64,000 nt of DNA from Proteinivorax hydrogeniformans. GTDB lineage: Bacteria > Bacillota > Proteinivoracia > Proteinivoracales > Proteinivoracaceae. Position numbers and translations under genes: made by a program. The stretch is taken from contig NZ_CP159485.1 of assembly GCF_040515995.1 (NCBI RefSeq), positions 2,728,001 to 2,792,000 of the forward strand, read 5' to 3'. Shown here one piece after another: positions 1 through 64,000 of this stretch (the stretch's first letter is position 1; each line of letters opens with the position of its first letter). The notes under the pieces are model-generated. The model was not told where the DNA came from. It searched no databases and was given only the letters and a program-made list of their open reading frames with translations.

Positions 1-478
<478 letters not shown>

Positions 479-651
479 TTATGTAAACTTTTTTAAAAAT
501 CCATCTGTATATTTTACCTTCTTTTAGCACAGCATTCAAGAGCTATTACCAATTTAAAAGCTTTCATACTTATTTTAGCTCAAAGAACTATTCTAATACC
601 ATTTAATTGTACCTTTATTGTTAAGAAAAGACAAACACCCATGTAGTCAGC

Positions 652-685
652 AAAAAACAGCTTCCATAAAGGATAGCTGTTTTTT
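652..685 (-). terminator. Rho-independent terminator after kamE
   Basis: Perfect 11-bp stem AAAAAACAGCT/AGCTGTTTTTT with a 12-nt loop, located 16 bases beyond the kamE stop codon. It closes the kdd-kamABCDE operon and separates it from pyrG. Confidence 0.8.
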
Positions 686-700
686 AATTTCTGTTCTATT

Positions 701-1444
701 TTATTTTCGTACCTTTGTCATCTCTTTAACCACAAAAGTGGCTACATCTGCTGGTACTGTGCCCGGGCCAAAGCCGGCATCATACCCGAGTTCTAGTGCC
801 AGTTCATGGTTTATCCTCGGCCCTCCTGCAACTAAAACAACCTTATCCCTTAACCCTTCTGCTTCTAAAAGCTCCACCAAATTGGTAAGGTTTGGGATGT
901 GTACGTCTTTTTGTGTCACTACTTGAGATACTAAGATTGCATCTGCTTTAACTTCTATAGCTTTTGCTATAAGGTCTTCATTAGGAACTTGACTGCCAAG
1001 GTTTAGAGCGTTGATTTCTGGATATCTTTCTAACCCATAGTTTCCATCAAAACCCTTCATATTCATAATGGCATCTATGCCCACAGTGTGAGCGTCAGTG
1101 CCGGTACAACCTGCTATAATCGTAATTTTTCTTTTTATATCCTCTTTGATGTATTTATTTATTTCATAAAAATCCATAGTTTCTTGTTCTACTTTAGCAA
1201 CCTTGATTTTTGTGGTATCTACGGTGTGTTTACAATTGCCATATACAATAAAAAAGGTAAACTGAGGCCCTAAGTCTTGCATGTGGACAACGCTTGGTTG
1301 TTCTAATCCCATTTTTTTTGCTAAAATTATCGCTGACTCTTTTGCTTCTTCACTACTGTCTATGGGGAGCGTAAAGGATAGCTGCATTGCGCCGTCATTT
1401 AACGTATCTCCATATGGTTTAACTTTAGTTAAATCTACTTTCAT
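701..1444 (-). CDS. kamE: Lysine 5,6-aminomutase, beta (cobalamin-binding) subunit
   Basis: Small subunit of the adenosylcobalamin- and PLP-dependent aminomutase that turns L-beta-lysine (or D-lysine) into 3,5-diaminohexanoate (or 2,5-diaminohexanoate). The 247-aa protein carries the base-off B12 motif DAHTVG within GCTGTDAHTVG at about residue 113, followed by a Rossmann-like B12 domain (LGSQVPNEDL, ILVSQVVTQKD, VVLVAGGPR). The active-site lysine that binds PLP also belongs to this subunit in the family. It starts 3 bases after the kamD stop with GGGAGG upstream, so the two subunits are translationally coupled. A terminator follows directly. Length and context agree with clostridial KamE. 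Confidence 0.95.
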   Translation of the reverse strand: MKVDLTKVKPYGDTLNDGAMQLSFTLPIDSSEEAKESAIILAKKMGLEQPSVVHMQDLGPQFTFFIVYGNCKHTVDTTKIKVAKVEQETMDFYEINKYIKEDIKRKITIIAGCTGTDAHTVGIDAIMNMKGFDGNYGLERYPEINALNLGSQVPNEDLIAKAIEVKADAILVSQVVTQKDVHIPNLTNLVELLEAEGLRDKVVLVAGGPRINHELALELGYDAGFGPGTVPADVATFVVKEMTKVRK

Positions 1445-1447
1445 CTT

Positions 1448-3046
1448 CTACACTCCTCCCTTTTGTTGTCTTTTTTCAAAGTTTTTAGCTTTCATAATAT
1501 CGCTAAAGGGATTGTGGTAGTTTTCATCTTTAAGGATAACTCCTTCTAGACCCTTACCACCGTTAAATGGCCTTTTAACGTCTGCAAAATAACCTTTTTC
1601 TAGCGCGGTAAACAGCCCTATTTTCGCAATATCCTCTAAAAGGGTTACTGCATTTTTTAAAACTTCATCCACTCTTTTTTGAATCTTTCCATCTCTTTTA
1701 AAGGTAATTTCTTCTCCTAAGTCATGAGCGTTATTCATGACGTATTTTGCATTTTCTATAGCTAAGTATCTATCCTGCATATATGGGGTGTGTATAGCCT
1801 CAGTCAGCATTCCTAAAAGCTGTATCCCCTGCCCTGTTAATATAGACGTTAAGTTAAACAAACCGTTTTGAAGGTGCCCCTTAAAAATATTACCTGTCAT
1901 ATGCTTTGTAGGAGGCATATATTTTAATGGACTGTTAGGGAATATCTGTCTTGACATTTGGGCTTGGCCTATTTCGTACAGCAGGCCGTTCTTCATGTCA
2001 GGATCCATTTCAAAGGCATGCCCTAAGCCCAGTTGTTCTTCTAACAGGCCGGCATCTAAGCCAAACCTTTCATTTATAAACTGTGAAGCTAATACTGTAT
2101 GCGCCTCTTCGTAAGGATCTGCTGTAGTTAGGTAGTTGTCTTCGCCAGTATTTATAGTAATTTTGGCATATCCATTTATGATTCTAGAAAAATTTTGATC
2201 TATCAATGTTCTTTGCATATTAATATCTCTAAATAATATGCCATATAAAGCGTCATTGAGCATCATGTCAAGCCTTTCAACTGCACCCATAGCTGCTATT
2301 TCAGGCATACAAAGTCCTGAGCAATAGTTTACCAAATGTATATACCTGCCAACTTCTTCAGAACTTTCATCTAACGCTTTGCGCATAATCTTAAAGTTTT
2401 CTTGTGTTGCGTATGTCCCACCAAAACCTTCAGTAGTTGCTCCGTAAGGTACATAGTCTAGTAAACTTTGGCCTGTTGTTCGGATAACAGCAACTATGTC
2501 GGCACCTTTTTTTGCTGCCGTTTGCGCCTGAATTACATCCTCATAGATATTACCGGTGGCCACAATAACATAAAGCTGTGGTGATTTCCCCTCTCCTAGT
2601 TTATCAATCATCCTGCTTCTTTCATCCTTAGAATTATTTATCGGCTTTAAAGATTCTACGGCATATTCACGCATCTTTTGTTTAAGCATCTCAGGTTTTA
2701 CGGTAGGCACCTTACTTAGATCAATCTCTCCTTCTGCCACCTTTTGAGCAACTTGTTGAGGGGTCATGCTGTAGTGCTCACAAGCATTTACCATCCAATA
2801 CATCAATCCCGTAGATAATAAACCTTTGTCATTGATATGGTCAACTACCACATTTACCAAAGGAACTTGGTCAGAGTCTACTCCATCGATTCCTAACAAC
2901 CTACCTACTGTTCGTTCAATGGCTACAGTTGTCCTAGGCTCTATAAACTCCCCGACTTCTTTTGCGATAAACTTAGCTGCATTTCTTGCTCTTTGAACCA
3001 GCTCTTTATCTACATTTAAACTTTCATTAACTATCTGCTTTGCCAT
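1448..3046 (-). CDS. kamD: Lysine 5,6-aminomutase, alpha subunit
   Basis: Large TIM-barrel subunit (532 aa) that forms the active site of lysine 5,6-aminomutase together with KamE. Recognisable segments are the N-terminal region with IEPRTTVAIERTVGRLLG, the central YVPYGATTEGFGGTYATQ and LVNYCSGLCMPEIAAM, and the C-terminal SPLKYMPPTKHMTGNIF. Size is typical for the family. The start lies 20 bases inside the end of kamC and is preceded by GGAGGGT, an overlap that suggests coupled translation of the reactivase ATPase and the mutase. Confidence 0.95.
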   Translation of the reverse strand: MAKQIVNESLNVDKELVQRARNAAKFIAKEVGEFIEPRTTVAIERTVGRLLGIDGVDSDQVPLVNVVVDHINDKGLLSTGLMYWMVNACEHYSMTPQQVAQKVAEGEIDLSKVPTVKPEMLKQKMREYAVESLKPINNSKDERSRMIDKLGEGKSPQLYVIVATGNIYEDVIQAQTAAKKGADIVAVIRTTGQSLLDYVPYGATTEGFGGTYATQENFKIMRKALDESSEEVGRYIHLVNYCSGLCMPEIAAMGAVERLDMMLNDALYGILFRDINMQRTLIDQNFSRIINGYAKITINTGEDNYLTTADPYEEAHTVLASQFINERFGLDAGLLEEQLGLGHAFEMDPDMKNGLLYEIGQAQMSRQIFPNSPLKYMPPTKHMTGNIFKGHLQNGLFNLTSILTGQGIQLLGMLTEAIHTPYMQDRYLAIENAKYVMNNAHDLGEEITFKRDGKIQKRVDEVLKNAVTLLEDIAKIGLFTALEKGYFADVKRPFNGGKGLEGVILKDENYHNPFSDIMKAKNFEKRQQKGGV

Positions 3047-4676
3047 GTGTACCCTCCTCCTTACGACTTTCTAACATACACTCTGCTGAGTGGACAATTT
3101 CTTTCGGCAGGCCCAAAAGAGCAGCTATTTTTAAGCCATCTTTTGGAATACCGGTTTCTTTTAGTGGTTTCAAGTTATAATCCATTACAGAATGGATTGT
3201 GCTCAAGCCATTCTTTTGTTCCATAAGATGTTTTTTCAAATCCTCTGAAGTTAGGTTATCTAATCCTATTATACGAAGATGGTTGAAGTCTCCTTTTACA
3301 ATCTCCTCAAAGTGACTTGTTAGTAACACTGTGCTATTTCCTTTATTTAGGTAATTAGCTATGGCTAACGCTAAGGCGCCACCTTCGTGTGGGTTTGTAC
3401 CCCTAGCTAACTCATCAATTAGATATAACCCTCTTCTATTACGATAGGCTATCACCTTTTTTATTCCCTCTATCTCCGCCCCGAAGGTACTTAACCCCTC
3501 ATCTAGGGACTGACCGTCTAATTGAGAATAATAAATAAACTTTTTAGGTGAAAACTCAAACTTCTCAGCGGGAACCAGTAATCCATACTGAGCCATAGCT
3601 ATTAACAACCCTACAGTTTTTAAAGTAACTGATTTTCCGCCCATATTTGCTCCTGTGATAACTGTAACCCCGTTTGTAAAAGTAGCAGTTATGGGAGTCA
3701 TTTTCCTATTTTTTTGCAACAAGTGAGATTCTAAGATAGGGTTTTTAGCATTAACTAGATCTACTTTTTCATCTTTTACCAAGGTAGGAGCGCCACCCCC
3801 TATCTCTTTAGCATAAATACTCTTTGTTATAAGCCAATCTAGGTGGCCAAGCTTGTTGCAATTTTCTATTATAGAGGGAGAAAAGAGATTAACTTTTTTT
3901 GTTAACTTTCTTCTTACCTGATATTCCTCTCCATCTAACTGCTCCTTTGCGTTTAACAGCTCGTTTTGTAGTTTCCTAATTGTCTCATCCGGACGAATCC
4001 TAAATTCAACTTCTGAATAAGACTCGGCGTAATACATCAGGTTGTCATCTTTCTCTAAGTCCTCCACAAGCTCTATTTCAAACTTGTTCACACTTACAGA
4101 ATCCTTATAGTTAAACTTTATCCCATACTTTTCTTCCAACTTATCTTTTTTCCCACTTAAATACCTAGTTAGACTTCTGTTTATCCGCTTCACCTGTTGG
4201 CGCAGTTCTTTAAGTTTTGGGCTGTAAGAATCAGACAGGTAAAAGCTCGGCCCCCCACTATCTAAGGAGAGCATTTTTATAAGGGCCACTAAAGGTTCTA
4301 GTTCAAGGTTTTTAGGCCTTCTCCAGCAAAACTGTTTAAGGTTTGTTTCAAGCTCATTTACAGTCATAAGCCAGCTTTTTAGTCTAAAGAACTCTTCGTC
4401 TAAAAGAGCAACCTCCCTTTGAGCCTTGTGTACAATCCCGGTTATGTCTTTTAATCGATACAAACCGTCAGATATATAAGAAAATACCTTAGCATCTTTT
4501 TTTTGGCTATCAATCACTTGTTGAACTAAGGTATATTCCCGCTTTAGTTTTTTTCTGTTAATAGAAGGGCATATACCCTTCTTACGTTTAACTCCATAAG
4601 GTGAGTGGGGCTCTAACTGGAGCCAAACTTGTTCAAACCCAATGCCTTCATAAGCATTTCCGCTAAAAAAATCCAT
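3027..4676 (-). CDS. kamC: MutS-like ATPase, lysine 5,6-aminomutase reactivase KamC
   Basis: The C-terminal half is a MutS-type ATPase: Walker A GANMGGKS at about residue 345, Walker B LYLIDELARGTNP at about 425, and a following TSHFEE switch. The N-terminal half is a predicted helical lever region. It has no mismatch-recognition domain, and it sits between kamB and kamD. In lysine fermenters the gene in this position is called kamC and is thought to reactivate the B12 enzyme with KamB, by swapping damaged cobalamin in an ATP-driven way; direct biochemical proof is limited as far as I know. It is therefore not a DNA repair gene by context. It starts 12 bases after kamB with a GGGGGT ribosome binding site. 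Confidence 0.88.
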   Translation of the reverse strand: MDFFSGNAYEGIGFEQVWLQLEPHSPYGVKRKKGICPSINRKKLKREYTLVQQVIDSQKKDAKVFSYISDGLYRLKDITGIVHKAQREVALLDEEFFRLKSWLMTVNELETNLKQFCWRRPKNLELEPLVALIKMLSLDSGGPSFYLSDSYSPKLKELRQQVKRINRSLTRYLSGKKDKLEEKYGIKFNYKDSVSVNKFEIELVEDLEKDDNLMYYAESYSEVEFRIRPDETIRKLQNELLNAKEQLDGEEYQVRRKLTKKVNLFSPSIIENCNKLGHLDWLITKSIYAKEIGGGAPTLVKDEKVDLVNAKNPILESHLLQKNRKMTPITATFTNGVTVITGANMGGKSVTLKTVGLLIAMAQYGLLVPAEKFEFSPKKFIYYSQLDGQSLDEGLSTFGAEIEGIKKVIAYRNRRGLYLIDELARGTNPHEGGALALAIANYLNKGNSTVLLTSHFEEIVKGDFNHLRIIGLDNLTSEDLKKHLMEQKNGLSTIHSVMDYNLKPLKETGIPKDGLKIAALLGLPKEIVHSAECMLESRKEEGTHGKADS

Positions 4677-4688
4677 CTATATCACCCC

Positions 4689-5690
4689 CTACTTAAGCGG
4701 GTCCACTACAGGTAGTTTAATAAACCTTTGCAATTTATTAACTAAATCTTGAGAGGAAAACTCATAACCTTTTGGAGATACAGGGTTTATAAAAACACCC
4801 AAAAGCTTACAACTTCGTTTTACATATAAGTTTCCTCCCTTTTTAATGAAGTTATTTAGATCTTGGGGCAAACAGAAAATCTTTGTTCCATCTTTAGCAA
4901 TAATATCAACCTTATGCCCCTTTGACACAAAGGAAGTTACTTCATTAATGAATCCTGTGGTTACCGCCCCAGGCACGAATACCGCATTTCTTTGCCCATC
5001 TTTAAAATACTGAATTATATCTTTTGCTTTGATAGCTGAACTAAAAGGAGTTCTTTGTATATTTTCGCCTATAATCATCATTAGCCTACTACTATCTGAG
5101 GGTGTTTTCCCCTTCCATTTTGGTAAACTTAACAAGTTAACCTGATGTACAGTTTCTTGTACAAGGTTGTTTATGTTTCTAGTTATAGCCGCCCCGGTAG
5201 CTAAGATAGTTCCATCGGTAACTGTTGGCGCCGCAGCAGCTTTTCTATTTATTGCGCCATCTACAAAAACTTTTTTTGCCCCAAATTGCTTAAGCTTTTT
5301 TAACACCTTTATAAGCTGTTGGGACTGCTTAGGACCAGCTACTATCCCCGTTCCGAAACTCTTTATCTTAATTAACATAATTTCACCCAGCTGATTATAA
5401 ACTTCCGTACCTGCTAAAATTTCAAACTGACAATCAAACTCTTTTAAAGTTTCTGAAGCAGTAGCCACTAACATATCTTCATAAAAGTAAACAGCTGGTT
5501 TTTCAGTATACGTCACTTGGTCAATGTCTTCCCCATCTAACCCTACGCTTGTTACCGCTAACCCTTCTAAATAGTTAAATTTGTTGATTAGATAATTTAA
5601 TGTCACGGTTTTCCCAGTGTTTTTGCCCATTCCCACAATCGATAACGAAAAGATTTCTGGAGATGCTATACTTGTTAAAATGTTGTTCAT
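4689..5690 (-). CDS. kamB: P-loop protein, lysine 5,6-aminomutase reactivase subunit KamB
   Basis: A 333-aa protein with an N-terminal nucleotide-binding loop GMGKNTGKT (residues 20-28), a DGAINRKAAA segment in the middle and KRSCKLLGVFINPVSPKG near the C-terminus. No other enzyme motif was recognised. The position between kamA and kamC fits KamB, the proposed partner of the MutS-like KamC in maintaining lysine 5,6-aminomutase. Its start codon overlaps the kamA stop by one base (TAATG). The P-loop is seen; the reactivase role is taken from family context. Confidence 0.85.
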   Translation of the reverse strand: MNNILTSIASPEIFSLSIVGMGKNTGKTVTLNYLINKFNYLEGLAVTSVGLDGEDIDQVTYTEKPAVYFYEDMLVATASETLKEFDCQFEILAGTEVYNQLGEIMLIKIKSFGTGIVAGPKQSQQLIKVLKKLKQFGAKKVFVDGAINRKAAAAPTVTDGTILATGAAITRNINNLVQETVHQVNLLSLPKWKGKTPSDSSRLMMIIGENIQRTPFSSAIKAKDIIQYFKDGQRNAVFVPGAVTTGFINEVTSFVSKGHKVDIIAKDGTKIFCLPQDLNNFIKKGGNLYVKRSCKLLGVFINPVSPKGYEFSSQDLVNKLQRFIKLPVVDPLK

Positions 5691-6916
5691 TACTTATTCC
5701 GCCTTTTACCCCTTTTTAAGTTTTTAGGCTCTAGATTTAGTTTCTGACCAGCGAGCAGACCTTCCACTCCCTCTTTTTCCTCTTCGACGCAGTATTCGCA
5801 GTTACATTTGTCCTCATAGTTAGTTGGCTGCGAGTAGGAGGAAATAACCCCTTCAAAATTCCTTAACACAACTTTATTTGGCGACTGACTAATCAAGTAT
5901 TGTGGCATTACAGGTATTTTGCCACCACCACCTGGAGCATCCACTACAAAAGTAGGCACGGCATAACCTGAGGTATGACCACGTAACGCCTCTATTATTT
6001 CTATCCCCTTGCTTACTGGAGTTCTAAAATGTTCTATGCCTTTAGATAAATCACATTGATAAATATAGTAGGGCCTCACTCTGTTTCTAACTAGGTCATG
6101 CACAAGTTTTTTCATTATGTTTGTGCAATCATTGATTCCTTTTAAAAGCACAGATTGGTTTCCTAAGGGAATCCCGGCATCAGCTAACATTTGTACTGCT
6201 TTTTTACTTTCTTTAGTTAATTCTTTAGGATGGTTAAAATGTGTGTTAATCCAAATTGGATGATACTTTTTTAACATATTACACAAATCTTCTGTCACTC
6301 TTTGTGGCAAGACCACCGGCGCCCTCGTTCCAATACGAATAATTTCCACATGCTCTATCTCACGAAGATTTTTAATGATATATTCTAACTTTTCATCACT
6401 TAGCAGAAGTCCATCCCCTCCAGATATGAGTACATCCCTTATATCTGGAGTGTTGCGAACATATTCTAGCGCCTGTTCAACCTGAGAGGTTGGCATTGCG
6501 CTATCAGTGGAGCCTGCCATTCTTCTTCTAGTACAGTGACGACAATACATCGAGCATTGGTCGGTCACTAAAAATAGAACTCTATCTGGATATCGGTGAG
6601 TAATACCTGGAACCGGTGAATCGGTATCCTCAGAAAGTGGGTCTTCTAAATCGCTATCACCTTTATCTAATTCTTTGCCAATTGGTACAGCTTGTTTTCT
6701 TATTGGGCAGTTTGCATCGTCTTTATCCATTAAGCTAGCGTAATAAGGTGTTATAGCCATCCTTAAGTTTTCTAGGCATTTTCCTATACCATGCTCTTCT
6801 GAATCCGTCAATGAAACCACTTCTTTTAGCTCTTTTACTGTACTTATTCGATTTTTAAGCTGCCATCTCCAATCTTCCCATTCTTTTTTTGATACACCAG
6901 CAAATTTATCTTTCAT
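5690..6916 (-). CDS. kamA: L-lysine 2,3-aminomutase
   Basis: Radical SAM and PLP enzyme that interconverts L-lysine and L-beta-lysine, the first step of lysine fermentation. The 408-aa sequence has the cluster motif CSMYCRHC at about residue 121, the GGDGLL element for SAM binding, [10 protein letters not shown], the PLP/lysine-binding C-terminal part with [17 protein letters not shown], and a Cys-rich tail [10 protein letters not shown], which in the family contributes to zinc binding. Length is close to the clostridial enzyme. Start at 6916 with AGGGGGA upstream and 14 bases after kdd. EpmB and ablA-type homologues were considered, but the kam cluster decides for the fermentative enzyme. 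Confidence 0.96.
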
Positions 6917-6930
6917 AGTATTTATCCCCC

Positions 6931-7968
6931 TTAAGTATAAATTCTTTGAAACATATTTCTTATTGCTTGGTCCTCTCTTAATATGTTGATTGCAATATCG
7001 CTATGATTATAAGCATAGCCATTTCCTATTATCATATCTATATCTTTGCCTACTCCTTCAGCACCTAAAGCGGCCTGTGTAAAGCTAGTTGCCATGCTGA
7101 AAAAGTAAATTGTCCCTCTATCTTTGGTAACTAATATGCTTGATAACTCTGTACTTGGAATATTTACACAGTTAATTGTTAAGTCCGCCATTTCGCCATC
7201 AAGTACATTTTCAACCTTTTCTAGCAGTTCTACAGGGTCAGTTGCATCGCCCTGAATAATTTCATCATAAGCCCCCACTTCTTTAACTCTTTCGATGCCT
7301 TCATCACTAAACTCCACTGCTATAACTTTGCCGTTTTGTCCCACTTTCTTTTTCGCCTCATAAAGACAAAGCAGACCTGACTTTCCTCCTGCCCCTATAA
7401 CAATGACGGTATCTCCCTCCTTGACTAAGCGCTGGGTCTGAGCAGGCGCTCCTGCAACATCTAAAACAGCAAGAGCTAGATTATCGTCAATATCATCTGG
7501 TAGTTTAGCATATATCCCACTTTCAAATAAGATAGCTTTTCCTTCTATATCTACTTGGTCTGTCTCGCTTCTAACGGAATCTATCCTTTCGACAAAGAGA
7601 GGGGTTAACGATAAGGATACTAAAGTTGCAATTTTATCACCTTTTTTAAGGTCTATTTTTCCTGAAAGTTGCTCCCCTATGTCTGCTACCTTCCCTATTA
7701 ACATCCCTCCTGAACCAGTTACCGGGTTATGCTGCTTACCTCTTTTAGATACTGTTTCTAAGATTATATCTGATACTTCTTTTCCCTCTTTTATACTTTG
7801 CTCTTCAATCTGAGTAAAGCTTGCCGAATCTATATTTAAAGTGTCCACATCTATTAGAATCTCGTTTTTGTAAATTTTAGGTGTGTTATCTATTTTCCAC
7901 GCTGGCTGTGGTAGCACACCTTTAGGTTCTATAACTCTATGGGTCCCGTACTTGCATAATTTGTCCAT
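6931..7968 (-). CDS. kdd: L-erythro-3,5-diaminohexanoate dehydrogenase
   Basis: Oxidative deamination of 3,5-diaminohexanoate to 3-keto-5-aminohexanoate with NAD(P). The 345-aa protein is built like a zinc-free medium-chain dehydrogenase, with a Rossmann motif [11 protein letters not shown] near residue 187 and a GroES-like N-terminal half ([12 protein letters not shown]). First gene of the operon; GGAGG lies just before the ATG at 7968. The sigma-54 promoter at 8016-8033 is about 50 bases upstream. The next enzymes, kce and kal, are missing from this operon and must lie elsewhere if the pathway is complete. Confidence 0.93.
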
Positions 7969-8015
7969 TTTATATTTCCTCCTTATTGTTTAGTTTTATC
8001 TTCTGCTTATTTTAA

Positions 8016-8033
8016 AGCAACTATTATGCCAAA
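8016..8033 (-). promoter_or_regulatory. Sigma-54 (-24/-12) promoter of the lysine operon
   Basis: On the minus strand the sequence reads TTTGGCAT-AATAG-TTGCT. It matches the consensus TGGCAC-N5-TTGC in every key position except the final C of the -24 box. The GG and GC dinucleotides have the required spacing. It points at kdd, and the next gene upstream encodes a sigma-54 activator. A weak inverted repeat (ATCCT...AGGAT, about 8055-8080) just upstream might be the activator site. Confidence 0.82.
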
Positions 8034-8093
8034 TTGCGTAGGACAAGTTCAAATATCCTAAAAAGCAGTAGTTATAAGGATTATAAAGACGCA

Positions 8094-8136
8094 AAAAAAT
8101 CCCAACCCTAATTAATCTTAAGGGTCGGGATTTTTT
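8094..8136 (-). terminator. Terminator of the sigma-54 activator gene
   Basis: Stem of about 15 pairs (AAAAAATCCC.ACCCT against AGGGT.GGGATTTTTT) with one mismatch and an 11-nt loop. It overlaps the stop codon of the activator gene and has A/T tracts on both sides, so the activator mRNA ends before the kdd promoter. Confidence 0.8.
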
Positions 8137-9511
8137 ATATTTTAATTTGATGTTGTTTGATTTTATATTGGAGAGTTTGCCGCGGTATATCTAAGGACCT
8201 AGCAGCTTTACTTATATTGAAGCCTGCATCTATAAGAGCACCCAAAACAGCTTCTTTTTCATACTTTGCCACTAAATCTTTTAACCCTTGCTTTATATGC
8301 CTAGGTTTATAAGACTGCTGAATTATAAGCGGCAGGTCCTCAAGTGAAAATTTCCCACTCGACTTAAAGTTTAACATGCCTTCAATACAGTTTGAAAGTT
8401 CACGTACATTTCCAGGCCAGTCATAATTGCTAAGGGCAGCTACTACTTCGTCTTCAAAGCCTCTAACTTTTGTTTTAAACTTTGTATTGTACTTTTCTAA
8501 AAAATATTTAGCTAAAGGTAGGATATCATCTCTTCGGTCTTTCAAGGACGGGAGGTGAATGTTAACAACGCTTAGACGAAAGTAAAGGTCCTTTCTTAGT
8601 ATATTCTTTTCTAACGCCCAGTTAGCATCCACGTTCATCGCAGCTATAACTCTAGTATCGACTTTTTTTTCTGTCATGCCGCCTACTCTTCTAATTTTTT
8701 GGTCTTCTAACACCCTTAAAAGCTTAGCTTGCAGCGGAAGAGGCATTGAATTGATTTCATCTAAAAATAATGTGCCATTATCGGCAAGTTCAAATAAGCC
8801 AGGGCGATCGGAAGCGCCAGTAAAGCTTCCCTTAGTTGTGCCAAAAAGAAGTCCTTCTAGCAAATTTTCCGGCATAGCGGCGCAATTTTGTGTGACAAAT
8901 GGTCGATTTTGTCGCACCGATCCAGTATGTATAGATTGCACAATTAGCTCTTTTCCTACCCCAGTTTCTCCAGAAACCAAGACCGGCGAGTCAGTCCTAG
9001 CAACTTTCTGTGCTCTGTTAACAGCTGACATAAAGTTATTATTTTCACCTACAATGTCTCCAAACTGATATAAGTTAGGCTTTTGCTCTTTTTTACTTTG
9101 GTTTTTGCTATATAACATCTGCTGCAGTTGAGCTACCTTTTCCGAAAGAAACTTTAGCTGAGTAATATCCTTAGAAACTTCTACCGCACCGATGATTTCA
9201 CCATGCCTAAAAATAGGCAGAGTTGAATTCACCGTAACAACCCTATTTCTTCGGTAGTTAGAGAAACTCTGCTGCTGATTAAATATCGGCTTCTTTGTTT
9301 TTAAAACTTTCAACAGTGTGGACGTATCCCTGTCTAAGGATGGAAAAACTTCAGTTATGTGCTTTCCTATAACCTCATCTACTAAAAGCCCATCTAAAGA
9401 AGCAGCTTTTGAGTTATAAAATATTGTGATTCCTTTTTTGTCTACAACATGAATCGCTTCATCTATGCTATCTAAAACTGCCATTATTGTTTCCTTATCA
9501 TGGTTAACCAC
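8135..9511 (-). CDS. Sigma-54-dependent activator, PAS-AAA+-Fis, likely regulator of lysine fermentation
   Basis: Enhancer-binding protein of 458 aa. An N-terminal PAS domain (about 10-120: IDEAIHVVDKKGITIFYNS) is followed by the AAA+ domain with Walker A GETGVGKE (about 180), the sigma-54 contact loop GSFTGA (a variant of GAFTGA, about 232), Walker B GTLFLDEIN and the arginine finger region DLYFRLSV. A Fis-type helix-turn-helix (ISKAARSLDIPRQTLQYKI) closes the protein. It lies upstream of kdd and the -24/-12 promoter, in the same orientation. The ligand of the PAS domain is not evident; lysine or an intermediate is a guess. Confidence 0.9.
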   Translation of the reverse strand: MVNHDKETIMAVLDSIDEAIHVVDKKGITIFYNSKAASLDGLLVDEVIGKHITEVFPSLDRDTSTLLKVLKTKKPIFNQQQSFSNYRRNRVVTVNSTLPIFRHGEIIGAVEVSKDITQLKFLSEKVAQLQQMLYSKNQSKKEQKPNLYQFGDIVGENNNFMSAVNRAQKVARTDSPVLVSGETGVGKELIVQSIHTGSVRQNRPFVTQNCAAMPENLLEGLLFGTTKGSFTGASDRPGLFELADNGTLFLDEINSMPLPLQAKLLRVLEDQKIRRVGGMTEKKVDTRVIAAMNVDANWALEKNILRKDLYFRLSVVNIHLPSLKDRRDDILPLAKYFLEKYNTKFKTKVRGFEDEVVAALSNYDWPGNVRELSNCIEGMLNFKSSGKFSLEDLPLIIQQSYKPRHIKQGLKDLVAKYEKEAVLGALIDAGFNISKAARSLDIPRQTLQYKIKQHQIKI

Positions 9512-9587
9512 AACAATCCCCCCTGCCCAATATTTGGCGTTGACTTCATTATAGCATAAATGACAGAAACTTTGGACTTAAAAACGT

Positions 9588-9626
9588 AAAAAGCTGCTGC
9601 AAATATTTAATATTTGCAGCAGCTTT
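9588..9626 (-). terminator. Terminator after the XapX gene
   Basis: Perfect 16-bp stem (AAAGCTGCTGCAAATA and its complement) with a 5-nt loop; A/T tracts on both sides. It lies 5 bases beyond the small xapX frame and before the activator gene. Confidence 0.8.
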
Positions 9627-9630
9627 GTTT

Positions 9631-9792
9631 TTAAAAGAACTGTATTTTGTCACCTAGCCAGTAACCAATCATTATACCGGCGATTCCCATTAACCCTGCG
9701 AGGTTTGGTGGGGCAGGAACAGGTAAATTAACCTTACTAAACAAAAACCCAACAAGCGTTCCAGCTACAACTGCAATTAATGCTTGTGACAT
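9631..9792 (-). CDS. XapX (DUF1427) family small membrane protein
   Basis: A 53-aa frame starting MSQALIAVVAGTLVGFLF with an AAGGAGGC ribosome binding site 8 bases upstream. Two hydrophobic segments (about 4-19 and 33-46) are joined by a proline-rich turn VNLPVPAPPNLAG, and the protein ends GYWLGDKIQFF. This is the pattern of the XapX family (Gly-rich helix, VP.P.P motif, G..G...G). Function of the family is unknown. It is followed by its own terminator. Confidence 0.8.
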   Translation of the reverse strand: MSQALIAVVAGTLVGFLFSKVNLPVPAPPNLAGLMGIAGIMIGYWLGDKIQFF

Positions 9793-9869
9793 AAATGTTG
9801 CCTCCTTCCATGATTAGCCCCTCTTGTAAGCTTTTTATTGCTTACTCCCTCCCATTTCGATTAAAGGTT

Positions 9870-10286
9870 TTATAACTTTAGTGCATTAAGGCTTAATGTT
9901 TGCTGTCCCACGCTTTGACCAGCTACATTTAGGTTATATTTTAATCTTATTTTTATCCCATCAGTAGATCTTTGTATTTCTACTTTTTCTGACTGTACTT
10001 CCATAGGAAAGCTGCCATAAGGTGTTTTGTACAGACTTTGTGTTTGCTTGCCTGATAAAAAGACTTGTTTCATCCCGGTTTGACCAGACCGAATAAGCGT
10101 CACTTGATTATCTTTAACTTTAACCGTCGTGATGGTCCCTTCCAAGCCTGTCCCTTCAGGTTCATCATAAACAATATAATCAGTTCCATTTTTATTATAA
10201 AGCTTTCCTTTTGCATCAACTTGAATATTTGAGCTTTCACCATCATTTTTTTGTGACGATGATATCGTTAAGTTCACAGCTTCCAA
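9870..10286 (-). CDS. DUF1934 (YwiB-like) beta-barrel protein
   Basis: 138 aa, probably cytoplasmic: no signal peptide. It has the DUF1934 layout, an eight-strand calycin-like barrel: an N-terminal strand (VNLTISSSQ), then KLYNKNGTDYIVYDEPEGTG, the conserved TPYGSFPMEVQSEKVEI and a C-terminal strand LKYNLNVAGQ. B. subtilis YwiB is the prototype and its role is unknown. TTG start at 10286 with AAGGAGA 8 bases upstream. In many Firmicutes it neighbours argS; that gene is not present here. Confidence 0.8.
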   Translation of the reverse strand: MEAVNLTISSSQKNDGESSNIQVDAKGKLYNKNGTDYIVYDEPEGTGLEGTITTVKVKDNQVTLIRSGQTGMKQVFLSGKQTQSLYKTPYGSFPMEVQSEKVEIQRSTDGIKIRLKYNLNVAGQSVGQQTLSLNALKL

Positions 10287-10649
10287 AAAAAGTTCTCCTT
10301 TCGCTACAACTTAATATCTAATTTTACTTATTTTACATTTTGTAATAAATCCTCTAGTTTTTAAACGAATAATTACGTTACATAATATAATTAAGCCCTT
10401 TAACACTATTTTTGTATTCCCTACTTATATCATGTCCTGATAATTTTTGTTTAATGCCATTTTCCAGAGCCTTTAGCTCTAACACTGTCTTTTAAAAACA
10501 TAGATCATCTTGTCTACGAATCCAAACTTAATGATTTTACGTTTTATCAAACCTTGAAATTGGCTAAATAGTTTTTGATAACATCCTACAAAGTTCCAAG
10601 CACAATTATACCACAGATAAAAAAAAATTCTACATAAGGATAAATAAAT
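10287..10649. other. Intergenic region between ywiB-like gene and PBP gene
   Basis: AT-rich DNA without a convincing reading frame. On the minus strand an extended -10 element (TGTGGTATAAT, about 10601-10611) could start transcription towards the DUF1934 gene, but no good -35 is visible. Otherwise nothing recognisable. Confidence 0.4.
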
Positions 10650-10679
10650 TTGTAAGATTAAGGAATAATAGCATATATT
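10650..10679 (+). promoter_or_regulatory. Possible sigma-A promoter of the PBP1A gene
   Basis: TTGTAA (10650-10655), an 18-base spacer and TATATT (10674-10679). Transcription would start near 10686, just before the GGGGG ribosome binding site. Both boxes are imperfect. Confidence 0.4.
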
Positions 10680-10702
10680 ATTGTCCTTTGGGGGAATGTT
10701 AT

Positions 10703-13171
10703 ATGACCGATGAAAACGGTAAATTCAAAAGCAGAAAAGACAGGTATATGAAAAAAAGAAAAGAAAAAACACAAGCCAAAAGATTTACTTTCAAACAAAT
10801 AACTCTTTCTTTTGTTATCCTCCTACTTTTACTTGCAGTATCAGTGTCAGGGTATTTAGTTTATTTAGCATATACGATACCTCAACCTGATTTAGAGGAG
10901 CTTAGCGCTCCGAGCATGGTCTTTTCCAGAGACTATGAGGAAATGGGTCTTACAAACTATAGACAGATCTATACTCCTATCGAAAATATCAGCCCTTACT
11001 TAATCAACGCCATTATTGCTGTAGAAGATAATAGCTTTTATGACCATATAGGCTTTGATCCTATTGCCATTGCAAGGGCCTCTTTAGTCAACCTAACGCA
11101 AAGGCGTTATGCGCAAGGTGGGAGCACGATAACCCAGCAACTTGCTAAAAATGTTTTCCTAACTGGAGAAAGAGCCATGAATAGAAAGGTCAAGGAGCTA
11201 GTATACGCTATAAGAATCGAACAGCTTTATTCCAAAAATGAAATCTTAGAGCAATACCTTAACACTATATACTTTGGGCATGGCAATTATGGGGTGGGAG
11301 CTGCTTCCCGCTACTTTTTTAACAAAACACCAGATGAACTCACTTTAGATGAAGCCACCCTTTTAGCAGGTATAATTAACGGCCCCTACCTTTTTACTCC
11401 AGATTTAGATAGAAATATTACTCCACCAGAAGCTTCCGAGGAGTTTAACCCTAGAGAAGAGCAAGATATAGAAGTTTTAAGTCAGTCTCGAACTTATAGA
11501 AGGCGGACACTTGTGTTAAATAGGATGTTAAATCAAGAGTTTATCTCCGACCAACAGTTTCAAGAAGCTAACAACACTCTTATCGATTTAGACCTAATCA
11601 ACACTGCCGGTGATATCCAGACAATAAACATTAACAGGGCGGCAAAAGAAGCTAATATGATTTTATCTAATATGGGTTATGACAACCCTTATTATGAGCG
11701 ATCAGGTTTTCAAATAATAACAACGCTGGATTTAAGTTTACAAAAGCAAATGGATAACGTCGCAATTGGCAAGTATGAGAATATAGTGGGAGATAATCCT
11801 CGGCCTGAAGAGTTTCATTTAGGCGCTATAACTATAGATTCAGCAACAGGCGAAATTTTAGCAGCTAGAGGCAATTGGCGTAACACTGGGTGGAGCTATC
11901 TCTTCTCTGGAAACGCACGCCCCGGTTCGGCAATGAAACCTATTTACTATGCCTACTTTTTGGAAAATGGGGATTACACTCCGCTAACCTTACGCCCATG
12001 TAGTAGTGAGGTGGCTGAGCAGTTCGAAGAAGATTTTGGGGCAGAAATTACCGATTTCACTGGTGACTACCACGAATCAGAACTGAACCTAAGGCAAGCA
12101 ATGGCAGAGTCTTGTAATATGTATGCAGTTACAACTGCAGCGGAAATAGTCTCACAAAATAGAATCGCTGATTTTCAATCTTTCCTAAATAACTATAATA
12201 TCCATGGAATTAATCCTAACTATCCTGCTAGCATCTTAGGCTCTGACTCCCAAAGCTTGCTAAACATGGTTGCTGCATATGCAACCTTTAACAATGGTGG
12301 TTATTTGGTAGAACCTTACATGGTACAGGAGATACGGGATATTGATGGAAATACTATCTATGCTGCTAATCCCCAGCCAGGGCCACAGGTTATTAGTCCT
12401 GAAGTGGCTTTTTTAACAGCTAGCTTGATGCGTAGCGTTATCGACTCGCCCGACGGAACTGCTAGTTATATAAGGGGTACAGTACCAAATGTTGATGTGT
12501 CTTTAAAAACTGGAACTGATGTGGGGTCAGCTAGAAACACCTATTCAATCGCTGGGTCTAGCGGTGGATTAACTACTTTGGTGTCGGTACAGGAAAGTAG
12601 ATATACCGATGCGTTTAAGCAAGAGATCATAAGACTTCCTAGCGGTACTGCAGCTAGGTTTTGGGCCAATTATATGAATAGAGCTCTACCCATCTTGCAT
12701 CCTGAAGGAGTTCCTGTACTGCAGCCACCACAAGGTGTTACTGAAGTCATCTTATGCTCAGACAGTTTATTATTAGCTACTGACAACTGCCCTGACCCTT
12801 TTACAGAGTTTTTTATAACCGGTACAGAGCCTCAAAAAAGCTGTGATATACATGGCGATGACACCTATAAAATCTGTATTGACTCTTGGCAGTTGGCCAC
12901 TGATTATTGTCCTGAAAATCGAGTTTGGGAAAGACAGTATAGATTTTTTGAGCCACCACCAACAGAGCGTTGCTCTGTGCATGCTCCTCCTTTGGAGGAT
13001 GAGGATGAAGAAAATGGCATGATTGAAGATGAGTTTATAGACGATGATGAACAGGAAGAAGAGGACGAGGACGAAGATGGTGAACAGGATGAAGAGGATG
13101 AGCCTGATATTGACGATCCTGAAGAAGCAGTTGATGATGATACAGAAGAAAATAACAATGAAGAAGATTAG
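10703..13171 (+). CDS. Class A penicillin-binding protein (PBP1A type) with acidic C-terminal tail
   Basis: Peptidoglycan glycosyltransferase/transpeptidase, membrane-anchored, 822 aa from the ATG at 10703 (GGGGG 8 bases before; the upstream in-frame TTG at 10688 overlaps this ribosome binding site). Order: basic cytoplasmic N-terminus, one membrane helix (about 32-57), GT51 domain with EDNSFYDHIGFDP and GGSTITQQLAKN, transpeptidase domain with SAMK, SCN and KTGT motifs, then two Cys-containing repeats (LLLATDNCPDPF...CDIHG and QLATDYCPENR...CSVH) as in clostridial PBP1A. The last 55 or so residues are almost only Asp and Glu. The acidic tail is unusual. Confidence 0.93.
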   Translation: MTDENGKFKSRKDRYMKKRKEKTQAKRFTFKQITLSFVILLLLLAVSVSGYLVYLAYTIPQPDLEELSAPSMVFSRDYEEMGLTNYRQIYTPIENISPYLINAIIAVEDNSFYDHIGFDPIAIARASLVNLTQRRYAQGGSTITQQLAKNVFLTGERAMNRKVKELVYAIRIEQLYSKNEILEQYLNTIYFGHGNYGVGAASRYFFNKTPDELTLDEATLLAGIINGPYLFTPDLDRNITPPEASEEFNPREEQDIEVLSQSRTYRRRTLVLNRMLNQEFISDQQFQEANNTLIDLDLINTAGDIQTININRAAKEANMILSNMGYDNPYYERSGFQIITTLDLSLQKQMDNVAIGKYENIVGDNPRPEEFHLGAITIDSATGEILAARGNWRNTGWSYLFSGNARPGSAMKPIYYAYFLENGDYTPLTLRPCSSEVAEQFEEDFGAEITDFTGDYHESELNLRQAMAESCNMYAVTTAAEIVSQNRIADFQSFLNNYNIHGINPNYPASILGSDSQSLLNMVAAYATFNNGGYLVEPYMVQEIRDIDGNTIYAANPQPGPQVISPEVAFLTASLMRSVIDSPDGTASYIRGTVPNVDVSLKTGTDVGSARNTYSIAGSSGGLTTLVSVQESRYTDAFKQEIIRLPSGTAARFWANYMNRALPILHPEGVPVLQPPQGVTEVILCSDSLLLATDNCPDPFTEFFITGTEPQKSCDIHGDDTYKICIDSWQLATDYCPENRVWERQYRFFEPPPTERCSVHAPPLEDEDEENGMIEDEFIDDDEQEEEDEDEDGEQDEEDEPDIDDPEEAVDDDTEENNNEED

Positions 13172-13208
13172 AAAAATAACCCCCGCAACTTAGACGGGGG
13201 TTATTTTT
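13172..13208. terminator. Shared bidirectional terminator between PBP1A and dinG-like genes
   Basis: Stem AAAAATAACCCCCG with its perfect complement (13195-13208) and a 9-nt loop, with U-tracts in both directions. It serves the two convergent genes; the dinG stop codon lies in its right arm. Confidence 0.85.
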
Positions 13209-15684
13209 AGTTCATAAACTTATTTATTTTGCTCATAACTTCTTCGCTACTACCACTTACTGTGGTGCATTTTGGCAACGACCGGATAAACATATTTCCA
13301 TAGTGTTTTGTCAAAATTCTTTTATCAGTGCAAACAACAATACCCTTATCTTCTCTACTTCTTATAAGCCTTCCAAACCCCTGTTTAAACCTTAAGATAG
13401 CTTGAGGTACAGTGTATTCCATAAAGGGGTTGCCACCTTCTTTTTCGATAAGCTCCTGCCTTGACTGCACTATGGGCTCATCTGGAACGCTAAAGGGCAG
13501 CTTTACTAATATAACATTACTTAAAGATTTTCCTTGTACATCTACGCCTTCCCAGAAACTAGCCGTGGCAAATAGAACCGAATTGACATCGTTTTTAAAG
13601 GTTTCAAGAAGTTGATGTCTCTGCCTTTGCCCCTGTTTTAAGGCAGTAATTCCTTTGCTTTCTAACTGATCTTTGAGTTTATAAAATACATCGTTTAACA
13701 TTTTAAAGGAAGTGAATAAGACAAAAGCACTTCCATCGGTCTGCAATATTGCTTTTAAAATTAGTTCCGTATTTTCAGCTAAAAATTCGTTAGAATTAGG
13801 AAGCGGTATATCCATAGGCACACAAAGCATTACCTGCCTTTTATAATCAAAAGGCGAGGGAAGGATGCACTCCTCTAGCTTTTCAGATTGCCGGCTTAAG
13901 CCTAGCCTTTTTTTAATATAAGAAAAGTTTTGGTTGGTAGCTATGGTCGCAGATGTTAAGACCACAGTTTCATACTTTTGAAATACATTTTCGTTAAGCT
14001 CTGCAGAAACATCTAAGGGCGCCAGACACAGCGAGACGTTTTTGCCTCTGCTGCTACTATTTAGCTCAATCCATCTAACCTCTCCATCAGATTGAGAAAG
14101 TAAAATGCTTTCTAAGGTTGATATAATCCCTTCAACCCGTCTATTCATAGCATTTAACTCCACAGCACTTGTAAGTAGATGAGAAAATACTGTAGCTGGT
14201 AGGTTTTCAACTTCATCTAACAGATCATTTAGACCTTTAGTAAACTCACTAGCCTTCTTTATATACCCTTTTGTTATCTTTCTTATAGGCATATAGTCTA
14301 CACTTTGTGAAACTTCCTTAGTTATTCTTAATTTATTCTTTTTTTCTCCCTCTATAATCCAGTTTTCTATAAAGGTAAAGAACTCGTTTGTAGCGTCAAC
14401 TAGTTGAGCTAGCTGGGGTATTAGAGCGTTGATCCGCTCTTCTAAGCTTTTTTTAACAGTAATAGGGATCATTTTATGAGTTTGGGTTTTATTTAAAACC
14501 TCTTTTAAGGTTCCCACTTGCTTACCCTTCTTCTTTGTTTGATATATTCTGCGCAGCTGCTTGAGCAATAAAAACCGATTTATCGAAGCTCCAAAGTAGG
14601 TAGTGGCAACATCCTCTACGTTATGCCCCTCATCTAGTACGATGCCATGGTAGCCAGGAAGAACACCGCCTTCCATGCCCTTACTTTTTAAGGCTAGATC
14701 TGCAAAAAGCAGGTGATGGTTAACAACCAATATATCAGCAGTAGCGCTTTCTCTTCGCGCCGCAAAAAAGAAACAGTCCCTAAAATGGGAGCATTGAGCT
14801 TTGGTACACAGGTCCGCCTCTGAGCAAATTTGCTCCCAGTTCTTCCCTTTAGGTTTAAAACCTAAATCTGATTTGCTACCATCAGTGGTAGCAAAAGCCC
14901 ATTCCCTGATTTTTTTAATCTCTGTTAGGTCATCATCAGTCTCCTCAAACAAGTCTCCTTGAAGCTTATCGAGCTTTGTTTTGCAAAGATAATTACTTCT
15001 ACCCTTGACTAGTACTCCCTTAAAATTGACATCTAAAGTCCTTTTTAAAAAAGGGATATCCTTTAATATTATTTGCTCCTGCAAATTTATAGTATTAGTA
15101 GAAACAACTACCCTTTTTTTGTTCTTTACAGCCCAAAGTATGCTGGGAATTAGATAAGCTAAGCTTTTCCCTGTCCCAGTTCCTGCTTCTACTATCACGT
15201 TTTTGCCACTATTAAAACCTTGCGCCACTTTCTCAGCCATTATAAGCTGTTCGTCTCTTTTCTCATACTGAGGCAAAAACTTTGATATAACTCCGCCGTC
15301 ATCTAAAACATTTCTAACTTCCTCTAGAGGTATGCTCTGTAAAACTTCTGCCCTTTTAGGCTCCACAACTGTATAGCTATCGCGACAACTATTATCTACT
15401 ATGACAAAGCCGATACCATCTGCTCCTAAGCGAGACGCTACGTTAATATCAGCAGTCGATGGAGTCAATCTTCCGCTGGGATGGTTATGAATAACTACAT
15501 CTCCTGGTTCTAAGTCATTTAAAATGGCAGGAACACTAAACTCATTCCCCCTTGCTAAAACCTCTACATCGATAACCTTATCATCACTTAAAAACCCCCT
15601 AAAGAAAACCTCGTTTCCTTTAGCGGTAAGTATAGCTGCTTCTATCATTTTTCTGCTGCTTTCCCCGAAGGTTATTCCTTCCAT
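13207..15684 (-). CDS. DinG-family helicase with N-terminal RadC/JAB-like domain
   Basis: XPD/DinG-type superfamily 2 helicase, 825 aa from the ATG at 15684 (GTGGAG upstream; the frame also contains a TTG at 15699). The N-terminal 120 residues form a JAB/MPN-type domain with HNHPSG followed by S-T-A-D (JAMM metal motif) and GIGFVIVDN. The helicase follows: Walker A EAGTGTGKS, four Cys for an iron-sulfur cluster (YLCKTK, ICSEADLCTKAQC, with spacing as in DinG), DEGHN box, and motif VI QGFGRLIRS. The B. subtilis DinG carries an exonuclease domain at this place instead. Probable role: 5'-3' unwinding in DNA repair. The metal-dependent activity of the JAB domain is inference. Confidence 0.88.
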   Translation of the reverse strand: MEGITFGESSRKMIEAAILTAKGNEVFFRGFLSDDKVIDVEVLARGNEFSVPAILNDLEPGDVVIHNHPSGRLTPSTADINVASRLGADGIGFVIVDNSCRDSYTVVEPKRAEVLQSIPLEEVRNVLDDGGVISKFLPQYEKRDEQLIMAEKVAQGFNSGKNVIVEAGTGTGKSLAYLIPSILWAVKNKKRVVVSTNTINLQEQIILKDIPFLKRTLDVNFKGVLVKGRSNYLCKTKLDKLQGDLFEETDDDLTEIKKIREWAFATTDGSKSDLGFKPKGKNWEQICSEADLCTKAQCSHFRDCFFFAARRESATADILVVNHHLLFADLALKSKGMEGGVLPGYHGIVLDEGHNVEDVATTYFGASINRFLLLKQLRRIYQTKKKGKQVGTLKEVLNKTQTHKMIPITVKKSLEERINALIPQLAQLVDATNEFFTFIENWIIEGEKKNKLRITKEVSQSVDYMPIRKITKGYIKKASEFTKGLNDLLDEVENLPATVFSHLLTSAVELNAMNRRVEGIISTLESILLSQSDGEVRWIELNSSSRGKNVSLCLAPLDVSAELNENVFQKYETVVLTSATIATNQNFSYIKKRLGLSRQSEKLEECILPSPFDYKRQVMLCVPMDIPLPNSNEFLAENTELILKAILQTDGSAFVLFTSFKMLNDVFYKLKDQLESKGITALKQGQRQRHQLLETFKNDVNSVLFATASFWEGVDVQGKSLSNVILVKLPFSVPDEPIVQSRQELIEKEGGNPFMEYTVPQAILRFKQGFGRLIRSREDKGIVVCTDKRILTKHYGNMFIRSLPKCTTVSGSSEEVMSKINKFMN

Positions 15685-15742
15685 TTTTCTCCACTCCAAT
15701 ATTATTATATACCTACATTATAAATCAACAAGGCATTCTTCT

Positions 15743-16345
15743 CTATAACTTCCCCTTCATTTCCCAAGCCATTTTTTTGAAAAATTTTTCTGCATAATAA
15801 ACCCTTTTATCATACACTCTTTTTGAAAGAGGAAAATTTAATTTTGCCCGTTGCTGCACCACCATTTGGTGCCAGCTCCCACCTAAAAAAAACTTTAAAG
15901 CTTGCTTTGGACTTAAGTCTTCATCTACAACATAGTGCATGCCAAGCCAAACATCTAAAGTTCCTGTGTGGTCGATAATATCCGCGTCTTGCAAAATCTT
16001 AGTTTCTAAATGTAGGTTATCGTTTCCTCGCCTATTGTGATAGTAGATAAGCCTAGCTATTTCATTAATTTCTTGCTGACTTAAAACTTGTTTTAGTAGA
16101 TTCTTAGTTTTTATAGCGCCAGTTAAGTTGTGAGGTTCCCTTCCCTTAGCCACATCATGAAAAATCGCCGCTATATACATTCTTTCTTTTGTATTATTTG
16201 ATAAATCACCAAGCATATTTGCTAAATTAAGCGATAAATTCGCTACTCTCAATCCATGATAATAAAGATACCCTGTTTCTCGCTCTTTGTACTTTATATC
16301 CTTTAAATAGTTATATGCTATAGCTTTACTCCTCTTTATTTTCAT
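15743..16345 (-). CDS. HD-domain phosphohydrolase-like protein
   Basis: 200 aa. HD superfamily metal site: H30 (YYHGLRVANLS), HD in FHDVAKG, then YYHNRRGN and ILQDADIIDHTG. The last two signatures are typical of HD proteins of unknown function in Firmicutes. Substrate unknown; nucleotides or nucleotide second messengers are possible. It overlaps the end of the mscS gene by 20 bases and uses GAAGGA inside it, so the two are co-transcribed. Confidence 0.8.
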   Translation of the reverse strand: MKIKRSKAIAYNYLKDIKYKERETGYLYYHGLRVANLSLNLANMLGDLSNNTKERMYIAAIFHDVAKGREPHNLTGAIKTKNLLKQVLSQQEINEIARLIYYHNRRGNDNLHLETKILQDADIIDHTGTLDVWLGMHYVVDEDLSPKQALKFFLGGSWHQMVVQQRAKLNFPLSKRVYDKRVYYAEKFFKKMAWEMKGKL

Positions 16346-17489
16346 CTACTTTTCCTTCACTACCTTTTGGGTTTTGATAATTTAACTTATTTTCAAAATA
16401 TACGCTCCTAGACGGAAATGCCACCGAGACATTTTCTTTTTCTAGTATTTCCATTACCTTGAAGTTTACATCTTCTTTAACCGCCAAAAACTCTCCCCAG
16501 TCAGTTGTATTAGTAAAAAAGTAAAGAAATATGTCTAAACTACTATTATTAAAACCATCAAAATTTACAAATATAGTTTCCGGATGAACTTCAGGATGAC
16601 TTTTTAGCATTTGCCGGATTAGCACTACACACTTATTAAGTTTTTCTTTCGGGGTGGTGTAGGTAACACCAAGTTTAAAGGTAATTTGTCTTCTGCCCAT
16701 TTTAGTCCAATTAGTGACTGCTTCATTAGCCAAAACAGAGTTAGGAACAGTTACCAGAGCTTGTGCAAAGGTTCTTACTTTAGTGCTACGGAAAGTTATG
16801 TCCTCCACCACTCCTTCGACGCTAGGAGTTTTAATCCAGTCATCAATTGAAAAGGGTTTATCCATAATAATGACTACACCACCAAATATATTTGCTAGGG
16901 AGTCTTGAGCAGCTAAAGCAAAAGCTAGTCCACCTATACCTAGGCCTGCTACAAATCCATTTACGTCATAGCCCCACTCCTGTGCAATGATGCTGATACT
17001 TATAGCAATTATTACAACTCGCAAAGCTTTTGAAAGAAAAGGTATCAATATCTGGTCTAGTTCAATTTTAAATTTAGTCTTTATTTTTTCAAAAAATGAA
17101 GAGGATGTGTCAGCAAGGTTATAAAATCCAGAGGCGATAAAAGCTATTACTAACGATCGATACAGCCTTAACAGTAATTCTTGATAATTCTCGCCGATAA
17201 AAGGTATAGAGGTTATTGCCATATAAATTCCCAAGGTTAGTATTATTCTTTTAACAGGATTTTTAAACGCGGTTATAATTTTAGTGTCCGCTGAAGTATT
17301 TGTTTTCTCCGTTATGTTTACTATATAGGGAAATATATAAGCTTCAAAGATTTTAGCTATAAAGTAAAACAAAAAATAATATGCCATTGCTATTACGGGA
17401 TATTTAACCACACCCCATATTAAAATTGCCCAAGATGGCATGCTTTCCCTAACACTATCAAGGGATATAAGTTCTAACAACTTTTTCAC
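16326..17489 (-). CDS. MscS-family mechanosensitive ion channel
   Basis: 387 aa. Four to five predicted membrane helices in the first 200 residues, the pore-lining helix with GLGIGGLAFALAAQDSLANIFGG near 185, followed by the beta domain (DWIKTPSVEGVVEDITFRSTKVRTF) and a soluble alpha/beta C-terminal domain, ending in a charged tail. These are the defining features of MscS/YnaI-type channels that release solutes on osmotic downshock. The same transcript continues into the HD gene. Confidence 0.92.
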   Translation of the reverse strand: MKKLLELISLDSVRESMPSWAILIWGVVKYPVIAMAYYFLFYFIAKIFEAYIFPYIVNITEKTNTSADTKIITAFKNPVKRIILTLGIYMAITSIPFIGENYQELLLRLYRSLVIAFIASGFYNLADTSSSFFEKIKTKFKIELDQILIPFLSKALRVVIIAISISIIAQEWGYDVNGFVAGLGIGGLAFALAAQDSLANIFGGVVIIMDKPFSIDDWIKTPSVEGVVEDITFRSTKVRTFAQALVTVPNSVLANEAVTNWTKMGRRQITFKLGVTYTTPKEKLNKCVVLIRQMLKSHPEVHPETIFVNFDGFNNSSLDIFLYFFTNTTDWGEFLAVKEDVNFKVMEILEKENVSVAFPSRSVYFENKLNYQNPKGSEGKVDENKEE

Positions 17490-17503
17490 CTACCCTTTTT
17501 AAC

Positions 17504-17531
17504 AAAAGACTAGGATTTATCCTAGTCTTTT
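17504..17531 (-). terminator. Terminator after glycyl-tRNA synthetase gene
   Basis: 11-bp perfect stem AAAAGACTAGG/CCTAGTCTTTT with a 6-nt loop, directly after the stop codon of the synthetase and just before mscS. Confidence 0.8.
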
Positions 17532-17536
17532 GTGTT

Positions 17537-18925
17537 TTAATACTTTAATTTTTCCTCTAAAAACTTTTCTGCCTCATTAATTGAAATCCTCGATTGTTCC
17601 ATACTGTCTCTATCGCGTATTGTTACACACTTGTCCTCTAAAGAATCAAAGTCAAATGTGATGCAAAAAGGTGTTCCGATCTCGTCTTGACGTCTATATC
17701 TTTTTCCTATGCTACCTTTTTCATCAAAGTCTAGCATAAACTTATCATTAAGCTTATCAAAAACCTCCATAGCTTCATCACTAAGTTTTTTAGAAAGAGG
17801 CAACACCGCTGCTTTAAATGGGGCTAAAACAGGATGAATTTTAAGCACAGTACGACTGTTCTTTTCTAATTCTTCCTCTTGATAGCAATCAGCTAAAAAT
17901 GCTAATGCTAGTCTATTTAGTCCTACAGAAGGCTCTATAACGTATGGAACAAACTTCTCTTGGGTAATTGGATCTTGATAGGAAAGATCTTTTTTAGAGT
18001 GCTCCATATGCCTTTTTAAGTCAAAGTCTGTTCTATTAGCTACGCCCCACAACTCGCCCCATCCAAATGGAAACTTAAACTCGATATCAGTGGTGGCATC
18101 ACTGTAGTGAGAAAGTTCGTTTTCATCATGATCACGCATTCTTATGCTATCAGGGCTGACACCTAGGTCTAAAAGCCACTTGTGACAGAATTCTTTCCAA
18201 TAGTCATACCACTTGCCACCTTCACCAGGATGGCAGAAAAACTCCATTTCCATCTGCTCAAACTCTCTAGTACGGAAGATAAAGTTTCCAGGTGTAATCT
18301 CATTTCTAAAGCTTTTGCCTATCTGAGCAATTCCAAAAGGCACTTGCTTGCGACAGCTTCTGGCAACATTTTTAAAGTTTATAAAAATCCCTTGTGCTGT
18401 CTCCGGACGTAGATAAACTTCTGATTGCGAATCCTCAGTTACACCTTGGAAGGTTTTAAACATAAGGTTAAATTCTCTTATGTCAGTGTAGTTTATCTCT
18501 CCACATTGCGGACACTTAATTTCGTTGTTTTCGATAAAATCTTTTAGCTGCTTTTCTGACCAACCGTCTATGCCGGTAACTTCTTCTTCTTTATCTTGAT
18601 GATACTCTTCCACTAACTTATCAGCTCTGTATCGAGACTTGCAATCTTTACAGTCAATTAAAGGATCATTAAACCCTCCTATATGTCCAGAAGCCTCCCA
18701 AACTTTTGGGTTCATAAGTAAGGCTGAATCTAAACCTACTACATTTAGATTTTGTCGCACGAACTTTTTCCACCAAGCTGATTTTATGTTATTTAAAAGC
18801 TCGATTCCTAATGGTCCATAGTCCCACGTATTTGCAAGACCTCCATATATGTCTGACCCCGGGAAAATAAACCCCCTACTTTTACAAAGTCCAACTAAAG
18901 TATCCATATCCATTTTTTTACTCAT
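17537..18925 (-). CDS. glyS: Glycyl-tRNA synthetase, dimeric (alpha2) type
   Basis: Class II aminoacyl-tRNA synthetase that charges tRNA-Gly. 462 aa from the ATG at 18925, with AGGAGG 8 bases upstream. Motifs: N-terminal [17 protein letters not shown], zinc Cys pairs (CKDC and CPQC), motif 2 [19 protein letters not shown], and motif 3 [13 protein letters not shown]; the anticodon domain at the end contains [14 protein letters not shown]. The single-chain archaeal/eukaryal-like type is usual in several Firmicutes. The longer frame opening at 18973 lies inside the T-box leader and is not used. Expression is controlled by that leader. Confidence 0.96.
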
Positions 18926-18955
18926 GTATTTACCTCCTATATTTTTGCAATATAA

Positions 18956-19140
18956 AAGCTTTCCATCCCCCAAGGGACGGAAAGCTTGCTTTCCGCGGTT
19001 CCACCCTTATTGACAGCAAAGTGCTGTCCACTTTAAGAACCCACTAGGAGTGCCTTCACTTGTTAAAAATTTTCGGGCTTACACCATCCCCGATTCGCTG
19101 AGAATTTTTCTTCAAGCTACTATTCCCCATCAAAGTGTTA
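18956..19140 (-). promoter_or_regulatory. Glycine T-box leader of glyS
   Basis: tRNA-sensing riboswitch. Read on the minus strand it has the stem I start with AATAGTAGC, the distal GGTGTAAGC segment, the specifier loop GAAGGCAC with GGC (glycine) at 19052-19054, the antiterminator T-box AGGGTGGAACCGCG (18994-19007), and a terminator hairpin of 14 pairs (18956-18987) followed by a short U-rich run. Uncharged tRNA-Gly would stabilise the antiterminator and allow glyS expression. Confidence 0.95.
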
Positions 19141-19157
19141 CCTGCTTTATTTTTTAA

Positions 19158-19184
19158 TTTATACAAAAAAAGGTTAAATGTCAA
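19158..19184 (-). promoter_or_regulatory. Promoter of the glyS T-box transcript
   Basis: On the minus strand TTGACA (19184-19179) is followed after 15 bases by TATAAA (19163-19158), or TAAATT after 17 bases. The perfect -35 box and the position just before the T-box support it; the -10 choice is open. Confidence 0.6.
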
Positions 19185-19188
19185 GGTG

Positions 19189-22086
19189 TTATAGATTAAC
19201 TATACTACTATTATCCCCAAATTCGTAAGATATTTCATCTACCATATAATCATGACATGTGAAAAACAATATTTGTATTTTTTTGCTAACATCCTTAATT
19301 ACTTTTAAAACTTGCTTTCGCCTTTCTTTATCAAAGTTTACCATAATGTCGTCGACAACTAAAGGTAGTGGTTTGTTTGCCTGAGCAAACTCCACAGCTA
19401 AAGCAAGTCTAATACTTAAGAAAAGCTGTTCCTGTGTGCCTCTGCTTAGCTGGGTAGGTAGTAATTTTTCTCCTTCTTTTGTTATTGCCTTAAAAGTATT
19501 TTTTTCTTCATCAGAAACTACCTTTAAATATTCATTAGAAGTAATTTGCTTAAAATAGCGTGATGCCCTATCTAATACGCCAGGCTGTCTTTTATTTTTA
19601 TGAGCTTCCATGGCATTTTCTAAAATTTTTTTACCAATAGACAAGCTATAATAATGAGATAACGCTTCAGTAAGTTCACTATTAAGTGTTTCTTTTTCAT
19701 ACTGTAAATTTTCTAGTACCTGACTGTTTTTTAATGTATCCAGTTGATTTTCAAGCTTTCCATATTCATTTAGAAGATTGTCTATTTTATTATCAGCATC
19801 TTTCTTTTGGATTTTATATTTTCCAATTTTCTCGTCAATGTCAGTACCTTTTATCTTTTCTAACTCTTTACCGATTTCTTTTCTCTCCCATGGAGATAAT
19901 GATATTTCCATTTTTAATTTATGCATCTTACTTAACAGCTCATCTTTGTGCTTGCTTTTTTTATACCTCTCTTTAAGCTGCTCTAAACTCTTAGTCTCAG
20001 TATCACTGTAAAGTTTGCTTAGTTTGTTGTTTTTATCCTCTAATTGTTGTGACAAAATTTGTTTTCTTTGCCCTAGCATAGCCAACTCTTTTTCAATCTT
20101 TTCTTGTTCAGTTTTGTATTTTTTATGTAGATTTAGCTGGTTTTCTAGCTTATTTAAGTTAACTAAGCTATCTTCCAGTGTTTCTACTGTATCTCCTTTA
20201 TAAATTCTGTTTACTAAGTCTGAAACACTTTTTACAAATTTGTTTACTTTCCCTTCTGCTTCCCTTAACTGTGACTCTTTCCTCTTTATATCGTAAAGAA
20301 TTTGTTGGCATCTACCTATTTTTTCAATTGCAATTTTAGCTTCTTTTATTGACTGACCCTGGTTTATATTAATATTTATTAAAAGCTCAGACTTTCTTTT
20401 TTGTAAATCTTCTAGTTTCTTATCTGTACTTTGTTTTTGATGCTTTAACTTTTTTTGAATTGATAGAAGTTTTTCTCTTTCCTCTAAAAGATAGGCAAGA
20501 TTATTTAGCCGCTCATTTTGCCTAAGCATACTGCTTTCATCTGATGATGTGCCTAACTTTGCGCAAATTTTTATTATTTCTTTGTTTACCATATTTTCTT
20601 GCCTTTTTCTTTTTAAGTAGCTATTAAACTCATAAGATAAGGATATAAAAAAGACACAGCTTCCCACAAAAGCAATTAAAGTTGATGCCCCTGTTGTTAT
20701 TATGCCAAAAAAACCTGCAAAAACTGTCAATGCTACAAGACCTAAAGAAAGAAAAGAAAAAGTATAACCCTTTTTTGCCGTTTGCCCTGAAAGCTGGCCT
20801 TTAAGATACTGTAATCTATTGAACAACTTTTTTTGCTCCTTAAAATCTCGTTCATTAACTTTTAGCGATATTTCCTCCAGCCTTTTCTCCACTTTCTGCT
20901 GCTCTTTTTCAAGGTACTCACTTTCACTGCTAAGTTTACTGTATTCATCGTTTATGTTATCTAGTATGGTGGAGCATGAGCTAGTATTCACACTTAATAA
21001 TTCCTGATTGTCTCCGTAAAAGTAAGCACTTTCAAGTAGTTTTTCTACTTGTTCTTTTTTACTTTCCAGCTCTTCCTTTAGCTTAAAAAGTGGAGGTTTT
21101 TCTCTTGCTATATTTGCTTCCATCGCTGCCTTGTTAATTTGATCTTCCATTGTGAGAAGCAGTTTTTCTGGTTTTTTTTGACTTTGCTCTATTTGAATAC
21201 GCTCTTCTTCTATCCTGATTTGATCTAACTCATTTTTTAGATATTCTATTTCTTTTTCTATCTCTAATGCGCTAGATACGTGGTTAGAATCGACGACTTT
21301 AGAAGGTAGGCTTTGTAACAAAGCCTCAATCTCTAACAACGAAAAATAAGCAGGTCTTATCTTATTTAATTTTTCTAGTTTGTTAATTTCGTTTTCTAAC
21401 CCTTCCCTTAGCTTCTTTTGATTAACTAACTGGCTATTAACCTCTTTAATCTTTTGTTCTAACATAGGAATCTTATCAGCTTCTAACCTAGCTTTATCTT
21501 CTTTTTTACTAATTTCATCTAGTTGTATAAATAAGCTATTTACTTTCTTCTTAGTGCTTTGGGGAGAGTATAGCTGCTCTGTCTCTTTGGTTAAGTTTTG
21601 CACCACAGAATTAACGTCCACCCCAAAGCCGGCACCCTGTAGGTAGCCTGTTAGTTCTTCTTGGTGTAAACTTTTGAAGTTTTGAAGCTGATTGATATCA
21701 AAGCAAAATACATTCTCAAATATCTTTTTGTTAAATCCCGGAGGAAAAAGTTCTGCTAAGTCCTTAACTTCTTGACCATGTAAAGTACTAAGTTTTGCTT
21801 TGATATTGCTTTTTGCCTTTGAACCCTCTATCCTTTTAACTCTAACAACTTGTTTATTTGTTTGAAGGTCTAGATATCCACCATAACTTCCTCCATTTAT
21901 AGGCGGGTACCTATCAACCCTTCTTCTGCTTTCAAACCCGAACAATATCGAAGATATGAATTTTTTCAAAGTGGTTTTGCCTTTTTCGTTTTGCCCATAA
22001 AAAACAGTGAAATGTGGGCTTAATTCATCTAACTTAAAATCTTTATGTATCCCAAACCCACTAATGTTTATCTTAGTTATCTTCAT
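19189..22086 (-). CDS. yhaN: YhaN-like SMC/Rad50-type ATPase
   Basis: Large AAA ATPase of the SbcC/Rad50 kind, 965 aa from the ATG at 22086 (AGGTGG upstream). Start: KITKINISGFGIHKDF, then Walker A GQNEKGKTT. Long coiled coils fill about 180-430 and 530-850. A pair of hydrophobic segments sits in the middle (about 450-495; FAGFFGIITTGASTLIAF), as in B. subtilis YhaN. The C-terminal ATPase half has the signature LSRGTQEQLFLSIRLALAV and Walker B LPLVVDDIM, with FFTCHD. It forms a pair with the metallophosphoesterase just upstream, whose stop codon it overlaps. Likely DNA end processing or nucleoid work at the membrane; function in the family is not well known. Confidence 0.88.
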   Translation of the reverse strand: MKITKINISGFGIHKDFKLDELSPHFTVFYGQNEKGKTTLKKFISSILFGFESRRRVDRYPPINGGSYGGYLDLQTNKQVVRVKRIEGSKAKSNIKAKLSTLHGQEVKDLAELFPPGFNKKIFENVFCFDINQLQNFKSLHQEELTGYLQGAGFGVDVNSVVQNLTKETEQLYSPQSTKKKVNSLFIQLDEISKKEDKARLEADKIPMLEQKIKEVNSQLVNQKKLREGLENEINKLEKLNKIRPAYFSLLEIEALLQSLPSKVVDSNHVSSALEIEKEIEYLKNELDQIRIEEERIQIEQSQKKPEKLLLTMEDQINKAAMEANIAREKPPLFKLKEELESKKEQVEKLLESAYFYGDNQELLSVNTSSCSTILDNINDEYSKLSSESEYLEKEQQKVEKRLEEISLKVNERDFKEQKKLFNRLQYLKGQLSGQTAKKGYTFSFLSLGLVALTVFAGFFGIITTGASTLIAFVGSCVFFISLSYEFNSYLKRKRQENMVNKEIIKICAKLGTSSDESSMLRQNERLNNLAYLLEEREKLLSIQKKLKHQKQSTDKKLEDLQKRKSELLINININQGQSIKEAKIAIEKIGRCQQILYDIKRKESQLREAEGKVNKFVKSVSDLVNRIYKGDTVETLEDSLVNLNKLENQLNLHKKYKTEQEKIEKELAMLGQRKQILSQQLEDKNNKLSKLYSDTETKSLEQLKERYKKSKHKDELLSKMHKLKMEISLSPWERKEIGKELEKIKGTDIDEKIGKYKIQKKDADNKIDNLLNEYGKLENQLDTLKNSQVLENLQYEKETLNSELTEALSHYYSLSIGKKILENAMEAHKNKRQPGVLDRASRYFKQITSNEYLKVVSDEEKNTFKAITKEGEKLLPTQLSRGTQEQLFLSIRLALAVEFAQANKPLPLVVDDIMVNFDKERRKQVLKVIKDVSKKIQILFFTCHDYMVDEISYEFGDNSSIVNL

Positions 22087-23302
22087 AGTAATCCACCTTT
22101 TCAACAACTAAATCTACTGCCTTTTGTAATCCTTGCTTAAAAACCACATCCATATCTATTTGCTGCTTATCTAAAAAGTTTACAAGTTTGGCGTTACCTC
22201 TACTTAACTCATCTAGAATTTCTCGTTGAAGCTTAGAGTCTTTTTCAACCTCAGAGCAATAATTTAAAAAGTCCCCCAAAAAACTCTGTTGTTGTTTTAG
22301 GGATTGTAAATTAACATCATGTAGAGTTTCTTTCTGAATGCTTTCTAGCCAAACAAAATCATGCGAACAATCTACTTTTGACCTCAACTCTTCTGTAATC
22401 CCTTTAAGATCATCTTTATCTATATTGTGTAAGTAACCTCTGCCGGTTAATATAACTCGGACAATTACACCCTTTTCATTATACTCTCTTTTTAAGTTTT
22501 CCAGTGTTTCTTTTACGCTAAGCATTAGACCTCTATAGTCTAGACCCTGTATGTCTATTTTTTGTTGTAACCAAATAACATCTGCTAAAGGAATGAACTC
22601 TTTTTTCACCCTCGATGAGGTGACTTCTACATAGTAGCATCCCCTTTTTCCCGTTTCATTGGGCGTTTTCCCCATGGGACTGCCGCTATAGACTATAGCA
22701 GGAAAGTCTGATAGTTCTGTCGGCTTATGTATATGACCTAGCGCCCAGTACTGGTAGTTTTTTGACAACAGGTCATCCTTTGTGCATGGACTATAATCCC
22801 CTGACAATTTTCTTCCCACCTCACAGTGTAAAACTCCTATATCTATATCTCCTTTTGCCATAGGAAACTCTTTTACTAAGTTTTTAGGTACACTTTCTGT
22901 GGGGTAACTTATGCCATGTATATAAGCATCTTTAAAGCCAGTTATAGGAATTGATTCGACATTTTTTGAAAAAACATGAACATTTTCAGGGTAGGGATAA
23001 ACCTTTTCTTCTTTAATAGGGTCGTGATTCCCCCCAATTATATAAACAGGTATATCGTGTTCATTTAGCTTTTCAAAAGCTTTTCTACACCTTAGCTCTG
23101 CTTTAACTGTGTGCTCAAGGGTATCTAGCAAATCACCGGCTATTATAACAAGGTTTACTTTTTTTGAAATAGCTAACAGTATGATGTTGTCTAAAATACT
23201 ATATGAGCTTTCTATAAGCTTTTGCCGCAGACTTTCATTTGCTTTCAAGCGCAAAAAAGGCCTATTTATATGAATGTCAGCGCAATGGATAAATTTAATC
23301 AT
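22073..23302 (-). CDS. yhaO: YhaO-like metallophosphoesterase (SbcD/Mre11 type nuclease)
   Basis: 409 aa from the ATG at 23302 (GGAGG upstream). Mre11/SbcD phosphoesterase motifs in order: HCADIHI (D, H), AGDLLD, GGNHD, GVLHCE and YWALGHIHKP. The C-terminal 150 residues are a predicted helical region, as in YhaO. Partner of YhaN: overlap of 14 bases and coordinated translation. By homology a Mn-dependent DNA nuclease working with the SMC-type ATPase. Confidence 0.9.
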   Translation of the reverse strand: MIKFIHCADIHINRPFLRLKANESLRQKLIESSYSILDNIILLAISKKVNLVIIAGDLLDTLEHTVKAELRCRKAFEKLNEHDIPVYIIGGNHDPIKEEKVYPYPENVHVFSKNVESIPITGFKDAYIHGISYPTESVPKNLVKEFPMAKGDIDIGVLHCEVGRKLSGDYSPCTKDDLLSKNYQYWALGHIHKPTELSDFPAIVYSGSPMGKTPNETGKRGCYYVEVTSSRVKKEFIPLADVIWLQQKIDIQGLDYRGLMLSVKETLENLKREYNEKGVIVRVILTGRGYLHNIDKDDLKGITEELRSKVDCSHDFVWLESIQKETLHDVNLQSLKQQQSFLGDFLNYCSEVEKDSKLQREILDELSRGNAKLVNFLDKQQIDMDVVFKQGLQKAVDLVVEKVDYYEDN

Positions 23303-23360
23303 TTCCAACCCTCCTGTATTTAGCACTTCGACATCGAACTTATGTTTTCCTGCAAGAAGT

Positions 23361-23401
23361 GTATCGATACGCCATCTATTTGTTAGCAATTGTATTGATA
23401 C
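23361..23401. promoter_or_regulatory. Pair of palindromic boxes between yhaO and the phn operon
   Basis: GTATCGATAC (23361-23370, perfect palindrome) and GTATTGATAC (23392-23401, one mismatch) lie 31 bp apart, about three helical turns. They lie just upstream of the phnD promoter and could be an operator pair. No regulator gene is adjacent. Confidence 0.45.
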
Positions 23402-23413
23402 TACATTTATCCA

Positions 23414-23442
23414 TTGCTAAACTTGAGTTGACGAATTATTAT
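23414..23442 (+). promoter_or_regulatory. Promoter of the phnDCE operon
   Basis: TTGCTA (23414-23419), a 17-base spacer and TATTAT (23437-23442), followed by GGGAGG and the phnD ATG. The transcript leader would be very short. Confidence 0.5.
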
Positions 23443-23457
23443 AGGGAGGTTTTGTGA

Positions 23458-24333
23458 ATGAAAAAATTATCTGTTTTACTTATATTGGTTTTGGCTTTAT
23501 CTATATTTGCCGCTGGCTGCTCAGACGGCTCGAATCGAGACTATTTAAATATGGGGTTTGTCCCTATGATGGATGCTGATGCCTTAGTCGAAAATGTAGA
23601 ACCTTTGGCGGAAATGTTGTCAGATGAATTAGGTATGGAAGTTAGGGCTTTTACTGCTACTAGGTATGTTGGGGTGGTGGAAGCTTTAGGTTCTCAACAG
23701 GTGGATTTTGGGTTTATTCCACCCATGGCTTATATTTTAGCCAATCAACAAAGTGATGCTGAAGTTATCTTAACGGCATTAAATCAACACGGCGAGGCCT
23801 TTTATCGCTCCCAATTTATAGTAAGAGAGGATAGCGATATACAAGATTTCGAAGATATTAAGGAAAAAACTGTGGCGTTTGTAGACCCTTCTTCCACATC
23901 CGGCCATATCTTTCCCCATGCTCACTTAAAGGATTTCGGACTAGAAGGTGATCAAGATTTTAGTTACCATTTTGCAGGTGGTCACGACAGCGCCTTACAG
24001 CTTTTGCTAAACGGCGATGTAGATGTTGCTACAACTTTTGTCGATGCTAGAGAAAGGTATGCAGAGGATTTTCCCACTGCTTTAGATGAGACTCGAGTAC
24101 TCGGCTATACCCAGGATATCCCTAATATTAGTGTGACTGTGGGTAGTCACCTAGATAGTGAAATGCAGGAGAAAATTCAACAAGCTCTATTAAACATTTC
24201 CGAAGATCCAGAAGGCAAAAAGCTTCTTATTGACCTATTTAATCAACATGGTTATGTAGAAGCTGATGATAAAGATTATGATGTTATTAGAACAACAGCA
24301 AAGCTAATGGATATAGATCTTGAGGCTCAGTAA
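23458..24333 (+). CDS. phnD: Phosphonate/phosphite-type ABC transporter substrate-binding lipoprotein
   Basis: 291 aa, lipoprotein signal peptide with lipobox AAGC (Cys21), so attached to the outer face of the membrane. PhnD family features: MGFVPMMDADALVENVEPL near the N-terminus, FGFIPPMAYILA, AFVDPSSTSGHIFP (anion-binding Ser/Thr residues) and GGHDSALQLLLNGDVDVATTF. Phosphonates, phosphite or related anions are the known ligands of the family; the exact ligand cannot be read from the sequence. First gene of a three-gene transporter operon, 2 bases before phnC. Confidence 0.9.
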   Translation: MKKLSVLLILVLALSIFAAGCSDGSNRDYLNMGFVPMMDADALVENVEPLAEMLSDELGMEVRAFTATRYVGVVEALGSQQVDFGFIPPMAYILANQQSDAEVILTALNQHGEAFYRSQFIVREDSDIQDFEDIKEKTVAFVDPSSTSGHIFPHAHLKDFGLEGDQDFSYHFAGGHDSALQLLLNGDVDVATTFVDARERYAEDFPTALDETRVLGYTQDIPNISVTVGSHLDSEMQEKIQQALLNISEDPEGKKLLIDLFNQHGYVEADDKDYDVIRTTAKLMDIDLEAQ

Positions 24334-24335
24334 AG

Positions 24336-25067
24336 ATGGTCAGGCTAGAAAGCGTATCTGTCTCCTACCAAAAAGATCTTGAAGCATTAAAAGATGTGTC
24401 ACTGTCCATTGAAAAAGGTGAGTTTGTCGCAATAGTAGGGCTTAGCGGTAGTGGAAAATCTACGCTACTTAGAACAATAAACTTTTTGACACCACCTTCA
24501 AAAGGCGACGTATATGTTGACGGCGCGAAAATCTCTTCTTTATCTAAAAAGAAGTTAAAAAAAGTTCGGGCAAAAATAGGGTTAATTTTTCAAGATTATA
24601 ATTTAGTGGATAAGTACTCGGTCTTTAACAATGTGCTTCTTGGAAGGCTAGCTTATACTCATACATTATCCTCGATTTTAGGTTTATACTCTGCTTCAGA
24701 TCATAAACTAACTGAGGAAAATATATTAAAAGTAGGATTAAAAGATAAGATGTTTCAGAGGGTGGACAGGTTAAGTGGTGGACAAAAACAAAGGGTTAGC
24801 ATTGCTAGAGCGCTAACCCAAAACCCTAATATAATTTTAGCAGATGAGCCTGTATCTAGCTTGGATATTGCCACCGCGGAGTCTGTTATGGATTATCTAG
24901 TTAAGTTCAACAAAAAGCGCCAAATAACTGTGATAGTTAACTTGCATGATATCAATCTTGCAAAGAAATATGCTAGTCGAGTTGTAGGACTGAGGGATGG
25001 GAAAGTAGTTTTTGACAACTCTCCTACTCAGCTGACAAATGAGATGTTACATGAAATATACTATTAA
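24336..25067 (+). CDS. phnC: Phosphonate-type ABC transporter ATP-binding protein
   Basis: 243 aa. Walker A GLSGSGKST, Q-loop FQDYNLV, signature LSGGQKQRVSIARAL, Walker B ILADEPVSSLD and H-loop NLHD are all intact. The segment between the Q-loop and the signature, VLLGRLAYTHTLSSILGLYS, is typical of PhnC. It energises import with PhnD and PhnE. The 3' end overlaps phnE. Confidence 0.95.
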   Translation: MVRLESVSVSYQKDLEALKDVSLSIEKGEFVAIVGLSGSGKSTLLRTINFLTPPSKGDVYVDGAKISSLSKKKLKKVRAKIGLIFQDYNLVDKYSVFNNVLLGRLAYTHTLSSILGLYSASDHKLTEENILKVGLKDKMFQRVDRLSGGQKQRVSIARALTQNPNIILADEPVSSLDIATAESVMDYLVKFNKKRQITVIVNLHDINLAKKYASRVVGLRDGKVVFDNSPTQLTNEMLHEIYY

Positions 25068-26601
25068 ACCTGTCGGTTTGACCCTCATAATTTTGGCGCT
25101 TTTCATCTATAGCGGTTTTTTGATAAACTTTAATATTTTTAGAATAGTGGCCGGCTTGCCTGATATGGCCGATCTTCTTATTAGGATGTCACGTCCTAAC
25201 ATTGATCACCTAGAAACTATTCTGCCACGCCTTATAGAAACCTTTGAAATGGCTATAATAGGCACTGTAATCGGGTCTTTTTTTTCCGTAATGATATCAG
25301 TACTAGTAGCGCGAAACACTGCTCCTAGCCGTTTGCTTTCCCTAGTTCTTAACCCGATATTGGCGATATTTAGGACTATTCCCAGTGTTGTGTGGGCAGC
25401 TCTTTTGGTAACTATTTTTAGCATCGGTAAAACTCCTGGCATTATAGCCTTATCAATTACAGCTCTATGCATTGGAACGAAATTATTGAGAGAACAGATA
25501 GAAGCTATCCCGCAAAATAAGATTGCTTCTTTTACTGCCTTAGGTGCTAGCGCTGCTCAAACGTTTTATTACGGTATCTTCCCAGTAATTTCCCACAATT
25601 TTGTTTCAGTTTTTTTCTTTATTTTAGAAATAAACATTAGAAGTGCCACCGTGCTTGGTTTTGTAGGCGCTGGAGGTATCGGTCAACTTCTAGAGATGGA
25701 TTTAAACTTTATGAACTATGGAAACCTTGCCACCATAATCTTGGTGCTTATTGTTTCGATTGCAGTTATAGATTCTTTATCTTTAGGTCTTAGAAGTACT
25801 TTACACAGATTATGGATTCCTCTTAAAAGCTGGAAACAACAAAGAGTGGTAAATTTCGTTAAACCTATTTTAACAACACTTGTCTTTATCGCGGCGCTTT
25901 TTCTAACAGCTAATAGTATCGAGGTTGACAACGAGCGAATGTATTTTGGCTTAAATCAAGCACAATCTATTGTTTTACGAATGCTCGATTTCGACCTGTC
26001 ATATGCTAGTCAAACTGTTAGAGCAGTGGGGGAGACCTTTGCAATAGCAGTTTTTGCTACCATTTCAGGAGCTTTTTTTGCTCTCTTTTTGGGAGCTATG
26101 ACATGCTACTATCTTGTCCCTAAGCCAGTTTATTTTGCAACTAAGTTTATAATTAACTTGATTAGAACTTTTCCAGTTATAGTAACAGCTATTATCTTTT
26201 TTAGGGGAGTGGGTTCAGGCCCCTTAGCTGGAGCTTTAGCTTTATCTGTTTATAGTACAGGCGTATTAGCCAAACTTTATGGAGAAATCTTAGAAAGAGA
26301 CTGTCAAAAACTTTTCCTCAGTTTAGTGGCAGTTGGTGCTAATCCTATACAGATTTTTAGGCATGGTCTGTTAATACAATCAATTTCTGAGTATATCAGT
26401 ATTGTGCTATATCGATTGGAGTCTAATATGCGTTCGTCAACTTTACTTGGTATTGTTGGGGCTGGGGGTATCGGAGCTCCTCTCATTATGAATATCAGCA
26501 ACAGAAATTGGGAGCGTGTAGGTATTTTACTTTTCGGGGTACTTATACTTGTTCTATCTGTTGAAAAGTTAAGCTATATTCTAAGAAAAAAAATTAGCTA
26601 A
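25051..26601 (+). CDS. phnE: Fused double PhnE permease
   Basis: 516 aa if the ATG at 25051 is used (an in-frame ATG at 25039 also exists); both starts lie inside phnC, so translation is coupled. Two complete PhnE permeases follow one another. The first half (to about 255) has ALGASAAQTFYYGIFP and SATVLGFVGAGGIGQLL; the second (about 270-516) has AVGANPIQIFRHGLL and SSTLLGIVGAGGIGAPL. Each is an EAA coupling loop with the phosphonate permease GAGGIG signature. In most operons these are two proteins or a homodimer. About 12 membrane helices in total. Confidence 0.92.
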   Translation: MKYTIKPVGLTLIILALFIYSGFLINFNIFRIVAGLPDMADLLIRMSRPNIDHLETILPRLIETFEMAIIGTVIGSFFSVMISVLVARNTAPSRLLSLVLNPILAIFRTIPSVVWAALLVTIFSIGKTPGIIALSITALCIGTKLLREQIEAIPQNKIASFTALGASAAQTFYYGIFPVISHNFVSVFFFILEINIRSATVLGFVGAGGIGQLLEMDLNFMNYGNLATIILVLIVSIAVIDSLSLGLRSTLHRLWIPLKSWKQQRVVNFVKPILTTLVFIAALFLTANSIEVDNERMYFGLNQAQSIVLRMLDFDLSYASQTVRAVGETFAIAVFATISGAFFALFLGAMTCYYLVPKPVYFATKFIINLIRTFPVIVTAIIFFRGVGSGPLAGALALSVYSTGVLAKLYGEILERDCQKLFLSLVAVGANPIQIFRHGLLIQSISEYISIVLYRLESNMRSSTLLGIVGAGGIGAPLIMNISNRNWERVGILLFGVLILVLSVEKLSYILRKKIS

Positions 26602-26657
26602 TAAATAAGTTATGGGCCCTATTTTGTAATGATAGGGCCCATAACTTATTTATTAGC
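26597..26657. terminator. Perfect 26-bp palindromic terminator between phnE and the methyltransferase
   Basis: Left arm 26597-26622 and right arm 26632-26657 are perfect complements over 26 bp, with a 9-nt loop. The stop codons of both convergent genes lie within the arms. Without a long U-tract, but the AT-rich stem base (TTATTTATTAG) can serve either direction. Confidence 0.8.
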
Positions 26658-28506
26658 TGCTTAAGTATTTTACGTCTATTTGTTTATCAATAATCTCTTT
26701 CTCCCATTTGTTCAACCCATAGAGATTATGAATTAATTTTTCCACTTCAAAGTACAAGCTATTGGTTTTATCCCCTTTGTAGTTTATGGAATCCACCATT
26801 TCGATGATGGGTTTTTGTTCACTTAAATTGCATCTAGGTATTGGTATTGACTGTATTTGGGATTTTAACACTTTTATGCTGCAGTACGATTGCTGAAAGT
26901 ACATTTGTGCTGCTTTTGAGTTCAGCACAGCAAGTATAAATCTTATATCGTAACCTTTAATATCAGGTATTAGAAAGTTGACACTATTTAAAGTTAGCAC
27001 TCCATGTCTGTCTAAAGCAAAGACTAGGTTTTTGTTTATGAATCTGTAAACAAGTTTTGCCTGTCTGTAAAGCTGCTCTGGGGCCACCTGCTGAAAGCAA
27101 TTTTTTAAGGAAAAGTTTATAAAAAAAGATGGGTCTTTTAATTGGTATTTAAAAACTTCCTTTCCCGTAATTATGGGTTCACCTTCTAGTTTGTCCTTAG
27201 ATAAAAATCTTTGGTTATCACCTGTAACTATTCCCATACCATAATCCACATTTTCTTTTAAGTAAATGCAGTTTTGTTTAAGCTTATGCCTTATGTTGTG
27301 GTTAGGTGGCGTAGTTAATATGTTCACAGCACTGTCGTTGTCCATAAACCTGTTTTGTAAATAAGTTTCTTTATTATTTTCTTGATATATGCTAACTCTG
27401 TGGAAATATTGTGGATATCTCTTAGAAATAATCAATAGTACTGCTTCGCTCATAACTTTTTCAAATGCATTTTTAAAGTGTGTAATTGACTGGATAGTAT
27501 GGCAGTTAATCAGCCTTTTTCTACTTTCCTTATGCTTTGAAACTATTAAATACGAATAGGGCAATAAAAAACCTATTGTCCCACCCGGCTTTAGCAAAGA
27601 AATTCCCTTTTCAAGAAATAGCTTAAAGGAATCTGCTTTTATCTGAGAGCTAACTTTGCCTCCCCATGGTGGGTTGCCTATAACCACGCCAAACCTTTTA
27701 GAAAGATTTGTATCCAAAAAGTCTGCCTGAATAATGTTTGGCATTTTATAACCTTTGCCCTGAATTAGCAGAAGGTTTATTTTACAGAGGAGGGCAGCAA
27801 TGCTATCAAGCTCTATACCCGCAAGTTTTTCTATATCACTACTTTCAAATTGGTTATACTGATAAGCCTCCAATAAGAAAGCCCCCGTCCCACAACAAGG
27901 ATCTAAAACTGTTTGATTGCTAAGGTTTCTAAAAGTTCTTTTAACAACAAGTTCTCTTACTTTTTTAGGAGTAAGATAAAAGCCTTGTTCACTTTTTTTC
28001 CCTTCTGTTTTAAAGGAAGAGTATAACATTCCTAAGATATCTTCACCCTTCGTATATGGCAAATCCGTGCTTAAAGCTTCCGTTAACACTTTAGAATCCT
28101 CTGCACTAAAAAACACATTAAAACCTATCATAAGCTTGGCTATATTTTTATCCTCTATTTTTTCAGGAGTGTGTATAGCTTTGTTGATACACTGGATAAG
28201 TCCTCTCTTTTTTAAAAGAATGGCGGAAGTTATCAACAAAATTTTTCTATCTATGTGGATTACTTTAAGCCTATTTCTTTGAAAAGTTCCAAACAGCTTG
28301 TTGGCAGCCTCAACAGTTTTTTTGCATTGTGAGTAGTTACTACTTATTTCATAGCTGGTTTTTAAAACCTTGTTTCGCCTAGATTTAAGCTTGTTTTTTA
28401 ATACCTTATTAAAATCTAAGTCGTCAGGTTCTTCTAAGCTCCACGCTCGAAGCCAATTTTTTAATGTGCTATCATTAATATTTATTGATTTTATGTTTTG
28501 CTTCAT
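26653..28506 (-). CDS. N6-adenine DNA methyltransferase (class I, type IIG/I-like), orphan
   Basis: 617 aa. SAM-binding motif I VLDPCCGTGAFLLEAY and catalytic motif IV GNPPWGGK, in the order of gamma-class adenine methyltransferases (about 195-330). An N-terminal helical region precedes it, and the C-terminal 200 residues resemble a target-recognition (TaqI-like) domain (IITGKEVFKYQL, LYRFINKNLVFALDRHGVLTLNS). No restriction subunit or nuclease motif is seen in it or beside it, so it may be a solitary methylase or lack its nuclease. Target sequence unknown. Confidence 0.85.
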   Translation of the reverse strand: MKQNIKSININDSTLKNWLRAWSLEEPDDLDFNKVLKNKLKSRRNKVLKTSYEISSNYSQCKKTVEAANKLFGTFQRNRLKVIHIDRKILLITSAILLKKRGLIQCINKAIHTPEKIEDKNIAKLMIGFNVFFSAEDSKVLTEALSTDLPYTKGEDILGMLYSSFKTEGKKSEQGFYLTPKKVRELVVKRTFRNLSNQTVLDPCCGTGAFLLEAYQYNQFESSDIEKLAGIELDSIAALLCKINLLLIQGKGYKMPNIIQADFLDTNLSKRFGVVIGNPPWGGKVSSQIKADSFKLFLEKGISLLKPGGTIGFLLPYSYLIVSKHKESRKRLINCHTIQSITHFKNAFEKVMSEAVLLIISKRYPQYFHRVSIYQENNKETYLQNRFMDNDSAVNILTTPPNHNIRHKLKQNCIYLKENVDYGMGIVTGDNQRFLSKDKLEGEPIITGKEVFKYQLKDPSFFINFSLKNCFQQVAPEQLYRQAKLVYRFINKNLVFALDRHGVLTLNSVNFLIPDIKGYDIRFILAVLNSKAAQMYFQQSYCSIKVLKSQIQSIPIPRCNLSEQKPIIEMVDSINYKGDKTNSLYFEVEKLIHNLYGLNKWEKEIIDKQIDVKYLSS

Positions 28507-28576
28507 GTTTTTTCACCTTTATTAGTTTTATTTTTTTTATTTTCTGTTTTTTGTTAATTTTAGTTGGCTTTTTAGG

Positions 28577-28582
28577 TATAAT
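28577..28582 (+). promoter_or_regulatory. -10 element of the Mur ligase-like gene
   Basis: TATAAT 31 bases before the ATG at 28614. No good -35 box is visible upstream (TTAATT at 17 bases), so the promoter call rests on the -10 alone. Confidence 0.35.
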
Positions 28583-28613
28583 AGTAACTAAAAGACTTGG
28601 GAGGCATTTTTCT

Positions 28614-30176
28614 ATGTTTGATTCTAGTATTTTAAAAACGCTATTAAATATAATAAATGTATTTAATTATAAAGAGTTTAAGTTTAATTCTGTACAGTAC
28701 CACTCTAGTAAAGTGCAGCAGGGGGACCTTTTTGTTTGTATTAAAGGATATCTCTTAGATGGGCATGAATATATCGCTGAGGCGTTAGAAAATGGTGCAG
28801 CTGGTATTGTAGCAGAGAGGGAGCAGCCCCAATATGATATACCCCAGTTTCTAGTTGACAACTCTCGGAAAGCTTTAGCAAGACTTTCCGATCATGTAAC
28901 TCATTCTCCATCAAAAGATTTAACCATGGTGGGAATAACGGCTAGCAACGGGAAAACAACTACTAGCTTTATGGTTGATTCTGTGCTTTCGCATTCTAAT
29001 TTCAACACTGGATTGATAGGGACAGTTGCAGTAAAATATGCAGATAAAACTATTCCTTCAAGCTTAACCACCCCAGAATCTTTAGATCTTCAAACTTATC
29101 TTAAAAAAATGAAAGAAAATAACGTTGATTATGTAACTATGGAAGTTTCATCGGCAGCCCAGGAGCTTGATAGAGTGGCGTATGTTGATTATGATATTTT
29201 CACCTTAAATAACCTGACCCCCGAGCATATAGACTTTCATGGTAGTTATGAAAAATATATCCACTCTAAAACTACGGTTTTAAGGGAGCTTGACCCATCA
29301 AAAGTTGCGATATTTAATGTTGATTGTGAGGACACCAAAAAACAAATCTATCAAACAAAGGCAAAAGTAATTACCAGTGGGGTACAATCAAAAGATGCAA
29401 TGGTTACAGTTGATAATCTTGATTTAACCACAGGTAAAGCACGGTTTACAGTTAATGTAAATAAGCCTCTTCCTACTTTAACAGAAAAGTACGTCAATCC
29501 TACGTCCTTTGATATAAGCCTTAACGTTTTAGGATTACATAGTGTTTATAATTCCCTGACAGCGATAATCATAGGTTTGATTAACGAAATATCTCCTATG
29601 GAAATAGAAAAAGCATTGCAAAAGTTTAAAGGAGTGGAGCGAAGGTTTGAGCTAATCTATAATGAGGAGTTTAAAATATTAGACGATCATTTTGCCAACG
29701 CTGCAAATATTGATGTTACACTTAAAACCTTAGACTATATGAAATATAACCAATTACATCTCATTTATGCAGTAAGAGGAAGTAGAGGAGTTGATGTAAA
29801 TAAAGAGAACGCGCAGTCCATTTTGAAATGGGCAGAAAAGCTTTCTTTAGATCATTTAACGGTTAGCTTAAGCAAGGATTTTGTAGGCGCTAAGGATGAG
29901 GTCTTGCCAGAAGAGCTTAGAGCATTTTCTGATGTCATGAAAAAAAGCCCGATAAAAATTTCTTATTACAACTCCTTAAAAGATGCAGTTACTGATACCC
30001 TAGGTGTAGTCAAACAGGATGATGTGGTTCTTTTGGCCGGAGCTCAAGGAATGGATCCTGGGGGGAAAATTGCGCTAGAATATATTTATAACCAAAAAAT
30101 TAAAGAAGGAACCGCTACTTATCAACTAAAGCAAAAAATTGAAGCTATTTTACGAGAACGAGTAGCTGGTTTATAA
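28614..30176 (+). CDS. Mur ligase family protein (MurE-like), divergent
   Basis: 521 aa from the ATG at 28614 with GGGAGG 9 bases before; the open frame upstream to 28485 encodes only a spurious hydrophobic stretch. MurE-like order: N-terminal UDP-binding domain with SSKVQQGDLFVCIKGYLLDGHEYI, ATP loop GITASNGKTTTS, TTPESLDLQ, MEVSSAAQELDRV, NLTPEHIDFHGSYEKY (HxD), and C-terminal GVERRFELI. The usual C-terminal DYAHTPDAL segment reads DDHFANAANID, and the DNPR motif for diaminopimelate is absent. So it is related to MurE, but its amino acid substrate is open. No division or wall operon around it; flanked by the methylase and PatB. Confidence 0.8.
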   Translation: MFDSSILKTLLNIINVFNYKEFKFNSVQYHSSKVQQGDLFVCIKGYLLDGHEYIAEALENGAAGIVAEREQPQYDIPQFLVDNSRKALARLSDHVTHSPSKDLTMVGITASNGKTTTSFMVDSVLSHSNFNTGLIGTVAVKYADKTIPSSLTTPESLDLQTYLKKMKENNVDYVTMEVSSAAQELDRVAYVDYDIFTLNNLTPEHIDFHGSYEKYIHSKTTVLRELDPSKVAIFNVDCEDTKKQIYQTKAKVITSGVQSKDAMVTVDNLDLTTGKARFTVNVNKPLPTLTEKYVNPTSFDISLNVLGLHSVYNSLTAIIIGLINEISPMEIEKALQKFKGVERRFELIYNEEFKILDDHFANAANIDVTLKTLDYMKYNQLHLIYAVRGSRGVDVNKENAQSILKWAEKLSLDHLTVSLSKDFVGAKDEVLPEELRAFSDVMKKSPIKISYYNSLKDAVTDTLGVVKQDDVVLLAGAQGMDPGGKIALEYIYNQKIKEGTATYQLKQKIEAILRERVAGL

Positions 30177-30228
30177 CGCTAAAAAGGGTCATCTCAAATA
30201 AATTGAGATGACCCTTTTAGCGTTATAA
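30171..30228. terminator. Long hairpin terminator shared by Mur ligase-like and patB genes
   Basis: Arms 30171-30197 and 30203-30228 pair over 26 bp with a single bulge and a 5-nt loop. The end of the Mur ligase-like gene lies in the left arm; patB ends just beyond the right arm. Works for both convergent genes. Confidence 0.85.
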
Positions 30229-31395
30229 CTATTTAGATTGTAAAGCTGAGCTCAGCTGCTTTAAGGCTTTTTCTAACGTCTTTTTATGGCAAGCTAAGTT
30301 TAATCTTATAGATGAGCTTGGGCCACCATACTTCTCGCCAGGCTCTGCAACCACCTTGGCGTTTTGCAACGTGAACTCAAAAGCTGATAACCCTTTTGTA
30401 TCTACCTCTTTCATATCTAACCAAACTAGGTACGTCCCCTGAGGCCTGATCAATTTTATTTGCGGCATCTTGTCTTCAATGTACTCCTGGAGGTAATCTA
30501 TGTTTCTTTCAACATAATCTAATAATTCATCTAACCAGCTATCACCGTATTTATAAACAGCCTTAGTGGCCTCTATGCCCATAGTGTTTGGAAATGAATT
30601 GTAAACCTTGGAAAACTTTTCTCCCACTATTTTTCGAAGATTCTCACCTGGCACTATAATATTAGCTGTCTGAAGACCTGCTAAGTTGAAGGTTTTGCTT
30701 GGTGCAGTGCAAATAATTGTGTTGTCAACAAACTGCGGATCAACTTCTGTAAAAATCGTGTGTTTGTTTGGTTTAAAAACCAAATCATTGTGAATTTCGT
30801 CTGATATCACTGTTACGTTGTGCTTTAAACATAATTCCCCTAGCTTTTGAAGCTCCTTTTTGCTCCACACTCTCCCCACCGGATTATGTGGACTGCAAAG
30901 CACAAAAGCTTTGACATTGTTACAAATTAATCTTTCCAACCCTTCAAAGTCCATTTCATACTTACCATTTCGTTCTACTAATGGGCTGTCCACCACTTCG
31001 CACCCTACCTTATGTACCATGTTATAAAAATGGTGATATACCGGACTTTGTATAATAACTTTATCATTTGGTTGTGTGATTTCTTCTAAAATAGCTGTAA
31101 TAGCTGGTACTACGCCAGGGGCTGGGAATATCCAGTCTTCGCTTATCTCCCAGTTATGCCTTCTTTTCATCCAATTAACTACAGCCTCGTAGTATTTAAA
31201 AGTGTTGCCGGGATACCCAAAAATTCCGTGCTCCACCTTAAGCTTTAGCGCAGAAATAACCTCCTGTGGTGCAGCAAAATCCATGTCAGCAACCCACATT
31301 GGAATGACGTCTTTTACGTTGTATAAATCCTCCACCCCATCATATTTCATGGAGTCTGTGTCTCTCCTATCCACACTTTTTTCAAACTTTATCAT
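30229..31395 (-). CDS. patB: PatB/MalY-type PLP aminotransferase, C-S beta-lyase
   Basis: 388 aa from the ATG at 31395 (GGGAGGG upstream). Fold type I PLP enzyme with the PatB/MalY marks: PMWVADMDFAAP near the N-terminus, GVVPAITAILEE, SPVYHHFYN, CSPHNPVGRVW, ISDEIHNDLVF and the PLP lysine in TAPSKTFNLAGLQTAN; C-terminal FVL-type region RLNLACHKKTLEKAL. The family splits cystathionine or cysteine (giving homocysteine, pyruvate and ammonia or sulfide). Monocistronic, transcribed away from the hydrolase gene. Confidence 0.9.
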   Translation of the reverse strand: MIKFEKSVDRRDTDSMKYDGVEDLYNVKDVIPMWVADMDFAAPQEVISALKLKVEHGIFGYPGNTFKYYEAVVNWMKRRHNWEISEDWIFPAPGVVPAITAILEEITQPNDKVIIQSPVYHHFYNMVHKVGCEVVDSPLVERNGKYEMDFEGLERLICNNVKAFVLCSPHNPVGRVWSKKELQKLGELCLKHNVTVISDEIHNDLVFKPNKHTIFTEVDPQFVDNTIICTAPSKTFNLAGLQTANIIVPGENLRKIVGEKFSKVYNSFPNTMGIEATKAVYKYGDSWLDELLDYVERNIDYLQEYIEDKMPQIKLIRPQGTYLVWLDMKEVDTKGLSAFEFTLQNAKVVAEPGEKYGGPSSSIRLNLACHKKTLEKALKQLSSALQSK

Positions 31396-31450
31396 ATTAA
31401 ACCCTCCCAAGTTTAACTAAAATAACCCCCACGTTTTTGTGCAACCAGTT

Positions 31451-31465
31451 CTTAAACAGTTTAAG
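31451..31465. promoter_or_regulatory. Palindrome between patB and hydrolase gene
   Basis: CTTAAACAGTTTAAG is a perfect 7-bp inverted repeat around one base, 56 bases upstream of the patB start. It could be an operator site; the regulator is not known. Confidence 0.35.
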
Positions 31466-31573
31466 TAAATGGGGATTTAACGCGTTCATTTTGTAACTAC
31501 CTATAAACTATATCTTAAGAGTATAATAATTAATTGCTTTTGTAAATATAACTAAGGTTATAATTATTTAGTG

Positions 31574-31602
31574 TTGATTCCTTCAAGCAGCCTTTATATA
31601 AT
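31574..31602 (+). promoter_or_regulatory. Sigma-A promoter of the alpha/beta hydrolase gene
   Basis: TTGATT (31574-31579), a 17-base spacer and TATAAT (31597-31602), about 40 bases before the translation start. Confidence 0.65.
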
Positions 31603-31642
31603 TGAGATAGCGAACTAAAATTTTGTTAGGAGAGTGATAAGG

Positions 31643-32527
31643 TTGAAAACTGTATTAACGGTAGACCTGCCTAATGGGGAAACTATTGGGTATCGTAAGC
31701 ATGGGGTAGGCAAAAACACATTGGTGTTAGTGCACGGAAATATGACATCCTCAAAGCATTGGGATGTACTAATGGAGAGCCTTTCAGAAGATGATTATAC
31801 GATTTACGCAATTGATTTAAGAGGGTTTGGTAAATCAAGTTACAATACCCCTATAGACTCATTGGGTGACTTCTCCGATGACTTAAAAATGTTTGTAGAT
31901 AAGTTAGATTTAAAGAACTTTGTGTTAGCGGGTTGGTCTACTGGTGGCGGTGTTGCTATGCATTTCTCCGCGCAACATCAAAGCTATGTCCAAAAGCTTA
32001 TTTTACTAGAGTCGGTTGGAGTAAAGGGCTTTACCTTGTACAAAAAAAGTATTTTCGGCAAAAACAAATTAGATGCAAGAGTAACAACAAAAGAGGAGTT
32101 AGCAAGTCAGGTTAAGCCAATCCAAAAGGCTCAACAAAAGGGTCGTAAATGGTTTATGAAATTTATTTGGAATTCAACTATTTATGTAAACAATAAGCCA
32201 TCAAAAGAAAGGTACGAAGAGTACCTAGAAGATATGATGACACAACGCAACATACTAGATGTTAACTGGGCTCTTCTAACTTTTAACATAACTGATGAGT
32301 CTAATGGTTTAACCCAAGGTAACGGTTTGGTAAACAAGATAAACATACCAACTCTTGTAATACAAGGTACAGATGATAAGGTTGTAAAGCCTGGTATTTC
32401 CCAGGAAACTGCAGCAGCCATAGGAGACAACGCAAAGCTTATTATGTTAGACAACTGTGGTCATTCACCACTTATTGACAGGCTTGATAAATTAGTGGGG
32501 CTTTTTGATGATTTTGTCTTAGAATAA
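31643..32527 (+). CDS. Alpha/beta hydrolase
   Basis: 294 aa if TTG 31643 is the start (GGAG 10 bases before); a GTG at 31634 in the same frame is too close to that ribosome binding site. Alpha/beta hydrolase motifs: oxyanion region LVHGNMTSS, DLRGFGKSS, nucleophile elbow GWSTGGG (Ser about 104), Asp in QGTDDKVV and His in DNCGHSPLI. No signal peptide. The lipase-box-like GWS and the ESVGVKGF stretch recall intracellular PHB depolymerases (PhaZ) of Bacillus, but this is only a possibility; substrate unknown. Confidence 0.82.
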   Translation: MKTVLTVDLPNGETIGYRKHGVGKNTLVLVHGNMTSSKHWDVLMESLSEDDYTIYAIDLRGFGKSSYNTPIDSLGDFSDDLKMFVDKLDLKNFVLAGWSTGGGVAMHFSAQHQSYVQKLILLESVGVKGFTLYKKSIFGKNKLDARVTTKEELASQVKPIQKAQQKGRKWFMKFIWNSTIYVNNKPSKERYEEYLEDMMTQRNILDVNWALLTFNITDESNGLTQGNGLVNKINIPTLVIQGTDDKVVKPGISQETAAAIGDNAKLIMLDNCGHSPLIDRLDKLVGLFDDFVLE

Positions 32528-32537
32528 TACTATAAGG

Positions 32538-32579
32538 GCGTCTCAAGCTATCTTTTAGATAGTTTGAGACGCCCTTTTT
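32538..32579. terminator. Bidirectional terminator between hydrolase gene and larB
   Basis: AAGGGCGTCTCAAGCTATCT pairs with AGATAGTTTGAGACGCCCTT (one G-T pair) around a short loop, followed by a T7 run. Terminates the hydrolase gene and probably the lar operon in the other direction. Confidence 0.8.
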
Positions 32580-33326
32580 TTACATCCTATTAATCATGCT
32601 AGCTAGATAACCTGCACCAAACCCATTGTCTATATTTACCACAGATACTCCGCTAGAACAGCTATTTAGCATAGTCAATAAAGCTGATAGCCCATTAAAG
32701 TTAGCTCCGTAGCCAACGCTAGTAGGCACAGCAATAACTGGTTTATCTACAAGACCACCAACTACACTAGCTAACGCTCCTTCCATTCCAGCTACTGCAA
32801 TCACTACTCTGGCACCTTGTATGGTTTCAAGATTAGCAAACAATCTATGAATCCCAGCGACTCCCGCATCATAAACTGTACGCACCTCATTGCCCAAGGC
32901 CTTAGCAGTTTCGGTCGCTTCCTCTGCCACCGCCATATCTGACGTGCCACCTGTAACCACCGCTATATAACCTTTATCTTCCTTGACTTCTTCTTTTGTT
33001 ATAGTAATCGTCCTAGCCATCTCATTATATTGTGCTTCAACAAATATCTCCTTAACAGCTGCATACATTTTGGGGGTAGCTCGAGTGGCTAACACGTTAT
33101 TCCCTTTGTGAGCTATATTCTCACATATAGCAACCACCTGATCTACAGTTTTAGACTGACAAAAAATTACTTCTGGGTACCCCTGCCTAAGCTTACGGTG
33201 GTTATCTACCTTTGCAAAACCCAAGTCATCAAAAGGAAGTCCTTTTAAACGATCAACAGCATCATCAACCGAGACTTCGCCAGCTTTTACTTTGTTAAAA
33301 AGATCTGATAGTTTGTTTTTATCCAT
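32580..33326 (-). CDS. larB: Nickel pincer cofactor carboxylase/hydrolase LarB
   Basis: First enzyme of nickel-pincer nucleotide synthesis: carboxylates nicotinate adenine dinucleotide and releases AMP. 248 aa; the C-terminal half is PurE/AIR carboxylase-like (VVTGGTSDMAVAEEA, AGVAGIHRLF, VAGMEGALASVVGGLVDKPVIAVPTSVGYG). N-terminal part LKGLPFDDLGFAKVDNHR is typical of LarB. Last gene of the lar transcript; start overlaps the larE stop (TAATG). Confidence 0.95.
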   Translation of the reverse strand: MDKNKLSDLFNKVKAGEVSVDDAVDRLKGLPFDDLGFAKVDNHRKLRQGYPEVIFCQSKTVDQVVAICENIAHKGNNVLATRATPKMYAAVKEIFVEAQYNEMARTITITKEEVKEDKGYIAVVTGGTSDMAVAEEATETAKALGNEVRTVYDAGVAGIHRLFANLETIQGARVVIAVAGMEGALASVVGGLVDKPVIAVPTSVGYGANFNGLSALLTMLNSCSSGVSVVNIDNGFGAGYLASMINRM

Positions 33327-34117
33327 TACAACACCTCATTTTGACTTCCCATTCTATATCCTTCCAAATCTACGGTTACATAAGAAAAACCAAGGCTTTT
33401 TAGCTTGCTGTTTACCTTCTTATAAGTGTCAGGTGTTAAAAGCTTGTCTAAATCCTGCTCAGCTACTTCTATTCGTGCTAACTGCCCGTGTAACCTAACC
33501 CTAACTGTGGCAAAACCCATATCTATTAAATAAGTTTCCGCATCCTCAATTTTTTGCAAATCATCTTCTTTTATTCTCTGACCATACTCGATTCTAGATA
33601 AAATACAAGCGTAGGCTGGTTTTTCCCATGTGTCTAACTGCAAGTTCTTGGAAATAGCTCTAACTTCCGACTTTGTTATTTTGACACTCTGTAGCGGACT
33701 TAAGATATCCAGTTCTTTTAAAGCCTTCAGACCTGGACGATAGTCTTTGTCGTCATCTGCGTTTGTCCCATCTAACACATATCTTATGCCTTCAGTTTCG
33801 GCAAAATCTTTTATCTCACCAAAAACTTTTTTCTTACACAAGTAGCATCTATCAGAAGGATTGTCTATTATCTCCGGCATGATATCGCTAAACTCTATTA
33901 TCTCATGTCTAACACCCAACTTCTGCGCTATCTCCTTCGCTTCTTCTATCTCCCAGTTAAGGTGAAAGGGAGCATGTATGGTAAGAGCAACGGCGTTGTC
34001 CCCTAACGCATCCTTTGCAGCCTTTAACACAAGGGTGCTATCTACTCCTCCTGAAAAGGCTATTACCACACTCTCTAGTTTCCTAATATAATCTACGAGC
34101 TTATCATAACGTTCCAT
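33326..34117 (-). CDS. larE: LarE sulfur transferase for nickel pincer cofactor
   Basis: 263 aa, PP-loop ATPase (FSGGVDSTLV at about 20) that adenylates the pyridinium carboxylate and inserts sulfur. Cys residues: DRCYLCKKK (CxxC) and ACILSRIEYG, the latter at the position of the sacrificial Cys of L. plantarum LarE. Three Cys in this arrangement recall the LarE subtype that binds a [4Fe-4S] cluster, rather than the one-Cys sacrificial type; this is an inference from spacing. Between larC and larB. Confidence 0.93.
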   Translation of the reverse strand: MERYDKLVDYIRKLESVVIAFSGGVDSTLVLKAAKDALGDNAVALTIHAPFHLNWEIEEAKEIAQKLGVRHEIIEFSDIMPEIIDNPSDRCYLCKKKVFGEIKDFAETEGIRYVLDGTNADDDKDYRPGLKALKELDILSPLQSVKITKSEVRAISKNLQLDTWEKPAYACILSRIEYGQRIKEDDLQKIEDAETYLIDMGFATVRVRLHGQLARIEVAEQDLDKLLTPDTYKKVNSKLKSLGFSYVTVDLEGYRMGSQNEVL

Positions 34118-34135
34118 TTTTATCCCCCCTCCTGA

Positions 34136-35313
34136 TTAGATATATTTAATTACAGTGCTATAAACTTCCCTAAGGGGTATGCCATGTTTTTTAGCTAACT
34201 TAGCACACTCTTCATACTCTGGTTTAGCTTTAGTAACTTTGCTATCATTAGATAACTTAATGGTAACCTCCCCTAGAGGAGTTGTTATTTTTTTAAAAGA
34301 ACGCTTCAGTTTTTGCCTTTTTACCGGGTAATACCTAACTCCCCAAGATGTCGTTTCAAAAAGCAATATGTTAATACAGCTATCTAACTTACTTTCATTA
34401 CATAACACACTTAGTTTGGTAGCTGGCCTGTTTTTCTTCATTGAAATAGCAGTTGTAAAGACGTCTAAAGCGCTATTATCAAAAAGCTTTTGAGAAACAA
34501 AGTTAAACAACTCCGGGTTCATATCATCAATGTTGCACTCAATGACCCAAGTACGCTCTTCAACTAATTTTTTTTTTCACCTAAGATTACTCTTAACACA
34601 TTCGGAACTAGGTTATCTCTTCCGCCAATACCATATCCAGTTTTAACAACAGTAAAATCAAAGTCCTTAGTATATTCATCACCGAACACCTTAGCTATGG
34701 CAGCTCCTGTAGGTGTGGTCAGCTCCACTTCAGCATCGCCAGAAGTTACAGGTAGCCCCTCTAAAATCTCAGTTGTCGCTGGGGCAGGTACAGGGAACTT
34801 ACCATGGGCACAATGGACAAACCCTCGACCTGTAGCAATGGGAGAAAAAATAACCTTGTCCACATCCAGCTTGTCTAAACATACAGCAGCTCCCACAGTA
34901 TCCACGATAGAGTCGATAGCTCCGACCTCATGAAAGTGTACTTCATCTAATGACTTGCCATGTATCTTTGCCTCAGCCTCAGCAACTGCTAAAAAAAGCC
35001 TGTGACTCAGACTTTTAACATTTTCATTTAAGTCGCTTTTATCTATGATATTTTTTATGTCTGTTAGATTTCTATGGTGGTGATGGTGATCAAGTCCCTC
35101 ATCGCCATGATGATGCTGCAAGTTATGTACATTAACTTTAGTTCCAGTTATCCCTTTTCGCTCATCGACCTTAACTTCTATATCATATCCATCGACATTA
35201 AGCTTTTTAAGCTCAGAAATCAAGTAGTCCTTATCAACACCTAAATCCAGCATAGCACCAAGATTCATGTCACCACTGATACCGGAAAAGCAATCATAAT
35301 AAAGCACTCGCAT
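34136..35313 (-). CDS. larC: LarC nickel insertase, two frames joined by a frameshift at an A10 run
   Basis: LarC inserts nickel into the pincer cofactor in a CTP-dependent reaction. The first frame (ATG 35313 to stop TAG near 34564, about 249 aa) has YYDCFSGISGDMNLGAML, a His-rich nickel-binding stretch (LQHHHGDEGLDHHHHH) and HFHEVGAIDSIVD, and ends GEKKN. The second (down to 34136) carries the conserved ECNIDDMNPELF segment and the C-terminal domain. A run of ten A (34568-34577) lies at the junction; a -1 slip gives GEKKKLVEERTWVIEC. AGGTGA just upstream can act as an internal Shine-Dalgarno stimulus. In L. plantarum larC also needs a programmed frameshift. Assembly error cannot be ruled out. 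No larA in the window. Confidence 0.9.
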
Positions 35314-35482
35314 AAGTTTTGGCCTCCTTATATTTTGGGTTACCAAGTATTATACTACATTTTCTTTCTGTAATCTAATTTTTAGTGTAATGGGAGGTGA
35401 GAGGTTGGAAGTTGGATATAAGATGGTTGGATAGTTGGGCTGTCCCACTTTAACAGCTAGACATGGACATGTCGTTTGCCTC

Positions 35483-36829
35483 CTAATCCTCAACCTTTTC
35501 CTCCCGATACCTAAAATAAAAACCAAAAGAAAGTGCAAATGAAACAAAGGCTACAATTGAGGTAGCGTAAACCCCTGTCTTTTGTACACCGTCGGGGGTA
35601 GATACTATACTTTCCATAAGCGGTATATCTCCTCCCCAAACTAGCACTATAGGTAAGATTGCTATAGAAAGTAAAAAGGCCATTTTCAAAAAGAAACCTT
35701 GTAAACCAAATAGCATTCCTTCTAAGTTTTCACCTTTCTTCGCAGTGTTTACAGCGCTTATTTCACTTAACATAGCTGGAGGGAATATAAAAGCTGCACC
35801 GGATATCGGCAGGCCCATTAAAAAGAAGATAACAAAGCCTGCGCCTGTAGGTAAAAACCAAAACTTGCCTAAGTTAAATAAAAGCAAAGTAAAAACCATA
35901 AGTAAAGTCAACGACCACAGCATTGGTTTCCTGTAACCAATTTTTTGACACAATCGATTAACCGGATAGAAAAATAGTGCGGCACTACCAAAAAGCAAAC
36001 CAGAAGCTATTGTTATGTGCCCTTCTCCATAACCCATAATCTCAACAACATAGTAGTTAGTAGATGCCCTTAGAATGTTAAAACCTAAAAAGAAGAACAT
36101 AAATCCGATTAAATAAACCCAAAAGTTTTTGTCCCCCCCAATTGATTTTAGAGACTTTATAAGAGAGTCATCACTTCTTTTTCCACCGGAATACTCTCTT
36201 TCCTTGACAGTAAAGACCGTGACCATCATGCCGACAACAGCTAAACTGCTGAGTAAAATAACCATGTATCTGATACCCTGTTCTCCGCCACCTAGCATCG
36301 CTATCAACATCCCCGGTAATATCATAGCTATAGCTGTATAAATTAATCTAAAGACAGACTGCCATGTCGCTAAATTAAGCCTATCTTCTTTGTTTTGAGC
36401 AATCTCAGGTATCAATGCATTGTAGGGAGCCCCCACAATTGTGTAAAAAACAAAAAACAAACTTCCGATAGCAGCTAAATATATAAAAGCACTTAAGTCG
36501 CTGTTAGTAATAGGGTAGAAAAAAGCAACAGTGGCAAGCGCTAAAGGTAAGGCTCCTAAGCCGATAAAAGGCATCCTTCTACCCCAACTAGAGTCCGTCT
36601 TGTCAGACCAGTAACCAACTAATGGGTCGGCGATCATATCTACAAAACGAGAAATAATTAATGCCAACGATATAAAAAGCGGTGCCATTATGACTTGCAT
36701 CCCGGCATCAGACGGCGGAAGGTAATAATAAAGCACCCACTGAGCAAATATTTGGTCCACTATAGCATAACTAACTCCTACCCCATAAAGAATCTGAATT
36801 GAACGTGGTACACTCTTAACTTTTCCCAA
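35483..36829 (-). CDS. GPH-family (MelB-like) sugar/cation symporter
   Basis: 448 aa with about 12 membrane helices; major facilitator superfamily. Family marks: ISRFVDMIADPLVGYWSDKTDSSWGRRMPFIGLG (the Asp residues of the melibiose permease cation site), FFYPIT, GAPYNALIPEIA and a C-terminal GFYFRYREEK. Substrate (glycoside, pentose or uronide) not readable. TTG start at 36829 with GGAG 8 bases upstream. No glycosidase neighbours. Confidence 0.85.
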   Translation of the reverse strand: MGKVKSVPRSIQILYGVGVSYAIVDQIFAQWVLYYYLPPSDAGMQVIMAPLFISLALIISRFVDMIADPLVGYWSDKTDSSWGRRMPFIGLGALPLALATVAFFYPITNSDLSAFIYLAAIGSLFFVFYTIVGAPYNALIPEIAQNKEDRLNLATWQSVFRLIYTAIAMILPGMLIAMLGGGEQGIRYMVILLSSLAVVGMMVTVFTVKEREYSGGKRSDDSLIKSLKSIGGDKNFWVYLIGFMFFFLGFNILRASTNYYVVEIMGYGEGHITIASGLLFGSAALFFYPVNRLCQKIGYRKPMLWSLTLLMVFTLLLFNLGKFWFLPTGAGFVIFFLMGLPISGAAFIFPPAMLSEISAVNTAKKGENLEGMLFGLQGFFLKMAFLLSIAILPIVLVWGGDIPLMESIVSTPDGVQKTGVYATSIVAFVSFALSFGFYFRYREEKVED

Positions 36830-36945
36830 CTTGTCATCTCCTCTTTACTTTATTTTAGTTTATATTCTATTTTTATTGCCATTTTTCCTTTTTGCCAGGA
36901 AAGGTTAGATATTTGGAGCTTACAATATAAAACTTTTTAGACAAC

Positions 36946-36985
36946 AAAAGGGATCCATCTACTTGTCGTAGACGAATCCCTTTTT
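36946..36985 (-). terminator. Terminator after the DEAD-box helicase gene
   Basis: Two-level hairpin: AAAAGGGAT/ATCCCTTTT with an inner TCTAC/GTAGA stem, 10 bases beyond the helicase stop codon. U-tract on the minus-strand transcript is short (TTTTG). Confidence 0.7.
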
Positions 36986-36993
36986 GTAATGCT

Positions 36994-38436
36994 CTAGTGT
37001 TTTTTATATCCCCCGGACTTTTTACCACCGCGGTCACGATTGCTTCCTTTTTTACTCCTACTTCTTCTAAAGTTACCGCCTTTGCCACCTTTTCCTTTAT
37101 ATCCGCCTGATCTTGTTCCCACTGGCGGCTCACCAGTTAGCTTTACTGGTACGTTATTAGGTTCTTTGGTAAGTAACTTCAACGAAGCTGAGAGTAAGGT
37201 TACGGAGTCCACCTCTTCTAGTAGCTGCTCCGCAAGACCTTTATAGCTATTATAATCGTCTGACTCGACAGTGGATAAAAGCTTTTCTACAGTCATCTTT
37301 TTCTGACCTTCGATTGCTTCAGAAAATGAAGGTATAGGTCTTCTAGTTATTTTGCCTTTTGACACCTTTTCAACTGACTTAAGATGGGCCATTTCCCTTG
37401 AAGTTGCAAAGGTAATAGCAAGCCCTGTTTTGCCAGCACGACCAGTTCTCCCTATTCTATGCACGTAGCTTTCTGCATCTTGTGGAATGTCAAAGTTGTA
37501 TACGTGAGTTACCCCAGTTATATCTAAGCCTCTAGCTGCAACATCGGTTGCTACTAACACTTCGATAGAACCATTTTTAAACCTTCGCATTACAGAGTCA
37601 CGCTTGCCTTGGGTTAGATCACCATGAATTCCCTCAGCGCTGTATCCACGCTTATTTAACCCTTCGGATAGCTCATCTACCCTTCTTTTGGTCCTTCCAA
37701 AAACGATAGCTAACTCTGGAAGATGAATGTCTAAAAGACGGCATAGTACATCAAACTTTTGTTTTTCTGGAACTTCGATATACTCTTGTTCTATATTAGG
37801 GGCAGTCATCTTTTTAGGTTTTATGGCTACATGTTTCGGGTTAACTAAGAACTTGTTAGATAACTCTTTGATAGCCTTAGGCATAGTCGCTGAAAACAGC
37901 AGAGTTTGCCTTTGGGTAGGTATTTCATTTAGTATAAACTCTATATCTTCGACGAAACCCATATTTAGCATTTCATCAGCTTCATCTAGCACTACCATCT
38001 TTATATTATCTAAACGTATATTTCTACGTCGCATATGGTCCATCAATCTACCGGGGGTAGCTACTATTATCTGCGGTCCTCTTTTTAAAGCTTTAATTTG
38101 CCTACCAATATCCTGTCCACCATAGATAGGTAGTGTCTTAATTTTTGTATGCTGACAGATTTTGTTTAGCTCTTCTGCCACTTGAATAGCTAGCTCACGA
38201 GTAGGAGTAAGCACTATGCCTTGAACCTTGTTGTTCTCCTCTTCTAGCTTTTCTGCTAAGGCCACGCCAAAGGCTGCTGTTTTTCCAGTACCTGTCTGTG
38301 CCTGTCCAATCATGTCAGCGCCAGAAATGGCTATAGGAATAGCTTGATCCTGAATCGGCGTTGCTTCCTCAAACCCCATATCTGTAAGCGCTTTGGTTGT
38401 TTCTGTTCTTAATCCAAATTCAAAAAATGTTGTCAA
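36994..38436 (-). CDS. DEAD-box RNA helicase (CshA-like)
   Basis: 480 aa. Complete core: [35 protein letters not shown], and C-terminal [19 protein letters not shown]. Residues 410-480 form a basic Gly-, Lys-, Arg- and Ser-rich tail ([15 protein letters not shown]), common in cold-shock or mRNA-decay helicases such as CshA. TTG start at 38436 with AAGGAG upstream. Probably acts on rRNA or mRNA structures. Confidence 0.93.
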
Positions 38437-38595
38437 TGTTTATTTCTCCTTTTTACTTTCCTTTGGGCATTTTTATTTTTTAGAGTGCCCTAGTTTATAG
38501 ATATCTATTCAATTTTGCCAATATTTTTAGTGTTGTACCAGTACAAGCTATTATTATATCACAGTTACACAATTTTTTGTACATATTATTTTAAA
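38437..38595. other. Intergenic region upstream of the DEAD-box gene
   Basis: About 160 bases, AT-rich, between topB and the helicase. Probably the 5' leader and promoter of the helicase; no clear element was identified. Confidence 0.3.
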
Positions 38596-40764
38596 TTATT
38601 TTTTTAATTTAGCTAAAGCATCAGCTAAAGCAGTGTTTAGCGGCTCATCTTTTTTATCTTGTTTTTTTAAATATTTAGCTACATCCCTTTTGTTAACCTT
38701 TTGGTTTTGCTTGCCTTTACGTTTGTTAAAACTAGACATTTTTTCTTTGTGACCACATTTGCAAACAAAAACTTCTGCACCTTTTTGTCCCCTAAGTTCC
38801 AGTTTCTTTTTACACTCTGGACAGCGGGCATTTGTGGTTTTGGCTACATTCTCTCTACCGCCACATTCTCTATCTTGGCAAATCAGCATTTTTCCTTTTT
38901 TCCCATTAACCTCTAACATAAATTTGTTACATTTAGGGCATCTACTCCTAGTTAAGTTATCATGGGTAAACTTTTGCTGGCTATTTTCTATTTCTCTAAT
39001 AACTTCTACGGTGTAATTTTTTATGTCTTTTAGAAATTCTTCTTTTTTTAGACTTCCTTTAGAAATAGCAGTAAGTTTTTGCTCCCACTGAGCTGTCAAT
39101 GTCGGTGATTTTAAGTCTTCAGGCACTAACTCTAACAGCTGTTTACCTTTAGATGTTATATTTATATCTTTACCCTGTTTTTCTATTAAAAAACTACCAA
39201 AAAGTTTTTCTATAATATCTGCTCTGGTTGCAACTGTGCCAATTCCCCCAGTTTCACCGATAACTTTTTGTAAGTCTTTACTTTTTTTGTCCATATATTT
39301 TTTAGGATTTTCCATAGCAGCTAATAAGCTTCCTTCGTTAAACAAAGCTGGAGGTGATGTTTGCCCAGACGTCTTTGCTACTGCTGATATATCTGCTTCT
39401 TGTCCCTGCCTTATATTGTTAAGGTTTACTGTGTCAACCGTGTCATCGTTTTGCCTATCTAGCACAACTTTCCATCCTTTAGAGGTAATTTTTTTGCCCT
39501 TAGCATGAAAACTATGACCCTTAACGCTACCTATAACAGATATCTGTTGATATTTAAATGGCGGAAGCAGCACTGCTAAAAAGCGCGCTGTTACCAAACT
39601 GTATATCTTTTTCTCTTTATCGCTTAAACTGCTCACCATCGGCCTTTGCTCCGTTGGTATAATAGCATGGTGATCTGAGACTTTTTTGTTGTCCACAAAA
39701 TGTTTGCCAACATTTAAGTTCTCTTGCAACAACTTATTGGCTACAGAAGAGTGTTCTAAGGCGCTACAAGCTTTTACTCTATCTTTTAAAGTATCTATCA
39801 TATCTGTAGTTATATACTTAGAGTCTGTTCTAGGGTAGGTTAGCACCTTATGTTGTTCATAGAGTTTTTGGGTGATAGACAGTGTTTCTTTTGCTGAAAA
39901 GCCAAAAATTTTGTTAGCATCCCGCTGTAGTTCTGTTAAGTCATAAAAAGGCGGAGCATAACTTTTTTTGTCCTCTGTCTTTACTTCATTTATGTTAAGC
40001 TTCTGACCTTTTAGTGAATCAATAATCTTCTCTGTTTTCGACTCATCAAAAATTCTACCATCTTTACTTTTGTTATCATGCCAAGTAAAGTCTATACCTT
40101 GTGCAGTTATTTTTATCCCAAAGTAGTTTTTAGGAGTAAAGCTATTAATTTCTGCCTCCCTTTTAGCTATCATAGCTAGTGTAGGCGTCTGCACACGGCC
40201 GCAGGAGAGTTGGGCATTATACTTACAAGTTAACGCCCTAGTTGCGTTTATACCGACATACCAGTCAGCCTCAGCGCGGGCTTGGGCGGAGTTATATAAG
40301 TTTTGATATTGCTTTCCGTCTTTTAAATTGTTAAACCCGTCTCTTATTGCTTTATCAGTTACAGAAGAAATCCATAACCTTTTAATAGGCTTTTTCACCC
40401 TAGCCTTGGCAATAATCCAGCGGGCAACAAGCTCTCCTTCTCGACCTGCATCGGTGGCTATTATTATAGAGTCAACATCTTTTCTACTCATCTGTGTTTT
40501 TACAACGCTATACTGTTTTCCACTTTGTTTTATGACCACAAGTTTTAAAGGATCAAAAAGCATAGGTAAATGTTCCATTGACCAGGATTTATATTGCTCA
40601 CCATACTGCTCCGGTTCAGCTAGTGTCACCAAATGGCCTAAAGCCCAGGTAACGATATGATTAACCCCTTCATAAAACCCGTTTCCCTTTTTATTACAAT
40701 TAAGAACCTTCGCTATATCTTTACCAACAGAAGGTTTTTCCGCTAAAACCAACTTCTTTCCCAT
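38596..40764 (-). CDS. topB: DNA topoisomerase III
   Basis: Type IA topoisomerase, 722 aa. N-terminal TOPRIM domain (KKLVLAEKPSVGKDIA, later DAGREGELVARWII), the active-site tyrosine in LTYPRTDSKYIT, and the C-terminal PARTGGIGTVATRAD-like segment ETGGIGTVATRADII. Near the end two zinc-ribbon repeats (CPKCNKFM...CQDREC and CPECKKKL...CKC), then a Lys-rich tail. Decatenates DNA after replication and recombination. Confidence 0.95.
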   Translation of the reverse strand: MGKKLVLAEKPSVGKDIAKVLNCNKKGNGFYEGVNHIVTWALGHLVTLAEPEQYGEQYKSWSMEHLPMLFDPLKLVVIKQSGKQYSVVKTQMSRKDVDSIIIATDAGREGELVARWIIAKARVKKPIKRLWISSVTDKAIRDGFNNLKDGKQYQNLYNSAQARAEADWYVGINATRALTCKYNAQLSCGRVQTPTLAMIAKREAEINSFTPKNYFGIKITAQGIDFTWHDNKSKDGRIFDESKTEKIIDSLKGQKLNINEVKTEDKKSYAPPFYDLTELQRDANKIFGFSAKETLSITQKLYEQHKVLTYPRTDSKYITTDMIDTLKDRVKACSALEHSSVANKLLQENLNVGKHFVDNKKVSDHHAIIPTEQRPMVSSLSDKEKKIYSLVTARFLAVLLPPFKYQQISVIGSVKGHSFHAKGKKITSKGWKVVLDRQNDDTVDTVNLNNIRQGQEADISAVAKTSGQTSPPALFNEGSLLAAMENPKKYMDKKSKDLQKVIGETGGIGTVATRADIIEKLFGSFLIEKQGKDINITSKGKQLLELVPEDLKSPTLTAQWEQKLTAISKGSLKKEEFLKDIKNYTVEVIREIENSQQKFTHDNLTRSRCPKCNKFMLEVNGKKGKMLICQDRECGGRENVAKTTNARCPECKKKLELRGQKGAEVFVCKCGHKEKMSSFNKRKGKQNQKVNKRDVAKYLKKQDKKDEPLNTALADALAKLKK

Positions 40765-40844
40765 ATTAACATCCTTTCCAGTAGATATATATCTCCATAT
40801 ATTGTACCACTAAATAAACAGTTTGAATAATTACGGATAAAATC

Positions 40845-40885
40845 AAAGAAACAGATGTCAGCTTTGGCTTAACACCTGTTTCTTT
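40845..40885 (-). terminator. Terminator after the CAP-domain lipoprotein gene
   Basis: 14-bp stem AAAGAAACAGATGT/ACACCTGTTTCTTT with one mismatch and a 13-nt loop, followed on the minus strand by an AT-rich run. Confidence 0.7.
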
Positions 40886-40926
40886 GTTTAAAATTACTAC
40901 AGAGATATCGACTCTGTTTTTTAAAC

Positions 40927-41907
<981 letters not shown>

Positions 41908-42129
41908 AAATTAGAAAACTCCTCCCTATTTCTAAGTTTATTTAAGTATATATGAATGCTTTTTAGATAGAAACCCATACTATTTGGGAATGTAAGTATA
42001 TATTTCCTACTCAGTAATGTTTTTTCCAACTATAAACAAGGGATATTTATTCGTTTGTGGAATATAGAAAGTGACATAATATAATAACTCAATATGTAAT
42101 AATTAACAACAATTTAGGGAGGTTTGTTA

Positions 42130-43923
42130 ATGCATTCTAACAAAAAATTGCAACAATGGGTTGAAAAAATGGCTGAGCTTTGTCAACCTGATGATGTCTA
42201 TTGGTGTGACGGTTCCAAAGAGGAAAATGACCGCCTTATGCAACAAATGGTGAACTCTGGTATGGCTATTAAACTAAATGAGGATAAGCGGCCTGGAAGT
42301 TATTTATTCCGTAGCCACCCTTCTGATGTAGCTCGTGTGGAGGATAGAACTTATATAGCCACCCAGAACAAAGAAGACGCAGGACCTACTAATAACTGGA
42401 TCGACCCAAATGAGCTAAAAAAGACTATGACCGAGCTTTATTGTGGCTCTATGAAAGGACGGACCATGTATGTTATCCCCTTCTCTATGGGGCCAATTGG
42501 TTCGCCCATCTCAAAGATTGGCGTGCAGCTTACCGATAGCCCTTATGTAGTTGTTAACATGAGAATAATGGCTCGCATGGGACAAGAAGTTTTAAAAGTC
42601 CTAGGTGAAGAGGGTGAGTTTGTACAATGTTTACACTCTGTAGGCTATCCTCTTAAGGATGGTGAAAAAGACGCAACCTGGCCTTGCGCTCCTATCGAAG
42701 AAAAGTATATAAGCCACTTCCCCGAAGAGCGTATGATATGGTCTTATGGGTCCGGCTATGGTGGCAACGCCTTGTTAGGCAAAAAGTGCTTTGCCCTTAG
42801 AATTGCCTCTGCCCAAGCTAAAGATGAGGGATGGCTAGCAGAGCATATGCTTATTTTAAAGCTGACAAACCCCCAAGGCAAAGTAAAGTATGTGGCAGCA
42901 GCCTTCCCTAGCGCTTGTGGGAAAACTAATCTAGCAATGCTAGTGCCCACTATCCCTGGTTGGAAAGTGGAAACCATTGGCGATGACATCGCATGGATGA
43001 AATTTGGCGATGACGGGAGGCTGTATGCTATCAACCCTGAAGCTGGTTTTTTTGGTGTTGCACCAGGAACATCTAAAGAATCCAACCCCAGCGCTATGAA
43101 AACTTTGGAAAAGAATTGTATATTTACTAATGTTGCGTTAACAGACGATGGTGATGTTTGGTGGGAAGGTATCGGATATGGTGCTCCTGAGCATCTAATT
43201 GATTGGCATGGGAAGGATTGGAGCCCAGGTTCTGATAAACCGGCTGCTCACCCTAATGCAAGGTTTACAGCTCCAGCAAGTCAGTGCCCTGTCATTGCTC
43301 CAGAATGGGAAGATCCTAAGGGCGTTCCCATCTCCGCCATTTTAGTTGGAGGTCGCCGCCCTAGCACCATTCCTTTGGTTCACGAAAGTTTTAGCTGGAA
43401 TCACGGTGTGTTTTTAGGCTCTATTATGGGCTCGGAAATTACCGCCGCTGCTATTTCCGATAAGATTGGCACGGTTCGTCGGGATCCTTTTGCAATGTTA
43501 CCGTTCTGCGGCTACAACATGGCAGACTACCTAAAACATTGGATTAACATCGGTAGTAAATCATCAGGGGATAAATTGCCAAAAATCTTCTATGTCAACT
43601 GGTTCCGTAAAGGCGAAGATGGCAAGTTTATCTGGCCTGGCTTTGGTGAAAACAGCAGAGTGCTAAAATGGATTTTTGAGCGCACCTTAGGCGAAGGAAA
43701 AGCTGTCAAAACAGATATAGGCTACATGCCGACAGTAGATGGTATCGACTTAGAAGGGCTGAACATAGGCAAAGAAAACATGGAAAAAGTTTTAAAGGTT
43801 AATAAAAATGAGTGGCTTACCGAGGTGAATTCAATACAAGAGCACTATCAAACCCTTGGCAAGCGCCTACCTTCTGAACTTAAACATGAGCTAAGCGAGT
43901 TAAAAAGAAGACTTAATGGCTAG
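42130..43923 (+). CDS. pckG: Phosphoenolpyruvate carboxykinase (GTP)
   Basis: 597 aa, GTP-type PEPCK, converts oxaloacetate and GTP to PEP, CO2 and GDP (or the reverse in fermenters). Signatures: [13 protein letters not shown] (kinase-1a P-loop with hyperreactive Cys), [36 protein letters not shown], and [19 protein letters not shown]. The start is ATG 42130 with TAGGGAGG upstream; a TTG two codons earlier is less likely. Most Firmicutes use the unrelated ATP-dependent enzyme, so the GTP type is worth noting. The PII-like gene follows after 60 bases. Confidence 0.97.
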
Positions 43924-43983
43924 TCTACTTTTACACTCCCTTGTTGTTTGTGATATCATAAATAACAAAGGAGGTTTTTAATA

Positions 43984-44337
43984 GTGCGTTTATTAATTGC
44001 AATAATAAATGACCCAGATAAAGTAGTTGACATCTTAGATGAGTTTTATGATGAAAATATTAAAGGAGGTACTGTAATAGAAAGTGCAGGTATGGCTCAT
44101 ATCATAGCTGACCATGTGCCTTTCTTTTCACGTTTTGCTGAATTAGATCAGGGTAAAGACCCTACATGTAATAAAACAATCTTTGTCGTTGTTGAAAACG
44201 ATGAAGCCCGTGAAAAAGCAATTAAAGCTATTGAAAGCGTTATTGGCGACTTAAATGAGCCTGATACCGGTATTGCTCTAACGGTGCCATTAGACTTTTG
44301 TAAGGGAATAGTTAAAACCGAAGGTGATTCACAATGA
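43984..44337 (+). CDS. PII-like (GlnB superfamily) signalling protein
   Basis: 117 aa, GTG start with AAGGAGG 9 bases before. Ferredoxin-like fold pattern of PII proteins: a first strand MRLLIAIINDPDKVVDILDEFY, the region IKGGTVIESAG (T-loop-like area FFSRFAELDQGKD), second strand KTIFVVVENDEAREKAIKAIESVIGDL, and a Gly-rich end. No PROSITE-type PII tyrosine loop. The stop overlaps the antiporter ATG by four bases, which suggests that the protein controls the transporter, as PII-like proteins do with several membrane transporters. Ligand unknown. Confidence 0.75.
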   Translation: MRLLIAIINDPDKVVDILDEFYDENIKGGTVIESAGMAHIIADHVPFFSRFAELDQGKDPTCNKTIFVVVENDEAREKAIKAIESVIGDLNEPDTGIALTVPLDFCKGIVKTEGDSQ

Positions 44338-45488
44338 GTATTTCTTTAGCTGTAGGAATTATTTTCCTAGCTGGAGCTGCTGGTGGAAAGCTTGCCCGTT
44401 ACATAAGGCTTCCTTCTGTGACCGGCAACCTCTTAGCTGGAATTATAATTGGGCCTTCAGTATTAAGCTTGGTTAGTGTAGAAATAATGTCCCAGCTCAA
44501 CCCAATCAACGACCTAGCCTTAGGTGTTATTGCCTTATCCATAGGCTCTGAGCTTCATTGGGGGACAATGCGCAAGCTAGCTAAAGATACCACTTTGGTT
44601 TTTTTAGCTGAGGCTCTTTTAACTTCAGTTATTGTATTTTTCTCGTTATATTTATTTGGTTTGGATTTTCAACTTGCATTAGTCTTAGCAGTTATTAGTA
44701 TCGCGACAGCCCCTGGTGCTATTATCGCTTGTATTCGAGAAACTCCCACCAAAGGTAATTTTTCAAAGGTGCTATTATCAATAGTCGCTTTAGATAATTT
44801 GCTTGCTATTACGCTTTTTGGTATTGTTATTAGCTTTATGCAGACAGGCCTAGCTGACGATCCCGGAAATTCAGTAGCTTTCATTATGGCTGCCAAAGAA
44901 TTAGGTCTTTCCTTAGCATTAGGCTTAATGTCTGGAGTGTTTTTAGTGGGAATTTCTCATCATGCAAAGAGCGACTCCCATATATTAGTAACAGTTCTGG
45001 GGATAATTTTACTAACGGTAGGTTTGGCAAACCGCTTGGGCTCACCTGAATTGCTTGCTGCAATCGTAAGCGGTGCAGTTTATATCAACTTTTCTAGAAA
45101 ACCGAAGAGAATAAGCCGCTCCCTTTTAGCTGTGGAGCATCCTATTTTGCTTATTTTCCTTACTTTAGCAGGTGCAAAACTTGATTTGTCAGTTCTACCT
45201 GCTGTTGGGCAAATAGGCCTATTATATGTGCTTGCACGTTTCTTTGCAAAGCTTGTGGGCAGCCGACTAGGAAGTACTTTAACTGCTTTTCCTATGAGCT
45301 GGAAGAAAAACTTAGGAAGGGCACTAACCCCTCAAGCTGGGGTAGCTATAGGCCTGGCAATTATAGCAGAGCAAAAAGGTATTTTTGAACCCAATACAGT
45401 TATGCCAATTGTACTTACGGCAGTTGTAGTCTTTGAATTATTCGGTCCACTTCTTGTACGAAAAGCACTGTGCGATGTTAATGAATAA
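44334..45488 (+). CDS. Cation:proton antiporter (CPA superfamily)
   Basis: 384 aa with about 11-12 membrane helices. Features of the monovalent cation antiporter fold: GNLLAGIIIGPSVL near the N-terminus, LGVIALSIGSELHW, ATAPGAIIACIRETPTKGNFSKVLLSIVALDNLLAI (transport-site region; a single Asp in ALDN rather than a double Asp) and LTPQAGVAIGLAIIAEQKG near the end. No cytoplasmic RCK/TrkA domain, which could be replaced by the adjacent PII-like protein. Ion (Na+ or K+) unknown. Confidence 0.85.
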   Translation: MSISLAVGIIFLAGAAGGKLARYIRLPSVTGNLLAGIIIGPSVLSLVSVEIMSQLNPINDLALGVIALSIGSELHWGTMRKLAKDTTLVFLAEALLTSVIVFFSLYLFGLDFQLALVLAVISIATAPGAIIACIRETPTKGNFSKVLLSIVALDNLLAITLFGIVISFMQTGLADDPGNSVAFIMAAKELGLSLALGLMSGVFLVGISHHAKSDSHILVTVLGIILLTVGLANRLGSPELLAAIVSGAVYINFSRKPKRISRSLLAVEHPILLIFLTLAGAKLDLSVLPAVGQIGLLYVLARFFAKLVGSRLGSTLTAFPMSWKKNLGRALTPQAGVAIGLAIIAEQKGIFEPNTVMPIVLTAVVVFELFGPLLVRKALCDVNE

Positions 45489-45615
45489 TGCTATCTCCGC
45501 TGGAGCTTTCACCTTTGTAGCTTTAAATATGGCTAAAAAGCTAGGGCTAGGTAAAAAAGTCCTTTCAAGCATTTTTGATACAAAAGAGCGTTATTTAAGC
45601 ACAGGACTACTATAA
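45481..45615 (+). CDS. Small protein overlapping the antiporter end (uncertain)
   Basis: 44 aa from an ATG at 45481 (or 46 aa from 45475). It overlaps the antiporter stop codon by four bases. Composition is protein-like: SAGAFTFVALNMAKKLGLG, amphipathic and Lys-rich. No ribosome binding site is visible, so translation would need coupling to the antiporter stop. Without homologues known to me it remains a candidate. Confidence 0.35.
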   Translation: MNNAISAGAFTFVALNMAKKLGLGKKVLSSIFDTKERYLSTGLL

Positions 45616-45657
45616 AGTAAGGACTGAGACTTTTCATTGTCACGGTCCTTATTTTAT
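45612..45657 (+). terminator. Terminator after the pckG-PII-antiporter group
   Basis: Stem ATAAAGTAAGGACTG against the complement near 45643-45657 with G-T pairs and a 16-nt loop, ending in TTATTTTAT. The overlap with the small frame at 45481-45615 suggests that the stop codon lies in its left arm. Confidence 0.6.
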
Positions 45658-45726
45658 AGGGTTTATTTATTTTGGGTATACTATGGCTTAGTTCTTATTT
45701 AACAATAATTTATAAGGTGATGGAAA

Positions 45727-47205
45727 ATGAGCAAAAAAGTAATTGTTATTGGCGCTGGGATCGCTGGCCTTGCCACTGCGGCAAGGCTATTAAGTAAAGG
45801 CTATCAGGTAGTTATTTTAGAAAAAAATGAACACATCGGTGGTAAGGTGGCAAGTCTTTCTTCAAATGGATTTAAATTTGATTTAACGGCTTCCATTTTG
45901 ATGAATCCACAAAATTATAAAAGACTATTTGAGGATTTAGGAAAAAAACATCAAGATTACTTTACTCTTCAGAGGATAGAACCTAATTATAGAGTTTTTT
46001 ATGACGATAAAACCCACCTTGATTTTTCCACCGAACTTTCTGATTTACTAAAAAACCTAGAAACAGTTTCCTTAAAAGATGCCCACGGCTACCTTAAGTT
46101 TTTGTCCCATGGTTATAATAAATATTTATTTGCTAATAAGACATTTTTTCAAAAAAAGCAGCAGCAAATAAGCGATTCTTTCAGTCCTCTATCCTTGGCA
46201 ATTGCCTTAAAGTTAAGGCCACAAACCTCCTCCTATAGTTATATTTCTAAATACATCCAAAGCCCTAAGATAAAAGAGTTCTTAACCTTTCAAGCCTTTT
46301 TTACCGGGCTATCGCCGTTTAAGGGTCCTTGTGTACATAGCTTGCTATCTGTTATTCCACAAGCATACGGACTATGGTATATACCAGGTGGTATGCATTC
46401 TTTTGTTAAAGCTCTAGAAAAAGTGGTAAAAGAACTGGGCGGTATTATAGAAACTGATGCTGAGGTAAAAGAAATCCTGGTTGCAAAGGGTAAAGCTATT
46501 GGAGTCAAAACCGAAAAATCCATAACAAAAGGGGATTTAGTAATTTGTAGCGGGGAATACGGGTATGCCACTCAAAATATTGTGCCACCGTCACCGAAGT
46601 TACCTAAAATAGATAGCTTAGATTACAGCTGCTCTGCTTATGTTCTATATCTAGGTATAAATAAAAAGCTTCCCCAGTTAGCTGTGCATAACTTCTACCT
46701 AGGGGAAGACTTTAAACAAAATATAGATTGTGTTTTTAAGGGGAGACTGCCTTTAAGCCCCTCCCTATACATCTATTGTCCTAGCGCTTTAGATAAAACA
46801 ATGGCACCGCAAGAAAGCGAAGCGTTAAATGTAGTCGTTAGGGTACCTAACCTTAAAAGCAAACCTTCTTGGGGTGATAGAACCATTAGATTATTAGAGC
46901 ACAGAGTTCTAAAAAATCTCAAGAAAATTAACGGTCTAGCAGATATAGATAAGCATATAGTTTACAAAAGCTGTACTCAACCAAAAGATTTTGAGACAGT
47001 ATTTAACTGCTATAAAGGAGCTGCCTTTGGCATAAGTCCAACAGTCACTCAAACAAACTATCTACGCCCCCACTTTAAATCACCTTCTGTCGACAACCTC
47101 TATTTTGTTGGGGACTCCTTACACCCCGGCGTAGGAGTGTCTATGGTGCTGCTAAGCAGTAAACATGTAGTCGATGAGCTTGAGACACAGAATACAACTA
47201 ATTAG
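45727..47205 (+). CDS. CrtI/CrtN-type FAD-dependent carotenoid desaturase-like oxidoreductase
   Basis: 492 aa. N-terminal FAD-binding loop VIGAGIAGLATAARLLSKGYQVVILEKN and GGKVASLSSNGFKFDLTASIL; C-terminal FVGDSLHPGVGVSMVLLSSKHV, the signature of bacterial phytoene/diapophytoene desaturases (CrtI, CrtN). No phytoene synthase gene (crtB/crtM) is near. Members of this family also do other isoprenoid or saturase reactions, so carotenoid synthesis is not certain. Its end overlaps the convergent capA-like gene by 8 bases. Confidence 0.8.
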   Translation: MSKKVIVIGAGIAGLATAARLLSKGYQVVILEKNEHIGGKVASLSSNGFKFDLTASILMNPQNYKRLFEDLGKKHQDYFTLQRIEPNYRVFYDDKTHLDFSTELSDLLKNLETVSLKDAHGYLKFLSHGYNKYLFANKTFFQKKQQQISDSFSPLSLAIALKLRPQTSSYSYISKYIQSPKIKEFLTFQAFFTGLSPFKGPCVHSLLSVIPQAYGLWYIPGGMHSFVKALEKVVKELGGIIETDAEVKEILVAKGKAIGVKTEKSITKGDLVICSGEYGYATQNIVPPSPKLPKIDSLDYSCSAYVLYLGINKKLPQLAVHNFYLGEDFKQNIDCVFKGRLPLSPSLYIYCPSALDKTMAPQESEALNVVVRVPNLKSKPSWGDRTIRLLEHRVLKNLKKINGLADIDKHIVYKSCTQPKDFETVFNCYKGAAFGISPTVTQTNYLRPHFKSPSVDNLYFVGDSLHPGVGVSMVLLSSKHVVDELETQNTTN

Positions 47206-48472
47206 CAACAGGTAATGTATACTCCGAATCTAGAAAAACATTCCTTATCTCTCCACTTAAAACATGCTCTACGGTAGTTTTTTTCGACTGTTTAGCTCTT
47301 TTTAGAGCTTGTCCTGTTAGGTTGAACTTTTCTGGGGAGCTAAAAGCTTCTGTAAGAGGAACTATTTCATATACATTTTTACCACCTTCTAAATAGCGAT
47401 TAACCCATGTCGGTATGATAGTTACTGCCTCAATCTCAACCTCATTTTTTATTATGTCCTTTTTAAGGTTAACGTTAACTATTAGTCCATCTTCAGTATA
47501 TCTGTTTTCCAAAGTTTCATATCTTTGATTAGAAATAAAGTTCCCCATGGAATAAACCACTAAGGTTTCATGCTCTCCATCTGCTGACTCATACCACTGA
47601 ATTGGTTGTACAACATGTGGATGGCTACCAAAAATGATATCTACACCGCTATCAGCTAACGATTGAGAAATCTTTTTTTGATAAGAGTTAGGTTCTCTAT
47701 GATATTCACTTCCCCAATGCATATAGAAAATTATAACCTCAGCACCTTGCTCTTCCATCTTTTCCACTCGTTGTTTCATTGCTTTTAGCTCTTCATCTAA
47801 ATTTTGATAGCTAAAGCTATCTATAAGGGGATTTACATCATGCGGTATAGTTATGCCGTTTATCGTTCTATGCCCATTAACTATAGGGGTCTCATATGTG
47901 TAAGCAGATACACCTATTTTGATTCCCTCTACATCGAAAACCTCATAACTTTTTTCCTCTTCGTTCCTCCTCGTCCCAACAGGAGCTAATCCTTTTTTCT
48001 CCAGTACATCTAGGGTTCTTAGCATGCCAGACTTACCGGTGTCATAGGTGTGATTATTTGACGTTGAAATTCCGTTAAAACCTGCGTTATATAAAGCTTC
48101 TGCTAATTCATCAGGGGCATTAAAAAGAGGAAAACCAGAATAACCCCTTTCTCCTCCTGCCAAAGTTGTTTCTAAATTTGCCAACGCCAAATCAGACTCT
48201 TGGATATGAGGTTTGATATATTTGAAGTTGTTGTCAAAGTCATACTCTCCTGTGTTTTGATCATATTGAGCGTTAATTTGAGGCTGATGTGCCATTACAT
48301 CTCCAACAGCACTTATCTGTACCCTAACTGGTTCTGGCAGCTTAGGTTTATTATATTCTATATTTTCTACAGTTTTATCTTCCTCAGGTTCATCTACAGT
48401 CACAACATTAGTACATGCAGATAACAGCAAAACACAAACAATTACAAGCGTTATATTTACGTTTTTTTTCAT
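47198..48472 (-). CDS. CapA-family lipoprotein
   Basis: 424 aa. Signal peptide with lipobox SAC (Cys20). CapA/PgsA-type metallophosphoesterase-like domain: SAVGDVMAHQPQ, ANLETTLAGG, STSNNHTYDTG, FYMHWGSEYH and FGSHPHVVQPIQW, the latter His-rich motifs being the metal ligands of the family. PgsA homologues take part in poly-gamma-glutamate synthesis or release, but no capB/capC genes are near, so it may be a cell envelope hydrolase. Start at 48472 with GGAGG upstream. Confidence 0.88.
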   Translation of the reverse strand: MKKNVNITLVIVCVLLLSACTNVVTVDEPEEDKTVENIEYNKPKLPEPVRVQISAVGDVMAHQPQINAQYDQNTGEYDFDNNFKYIKPHIQESDLALANLETTLAGGERGYSGFPLFNAPDELAEALYNAGFNGISTSNNHTYDTGKSGMLRTLDVLEKKGLAPVGTRRNEEEKSYEVFDVEGIKIGVSAYTYETPIVNGHRTINGITIPHDVNPLIDSFSYQNLDEELKAMKQRVEKMEEQGAEVIIFYMHWGSEYHREPNSYQKKISQSLADSGVDIIFGSHPHVVQPIQWYESADGEHETLVVYSMGNFISNQRYETLENRYTEDGLIVNVNLKKDIIKNEVEIEAVTIIPTWVNRYLEGGKNVYEIVPLTEAFSSPEKFNLTGQALKRAKQSKKTTVEHVLSGEIRNVFLDSEYTLPVAN

Positions 48473-48502
48473 ATTAACATCTACCTCCTACACTATAGTC
48501 TT

Positions 48503-48511
48503 ATTATAACA
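48503..48511 (-). promoter_or_regulatory. Extended -10 promoter of the capA-like gene
   Basis: Minus strand TGTTATAAT (48511-48503), an extended -10 element (TG-N-TATAAT), about 30 bases before the ATG. Confidence 0.5.
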
Positions 48512-48549
48512 GATAAGCAAAAAATATGGTTTAAACTTACCTAATTTCT

Positions 48550-48579
48550 TTGGATAAATTTGAACTTTTTATATATAAT
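48550..48579 (+). promoter_or_regulatory. Promoter of the DUF1292 gene
   Basis: TTGGAT (48550-48555), an 18-base spacer and TATAAT (48574-48579), some 40 bases before the ATG at 48619. Confidence 0.6.
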
Positions 48580-48618
48580 ATTAGGTGGACTACTAACAAA
48601 TAAAGGAGTGCCAAATTT

Positions 48619-48891
48619 ATGACTTATAACCTAAAAGATTTAAAGGAAAAGCACAGAAAAAAGAAAGGTACCATACGCCTAACACTGCACAATAACAAAG
48701 AAGTTACGTGTGATGTTCTGTCAATTTTTACAGTAAAAGATAAAGAATACATAGCTGTTTTGCCAAAAAAGTCCGAAACTGTCCTGCTTTATCGCTATGA
48801 GGAGAAAAATAACACCCCCGTTTTAACTAATATCGAGGATAGTAGAGAGTACACCTTGGCTTCCCACAGGTTTATGAAACTTAATCAATAG
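48619..48891 (+). CDS. DUF1292 family protein
   Basis: 90 aa, AAGGAG before the ATG. Matches the DUF1292 pattern: a beta strand TIRLTLHNNKEVTCDVLSIF, then KEYIAVLPKKSETVLLYRYEEKNN and a final NIEDSREYTLASHRFMKL. Small acidic-basic cytoplasmic protein of unknown function, common in Firmicutes; B. subtilis YrzB is of this group. Own promoter and terminator. Confidence 0.8.
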   Translation: MTYNLKDLKEKHRKKKGTIRLTLHNNKEVTCDVLSIFTVKDKEYIAVLPKKSETVLLYRYEEKNNTPVLTNIEDSREYTLASHRFMKLNQ

Positions 48892-48893
48892 TT

Positions 48894-48936
48894 AAAAAAA
48901 GTGTGAACCCCTAAAAAGGTGATTCACACTTTTTTT
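48894..48936. terminator. Bidirectional terminator
   Basis: 14-bp stem AAAAAAAGTGTGAA/TTCACACTTTTTTT around a 15-nt loop with a small inner CC-GG stem. Placed between the convergent DUF1292 gene and the 72-aa gene. Confidence 0.85.
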
Positions 48937-48942
48937 ATTACG

Positions 48943-49161
48943 CTATTTATCCTGTACGACAGCCACAAAATCCGGAAGCACTCTAAAACCAACCACGTCC
49001 CCGTCATTTACTATTTCATCTGGATGCATATGCATCAGTAAGCATTGTTTTTTACCACCACATAACTCAATTTCAATCTTAGCATTTATAGACTCCCCTG
49101 TATAGACGGTGTCTAAAACTCTTTCGAAATGCACAACTCTCAAAACTTGCCTTTTTAGCAA
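48943..49161 (-). CDS. Hypothetical small protein
   Basis: 72 aa (from TTG 49161) or 66 aa (from TTG 49143, which has AAAAAGG six bases before). Pattern of strands such as INAKIEIELCGGKKQCLLMHM, PDEIVNDGDVVGFRVLPDFVAVVQ suggests a small beta-barrel (OB- or TOBE-like), but no family was recognised. Ends next to the terminator at 48894-48936. Hypothetical. Confidence 0.5.
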   Translation of the reverse strand: MLKRQVLRVVHFERVLDTVYTGESINAKIEIELCGGKKQCLLMHMHPDEIVNDGDVVGFRVLPDFVAVVQDK

Positions 49162-49253
49162 AATAGCTCTTTGATGCGCTCTGTATTCTATATATATATT
49201 TCAACTATATGCTTGTTTGTATATTTATTATATGTAAATGGTAGGGAATGTAA

Positions 49254-49284
49254 ATAAAAAAAATCACCAAAGGCCCCCCCTTGG
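49254..49284 (-). terminator. Terminator after the small membrane protein gene
   Basis: Minus strand CCAAGG, a GGGGG loop and CCTTTGG (bulge of one base), then a run of T after GTGA. It lies 10 bases after the stop codon at 49295. Confidence 0.6.
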
Positions 49285-49294
49285 CGCAAAATAA

Positions 49295-49612
49295 CTAACC
49301 TTTAATTATATTATGCGTAAGTTTTTCCTCCGGAGTTGCAGCCTCATAAAGTACAAATATTGCGGTTAAGATTCTTAATATATTCCTAAGAATAGGCACA
49401 AAGGATGCCACAGCAGCAACCATGCCAAAACCATTGCCTCTAGTTAAGCCGCTATCTTGTTTAGATAGAAAGTATGATAAAATATGGAGCGCTAGCATCA
49501 CAAGTACCGGAACCCAAAACATACCAAAGACAACATGATCTCCTAGGATGCTGATTCCAATTAACAACTCCAGCACACCTATTACCCACTTAAGCAACCT
49601 AGATTTAGACAT
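49295..49612 (-). CDS. Small four-helix membrane protein
   Basis: 105 aa, AAAGGAGG 7 bases before the ATG. Predicted helices about 8-24 (WVIGVLELLIGISILG), 30-48, 60-76 and 78-92. No family identified. Between two terminator regions and probably monocistronic. Confidence 0.55.
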   Translation of the reverse strand: MSKSRLLKWVIGVLELLIGISILGDHVVFGMFWVPVLVMLALHILSYFLSKQDSGLTRGNGFGMVAAVASFVPILRNILRILTAIFVLYEAATPEEKLTHNIIKG

Positions 49613-49802
49613 AAAAAAACCTCCTTTTTAATAACTTTTAAATTTTATCATCTATGTAATACTATTGTAACATTTTTGCTATTATGCGTCATTATATATT
49701 TTAAATATTTTAAATATTCTTTTTGGACAAAAAGGACACCTAATCTATTTATGTAGATTCAGGTGCCCTTAAGTTAGTTTGTGTTACTTTCTAGAAAGGT
49801 TT

Positions 49803-50678
49803 TTATATCTCTAGTGCTTTATAGGATAACCTCTTTTTGGCTTGTTTTGTCCATCCTACAACTTTATCTGTATAGATCACATTGCTATGCTTTTTTAACA
49901 CATCATAATGCTTGCCCATAGCTGCCTTATCGAATATTCCATAGTTCCCCTTTTTTTCTACCCAGCTGTTAAAACTACTTACATCGAAAGTTGGCTCTAA
50001 AGAGGTGTTTACTAATATTTTGTTATCACCTAGTTTTTCAAAACCAGCACTATCGATAACTTTGGTATTTCTAGGAAGGTGTGTAGAAACTACGTCTGCT
50101 TCTTTAAGCAAATCGTCTAACTTTAAATACTTCACTCCCGTATTCTCCACTTCTTTTTTTCTACTTCTATTATAATAGTACACTTCCATCCCGAAGCTCT
50201 GAGCTTTCTCAGCTAGCATCTTGCCTAATGTGCCCATTCCGATAATGCCCAGCTTTTGCTCTGTTAACTCCGAGACTTCCTGCTGCCACTGATGCTCTCC
50301 ATTACCTTGCATCAATCTGACTAGCTCGCTAATTATAAACTCGATAACCCCTTCATCTCCATAATCTCTAACGCCTAGTACTTTTATACCCTTACTATTA
50401 GCAGTTCTAATATCAACATTGGCGCTATCCTCATCTATCAAGGTGCAACACATGCCTATGTACCTAATTTGCGAGCAACTTTGTATTACCTCTTTATCAA
50501 TAGGAGTGTTCCATGATACTAACACTGCGTCAGCATCTTTTATTCTAGAAATAATTTCAGCATTACTTTTAGGAAAGTCATCGTGCAGCACCACTTGTTT
50601 CGCTATCTTTTCTAGTTCTTGTACTACTTCATCTACTAGTCCTACATTGTCCACAGCTACTATTTTGTTTAGTTTCAT
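49803..50678 (-). CDS. 2-hydroxyacid dehydrogenase-like NAD-binding protein, catalytic residues lacking
   Basis: 291 aa from ATG 50678 with GGAGG inside the end of the rocB-like gene and one base after its stop. It belongs to the D-isomer-specific 2-hydroxyacid dehydrogenases: lid/substrate domain with DADAVLVSWNTPIDKEVI, Rossmann loop LGIIGMGTLGKMLAEKA, STHLPRNTKVI. However the active-site Arg of the NTSRG-type segment is replaced (NTSLEPTF) and the TPH motif that carries the catalytic His reads YTDKVVGWT. It may bind NAD and a ligand without the usual reaction. Confidence 0.75.
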   Translation of the reverse strand: MKLNKIVAVDNVGLVDEVVQELEKIAKQVVLHDDFPKSNAEIISRIKDADAVLVSWNTPIDKEVIQSCSQIRYIGMCCTLIDEDSANVDIRTANSKGIKVLGVRDYGDEGVIEFIISELVRLMQGNGEHQWQQEVSELTEQKLGIIGMGTLGKMLAEKAQSFGMEVYYYNRSRKKEVENTGVKYLKLDDLLKEADVVSTHLPRNTKVIDSAGFEKLGDNKILVNTSLEPTFDVSSFNSWVEKKGNYGIFDKAAMGKHYDVLKKHSNVIYTDKVVGWTKQAKKRLSYKALEI

Positions 50679-50679
50679 C

Positions 50680-52335
50680 TTATACCTCCAGTATTTCATT
50701 TATTAGCTCAAAAATTATTGTTGGAACTCGCGTAAAAACATCGGGTCCATAAACTCTTTCCGTTGTTTTATGCAAATCTTTTCCCCATGGCCCGATATTA
50801 ACAACCTGCATATTATGGCTTCGTAGCTTTTCAAAAGGTATTTTATAGACGTCATCCCATCCGGGGCTGTTTTCTTTAATCGCCTCGATATCCTTGATAT
50901 TCCCTACAAATCCGCAATAGCTTAAATCTGAAATTCCCATAAAGTATTGATTTGATTGATATTTTATGGAGTAATGCCGCGACGCTATTTCGTTGACTCG
51001 ATTTTCTAGATTATATCTTTCTCCCCCCTCTAACAGCTGATTGTTGATGTGAGGGTAAAAGGGCCCTGATAGTCCTATAATTATCAAAGGATCATTACTA
51101 CTAAGATTTTCAACTGTAAATTCTATAAGCTTAACCGCAACTTCTGGCAAAGTTATTTTCTTTTGCTGAAACTCTTCCTTAGCTAGAACTAGCTCCTCTT
51201 GATACTGCTTTTCAAAGGTTTCTCCATTTTCTTCTAAGGCAAGTTTATATGCATCTGAAAAAGTAAGTACTTCCGGCTCATATTCTAACCCCTGATACTT
51301 GTCATTGTTCATACGACAGTATTGCTTATAAGACATTTCGATTTCACTAATCGTTTGGTCCATTGCGTCGAAACAAAAGCTTTTCAAGTCATTTATAATA
51401 TCGGTGGGCTGCTTAGTAAAGGTGAGCCAGTTAAAAAATCCTACTGCAGCCTCGGGAATTGATGCATCATAAACTTTTTTTCTATCTTTGAGGTGTACCC
51501 ATATTGGTGGTGGGGTGGCGTCTTGATTGTATACATCACACATTTTAGGGTTTAGCTCTGTTTTCCTTTGAATGTTAGCCAAAATCATAGACGGACTGAC
51601 TCCTGCATATGGGTCTCCTATATGACTTTTTACACCTTTAATATAAATTATAGGCATTATCTTTCCTACAGAGCCCTCATACATAATCGCTTTATCCTTA
51701 ACATTGTTAAAATAAGGCTCAGAGTTTATAGCTAATACATATTTTAGATAGTGCTGCTTTGAAAGCTCATCCATCAAAGAAACTGCTGCAATCGCCCCTT
51801 TTGATATGGTCTCTTCATCGGGCACAGAGATAAATAGCACGTTACCTTTAAAATCATCCATTTTTGAAATCTTATCAATAAGCCCCATCTGAAGAGCAAC
51901 TCCACCCTTCATGTCAGCGGTACCTCTACCGAAAATCCAGTTTTCATTTTCTATATCATTAACTAGCATCTTACTTTTTTTCTTTCTTGACTTAAGCTTT
52001 TCTTTAAGTTCATCGGGTCTAAAAGCTACATCTCTATATTTTCCAAACTCTTCAATTCCAATGGCATCATGGTGGTTTATTAGTACTATTGTTTCTTCAG
52101 ATGTCCCCTTGACAAGTGCCCAAACAACCTCGCGATGCAAGGCATCTTCAGGAATAGAGTAGGTTCCCACATAGTCAGGATTTTGAGTAAAATAATCCCT
52201 TTGCTTAAACCAATTCAGTATCAAATCTTCAATAATTGGTTCATAAATTGTGTTTGTATCACTTCTCACCGAAACCAGCTTATAAAATAACGATTCTATC
52301 AAGTTCTGCTCCTCTTTACTAAACAACCAACTCAC
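50680..52335 (-). CDS. rocB: RocB-like M20 family peptidase/amidohydrolase
   Basis: 551 aa. M20/M25/M40 metal-site features: LINHHDAIG, FGRGTADMKGGVALQM and ISVPDEETISKG, with additional C-terminal catalytic part. Size and the NHHDAIG and CDVYNQDATPPPIWVHLKD regions are those of RocB, the arginine catabolism protein of Bacillus, whose precise reaction is not fixed. The next gene downstream, a dehydrogenase-like protein, is translationally coupled; a YdcZ-type transporter follows upstream in the operon. Confidence 0.85.
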   Translation of the reverse strand: MSWLFSKEEQNLIESLFYKLVSVRSDTNTIYEPIIEDLILNWFKQRDYFTQNPDYVGTYSIPEDALHREVVWALVKGTSEETIVLINHHDAIGIEEFGKYRDVAFRPDELKEKLKSRKKKSKMLVNDIENENWIFGRGTADMKGGVALQMGLIDKISKMDDFKGNVLFISVPDEETISKGAIAAVSLMDELSKQHYLKYVLAINSEPYFNNVKDKAIMYEGSVGKIMPIIYIKGVKSHIGDPYAGVSPSMILANIQRKTELNPKMCDVYNQDATPPPIWVHLKDRKKVYDASIPEAAVGFFNWLTFTKQPTDIINDLKSFCFDAMDQTISEIEMSYKQYCRMNNDKYQGLEYEPEVLTFSDAYKLALEENGETFEKQYQEELVLAKEEFQQKKITLPEVAVKLIEFTVENLSSNDPLIIIGLSGPFYPHINNQLLEGGERYNLENRVNEIASRHYSIKYQSNQYFMGISDLSYCGFVGNIKDIEAIKENSPGWDDVYKIPFEKLRSHNMQVVNIGPWGKDLHKTTERVYGPDVFTRVPTIIFELINEILEV

Positions 52336-52358
52336 TCCTTTAAAGTATTGTAAGTTAT

Positions 52359-52787
52359 CTATTTAGATTGAAAAATCAATACTCCTATAATCATTATCAG
52401 TATTCCGATGGGCTTGTTAACTGTAAGCGCGACTTTATCCATTCCAAAAAGCCCAAAGGTATCTATCAAAACTGCCACTAACAGTTGGGCAACTAATAAA
52501 ATAGATATTGAAAATGCTGCCCCTAAAAGAGACACTCCTTTCATTGCGCTAAAGACAATGCCAACCCCCAGCACTCCTCCTAAGAGGTAAAGCTTGTTTA
52601 CTTCCCCTATTTTACTAACATCCCCTTCACGCCAGAAGCTTAATAGTATTAAAGATGCTATAAAACCTACACCATGTACTATAGCCGTTGTCTCAACCCC
52701 ACCTACTTTAGTGCTTACATTAGCGTTAAAAGCACTTTGTACACTGATAAAAACACCAGCCATCATTGAGTATAAAATACCTAGCAT
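52359..52787 (-). CDS. YdcZ/DUF606-type DMT transporter subunit
   Basis: 142 aa with four to five membrane helices: LGILYSMMAGVFISVQSAFNANVS, EGDVSKIGEVNKLYLLGGVLGVG, FSISILLVAQLLVAVLID, and PIGILIMIIGVLIFQ. The half-length EamA-like form of the YdcZ family, probably a homodimer. Twenty-three bases upstream of rocB-like gene, in one operon; substrate may be an amino acid or peptide from the following metabolic genes. This is inference. Confidence 0.8.
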   Translation of the reverse strand: MLGILYSMMAGVFISVQSAFNANVSTKVGGVETTAIVHGVGFIASLILLSFWREGDVSKIGEVNKLYLLGGVLGVGIVFSAMKGVSLLGAAFSISILLVAQLLVAVLIDTFGLFGMDKVALTVNKPIGILIMIIGVLIFQSK

Positions 52788-52868
52788 TAAAATCCTCCTA
52801 GTTCTGTTTTGTTAACCTCATTATATTATAACGCATTTATAAACATTAGTGTAGGTTGGCTAACTTTT

Positions 52869-52938
52869 ATAAAGCGAAACTTCAATCAGTAGGTTTTTTT
52901 TCCTACTGATTGTTAGTTAAGCCAATCGGGCTTTTACT
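52869..52938. repeat. 70-bp direct repeat, copy 1
   Basis: Identical over all 70 bases to the copy at 53015. It contains a perfect 10-bp hairpin (AATCAGTAGG and complement around T8), and a 5-bp AAGCC/GGCTT hairpin. Non-coding; no third copy was seen in the window. Confidence 0.9.
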
Positions 52939-53008
52939 GGCTGTTGACCCCACTTACAGTTTATGGTTTTTCCACTAAATGTTAAAGTGGGGTTTTACAG
53001 CCAGTTAA
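52935..53008. repeat. Large stem-loop between the 70-bp repeats
   Basis: ACTGGCTGT pairs with ACAGCCAGT and, inside this, CCCCACTT pairs with AAGTGGGG across an internal loop and an approximately 30-nt apical loop. The core CTGTTGACCCCAC resembles CTGTTGACTCCAC in the hairpin at 53093-53123, so these elements may be related duplicates. Confidence 0.8.
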
Positions 53009-53014
53009 CCTGCG

Positions 53015-53084
53015 ATAAAGCGAAACTTCAATCAGTAGGTTTTTTTTCCTACTGATTGTTAGTTAAGCCAATCGGGCTTTTACT
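53015..53084. repeat. 70-bp direct repeat, copy 2
   Basis: Exact second copy, 146 bp from the first. It is followed by the terminator-like hairpin at 53093-53123. Together the unit spans about 250 bp without a coding frame. Confidence 0.9.
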
Positions 53085-53092
53085 CTTAATTA

Positions 53093-53123
53093 AAACCCTG
53101 TTGACTCCACATCAACAGGGTTT
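53093..53123 (-). terminator. Terminator after the S9 peptidase gene
   Basis: Perfect 12-bp stem AAACCCTGTTGA/TCAACAGGGTTT with a 7-nt loop, followed on the minus strand by TTTTAATT. Seventeen bases after the peptidase stop codon. Confidence 0.85.
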
Positions 53124-53139
53124 CTCTAAACAAGATTAT

Positions 53140-55188
53140 TTATCCACGATAGTAATTAAACCAGCTAACTAAGCGTTCTAGTCGGTCTAGCCTGTGAATC
53201 GGCCTGCTTGGTCCGTGAAATTCGTTGGGATACCGTACCATGATAGCTTCTTTGCCCAATCTTTTTAAAGCTATATAAAACTCTTCGGTTTGTGCAACTG
53301 AAACTCGAAGATCATTTTCACCATGCATAAGCATCACAGGAGTAGTTACGTTCTCCACGTGACCTATAGGTGAGTGCTTGATTAAGTGAGCATAGTCGCT
53401 CCATGGCTTGCCACCGTATTCATACTCGTCTGCTAGTGTAATATCTGAAGTGCCGTACCCACTTAACATGTTAGTTACGCTGGCTCCTGCACATATAGCT
53501 TTAAACCTGTCTGTTTGTGTAGAGATCCAGCAAGCCATATAGCCTCCATACGACCAGCCGTGCATAAACATTTTATCTGTGTCTATAAATCCTCTTGCCA
53601 CAAGTGCATCCACCCCAGCTAATACGTCAGCATAGTCTCTGTCGCCCCAGTTCTTATCTATGACACAGGCAAACTGCTGTCCATAGGTTTCGCTACCCCT
53701 TGGGTTGGTGTATAAAACAACATACCCTTGGGCTGCAATGGCCTGAGCTAAAAACATAAATGATGGCCCATAGGCGCTGTGTGGACCGCCGTGCACTAAT
53801 AAAACCATTGGATACTTTTGGCTATCATCAAATTCTGGTGGATAGATTACCCAACCATCAATATTTTCTCCATCATCACTTTTGTAGGTAAATTCCTCCC
53901 ACTTTCCAAGAGAAACCTCTTCTGTATATCGGGTATTTAAGTTAGATATCTGCTTTTCTTCATTTCCGTCATATACATAAATCTCATCTGGTTTAACAGG
54001 AGTTGTGTAAACATAAACTATGTTATCATTGGCCACCTTTAGGTTAGCTATAGACCTATCTCTTGCTGCTAAGATAGCTCTTGGCTGTGCCTTAGGCTCT
54101 ACCTCATAAACGCAACCAGCCCCTCTATCTAACATTAAAAATACTAGTTTATCCCCTCTCCATCCTTTAGGTCCCCTTACCGTCCTATCTATTTTTGCTG
54201 TAACGTTTTGAACATCTTTCTCTGTAAGAGGTTTGGGATGCTGGGCTTTTTTAAGCATATCCATAAATGTATTGATATTAGCAATCCATAAATGGGTACT
54301 AGTAGATGCCCCCTCGATGTTGTTATGACCTAGAAATGCCAAGTAATTTCCACAAGGAGACCAGCTTGGACTATATGTAGGGCCAGGTGCATCGTATATT
54401 AAATGCGGCTGTTTGGCTTCAATATCCCAAAGCCATAAATCACTTTTTTGCTCAAGATCAGCATTTTCTGTCCTACGCCCACTTACTATAATGTACTTTC
54501 CACATGGTGATAAAGTTGGGCTGCTGTGATCAAAGTCCCCAGAAGTTATTTGCTCGCCTTCAGGCTTTACATCTGGATCAAACTTATGTGGGACAGGCGT
54601 AATAAATATCTGCGATCTTACATCACCATAAAAGCCCAAACCATCTCTTTTATAATCAAACCTTGTAACGACCTTTACGGCATTTTCTTTTTTTTCATCG
54701 CTATCGTCTTTGTCACTGTGGGGTTTGTCAGCAATTTTAATAAGGCGCTCTCTGTCATATTCAGGAGCTCCAGGGTAGGGGGTCCAATTATCCCTATCAT
54801 TGCTAAACACATCAGCATTATAAATTATATTTTCACCATCCGGGGTCCAAATTAACGGTCCAGAAACTGACTGTTTAGTTGGCACTGACCAAGCTTCTCC
54901 TCCCGCTAAGGGCAGAATCCAAATCTTACTTTTTTTCTCTCTAGACGATATAAACGCAATCCTACTACCATCTGGAGAAAAAACTGGACTCCGATCCTTA
55001 CCAGAAAAGGTAAGTTGGGTTATGTTCTCAGCTTTTAGATCTACCAAAAAAATATTAGATGTTGTTTTATCCTTTTCTTTATCAACCTTTTGCTCTACAT
55101 AGACAACCTTCTGCTCATCTGGCGAAATATCCATACCGCTAACATTTTTTAACCTATAGAAATCTTCTACTTTAATCTTGTTTTCCAA
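53140..55188 (-). CDS. S9 family peptidase (acylaminoacyl/prolyl oligopeptidase type)
   Basis: 682 aa from TTG 55188 (GGGAGGGG 5 bases before); the open frame further upstream to 55263 is not needed. N-terminal half is a beta-propeller with repeats such as DISPDEQKVVYV, SPVFSPDGSRIAFIS, SWSPCGNYLAFLG. The C-terminal alpha/beta hydrolase domain has nucleophile GWSYGGYM (Ser about 560), Asp in HGENDLRVS and His in EFHGPSR. No signal peptide, so cytoplasmic. Likely releases amino acids or N-acyl residues from short peptides, in line with a peptide-fermenting life. Confidence 0.92.
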   Translation of the reverse strand: MENKIKVEDFYRLKNVSGMDISPDEQKVVYVEQKVDKEKDKTTSNIFLVDLKAENITQLTFSGKDRSPVFSPDGSRIAFISSREKKSKIWILPLAGGEAWSVPTKQSVSGPLIWTPDGENIIYNADVFSNDRDNWTPYPGAPEYDRERLIKIADKPHSDKDDSDEKKENAVKVVTRFDYKRDGLGFYGDVRSQIFITPVPHKFDPDVKPEGEQITSGDFDHSSPTLSPCGKYIIVSGRRTENADLEQKSDLWLWDIEAKQPHLIYDAPGPTYSPSWSPCGNYLAFLGHNNIEGASTSTHLWIANINTFMDMLKKAQHPKPLTEKDVQNVTAKIDRTVRGPKGWRGDKLVFLMLDRGAGCVYEVEPKAQPRAILAARDRSIANLKVANDNIVYVYTTPVKPDEIYVYDGNEEKQISNLNTRYTEEVSLGKWEEFTYKSDDGENIDGWVIYPPEFDDSQKYPMVLLVHGGPHSAYGPSFMFLAQAIAAQGYVVLYTNPRGSETYGQQFACVIDKNWGDRDYADVLAGVDALVARGFIDTDKMFMHGWSYGGYMACWISTQTDRFKAICAGASVTNMLSGYGTSDITLADEYEYGGKPWSDYAHLIKHSPIGHVENVTTPVMLMHGENDLRVSVAQTEEFYIALKRLGKEAIMVRYPNEFHGPSRPIHRLDRLERLVSWFNYYRG

Positions 55189-55365
55189 TTGAACCCCTCC
55201 CAAATTTAAGAATTTAAACCTGTGTAACAATAGTGTAACAGATGTAAAGATTATAAACAACAAAATAGTCTCAATATTGTTTAGTTATTTATAATATTAA
55301 GATTACTGCTTTGGCATTCTGTAAACTATACCCGTATACTTCTTAGCTTCAATAAGCTACAATTG

Positions 55366-56265
55366 TTATTTGGCATTTTGAAGAGCTTTTTGGGCAAGCT
55401 CTTTTGCCCCTTTTAGAGTTTTTGAAGCAGCAAAGAAAAGGCCTGTATGGCAGAAAATAGCGTCACTAACTCCTGAAAGATTAGCAAGCTCTTGGTTTTC
55501 TTTTCCCGCCCATTTTCTAGGAAGCTGCATTCTATCCTTTTTATCCTTTCCCCTTACAGTTTGGAGGGCATACCTATTATTATCCGGATATATCGCTAGC
55601 ATAACCTCCTCCTCTTCGTCGATATCGATTATTGTTTCCTGCCAAGGACAGTTTACATCTAGCACTAAAATATTAGGATTTTCCCTACGTGTAAAAGCGT
55701 TGATAACCTCATCTCTTCCCTTTAAAACCCCAAAGCTTTGGGATATAGTGTTCTTTAATACCTGCGAGCAGACCCTTACCCCGTTGTAAAAGGCAGCATC
55801 TTCGCTCTCAGCAGAGTACCAAGGTGGATTAAACCCTGACAACATTGCTGATATGTTCATAAGACGAAAAGTTTCGTTTTCAGGCCTTATTCCGTTATCT
55901 AGTGCATCGATCCCTGTTATTAACACTTTATCCACATGCTGATGTGCCGACTGAATCTCTTCTTTAGTTAAGGAACCATCAAATGCCCTGATCACTTCAT
56001 AACCATACTCTCGCCAAATCAGACCGCTAGCTGCATAAGGAATTTCATCACTCCGATACTCTTTGTCCTCGCCATGATGGTCAAACTTTCCTCCGCCTAC
56101 GTCATAAACTATATCTAACTTCTCTAGAGTATCAGGATCCCTCGTTCTTACAACTTCTATATCAAATATCTGCTGCAATATTGCTGTTGCCATTAGTTCA
56201 TCTGCATGAAATCTGCCGTCGTGTGTGCCGACTTTTTTATATGGTTTTGTGTTTATTTTAATCAC
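55366..56265 (-). CDS. MYG1-like DHH-superfamily hydrolase (UPF0160)
   Basis: 299 aa, MIKINTKPYKKVGTHDGRFHADELMATAIL with the THDGxFHADE metal motif, DVGGGKFDHHGEDKEYRS, and LDNGIRPENETFR. Family: MYG1, in eukaryotes a 3'-5' RNA exonuclease; bacterial members are uncharacterised. C-terminal part YDNNRYALQTVRG and HTGLFFAASKTLKGA is conserved. Monocistronic. Confidence 0.88.
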   Translation of the reverse strand: MIKINTKPYKKVGTHDGRFHADELMATAILQQIFDIEVVRTRDPDTLEKLDIVYDVGGGKFDHHGEDKEYRSDEIPYAASGLIWREYGYEVIRAFDGSLTKEEIQSAHQHVDKVLITGIDALDNGIRPENETFRLMNISAMLSGFNPPWYSAESEDAAFYNGVRVCSQVLKNTISQSFGVLKGRDEVINAFTRRENPNILVLDVNCPWQETIIDIDEEEEVMLAIYPDNNRYALQTVRGKDKKDRMQLPRKWAGKENQELANLSGVSDAIFCHTGLFFAASKTLKGAKELAQKALQNAK

Positions 56266-56361
56266 CCTCTTAATCGAATATTGAAGCCTTTTATTATTTT
56301 TTTCTAAGTAAGCATTATTATGTATAAGTTGAAAGTGGTTTTGTTTAAGTTCCTAAGCGGC

Positions 56362-56819
56362 AATCGAGTAGGAGGCGGTGACTAACCGCCGTCCTCTCAC
56401 ACCACCATGCATACGGACCCGTACACAGCGGTTCGATAGGTTTAAGCGGTACTATGACTTGAACTGACTTCTGAGTGTTCAGCTATATCTCTCGATATAG
56501 GTTACTAAGAGAGAAAATTCCATTCTCTTGCAGTAGCATGCCACTCAGACCTCCCCAGGTAAGCACGTTAACCTTCCTCCCATATATCTGCCACATTTAC
56601 TCCTTAGGATTCGGGTAGTGTTGGACTTTGTTTTGTTAGGCAAACTCGTCCGTCCTAAGCAAGCCTTATATGTGGTTTGTGTTCCTCAGACCGGGATTTT
56701 GCCTAGGGCTTCCTTCAGATTCCACCTCACGGTGGACACCCTTGCCTTCGACTAGTGGTTCCCACTACCAAGTCCACAGCGGACTTTCACCGCCAAGTTA
56801 ACGCACATGCTGGACGCAC
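56362..56819 (-). mobile_element. Group IIC intron without an encoded reverse transcriptase
   Basis: About 458 nt on the minus strand, starting GTGCGTCCAGCATG (5' end at 56819). It has the group IIC conserved series: GGTGAAAGTCC, AAGGGTGTCC, GGAATCTGAAGGAAGC, CGGTCTGAGGAACAC, GACGAGTTTGCC, AACAAAACAAAGTCC, ACCTGGGGAGGTCTG, then GAAGTCAG and GTCATAGTACC (domain III). Domain V-VI follows at once (GAACCGCTGTGTACGGG, ATGGTGGTGTGAGAGGACGG) and ends CTCCTACTCGATT. The reverse transcriptase normally in domain IV is absent. It sits 6 bases after the terminator hairpin at 56825-56850, the usual insertion place of class C introns. Confidence 0.9.
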
Positions 56820-56824
56820 CTAGA

Positions 56825-56850
56825 AAAGAGACAGCTTTCACTGTCTCTTT
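56825..56850 (-). terminator. Terminator after the hydrolase gene, intron target
   Basis: Perfect 10-bp stem AAAGAGACAG/CTGTCTCTTT with a 6-nt loop; U-rich end TTTTCTA runs into the group IIC intron. Confidence 0.85.
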
Positions 56851-56865
56851 CTTAAAGCCTGCTTT

Positions 56866-57744
56866 TTAGTTGGATAAAAAGTTATCTACACGTTCTTTAA
56901 TATATGCATTTCTTTTTTCTGATAATGAATAAAAATGACTACAATCTTTAAGTAAATGTGCTTCTACGTTAGGGAATAACTTTTTAGCCCTTTTAACCAC
57001 TTTCTCTGCTGGAAAAACCGGATCTTTTTTGCCGGCAAACAGCAATATAGGAGAGTTGAAAGTCTTACACTCTTTTGCTTTAACTTTATTAGGAAACTGC
57101 ATGTTCGTTTTTACATAGTCAAAGCATAGACGATTCATATCTAGGGTGTTTTGGTCAATATTTTCAGTATCATTTACCATTGCATTAAGTGCCTTTTCAA
57201 GATAGGTGTCTTTTTTAGTGGTTGTGTATAACAATTTTGAGATACTCATCTTAATCAAAAATTTCTTTGATACATTTTTAAAACCTGCTGGAACAAACAA
57301 GACTGCTTTAGAAATCTTTTCTGGAGCCACACACATAAGTTTAGTTAAAATCCCCCCACCAAAGGACTCTCCCATGCAAGCTACTTGACTAAAACCTAAG
57401 GAATCTATAACATCAGAAGCCCACTGACCATATTCGTGCGTCTTATGGGATAAAATGCGCTGCTCACTTTTCCCAGGTTGCCCTATGGTGTCAACAGCAT
57501 AAACTAGATAGTCTTTTAGTAAACCCTCGTTTTGCTTTAATGAATGAGCTGCAGTGCCGTTGTTTCTATGAAAAAACAATATAGGCTTTGCATCTTTTCT
57601 GCCTGACTTTAAAACATGGGTTTTGCCAAACCTTGTATCCACATATATATCTTCGCAGTCTAACTTTAGATTTTTAACTTGTCTGTTGTAAAACTCTTTT
57701 ATTTCTTTTTCTCCATCTGAGGTTGTGTAAATACCACTACTCAA
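56866..57744 (-). CDS. Alpha/beta hydrolase
   Basis: 292 aa. Motifs: LFFHRNNGTAA (oxyanion region), DTIGQPGKSEQR, nucleophile elbow GESFGGG (Ser about 129), Asp in GKKDPVFPAE and His in KDCSHFYS. No signal peptide. The family is generic (CarE/carboxylesterase and similar), substrate unknown. Convergent neighbour is the intron. Confidence 0.82.
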   Translation of the reverse strand: MSSGIYTTSDGEKEIKEFYNRQVKNLKLDCEDIYVDTRFGKTHVLKSGRKDAKPILFFHRNNGTAAHSLKQNEGLLKDYLVYAVDTIGQPGKSEQRILSHKTHEYGQWASDVIDSLGFSQVACMGESFGGGILTKLMCVAPEKISKAVLFVPAGFKNVSKKFLIKMSISKLLYTTTKKDTYLEKALNAMVNDTENIDQNTLDMNRLCFDYVKTNMQFPNKVKAKECKTFNSPILLFAGKKDPVFPAEKVVKRAKKLFPNVEAHLLKDCSHFYSLSEKRNAYIKERVDNFLSN

Positions 57745-57954
57745 TTTTTCTCCCTCATTTCAATGCCATTTATGAAATGTCAGCTGTTTTAGGTTTTTGC
57801 TGCTACATCCTCACTTTTAATTTTTTTCGACAACTTTAACCAATAACCTCTCCTACTCCCTATTATTTCCCGGAAAATTTCCTGTTTCGACAACTATGCT
57901 TTCACCTGCTACTTTCTCGCCCTTGTATTTTGTGCGAATTCCATAGAAACTTCT

Positions 57955-58304
57955 TTATATCAGATCCCAAAAAAGCCGCTTTAGCCAGCTTGTTTTTGCC
58001 TCTTTTTCTAGTTTTAAATTCTCCTCTTTAATCCATTTGATAGCTCTATCTTCAGTGGCAAAGAGTATATAATCTGGAGTATCAAAAACATTTTCTTCAA
58101 AAAAATAGATTTTGTCAAACTCATATTGTGAAATGTCCTCATTTAAACAAGCCATATAAAAACGACCATCTTCTAACACTTTTTCTTTTTCTTCTTCTGC
58201 GCCTAGCATATAGTTAAAATCTTTTTCACCTTTAGGTAGCCAGTCGATTTTTGCTTTTCTCTTCTCTTCTCTTCTTCGGTGTTAATATAATAATTCTTTT
58301 CCAT
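57955..58304 (-). pseudogene. Hypothetical gene with a 5' frameshift in a pentanucleotide repeat
   Basis: The readable frame (57955-58209) gives 84 aa, MLGAEEEKEKVLEDG... ending SWLKRLFWDLI, without a ribosome binding site. An ATG at 58304 with AGGGGGT 6 bases before starts MEKNYYINTEEEKRRE but is out of frame, separated by an array of CTTCT units (plus strand 58256-58275). After the array, the other frame resumes with KIDWLPKGEKDFNYMLGAEEE. So the gene appears complete except for a shift in the array; removing one 5-bp unit would restore it. No family was recognised. Confidence 0.6.
58256..58275 (-). repeat. Pentanucleotide CTTCT repeat at the frameshift
   Basis: TTTCT followed by three perfect CTTCT units. 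One unit changes the reading frame by two bases, and the upstream ATG (58304) and the downstream frame (57955-58209) differ by exactly such a shift. Confidence 0.7.
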
Positions 58305-58395
58305 AAATACCCCCTATGACTTAATTATATATTTTATAACCATCTAATTTCCACTGAAAAGCCAGTTAGGTGTTGGCTTATTTCTTTAGCCAAGG

Positions 58396-58722
58396 CTACT
58401 TTTGAATAAGAATCTCTATTTTTTCTACAAACTCTACATTCACTAACTCTATTTTCTTATGTTTGCCACATTCCACCTCTAACCAACTTCCCTCTATACT
58501 TTTTATCATACCTTGTACATGGTTATCAAGAGTATATATTAAACACATACGACCTATATATTTTTCCATAATCTTATGACTCATCTTCATCCTCCTTTTT
58601 TTATTTTTTAAACGACGCAAAACAGCTCGTCTCTTCTTTTTTTTGTCGCTAGGTAGTATTATTAGCAACACTATTATTATCGGTAAGAAAGTAATGATAA
58701 ATGATGGTTCCAGCCCATACAC
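58396..58722 (-). CDS. Membrane protein with Sm-like soluble domain, hypothetical
   Basis: 108 aa. A hydrophobic helix (about 7-23, FIITFLPIIIVLLIIL) is followed by a very basic stretch (KKKKRRAVLRRLKNKKRRMKM) and a beta domain YIGRMCLIYTLDNHVQGMIKSIEG... KKIELVNVEFVEKIEI. The latter has the strand pattern of Sm/LSm or similar small barrels. Not recognised as a named family. GGGGGG lies close to the ATG (3 bases). Confidence 0.55.
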   Translation of the reverse strand: MYGLEPSFIITFLPIIIVLLIILPSDKKKKRRAVLRRLKNKKRRMKMSHKIMEKYIGRMCLIYTLDNHVQGMIKSIEGSWLEVECGKHKKIELVNVEFVEKIEILIQK

Positions 58723-58951
58723 CCCCCACTAACTGTTGATCCTTGGTGTTTTTATCGAAACCTTCGCAGTCTGTTTTTTTATATTCTTTATAAGCATAGC
58801 AATGATTGAAAATCTTGGCAAGTATTAAAACTTTCGGTCAAAGCTCCTGCTAATTCTTTTGTTTTTTTTAGATAATAACTTAACCACATTTAAATTAAAC
58901 ATAACAAAAAGACCTTTACTTAATAATTAAAGGTCCATAAATATTTTAAAG
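58723..58951. other. Intergenic region with one terminator
   Basis: AT-rich, no convincing frame. At 58911-58935 an 8-bp stem (GACCTTTA/TAAAGGTC) with an AT-rich loop, followed by TTTTTG on the minus strand, probably ends the yetF-like pseudogene transcript. The rest, including runs of T, is unassigned. Confidence 0.5.
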
Positions 58952-59564
58952 CTATTTAATATAATCTTTTAAAAAATTACCGCGTTCATCTGTTTTTGAT
59001 ATAGACAGCTCTCCCTCTACGTCTATATCCACGTAAAAAGCTTCTTTAAAACTATATACCCCTTTTGACTGCAACTGATCCTTAAGCCATTTTTTATCTA
59101 TCTTTAGTTTCTGCAGATTTTCTTCATAGATCACGCCATCTATAATTAGAGGTGTTCTTAGCCCTCTATATTTTTTGGCTATCAAAAATCCCCTCTTCCC
59201 TTAAAAACATTAGCACATTTTCTATAGAATATCTTAACTTTTCCATATTAGCCTTGATAAATCTTCCATCTTGTATGATTATAACCGGCTCAAAGGTAAT
59301 CTTTTTACCAAACCTTCGGTTTTTTACAGTAAAATAACTCATAAGATACTGTATAGCTATAAGCAATACCACTGCATATACTGTTGGCATGTGAGAGACT
59401 TTAGGGTCAGCTATATCTGCACCTACTACACTTCCTAGAATGATTATAGTCAAAAAATCAAAAACCGGTAGCTCACCTATTTTTCTCCTCCCAGTTAGCA
59501 AAACTAGAATTAGCAACAATCCCATAATAGTAGCTACTCTATAGGTGACTATTAAATAGTCCAT
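58952..59564 (-). pseudogene. YetF-like (DUF421) membrane protein gene, broken by a frameshift
   Basis: The first frame (ATG 59564, AGGAGG upstream; stops at 59166) has three membrane helices (VATIMGLLLILVLLTGRR, FDFLTIIILGSVVG, VYAVVLLIAIQYL) and EPVIIIQDGRFIKANMEKLRYSIENVLMFLREEGIF, then ends. The second (58952-59185) resumes with LRTPLIIDGVIYEENLQKLKIDKKW and SISKTDERGNF. YetF-family proteins have both parts in one chain of about 230 aa, with an intervening segment that appears missing here. The frames overlap by 20 bases and differ by one. Probably an inactivated gene; read errors are another explanation. Confidence 0.75.
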
Positions 59565-59661
59565 AAAGTTTCCTCCTAAGAAGTTCTGTTTAATAACCTT
59601 ATTATTCCAATACTGCTTAATAAAATTCAATCTATGCTTGATGTTTATCTCCAAAAAAAAT

Positions 59662-59687
59662 AAAGCCTTGCTAAAAAACAAGGCTTT
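59662..59687 (-). terminator. Terminator after the DUF5694-like pseudogene
   Basis: Perfect 9-bp stem AAAGCCTTG/CAAGGCTTT with an 8-nt loop and T8 on the minus strand (59653-59661). It separates this gene from the YetF-like one. Confidence 0.8.
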
Positions 59688-59772
59688 AGGTAGTAGACCA
59701 ACTCGTATGGGGATATAGTTCTAAAGGCATATCCATTTAAGTTTACTGCTGATCCAAAGTTTGTTAGTTCAG

Positions 59773-60517
59773 CTACATCAGATAACTTTTTAGGCTCTCT
59801 ATTTCAAACTCTCCACTATCCCTTGTAAACTGATGCAACAGTGGGATATGACCCGATCCGTAGATTACCAAAACTCTGTCTTGTTTTGATGTTACTATCC
59901 TTGAAAGATTAGCGAAAATAATTAAATTCCGCTCATACCAGCCTTTCAACCAGTTAATACCTAGGTATTCTTCACCGTGTCCGATTTTACACATTTTCAA
60001 ATAAATTTGATGATCTCGAGCAAGGACTTCTTCATCATTTAAGTGTAGCAAAACTTCTCTTATTGTTTTTGTTTTTAGTAAATCCTCCATTTTTTCGTTT
60101 GAACTTGCTCCGTGTTTAATGATCTCATCGTAGATATTCTTTTGATGTAGTTTTGCGTATTCGATAAATCTACCGTCCCCTGTTCCTTTATTCCAATCTA
60201 TCGCATAAATTTCTTTATGCCCTAACTCAGCTGCAACCCTAAACCCTAGCTGTTCACCTTCACTTCTACTTAGCTTATATGTGTTATTTGTACTCTCTAA
60301 ATTTAGTGTTTAACTCTTTTTGCTTATCAGTAGATACCTCTAAAGCAACTTTAGTTGGTTTAAAATCTTTCAGTAAGTTGACAATCTCTTTAATTTCCAT
60401 TTGCCTTTTTGGACTTAAAATATCATCAGCTTGTACATTAAACAAGTCTTGATTGGGACTATTCATATGAAAACTACCTAACAGAAGCAGCACTGGTTTG
60501 TTCCTTTTATTTGGCAT
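59773..60517 (-). pseudogene. DUF5694-like protein gene, broken by a one-base frameshift
   Basis: Two frames on the minus strand. The first, 60284-60517, reads MPNKRNKPVLLLLGSFHMNS... KPTKVALEVSTDKQ and ends after FREYK. The second continues without stop from about 60283, with KLSRSEGEQLGFRVAAELGHKEIYAIDWN, through an internal ATG at 60090 and ends at 59773 (GSGHIPLLHQFTRDSG). Together they give about 248 aa of the DUF5694 type (LGSFHM, YAIDWN, GSGHIPLL). An extra base near 60280-60286 (TACAAATAACAC) explains the break. Confidence 0.75.
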
Positions 60518-60548
60518 TATTCCCCACCCTAATATACGACTTTGAGAA

Positions 60549-60572
60549 ACAGTATATCCAAAAACATACTGT
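60549..60572. repeat. Small inverted repeat upstream of the DUF5694-like gene
   Basis: ACAGTAT and ATACTGT around a 10-nt loop, about 35 bases before the start at 60517. Possibly a regulatory hairpin or operator; nothing more can be said. Confidence 0.3.
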
Positions 60573-60682
60573 ACATCAGTAACGATAAAAAAACATGTGA
60601 GTTTTAAGTCAATGCAATATATTTTTATGTGATATGTCAGTGGTTGATACTTTACTAAATATTTATTAGTCCTTTAATTATG

Positions 60683-60940
60683 TTAATCCTTCCATTTTTC
60701 ACATTGTTCTATTCTGAGTCCCTTATCTCCTTGTTCTTCATCATAAGAAAATTGCTTAAGTAAGTCACAGGGAAAAGTTCTACAGTCTCCACAATGATTT
60801 AGCTTTTTACTATCACAGCATGATTTGACTGGACAACGCTCACCCCAAAAAGGCTTTTTTATATTTATACAACCTCTACAATCCAACTCCACTCTATAAT
60901 TACATTTACTACACAAAATTCCACATCTTGATTCAATCAT
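60683..60940 (-). CDS. DUF3795 cysteine-rich protein
   Basis: 85 aa. Cys pattern CGILCSKCNYR, CRGCINIKKPFWGERCPVKSCC, HCGDCRTFPCDLL: the layout of DUF3795 proteins with probable zinc or Fe-S binding. Function unknown. Own ATG at 60940 with GGGTGGGGAT upstream. Confidence 0.75.
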   Translation of the reverse strand: MIESRCGILCSKCNYRVELDCRGCINIKKPFWGERCPVKSCCDSKKLNHCGDCRTFPCDLLKQFSYDEEQGDKGLRIEQCEKWKD

Positions 60941-61128
60941 TTTATCCCCACCCTTTTTTAATTTGCCTCTTCCTTAATAATAACAAATACATAATCGTCA
61001 CAACTAACCATCAACCACATTAATTTTTTTGACTGTTGTTAAGCCCCTCACTAAACTTTAGTTAATCTATTCTCTCTTAATACTCGAACTTATGCCACTG
61101 TTCTTATCTACACTTAACAAATTATTTT

Positions 61129-61998
61129 TCAGTAAGACTGTTTTACACTAAGCAAAGTAATGGTAACCAAGATGATTGCCATTCCAAGAAATTGAGTTAT
61201 GGTTAACTCATTTCCAATAAGTAGAACTCCGAATAAAGAAGCTGTCACCGGCTCTACCATGGCGACCATTGAAGCAGTTGTCGGTGCCGTCCTACGAAGG
61301 CCAATCACATAAAGTATAAATGAAATTCCAGCACCTAAAATCCCTAATACAAGAAACCACCATATGTCGCTTGACCTAACCACAGCAGCTACTTCATTAT
61401 TGTCAGCAAAAAGAAAAAGGATAACGCAAAGTGTAAAAAAAGCGATGGTTAACGTAACCTGTGGTTTTCCGATAGATGAGGCCTTTTTAAACCCGAATAT
61501 AAACAATGCATAGGAAAGGGCAGAAGCAAGCCCTGATACAGTTCCTAGAAAGCTCACTGAAATCGATTCGGTGTTATAAGCACCTGTAAGCAGGATAATC
61601 CCTATAAGTACACCAAAGATGCACCCCCATTTAAACCAAGTCGAACGTTCTATTAACAGTAAAAAGGAGATCAACAGGACGAACACAGGCGCAGTGTACA
61701 TTAAAGTAGCAGCAACAGCAATGCTCGATGCTTGGATACTTAAAAAATAAAAAGTAAAATTTCCTGCAATACCAACACCGGCCAATAGGGACCATATATA
61801 CAAACGAGTAGAGAAAATCCAGTTTTCTCTATAACGAAAGAGAAACCACGTAAAAAAACATATAAATCCAAAAAGCCCTCGACAAAGTGAAATTACAATA
61901 GGATCCCAGCCCTTGCTCATTAAAATATCGGCAATTCCCCCACTAACTCCCCAACATATAGCAGCTAGCATAACTAAGCCTATCCCTGCAAACCTCAT
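61129..61998 (-). CDS. EamA/DMT-superfamily transporter
   Basis: 289 aa, ten predicted membrane helices in two EamA repeats: AAICWGVSGGIADILMSKGWDPIVISLCRGL and SALSYALFIFGFKKASS. Marks like TLMYTAPVFVLLISFLLL and VEPVTASLFGVLLIGN. CAAAGGAGG before the ATG. Likely amino acid or metabolite exporter; substrate unknown. Confidence 0.88.
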   Translation of the reverse strand: MRFAGIGLVMLAAICWGVSGGIADILMSKGWDPIVISLCRGLFGFICFFTWFLFRYRENWIFSTRLYIWSLLAGVGIAGNFTFYFLSIQASSIAVAATLMYTAPVFVLLISFLLLIERSTWFKWGCIFGVLIGIILLTGAYNTESISVSFLGTVSGLASALSYALFIFGFKKASSIGKPQVTLTIAFFTLCVILFLFADNNEVAAVVRSSDIWWFLVLGILGAGISFILYVIGLRRTAPTTASMVAMVEPVTASLFGVLLIGNELTITQFLGMAIILVTITLLSVKQSY

Positions 61999-62483
61999 CG
62001 TGTGCCTCCTTTGTAACCTAACGTTTAATCTATTAGCGTGTCAATTATTCTTAGCGCCCCATCCATTATATACAGTGCATTTACGGAGCTATCATGGAAA
62101 CATTAAAAAGGTCCCTATATTTTTCTTCTTTATCTATTTAGCTAGACCTTCCTACTTTTTAGATTATTAATATTTTTGTTGATTATTACTTTTTGACGAA
62201 GAAACCTTTAGATGCAAAAAAGGAGTTACCTACTTTAATTATTAACATTCTATTAACTATAGAAAGCAAAGAAGAGCTAACAATCAATTTCTTGTTAGCT
62301 CTTCCTTATCTTAACAAGTGGAGAAGCAGCGCTAATCTTAAATAGGAGAAAGGACATCTTTTCAGTCCATAAAATGTCTTTTAGTCTTCTTTTTAAACTA
62401 TTTTAAGGTTACATACGAGCCCCTTCATCCAGATGGTTTAATCTTAAATATGTTATTTTTTCCTTCTGATACAAAATCTATTT
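61999..62483. other. Intergenic region with two hairpins
   Basis: About 485 bases without a supported frame. Two terminator-like hairpins: 62271-62304 (13-bp stem GAAGAGCTAACAA/TTGTTAGCTCTTC, 8-nt loop) and 62349-62382 (AAAGGACATCTTTT/AAAATGTCTTTT with a bulge). One of them should end the GNAT gene transcript from the right. The left part holds the EamA leader. Confidence 0.55.
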
Positions 62484-63287
62484 TTAATTTTTTTCAACTT
62501 TATATTGGACTACTTTGCCACACTCTGTGTAGCCAACATCTTTGTAAACCTTGTTTGATGTTGGATTGCTTAGGTCGGTGAACAAAACTGGAGTTAAACC
62601 CTCTTCTAAAATCAACTTGCTTAAATCTGCAACCAGCTTGCTGGCATAACCTTTTTTTCTGTGAGCTAGTGGTGTATAGACATTGTTGATTCTTCCATGC
62701 CTTGGTGCACGATGTGCAATATTGGCCATAGAAACTACCTCACCATCTACTTTAAGTGTGTATAGATTGCCAGACTGGATTAGTTTCTTTGCGCTTTCCA
62801 TTTGGCTTTCCTTAGAAACATTTTTAGCAAATCCATCATAAATAAAGCCTCTATATAATTCTCCTATTATATCTAAATTGTCCATTGTAGGCAAAGTCAG
62901 TTCTCCTTGTGAGTGTTTAGGGTCTATAACTTCTTTACACTGGTATGATTCCATTTCCATTACTACTTTGTACTGACATTTATACTTTTCAAAAAATAGG
63001 CTCATAAAGTAGGGCGTGGTTACAATGTTGAAACTCTCTTGTTTCTGAAAAATCTCATCAACCTTTTTAATCACTTCCGGTATATTTATTTTGGCCTTTG
63101 GGTTTATCCAAACCCACATTGGAAACTTTATATTTGATTGGGCTATTACTAAGTCGTTTTCTTGGGAGCGTAGCAAAAAAGCCCCTTCATCTTCGGATAT
63201 TCTATGAACTAAATTGAACTGAACCTCATAATCAGTAAAAGGCTTTTCATTAAGTACTTTTTCTTCCTTTGTAAATGGTAACAACAC
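62484..63287 (-). CDS. GNAT family N-acetyltransferase
   Basis: 267 aa from GTG 63287 (AGGAGG 7 bases before). The C-terminal part holds the GNAT fold: VDGEVVSMANIA, NVYTPLAHRKKGYASKLVADLS (motif A, R/Q-x-x-G-x-A) and TDLSNPTSNKVYKDVGYTECG. The N-terminal 120 residues are an unknown extension. Acceptor unknown. Confidence 0.88.
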   Translation of the reverse strand: MLLPFTKEEKVLNEKPFTDYEVQFNLVHRISEDEGAFLLRSQENDLVIAQSNIKFPMWVWINPKAKINIPEVIKKVDEIFQKQESFNIVTTPYFMSLFFEKYKCQYKVVMEMESYQCKEVIDPKHSQGELTLPTMDNLDIIGELYRGFIYDGFAKNVSKESQMESAKKLIQSGNLYTLKVDGEVVSMANIAHRAPRHGRINNVYTPLAHRKKGYASKLVADLSKLILEEGLTPVLFTDLSNPTSNKVYKDVGYTECGKVVQYKVEKN

Positions 63288-63672
63288 GATTGCTCCTCCT
63301 AAAAGTTTAATTTTAAAATGTCTAATTGGGCTTATATTCACTAATATCGCTAATCATGCACATCAGCACCTTTATTATCTGAAAATATCCCTACAGTTAT
63401 ATTCACCCTACGACTAGAGATTCCTTTTCTTAAACACTAAAAAAGACTAACAATTAAACTTATTGTTAATCTTTTTACTTTTATATGAAGTCAAAAATCC
63501 ACCGTTACTTATGGTACGGTTCACCGTAACGTGGATAATTGCGGCTTTTTAATGGCAAAAGAGTCAGATAACCTTCTTACTCCTATGAATTCTATTCAAT
63601 CCAATTAGCAAAAGCATATTAAATTTATACGAGGCGGTCTACCTATTCATATTGATATTGAATAAAAAAAGG
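63288..63672. other. Intergenic region with terminators and a palindrome
   Basis: No gene seen. A 15-bp stem with one mismatch at 63440-63476 (AAAAAGACTAACAAT/ATTGTTAATCTTTTT) looks like the end of the nitroreductase transcript. A second inverted repeat at 63497-63536 is described separately. Confidence 0.5.
63497..63536. repeat. Complex inverted repeat
   Basis: ATCCACCGTTAC and GTAACGTGGAT pair with one bulge; the inside GGTACGGTTCACC can pair weakly too. About 137 bases downstream of the nitroreductase stop. Not a standard terminator (no U-tract). Confidence 0.5.
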
Positions 63673-64000
63673 TTACCCGTCTATTTGTTTTGTATATGCA
63701 GTAATTATATACTCATAATTTTTATTTGAAGACTTATTTTCTTTTTTAAATTCAATTTCTTTATCAAAATTATTTGCAGCAATTTTTAAATGACATAAAG
63801 CAATACCCATATCTATTGGAAGAAATTTTTTCATCAATGGGAAAAAAGTGTTCTTAACCAAACTCAATCTTTTACAATAAATTACCATTTCACTTTCTGT
63901 TCCTTCTATATACCATGGTTGATTATTGGTTGAAGATGGGGCTAACCTTACTGCTTCTATTAATTTTTCAGCACCATCAATTGAAGATATTTCATTTAAT
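63673..64000 (-). CDS. Nitroreductase family protein (C-terminal part, runs off the right edge)
   Basis: About 109 codons at the window end. The frame is open to 64000, with AEKLIEAVRLAPSSTNNQPWYIEG, the FMN-binding SxxNxQPW signature of nitroreductases, and DMGIALCHLKIAANN further on. The N-terminus lies outside the window. An internal ATG at 63888 is not the start. Confidence 0.85.
   Translation of the reverse strand, partial: LNEISSIDGAEKLIEAVRLAPSSTNNQPWYIEGTESEMVIYCKRLSLVKNTFFPLMKKFLPIDMGIALCHLKIAANNFDKEIEFKKENKSSNKNYEYIITAYTKQIDG

Follow-up and report, generated by a model that had tools for sequence, protein, structure and literature searches.

The locus and its intron

The window, a stretch of 64,000 nucleotides from the Proteinivorax hydrogeniformans genome, carries a group IIC intron that lacks a reverse transcriptase (RT), located on the minus strand behind a terminator and between an alpha/beta hydrolase gene and a MYG1-family gene (Table 1).

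Table 1. Features of the intron and its surroundings, in window coordinates
Feature	Position	Strand	Basis
Upstream alpha/beta hydrolase gene, to which the terminator belongs by position	56866..57744	-	ORF list, gene comparison
Terminator stem in the 5' flank, 12 bp, GAAA loop, IIC insertion landmark	56824..56851	-	Fold
CTAG separating stem and intron, putative IBS1 place	56820..56823	-	Sequence
RT-less group IIC intron, whole, 457 nt	56363..56819	-	Rfam matches, end sequences, domain V-VI model
Domain I (nt 1-263), resembling RT-bearing introns of the same family (G002, G004)	56557..56819	-	Identities, trees, site switch
Interval containing the apparent mosaic switch point (nt 263-274)	56546..56557	-	Informative sites
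Domains II-III and start of IV (nt 274-370), resembling RT-less introns of another family	56450..56546	-	Identities, trees
Single remaining TATCGAA at the 189-nt domain IV deletion	56432..56438	-	Comparison with L001
Domains V and VI	56363..56433	-	Model R1, 85.9 bits
MYG1-family gene, downstream of the intron	55366..56265	-	ORF list, gene comparison

Two Rfam families match the intron on the minus strand above their gathering scores, RF02001 (156.1 bits, window 56736-56564) and RF01998 (38 bits, window 56504-56391), and together identify a IIC-type domain I and core. The intron begins with GTGCG at 56819 and finishes with CTACTCGAT at 56363. Of the consensus quoted for the ends of IIC introns, GUNYGCCNRGCAUGG and CCUACYCGAU (PMC4028801), the 3' part fits the window copy, while the 5' end, GTGCGTCCAGCATGT, is off at two positions, one of them in the window copy alone. 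The ORF list contains no frame of at least 50 amino acids within the intron.

In the general Rfam model for domains V-VI, RF00029, no copy from this genome is listed at E<=1 or at E<=5; the scan at E<=5 does report the domains V-VI of four IIC introns from elsewhere (44.5-47.7 bits). Because of this result, a IIC-specific covariance model (R1) was built from 19 domain V-VI sequences, all from other genomes. R1 scores window 56433-56363 at 85.9 bits (E 8.5e-18), with zero non-standard pairs, and its top copies in other genomes reach 94.8 bits. A domain V that does not fit in a covariance search, named beforehand as the observation that would speak against the intron, is literally what RF00029 returns and not what the IIC-specific R1 returns. 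Surveys that start from RF00029 may overlook introns such as these. With the RF02001, RF01998 and R1 matches, the lack of an ORF and the terminator stem, the element is confirmed as an ORF-less group IIC intron behind a terminator, as originally described, and its length, then put at about 458 nt, measures 457 nt.

The strands of the terminator stem (56851-56840 paired with 56835-56824) end 4 nt before the intron. The distance of six bases given earlier is correct when counted from the 9-bp inner stem AAGAGACAG/CTGTCTCTT. By eye, the stems before the two other copies in this genome, L001 and L003, are similar. A mir-128 match over the terminator (18 bits) is below its gathering score and was taken as chance. 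In the congener G001, the gene order hydrolase, MYG1, S9 peptidase is the same, and the matching locus (L167) yielded no intron motif. The window copy was either inserted after the species split from G001 or lost in G001, and the empty site supports insertion.

Copies in the genome and the search for a reverse transcriptase

The P. hydrogeniformans genome is closed in one contig of 2,833,627 bases. It contains three RF02001 matches and three domains V-VI, the latter with the same R1 score, and all three copies, which are 98-99% alike over their overlaps, are RT-less. The longest is L001 (2370609-2371256, plus strand; 646 nt). Relative to L001, 189 nt of domain IV are missing from the window copy, exactly between the TATCGAA at L001 nt 382 and that at nt 571, so that two such motifs in L001 correspond to a single one in the window copy. 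L003 (577395, plus strand) is without 182 nt that reach from the last part of domain I across domains II-III into the beginning of IV. Between L001 and the window copy there are five differences in nt 1-382 and none in the tail; between L001 and L003 there are five in nt 1-212 and three in the last 245, with the deletion edge counted. An intron-pattern search of the genome gave 13 places, three of them exact and identical with the three introns; the other ten had two mismatches each and were not counted as introns.

Neither PF00078 nor PF08388 has a match in this genome. A profile of three class C RTs found one trace only, a fragment of 46-52 codons with a TAG at 1830217-1830354, located after a sortase-like gene, and no significant intron sequence lies near it (best blastn E 0.24). 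Among the 15 genomes searched, the same profile had a hit in 14 and none in G003; in G095, the sole hit falls in a 929-aa frame of another kind. A hidden full-length copy was therefore rejected on the combined Pfam, Rfam, RT profile, pattern and R1 searches of the genome record, which could lack a plasmid. The preliminary description had the window intron depend on an RT from another copy; the genome search for a full-length copy does not bear this out, as all three copies are RT-less and the only RT trace is a fossil. A related RT in the same genome, as expected for mobilization in trans, is thus absent from P. hydrogeniformans and present in, for example, G129 and G080.

An RT-less lineage and its domain IV relic

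The stretch of about 180 nt in domain IV of L001 that is absent from the window copy is the decayed N-terminus of an RT. L001 and its homologues are thus ORF-less introns with an RT remnant in domain IV, and the remnant is gone from the window copy. Homologous relics occur in RT-less introns of G129, G095, G208, G211, Thermoanaerobacter wiegelii (L083) and a Clostridia MAG (L082, L084), with more distant homologues in G103, G136, G071 (two copies) and G317. The seven complete introns are of nearly constant size (L001, 646 nt; G129, 650; G103, 655; G136, 650; G071, 649 and 649; G317, 648), and introns of this build, at 646-655 nt, are present in three host families besides that of L001. The remaining copies are incomplete, being cut at the 5' side (T. 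wiegelii, G095), at the 3' side (G129b, G211) or by contig ends (G208 and the MAG). The view that the RT was deleted from the window copy itself needs revision: the loss is older than that and extends to introns in other families, and another 189 nt of domain IV went missing from the window copy afterwards. An RT deletion that was recent and confined to the window copy was also rejected on the likeness of its domains II-III, described below.

In G136 and G103, the relic is still readable as protein (QLLERGYLLENRLETDDKRQECLV and similar), and the other relics align to it. These alignments have E values of 1e-4 to 1e-8 among families f11 and f18, and of 0.017 to 0.07 for G000 and most of f67, for which the likeness taken alone is weak. 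In alignment A2, read partly by eye, a stop falls at the same codon in six of eight sequences (TAG in f1 and f67, TAA in f18). By eye, the nucleotide stretch of the relic also opens the domain IV frame of the RT-bearing introns L013, L099 and L100. The relic also appears to fold: over eight sequences, 93.6% of cells are paired and 21 of 39 pairs have changed on both sides, with 0 of 500 shuffles as high, for a structure derived from the same eight related sequences, of two clades, on which it was scored. Slid controls gave 30-46% paired, and further pair types were not above shuffles (380/500). The relic is mostly untranslatable, yet its modelled fold is conserved across families with compensatory changes.

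A fixed-gap pattern for the lineage occurred in 11 of 398 genomes. Since the reversed control matched about as often (14), it was used for candidates only. Reading of the sequences assigned seven candidates to the L001 lineage; G197 and G314 resembled the G080 kind described below, and G042 and G084 belonged to neither. Plasmid and phage collections held no record covering 80% of the intron. Exact domain V patterns had no hits in genome_contigs or viral_contigs, and a domain IV pattern matched three stretches of genome_contigs and nothing in viral_contigs. A 49-core tree neither recovered nor rejected one clade of the ten RT-less rows (p-AU 0.4), on a labelling in which the G080 copies, called RT-bearing through their RT N-terminal relic, were reset as short by domain V distance, the 3'-cut rows G129b, AS04 and G211 were set as short for their domain IV relic and five rows were left unlabelled.

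A second, separate RT-less kind is found in G080. It is 662 nt long, has nine copies with an RT N-terminal hit, and keeps the start of the RT up to GQGSGL, breaking where the local RT continues with MEQVV. In L046 (G080:C1:2163500-2168200), four of these 662-nt introns stand head to tail with 0 bases between them (reverse-strand starts 1079, 1741, 2403 and 3065), as if one terminator site had served for every new copy. A head-to-tail arrangement with no spacer is also seen for RT-bearing IIC introns in L100 (G243; reverse-strand 1433-1504). Elsewhere in G080 (L047, G080:C1:1072000-1076500), an RT-bearing full-length intron starts at 854, about 100 nt after CRISPR-DR32-like repeats (200-755) that score below the gathering threshold. 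The RT-less introns of L071 (G129) and L091 (G211) are cut at the same point of the relic and continue, by eye, into a frame resembling the start of a transposase. The short IIC introns of L023 (G018; 440 nt) and L024 (G045; 508 nt) have different domain IV contents, so the RT has been lost more than once.

Apparent mosaic structure of the intron

The two halves of the 5' part of L001 have different closest relatives. In nt 1-274, L001 shows 93% identity to the RT-bearing G002 intron, which comes from its own family, and 87% to the RT-less intron of G129; in nt 275-370, the values are 55% and 76%. The RT-less intron of G129 behaves likewise towards the RT-bearing intron of the same genome (96% and 59% over the two regions), and the RT-bearing introns of G002 and G129 are 88% and 86% identical to each other. 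Trees were computed for 18 rows picked from the 49, with 275 columns for domain I and 88 for domains II-III. In the domain I tree, the P. hydrogeniformans copies and the RT-bearing introns of their family form one group (100/99), and holding the RT-less introns together is rejected (p-AU 0.009). In the domains II-III tree, it is the RT-less introns that form one group (100/99), and grouping of the f67 RT-less introns with the f67 RT-bearing ones is rejected (p 0.002). From these comparisons, the window intron appears to be a mosaic of an own-family domain I and domains II-III like those of the RT-less introns of another family.

An RT-bearing IIC intron of the genus could have lost its RT within this genome, with plain ribozyme ancestry accounting for the likeness to introns elsewhere. 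Such an origin would agree with the 92-93% identity of domain I to own-family RT-bearing introns and with the RT fossil, and introns made RT-less locally are clear in other genomes, for example G080. It is nevertheless unlikely, since domains II-III are only 54-55% identical to those of own-family RT-bearing introns against 76% to those of the RT-less introns of another family, their grouping with the former is rejected (AU p 0.003), and the relic in domain IV has its match in RT-less introns elsewhere, including a stop at the same codon.

In both the P. hydrogeniformans copies and f67, the informative sites change side between nt 263 and 274. With a cut at nt 270, chosen after inspection of the sites, 15 of 19 sites in the P. 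hydrogeniformans copies are host-like before the cut and 19 of 20 are RT-less-like after it (p 2e-6); in f67, the counts are 20 of 26 and 18 of 18 (p 1.6e-7). This pattern bears on a further possibility, that there was no recombination and that in one vertical RT-less line domain I converged on the helper under selection for recognition by the RT. Domain I does carry the EBS loops, which the protein grips in the IIC structure (PMC10190682). We regard convergence as improbable all the same, because the host likeness takes in almost the whole of domain I (93% in f1, 96% in G129) and ends sharply at nt 263-274, as expected of an exchange rather than of site-by-site selection.

Retention of the RT-less copies by the host for a function, for instance as structured RNA behind terminators, would fit the survival of all three domain V-VI copies with equal scores and the conserved domain IV fold, but is highly improbable given that two of the three copies each carry a separate large deletion, which in one of them takes away domains II-III, and that the window site is empty in G001.

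Domains V-VI fit this pattern less simply. They are common to the RT-bearing (L053) and RT-less introns of G129, perhaps through exchange in the other direction, and the RT-bearing introns of G002 and G211 have a different domain VI. No helper whose domain I matches was found for the f11 and f18 introns.

Proposed origin

The window intron is probably a decayed copy of a non-autonomous group IIC retroelement that was spread in trans by a resident helper and had taken its domain I from that helper. The RT-less element would have been inserted behind terminators, as is usual for IIC introns, with an RT supplied by a resident G002-type autonomous intron. The domain I match suggests an exchange with a resident class C RT intron, which may have occurred by recombination between gene copies or by a change of template by the RT after the 3' part of the RT-less RNA had been copied. 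The helper, reconstructed from a neighbour genome and from a fossil of about 50 codons without an adjoining intron, would since have decayed to that fossil at 1830217-1830354.

In the reported E. rectale IIC complex, domain IVa forms the arm that binds the protein with high affinity, the EBS loops are held by the protein, and a stem of about 12 bp is present in the DNA target (PMC10190682). By analogy, the predicted fold of L001 contains a putative IVa-like protein-binding arm. The window copy is without the 3' strand of this presumed RT-binding arm and, on the same analogy, should for that reason neither recruit the protein nor move, so that hydrolytic splicing would be the most it retains. 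The IIC ribozyme of Thermoanaerobacter is described as splicing by hydrolysis without protein in vitro, whereas the protein is required for the branched product and mobility (PMC7161350). The preliminary description, in stating that splicing requires an RT, was therefore too strong.

A wider proposal is offered tentatively, and we would not yet rely on it. The RT-less IIC lineage may be long-lived and persist across families as a parasite of resident autonomous introns that repeatedly swaps in the domain I of the local helper, the domain of target pairing and of part of the protein contact, and keeps its own domains II-IV together with the folded RT relic as a protein-binding arm. The swap would occur most simply by template switching of the helper RT near the conserved GGGGAGGTCT junction, and in P. 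hydrogeniformans the lineage would have outlived its helper.

Comparison with known systems

That RT-less introns are moved in trans is already known. The ORF-less introns of Thermosynechococcus elongatus are reported to derive from one deletion and to have proliferated in trans (PMC2882425). Their TeI3 introns (CL/IIB1), driven by TeI4 proteins, resemble the present lineage in the single RT deletion, the RT remnants in domain IV, the covariation in domain IVa and the proliferation in trans; they differ in being IIB introns of one genome with the helpers present, whereas the present lineage consists of IIC introns behind terminators in several families, with the presumed helper gone here and domain I apparently exchanged with it (PMC2882425). 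A 2015 review describes bacterial ORF-less introns as rare and nearly always accompanied by a related intron that may provide its protein, with C.te.I1 of Clostridium tetani as the sole exception (PMC4424553). Like the introns described here, C.te.I1 is ORF-less in a genome without a related protein; as described, however, it is a robust self-splicer, while P. hydrogeniformans has three IIC copies, two of them with large deletions, and an RT fossil (PMC4424553). The present analysis adds to that picture a multi-copy IIC case in a genome without an RT protein and an RT-less line of near-constant size in several host families. Ta.it.I1 of Thermoanaerobacter italicus is likewise of class IIC but is autonomous and RT-bearing (PMC7161350); going by its description, it may be a candidate for the type of helper used by the Thermoanaerobacter RT-less introns. 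ORF-less introns were counted in a 2022 survey in which T. wiegelii is among the intron-rich genomes (PMC8919778), and mobilization in trans of ORF-less phage introns was suggested in a 2025 paper (PMC12350094). No earlier report of this RT-less lineage or of the domain I exchange was found in the open-access literature covered by the searches.

SINE elements are driven by the proteins of LINE elements, and the non-autonomous element resembles its helper in one part. The comparison with the present lineage is one of analogy only, the part shared by the lineage and its presumed helper being the 5' ribozyme domain. If the exchange of domain I holds, non-autonomous introns survive by adopting the recognition domain of the resident helper, which would give SINE/LINE parasitism a counterpart in bacteria that can be tested, and RT-less introns a route across host families.
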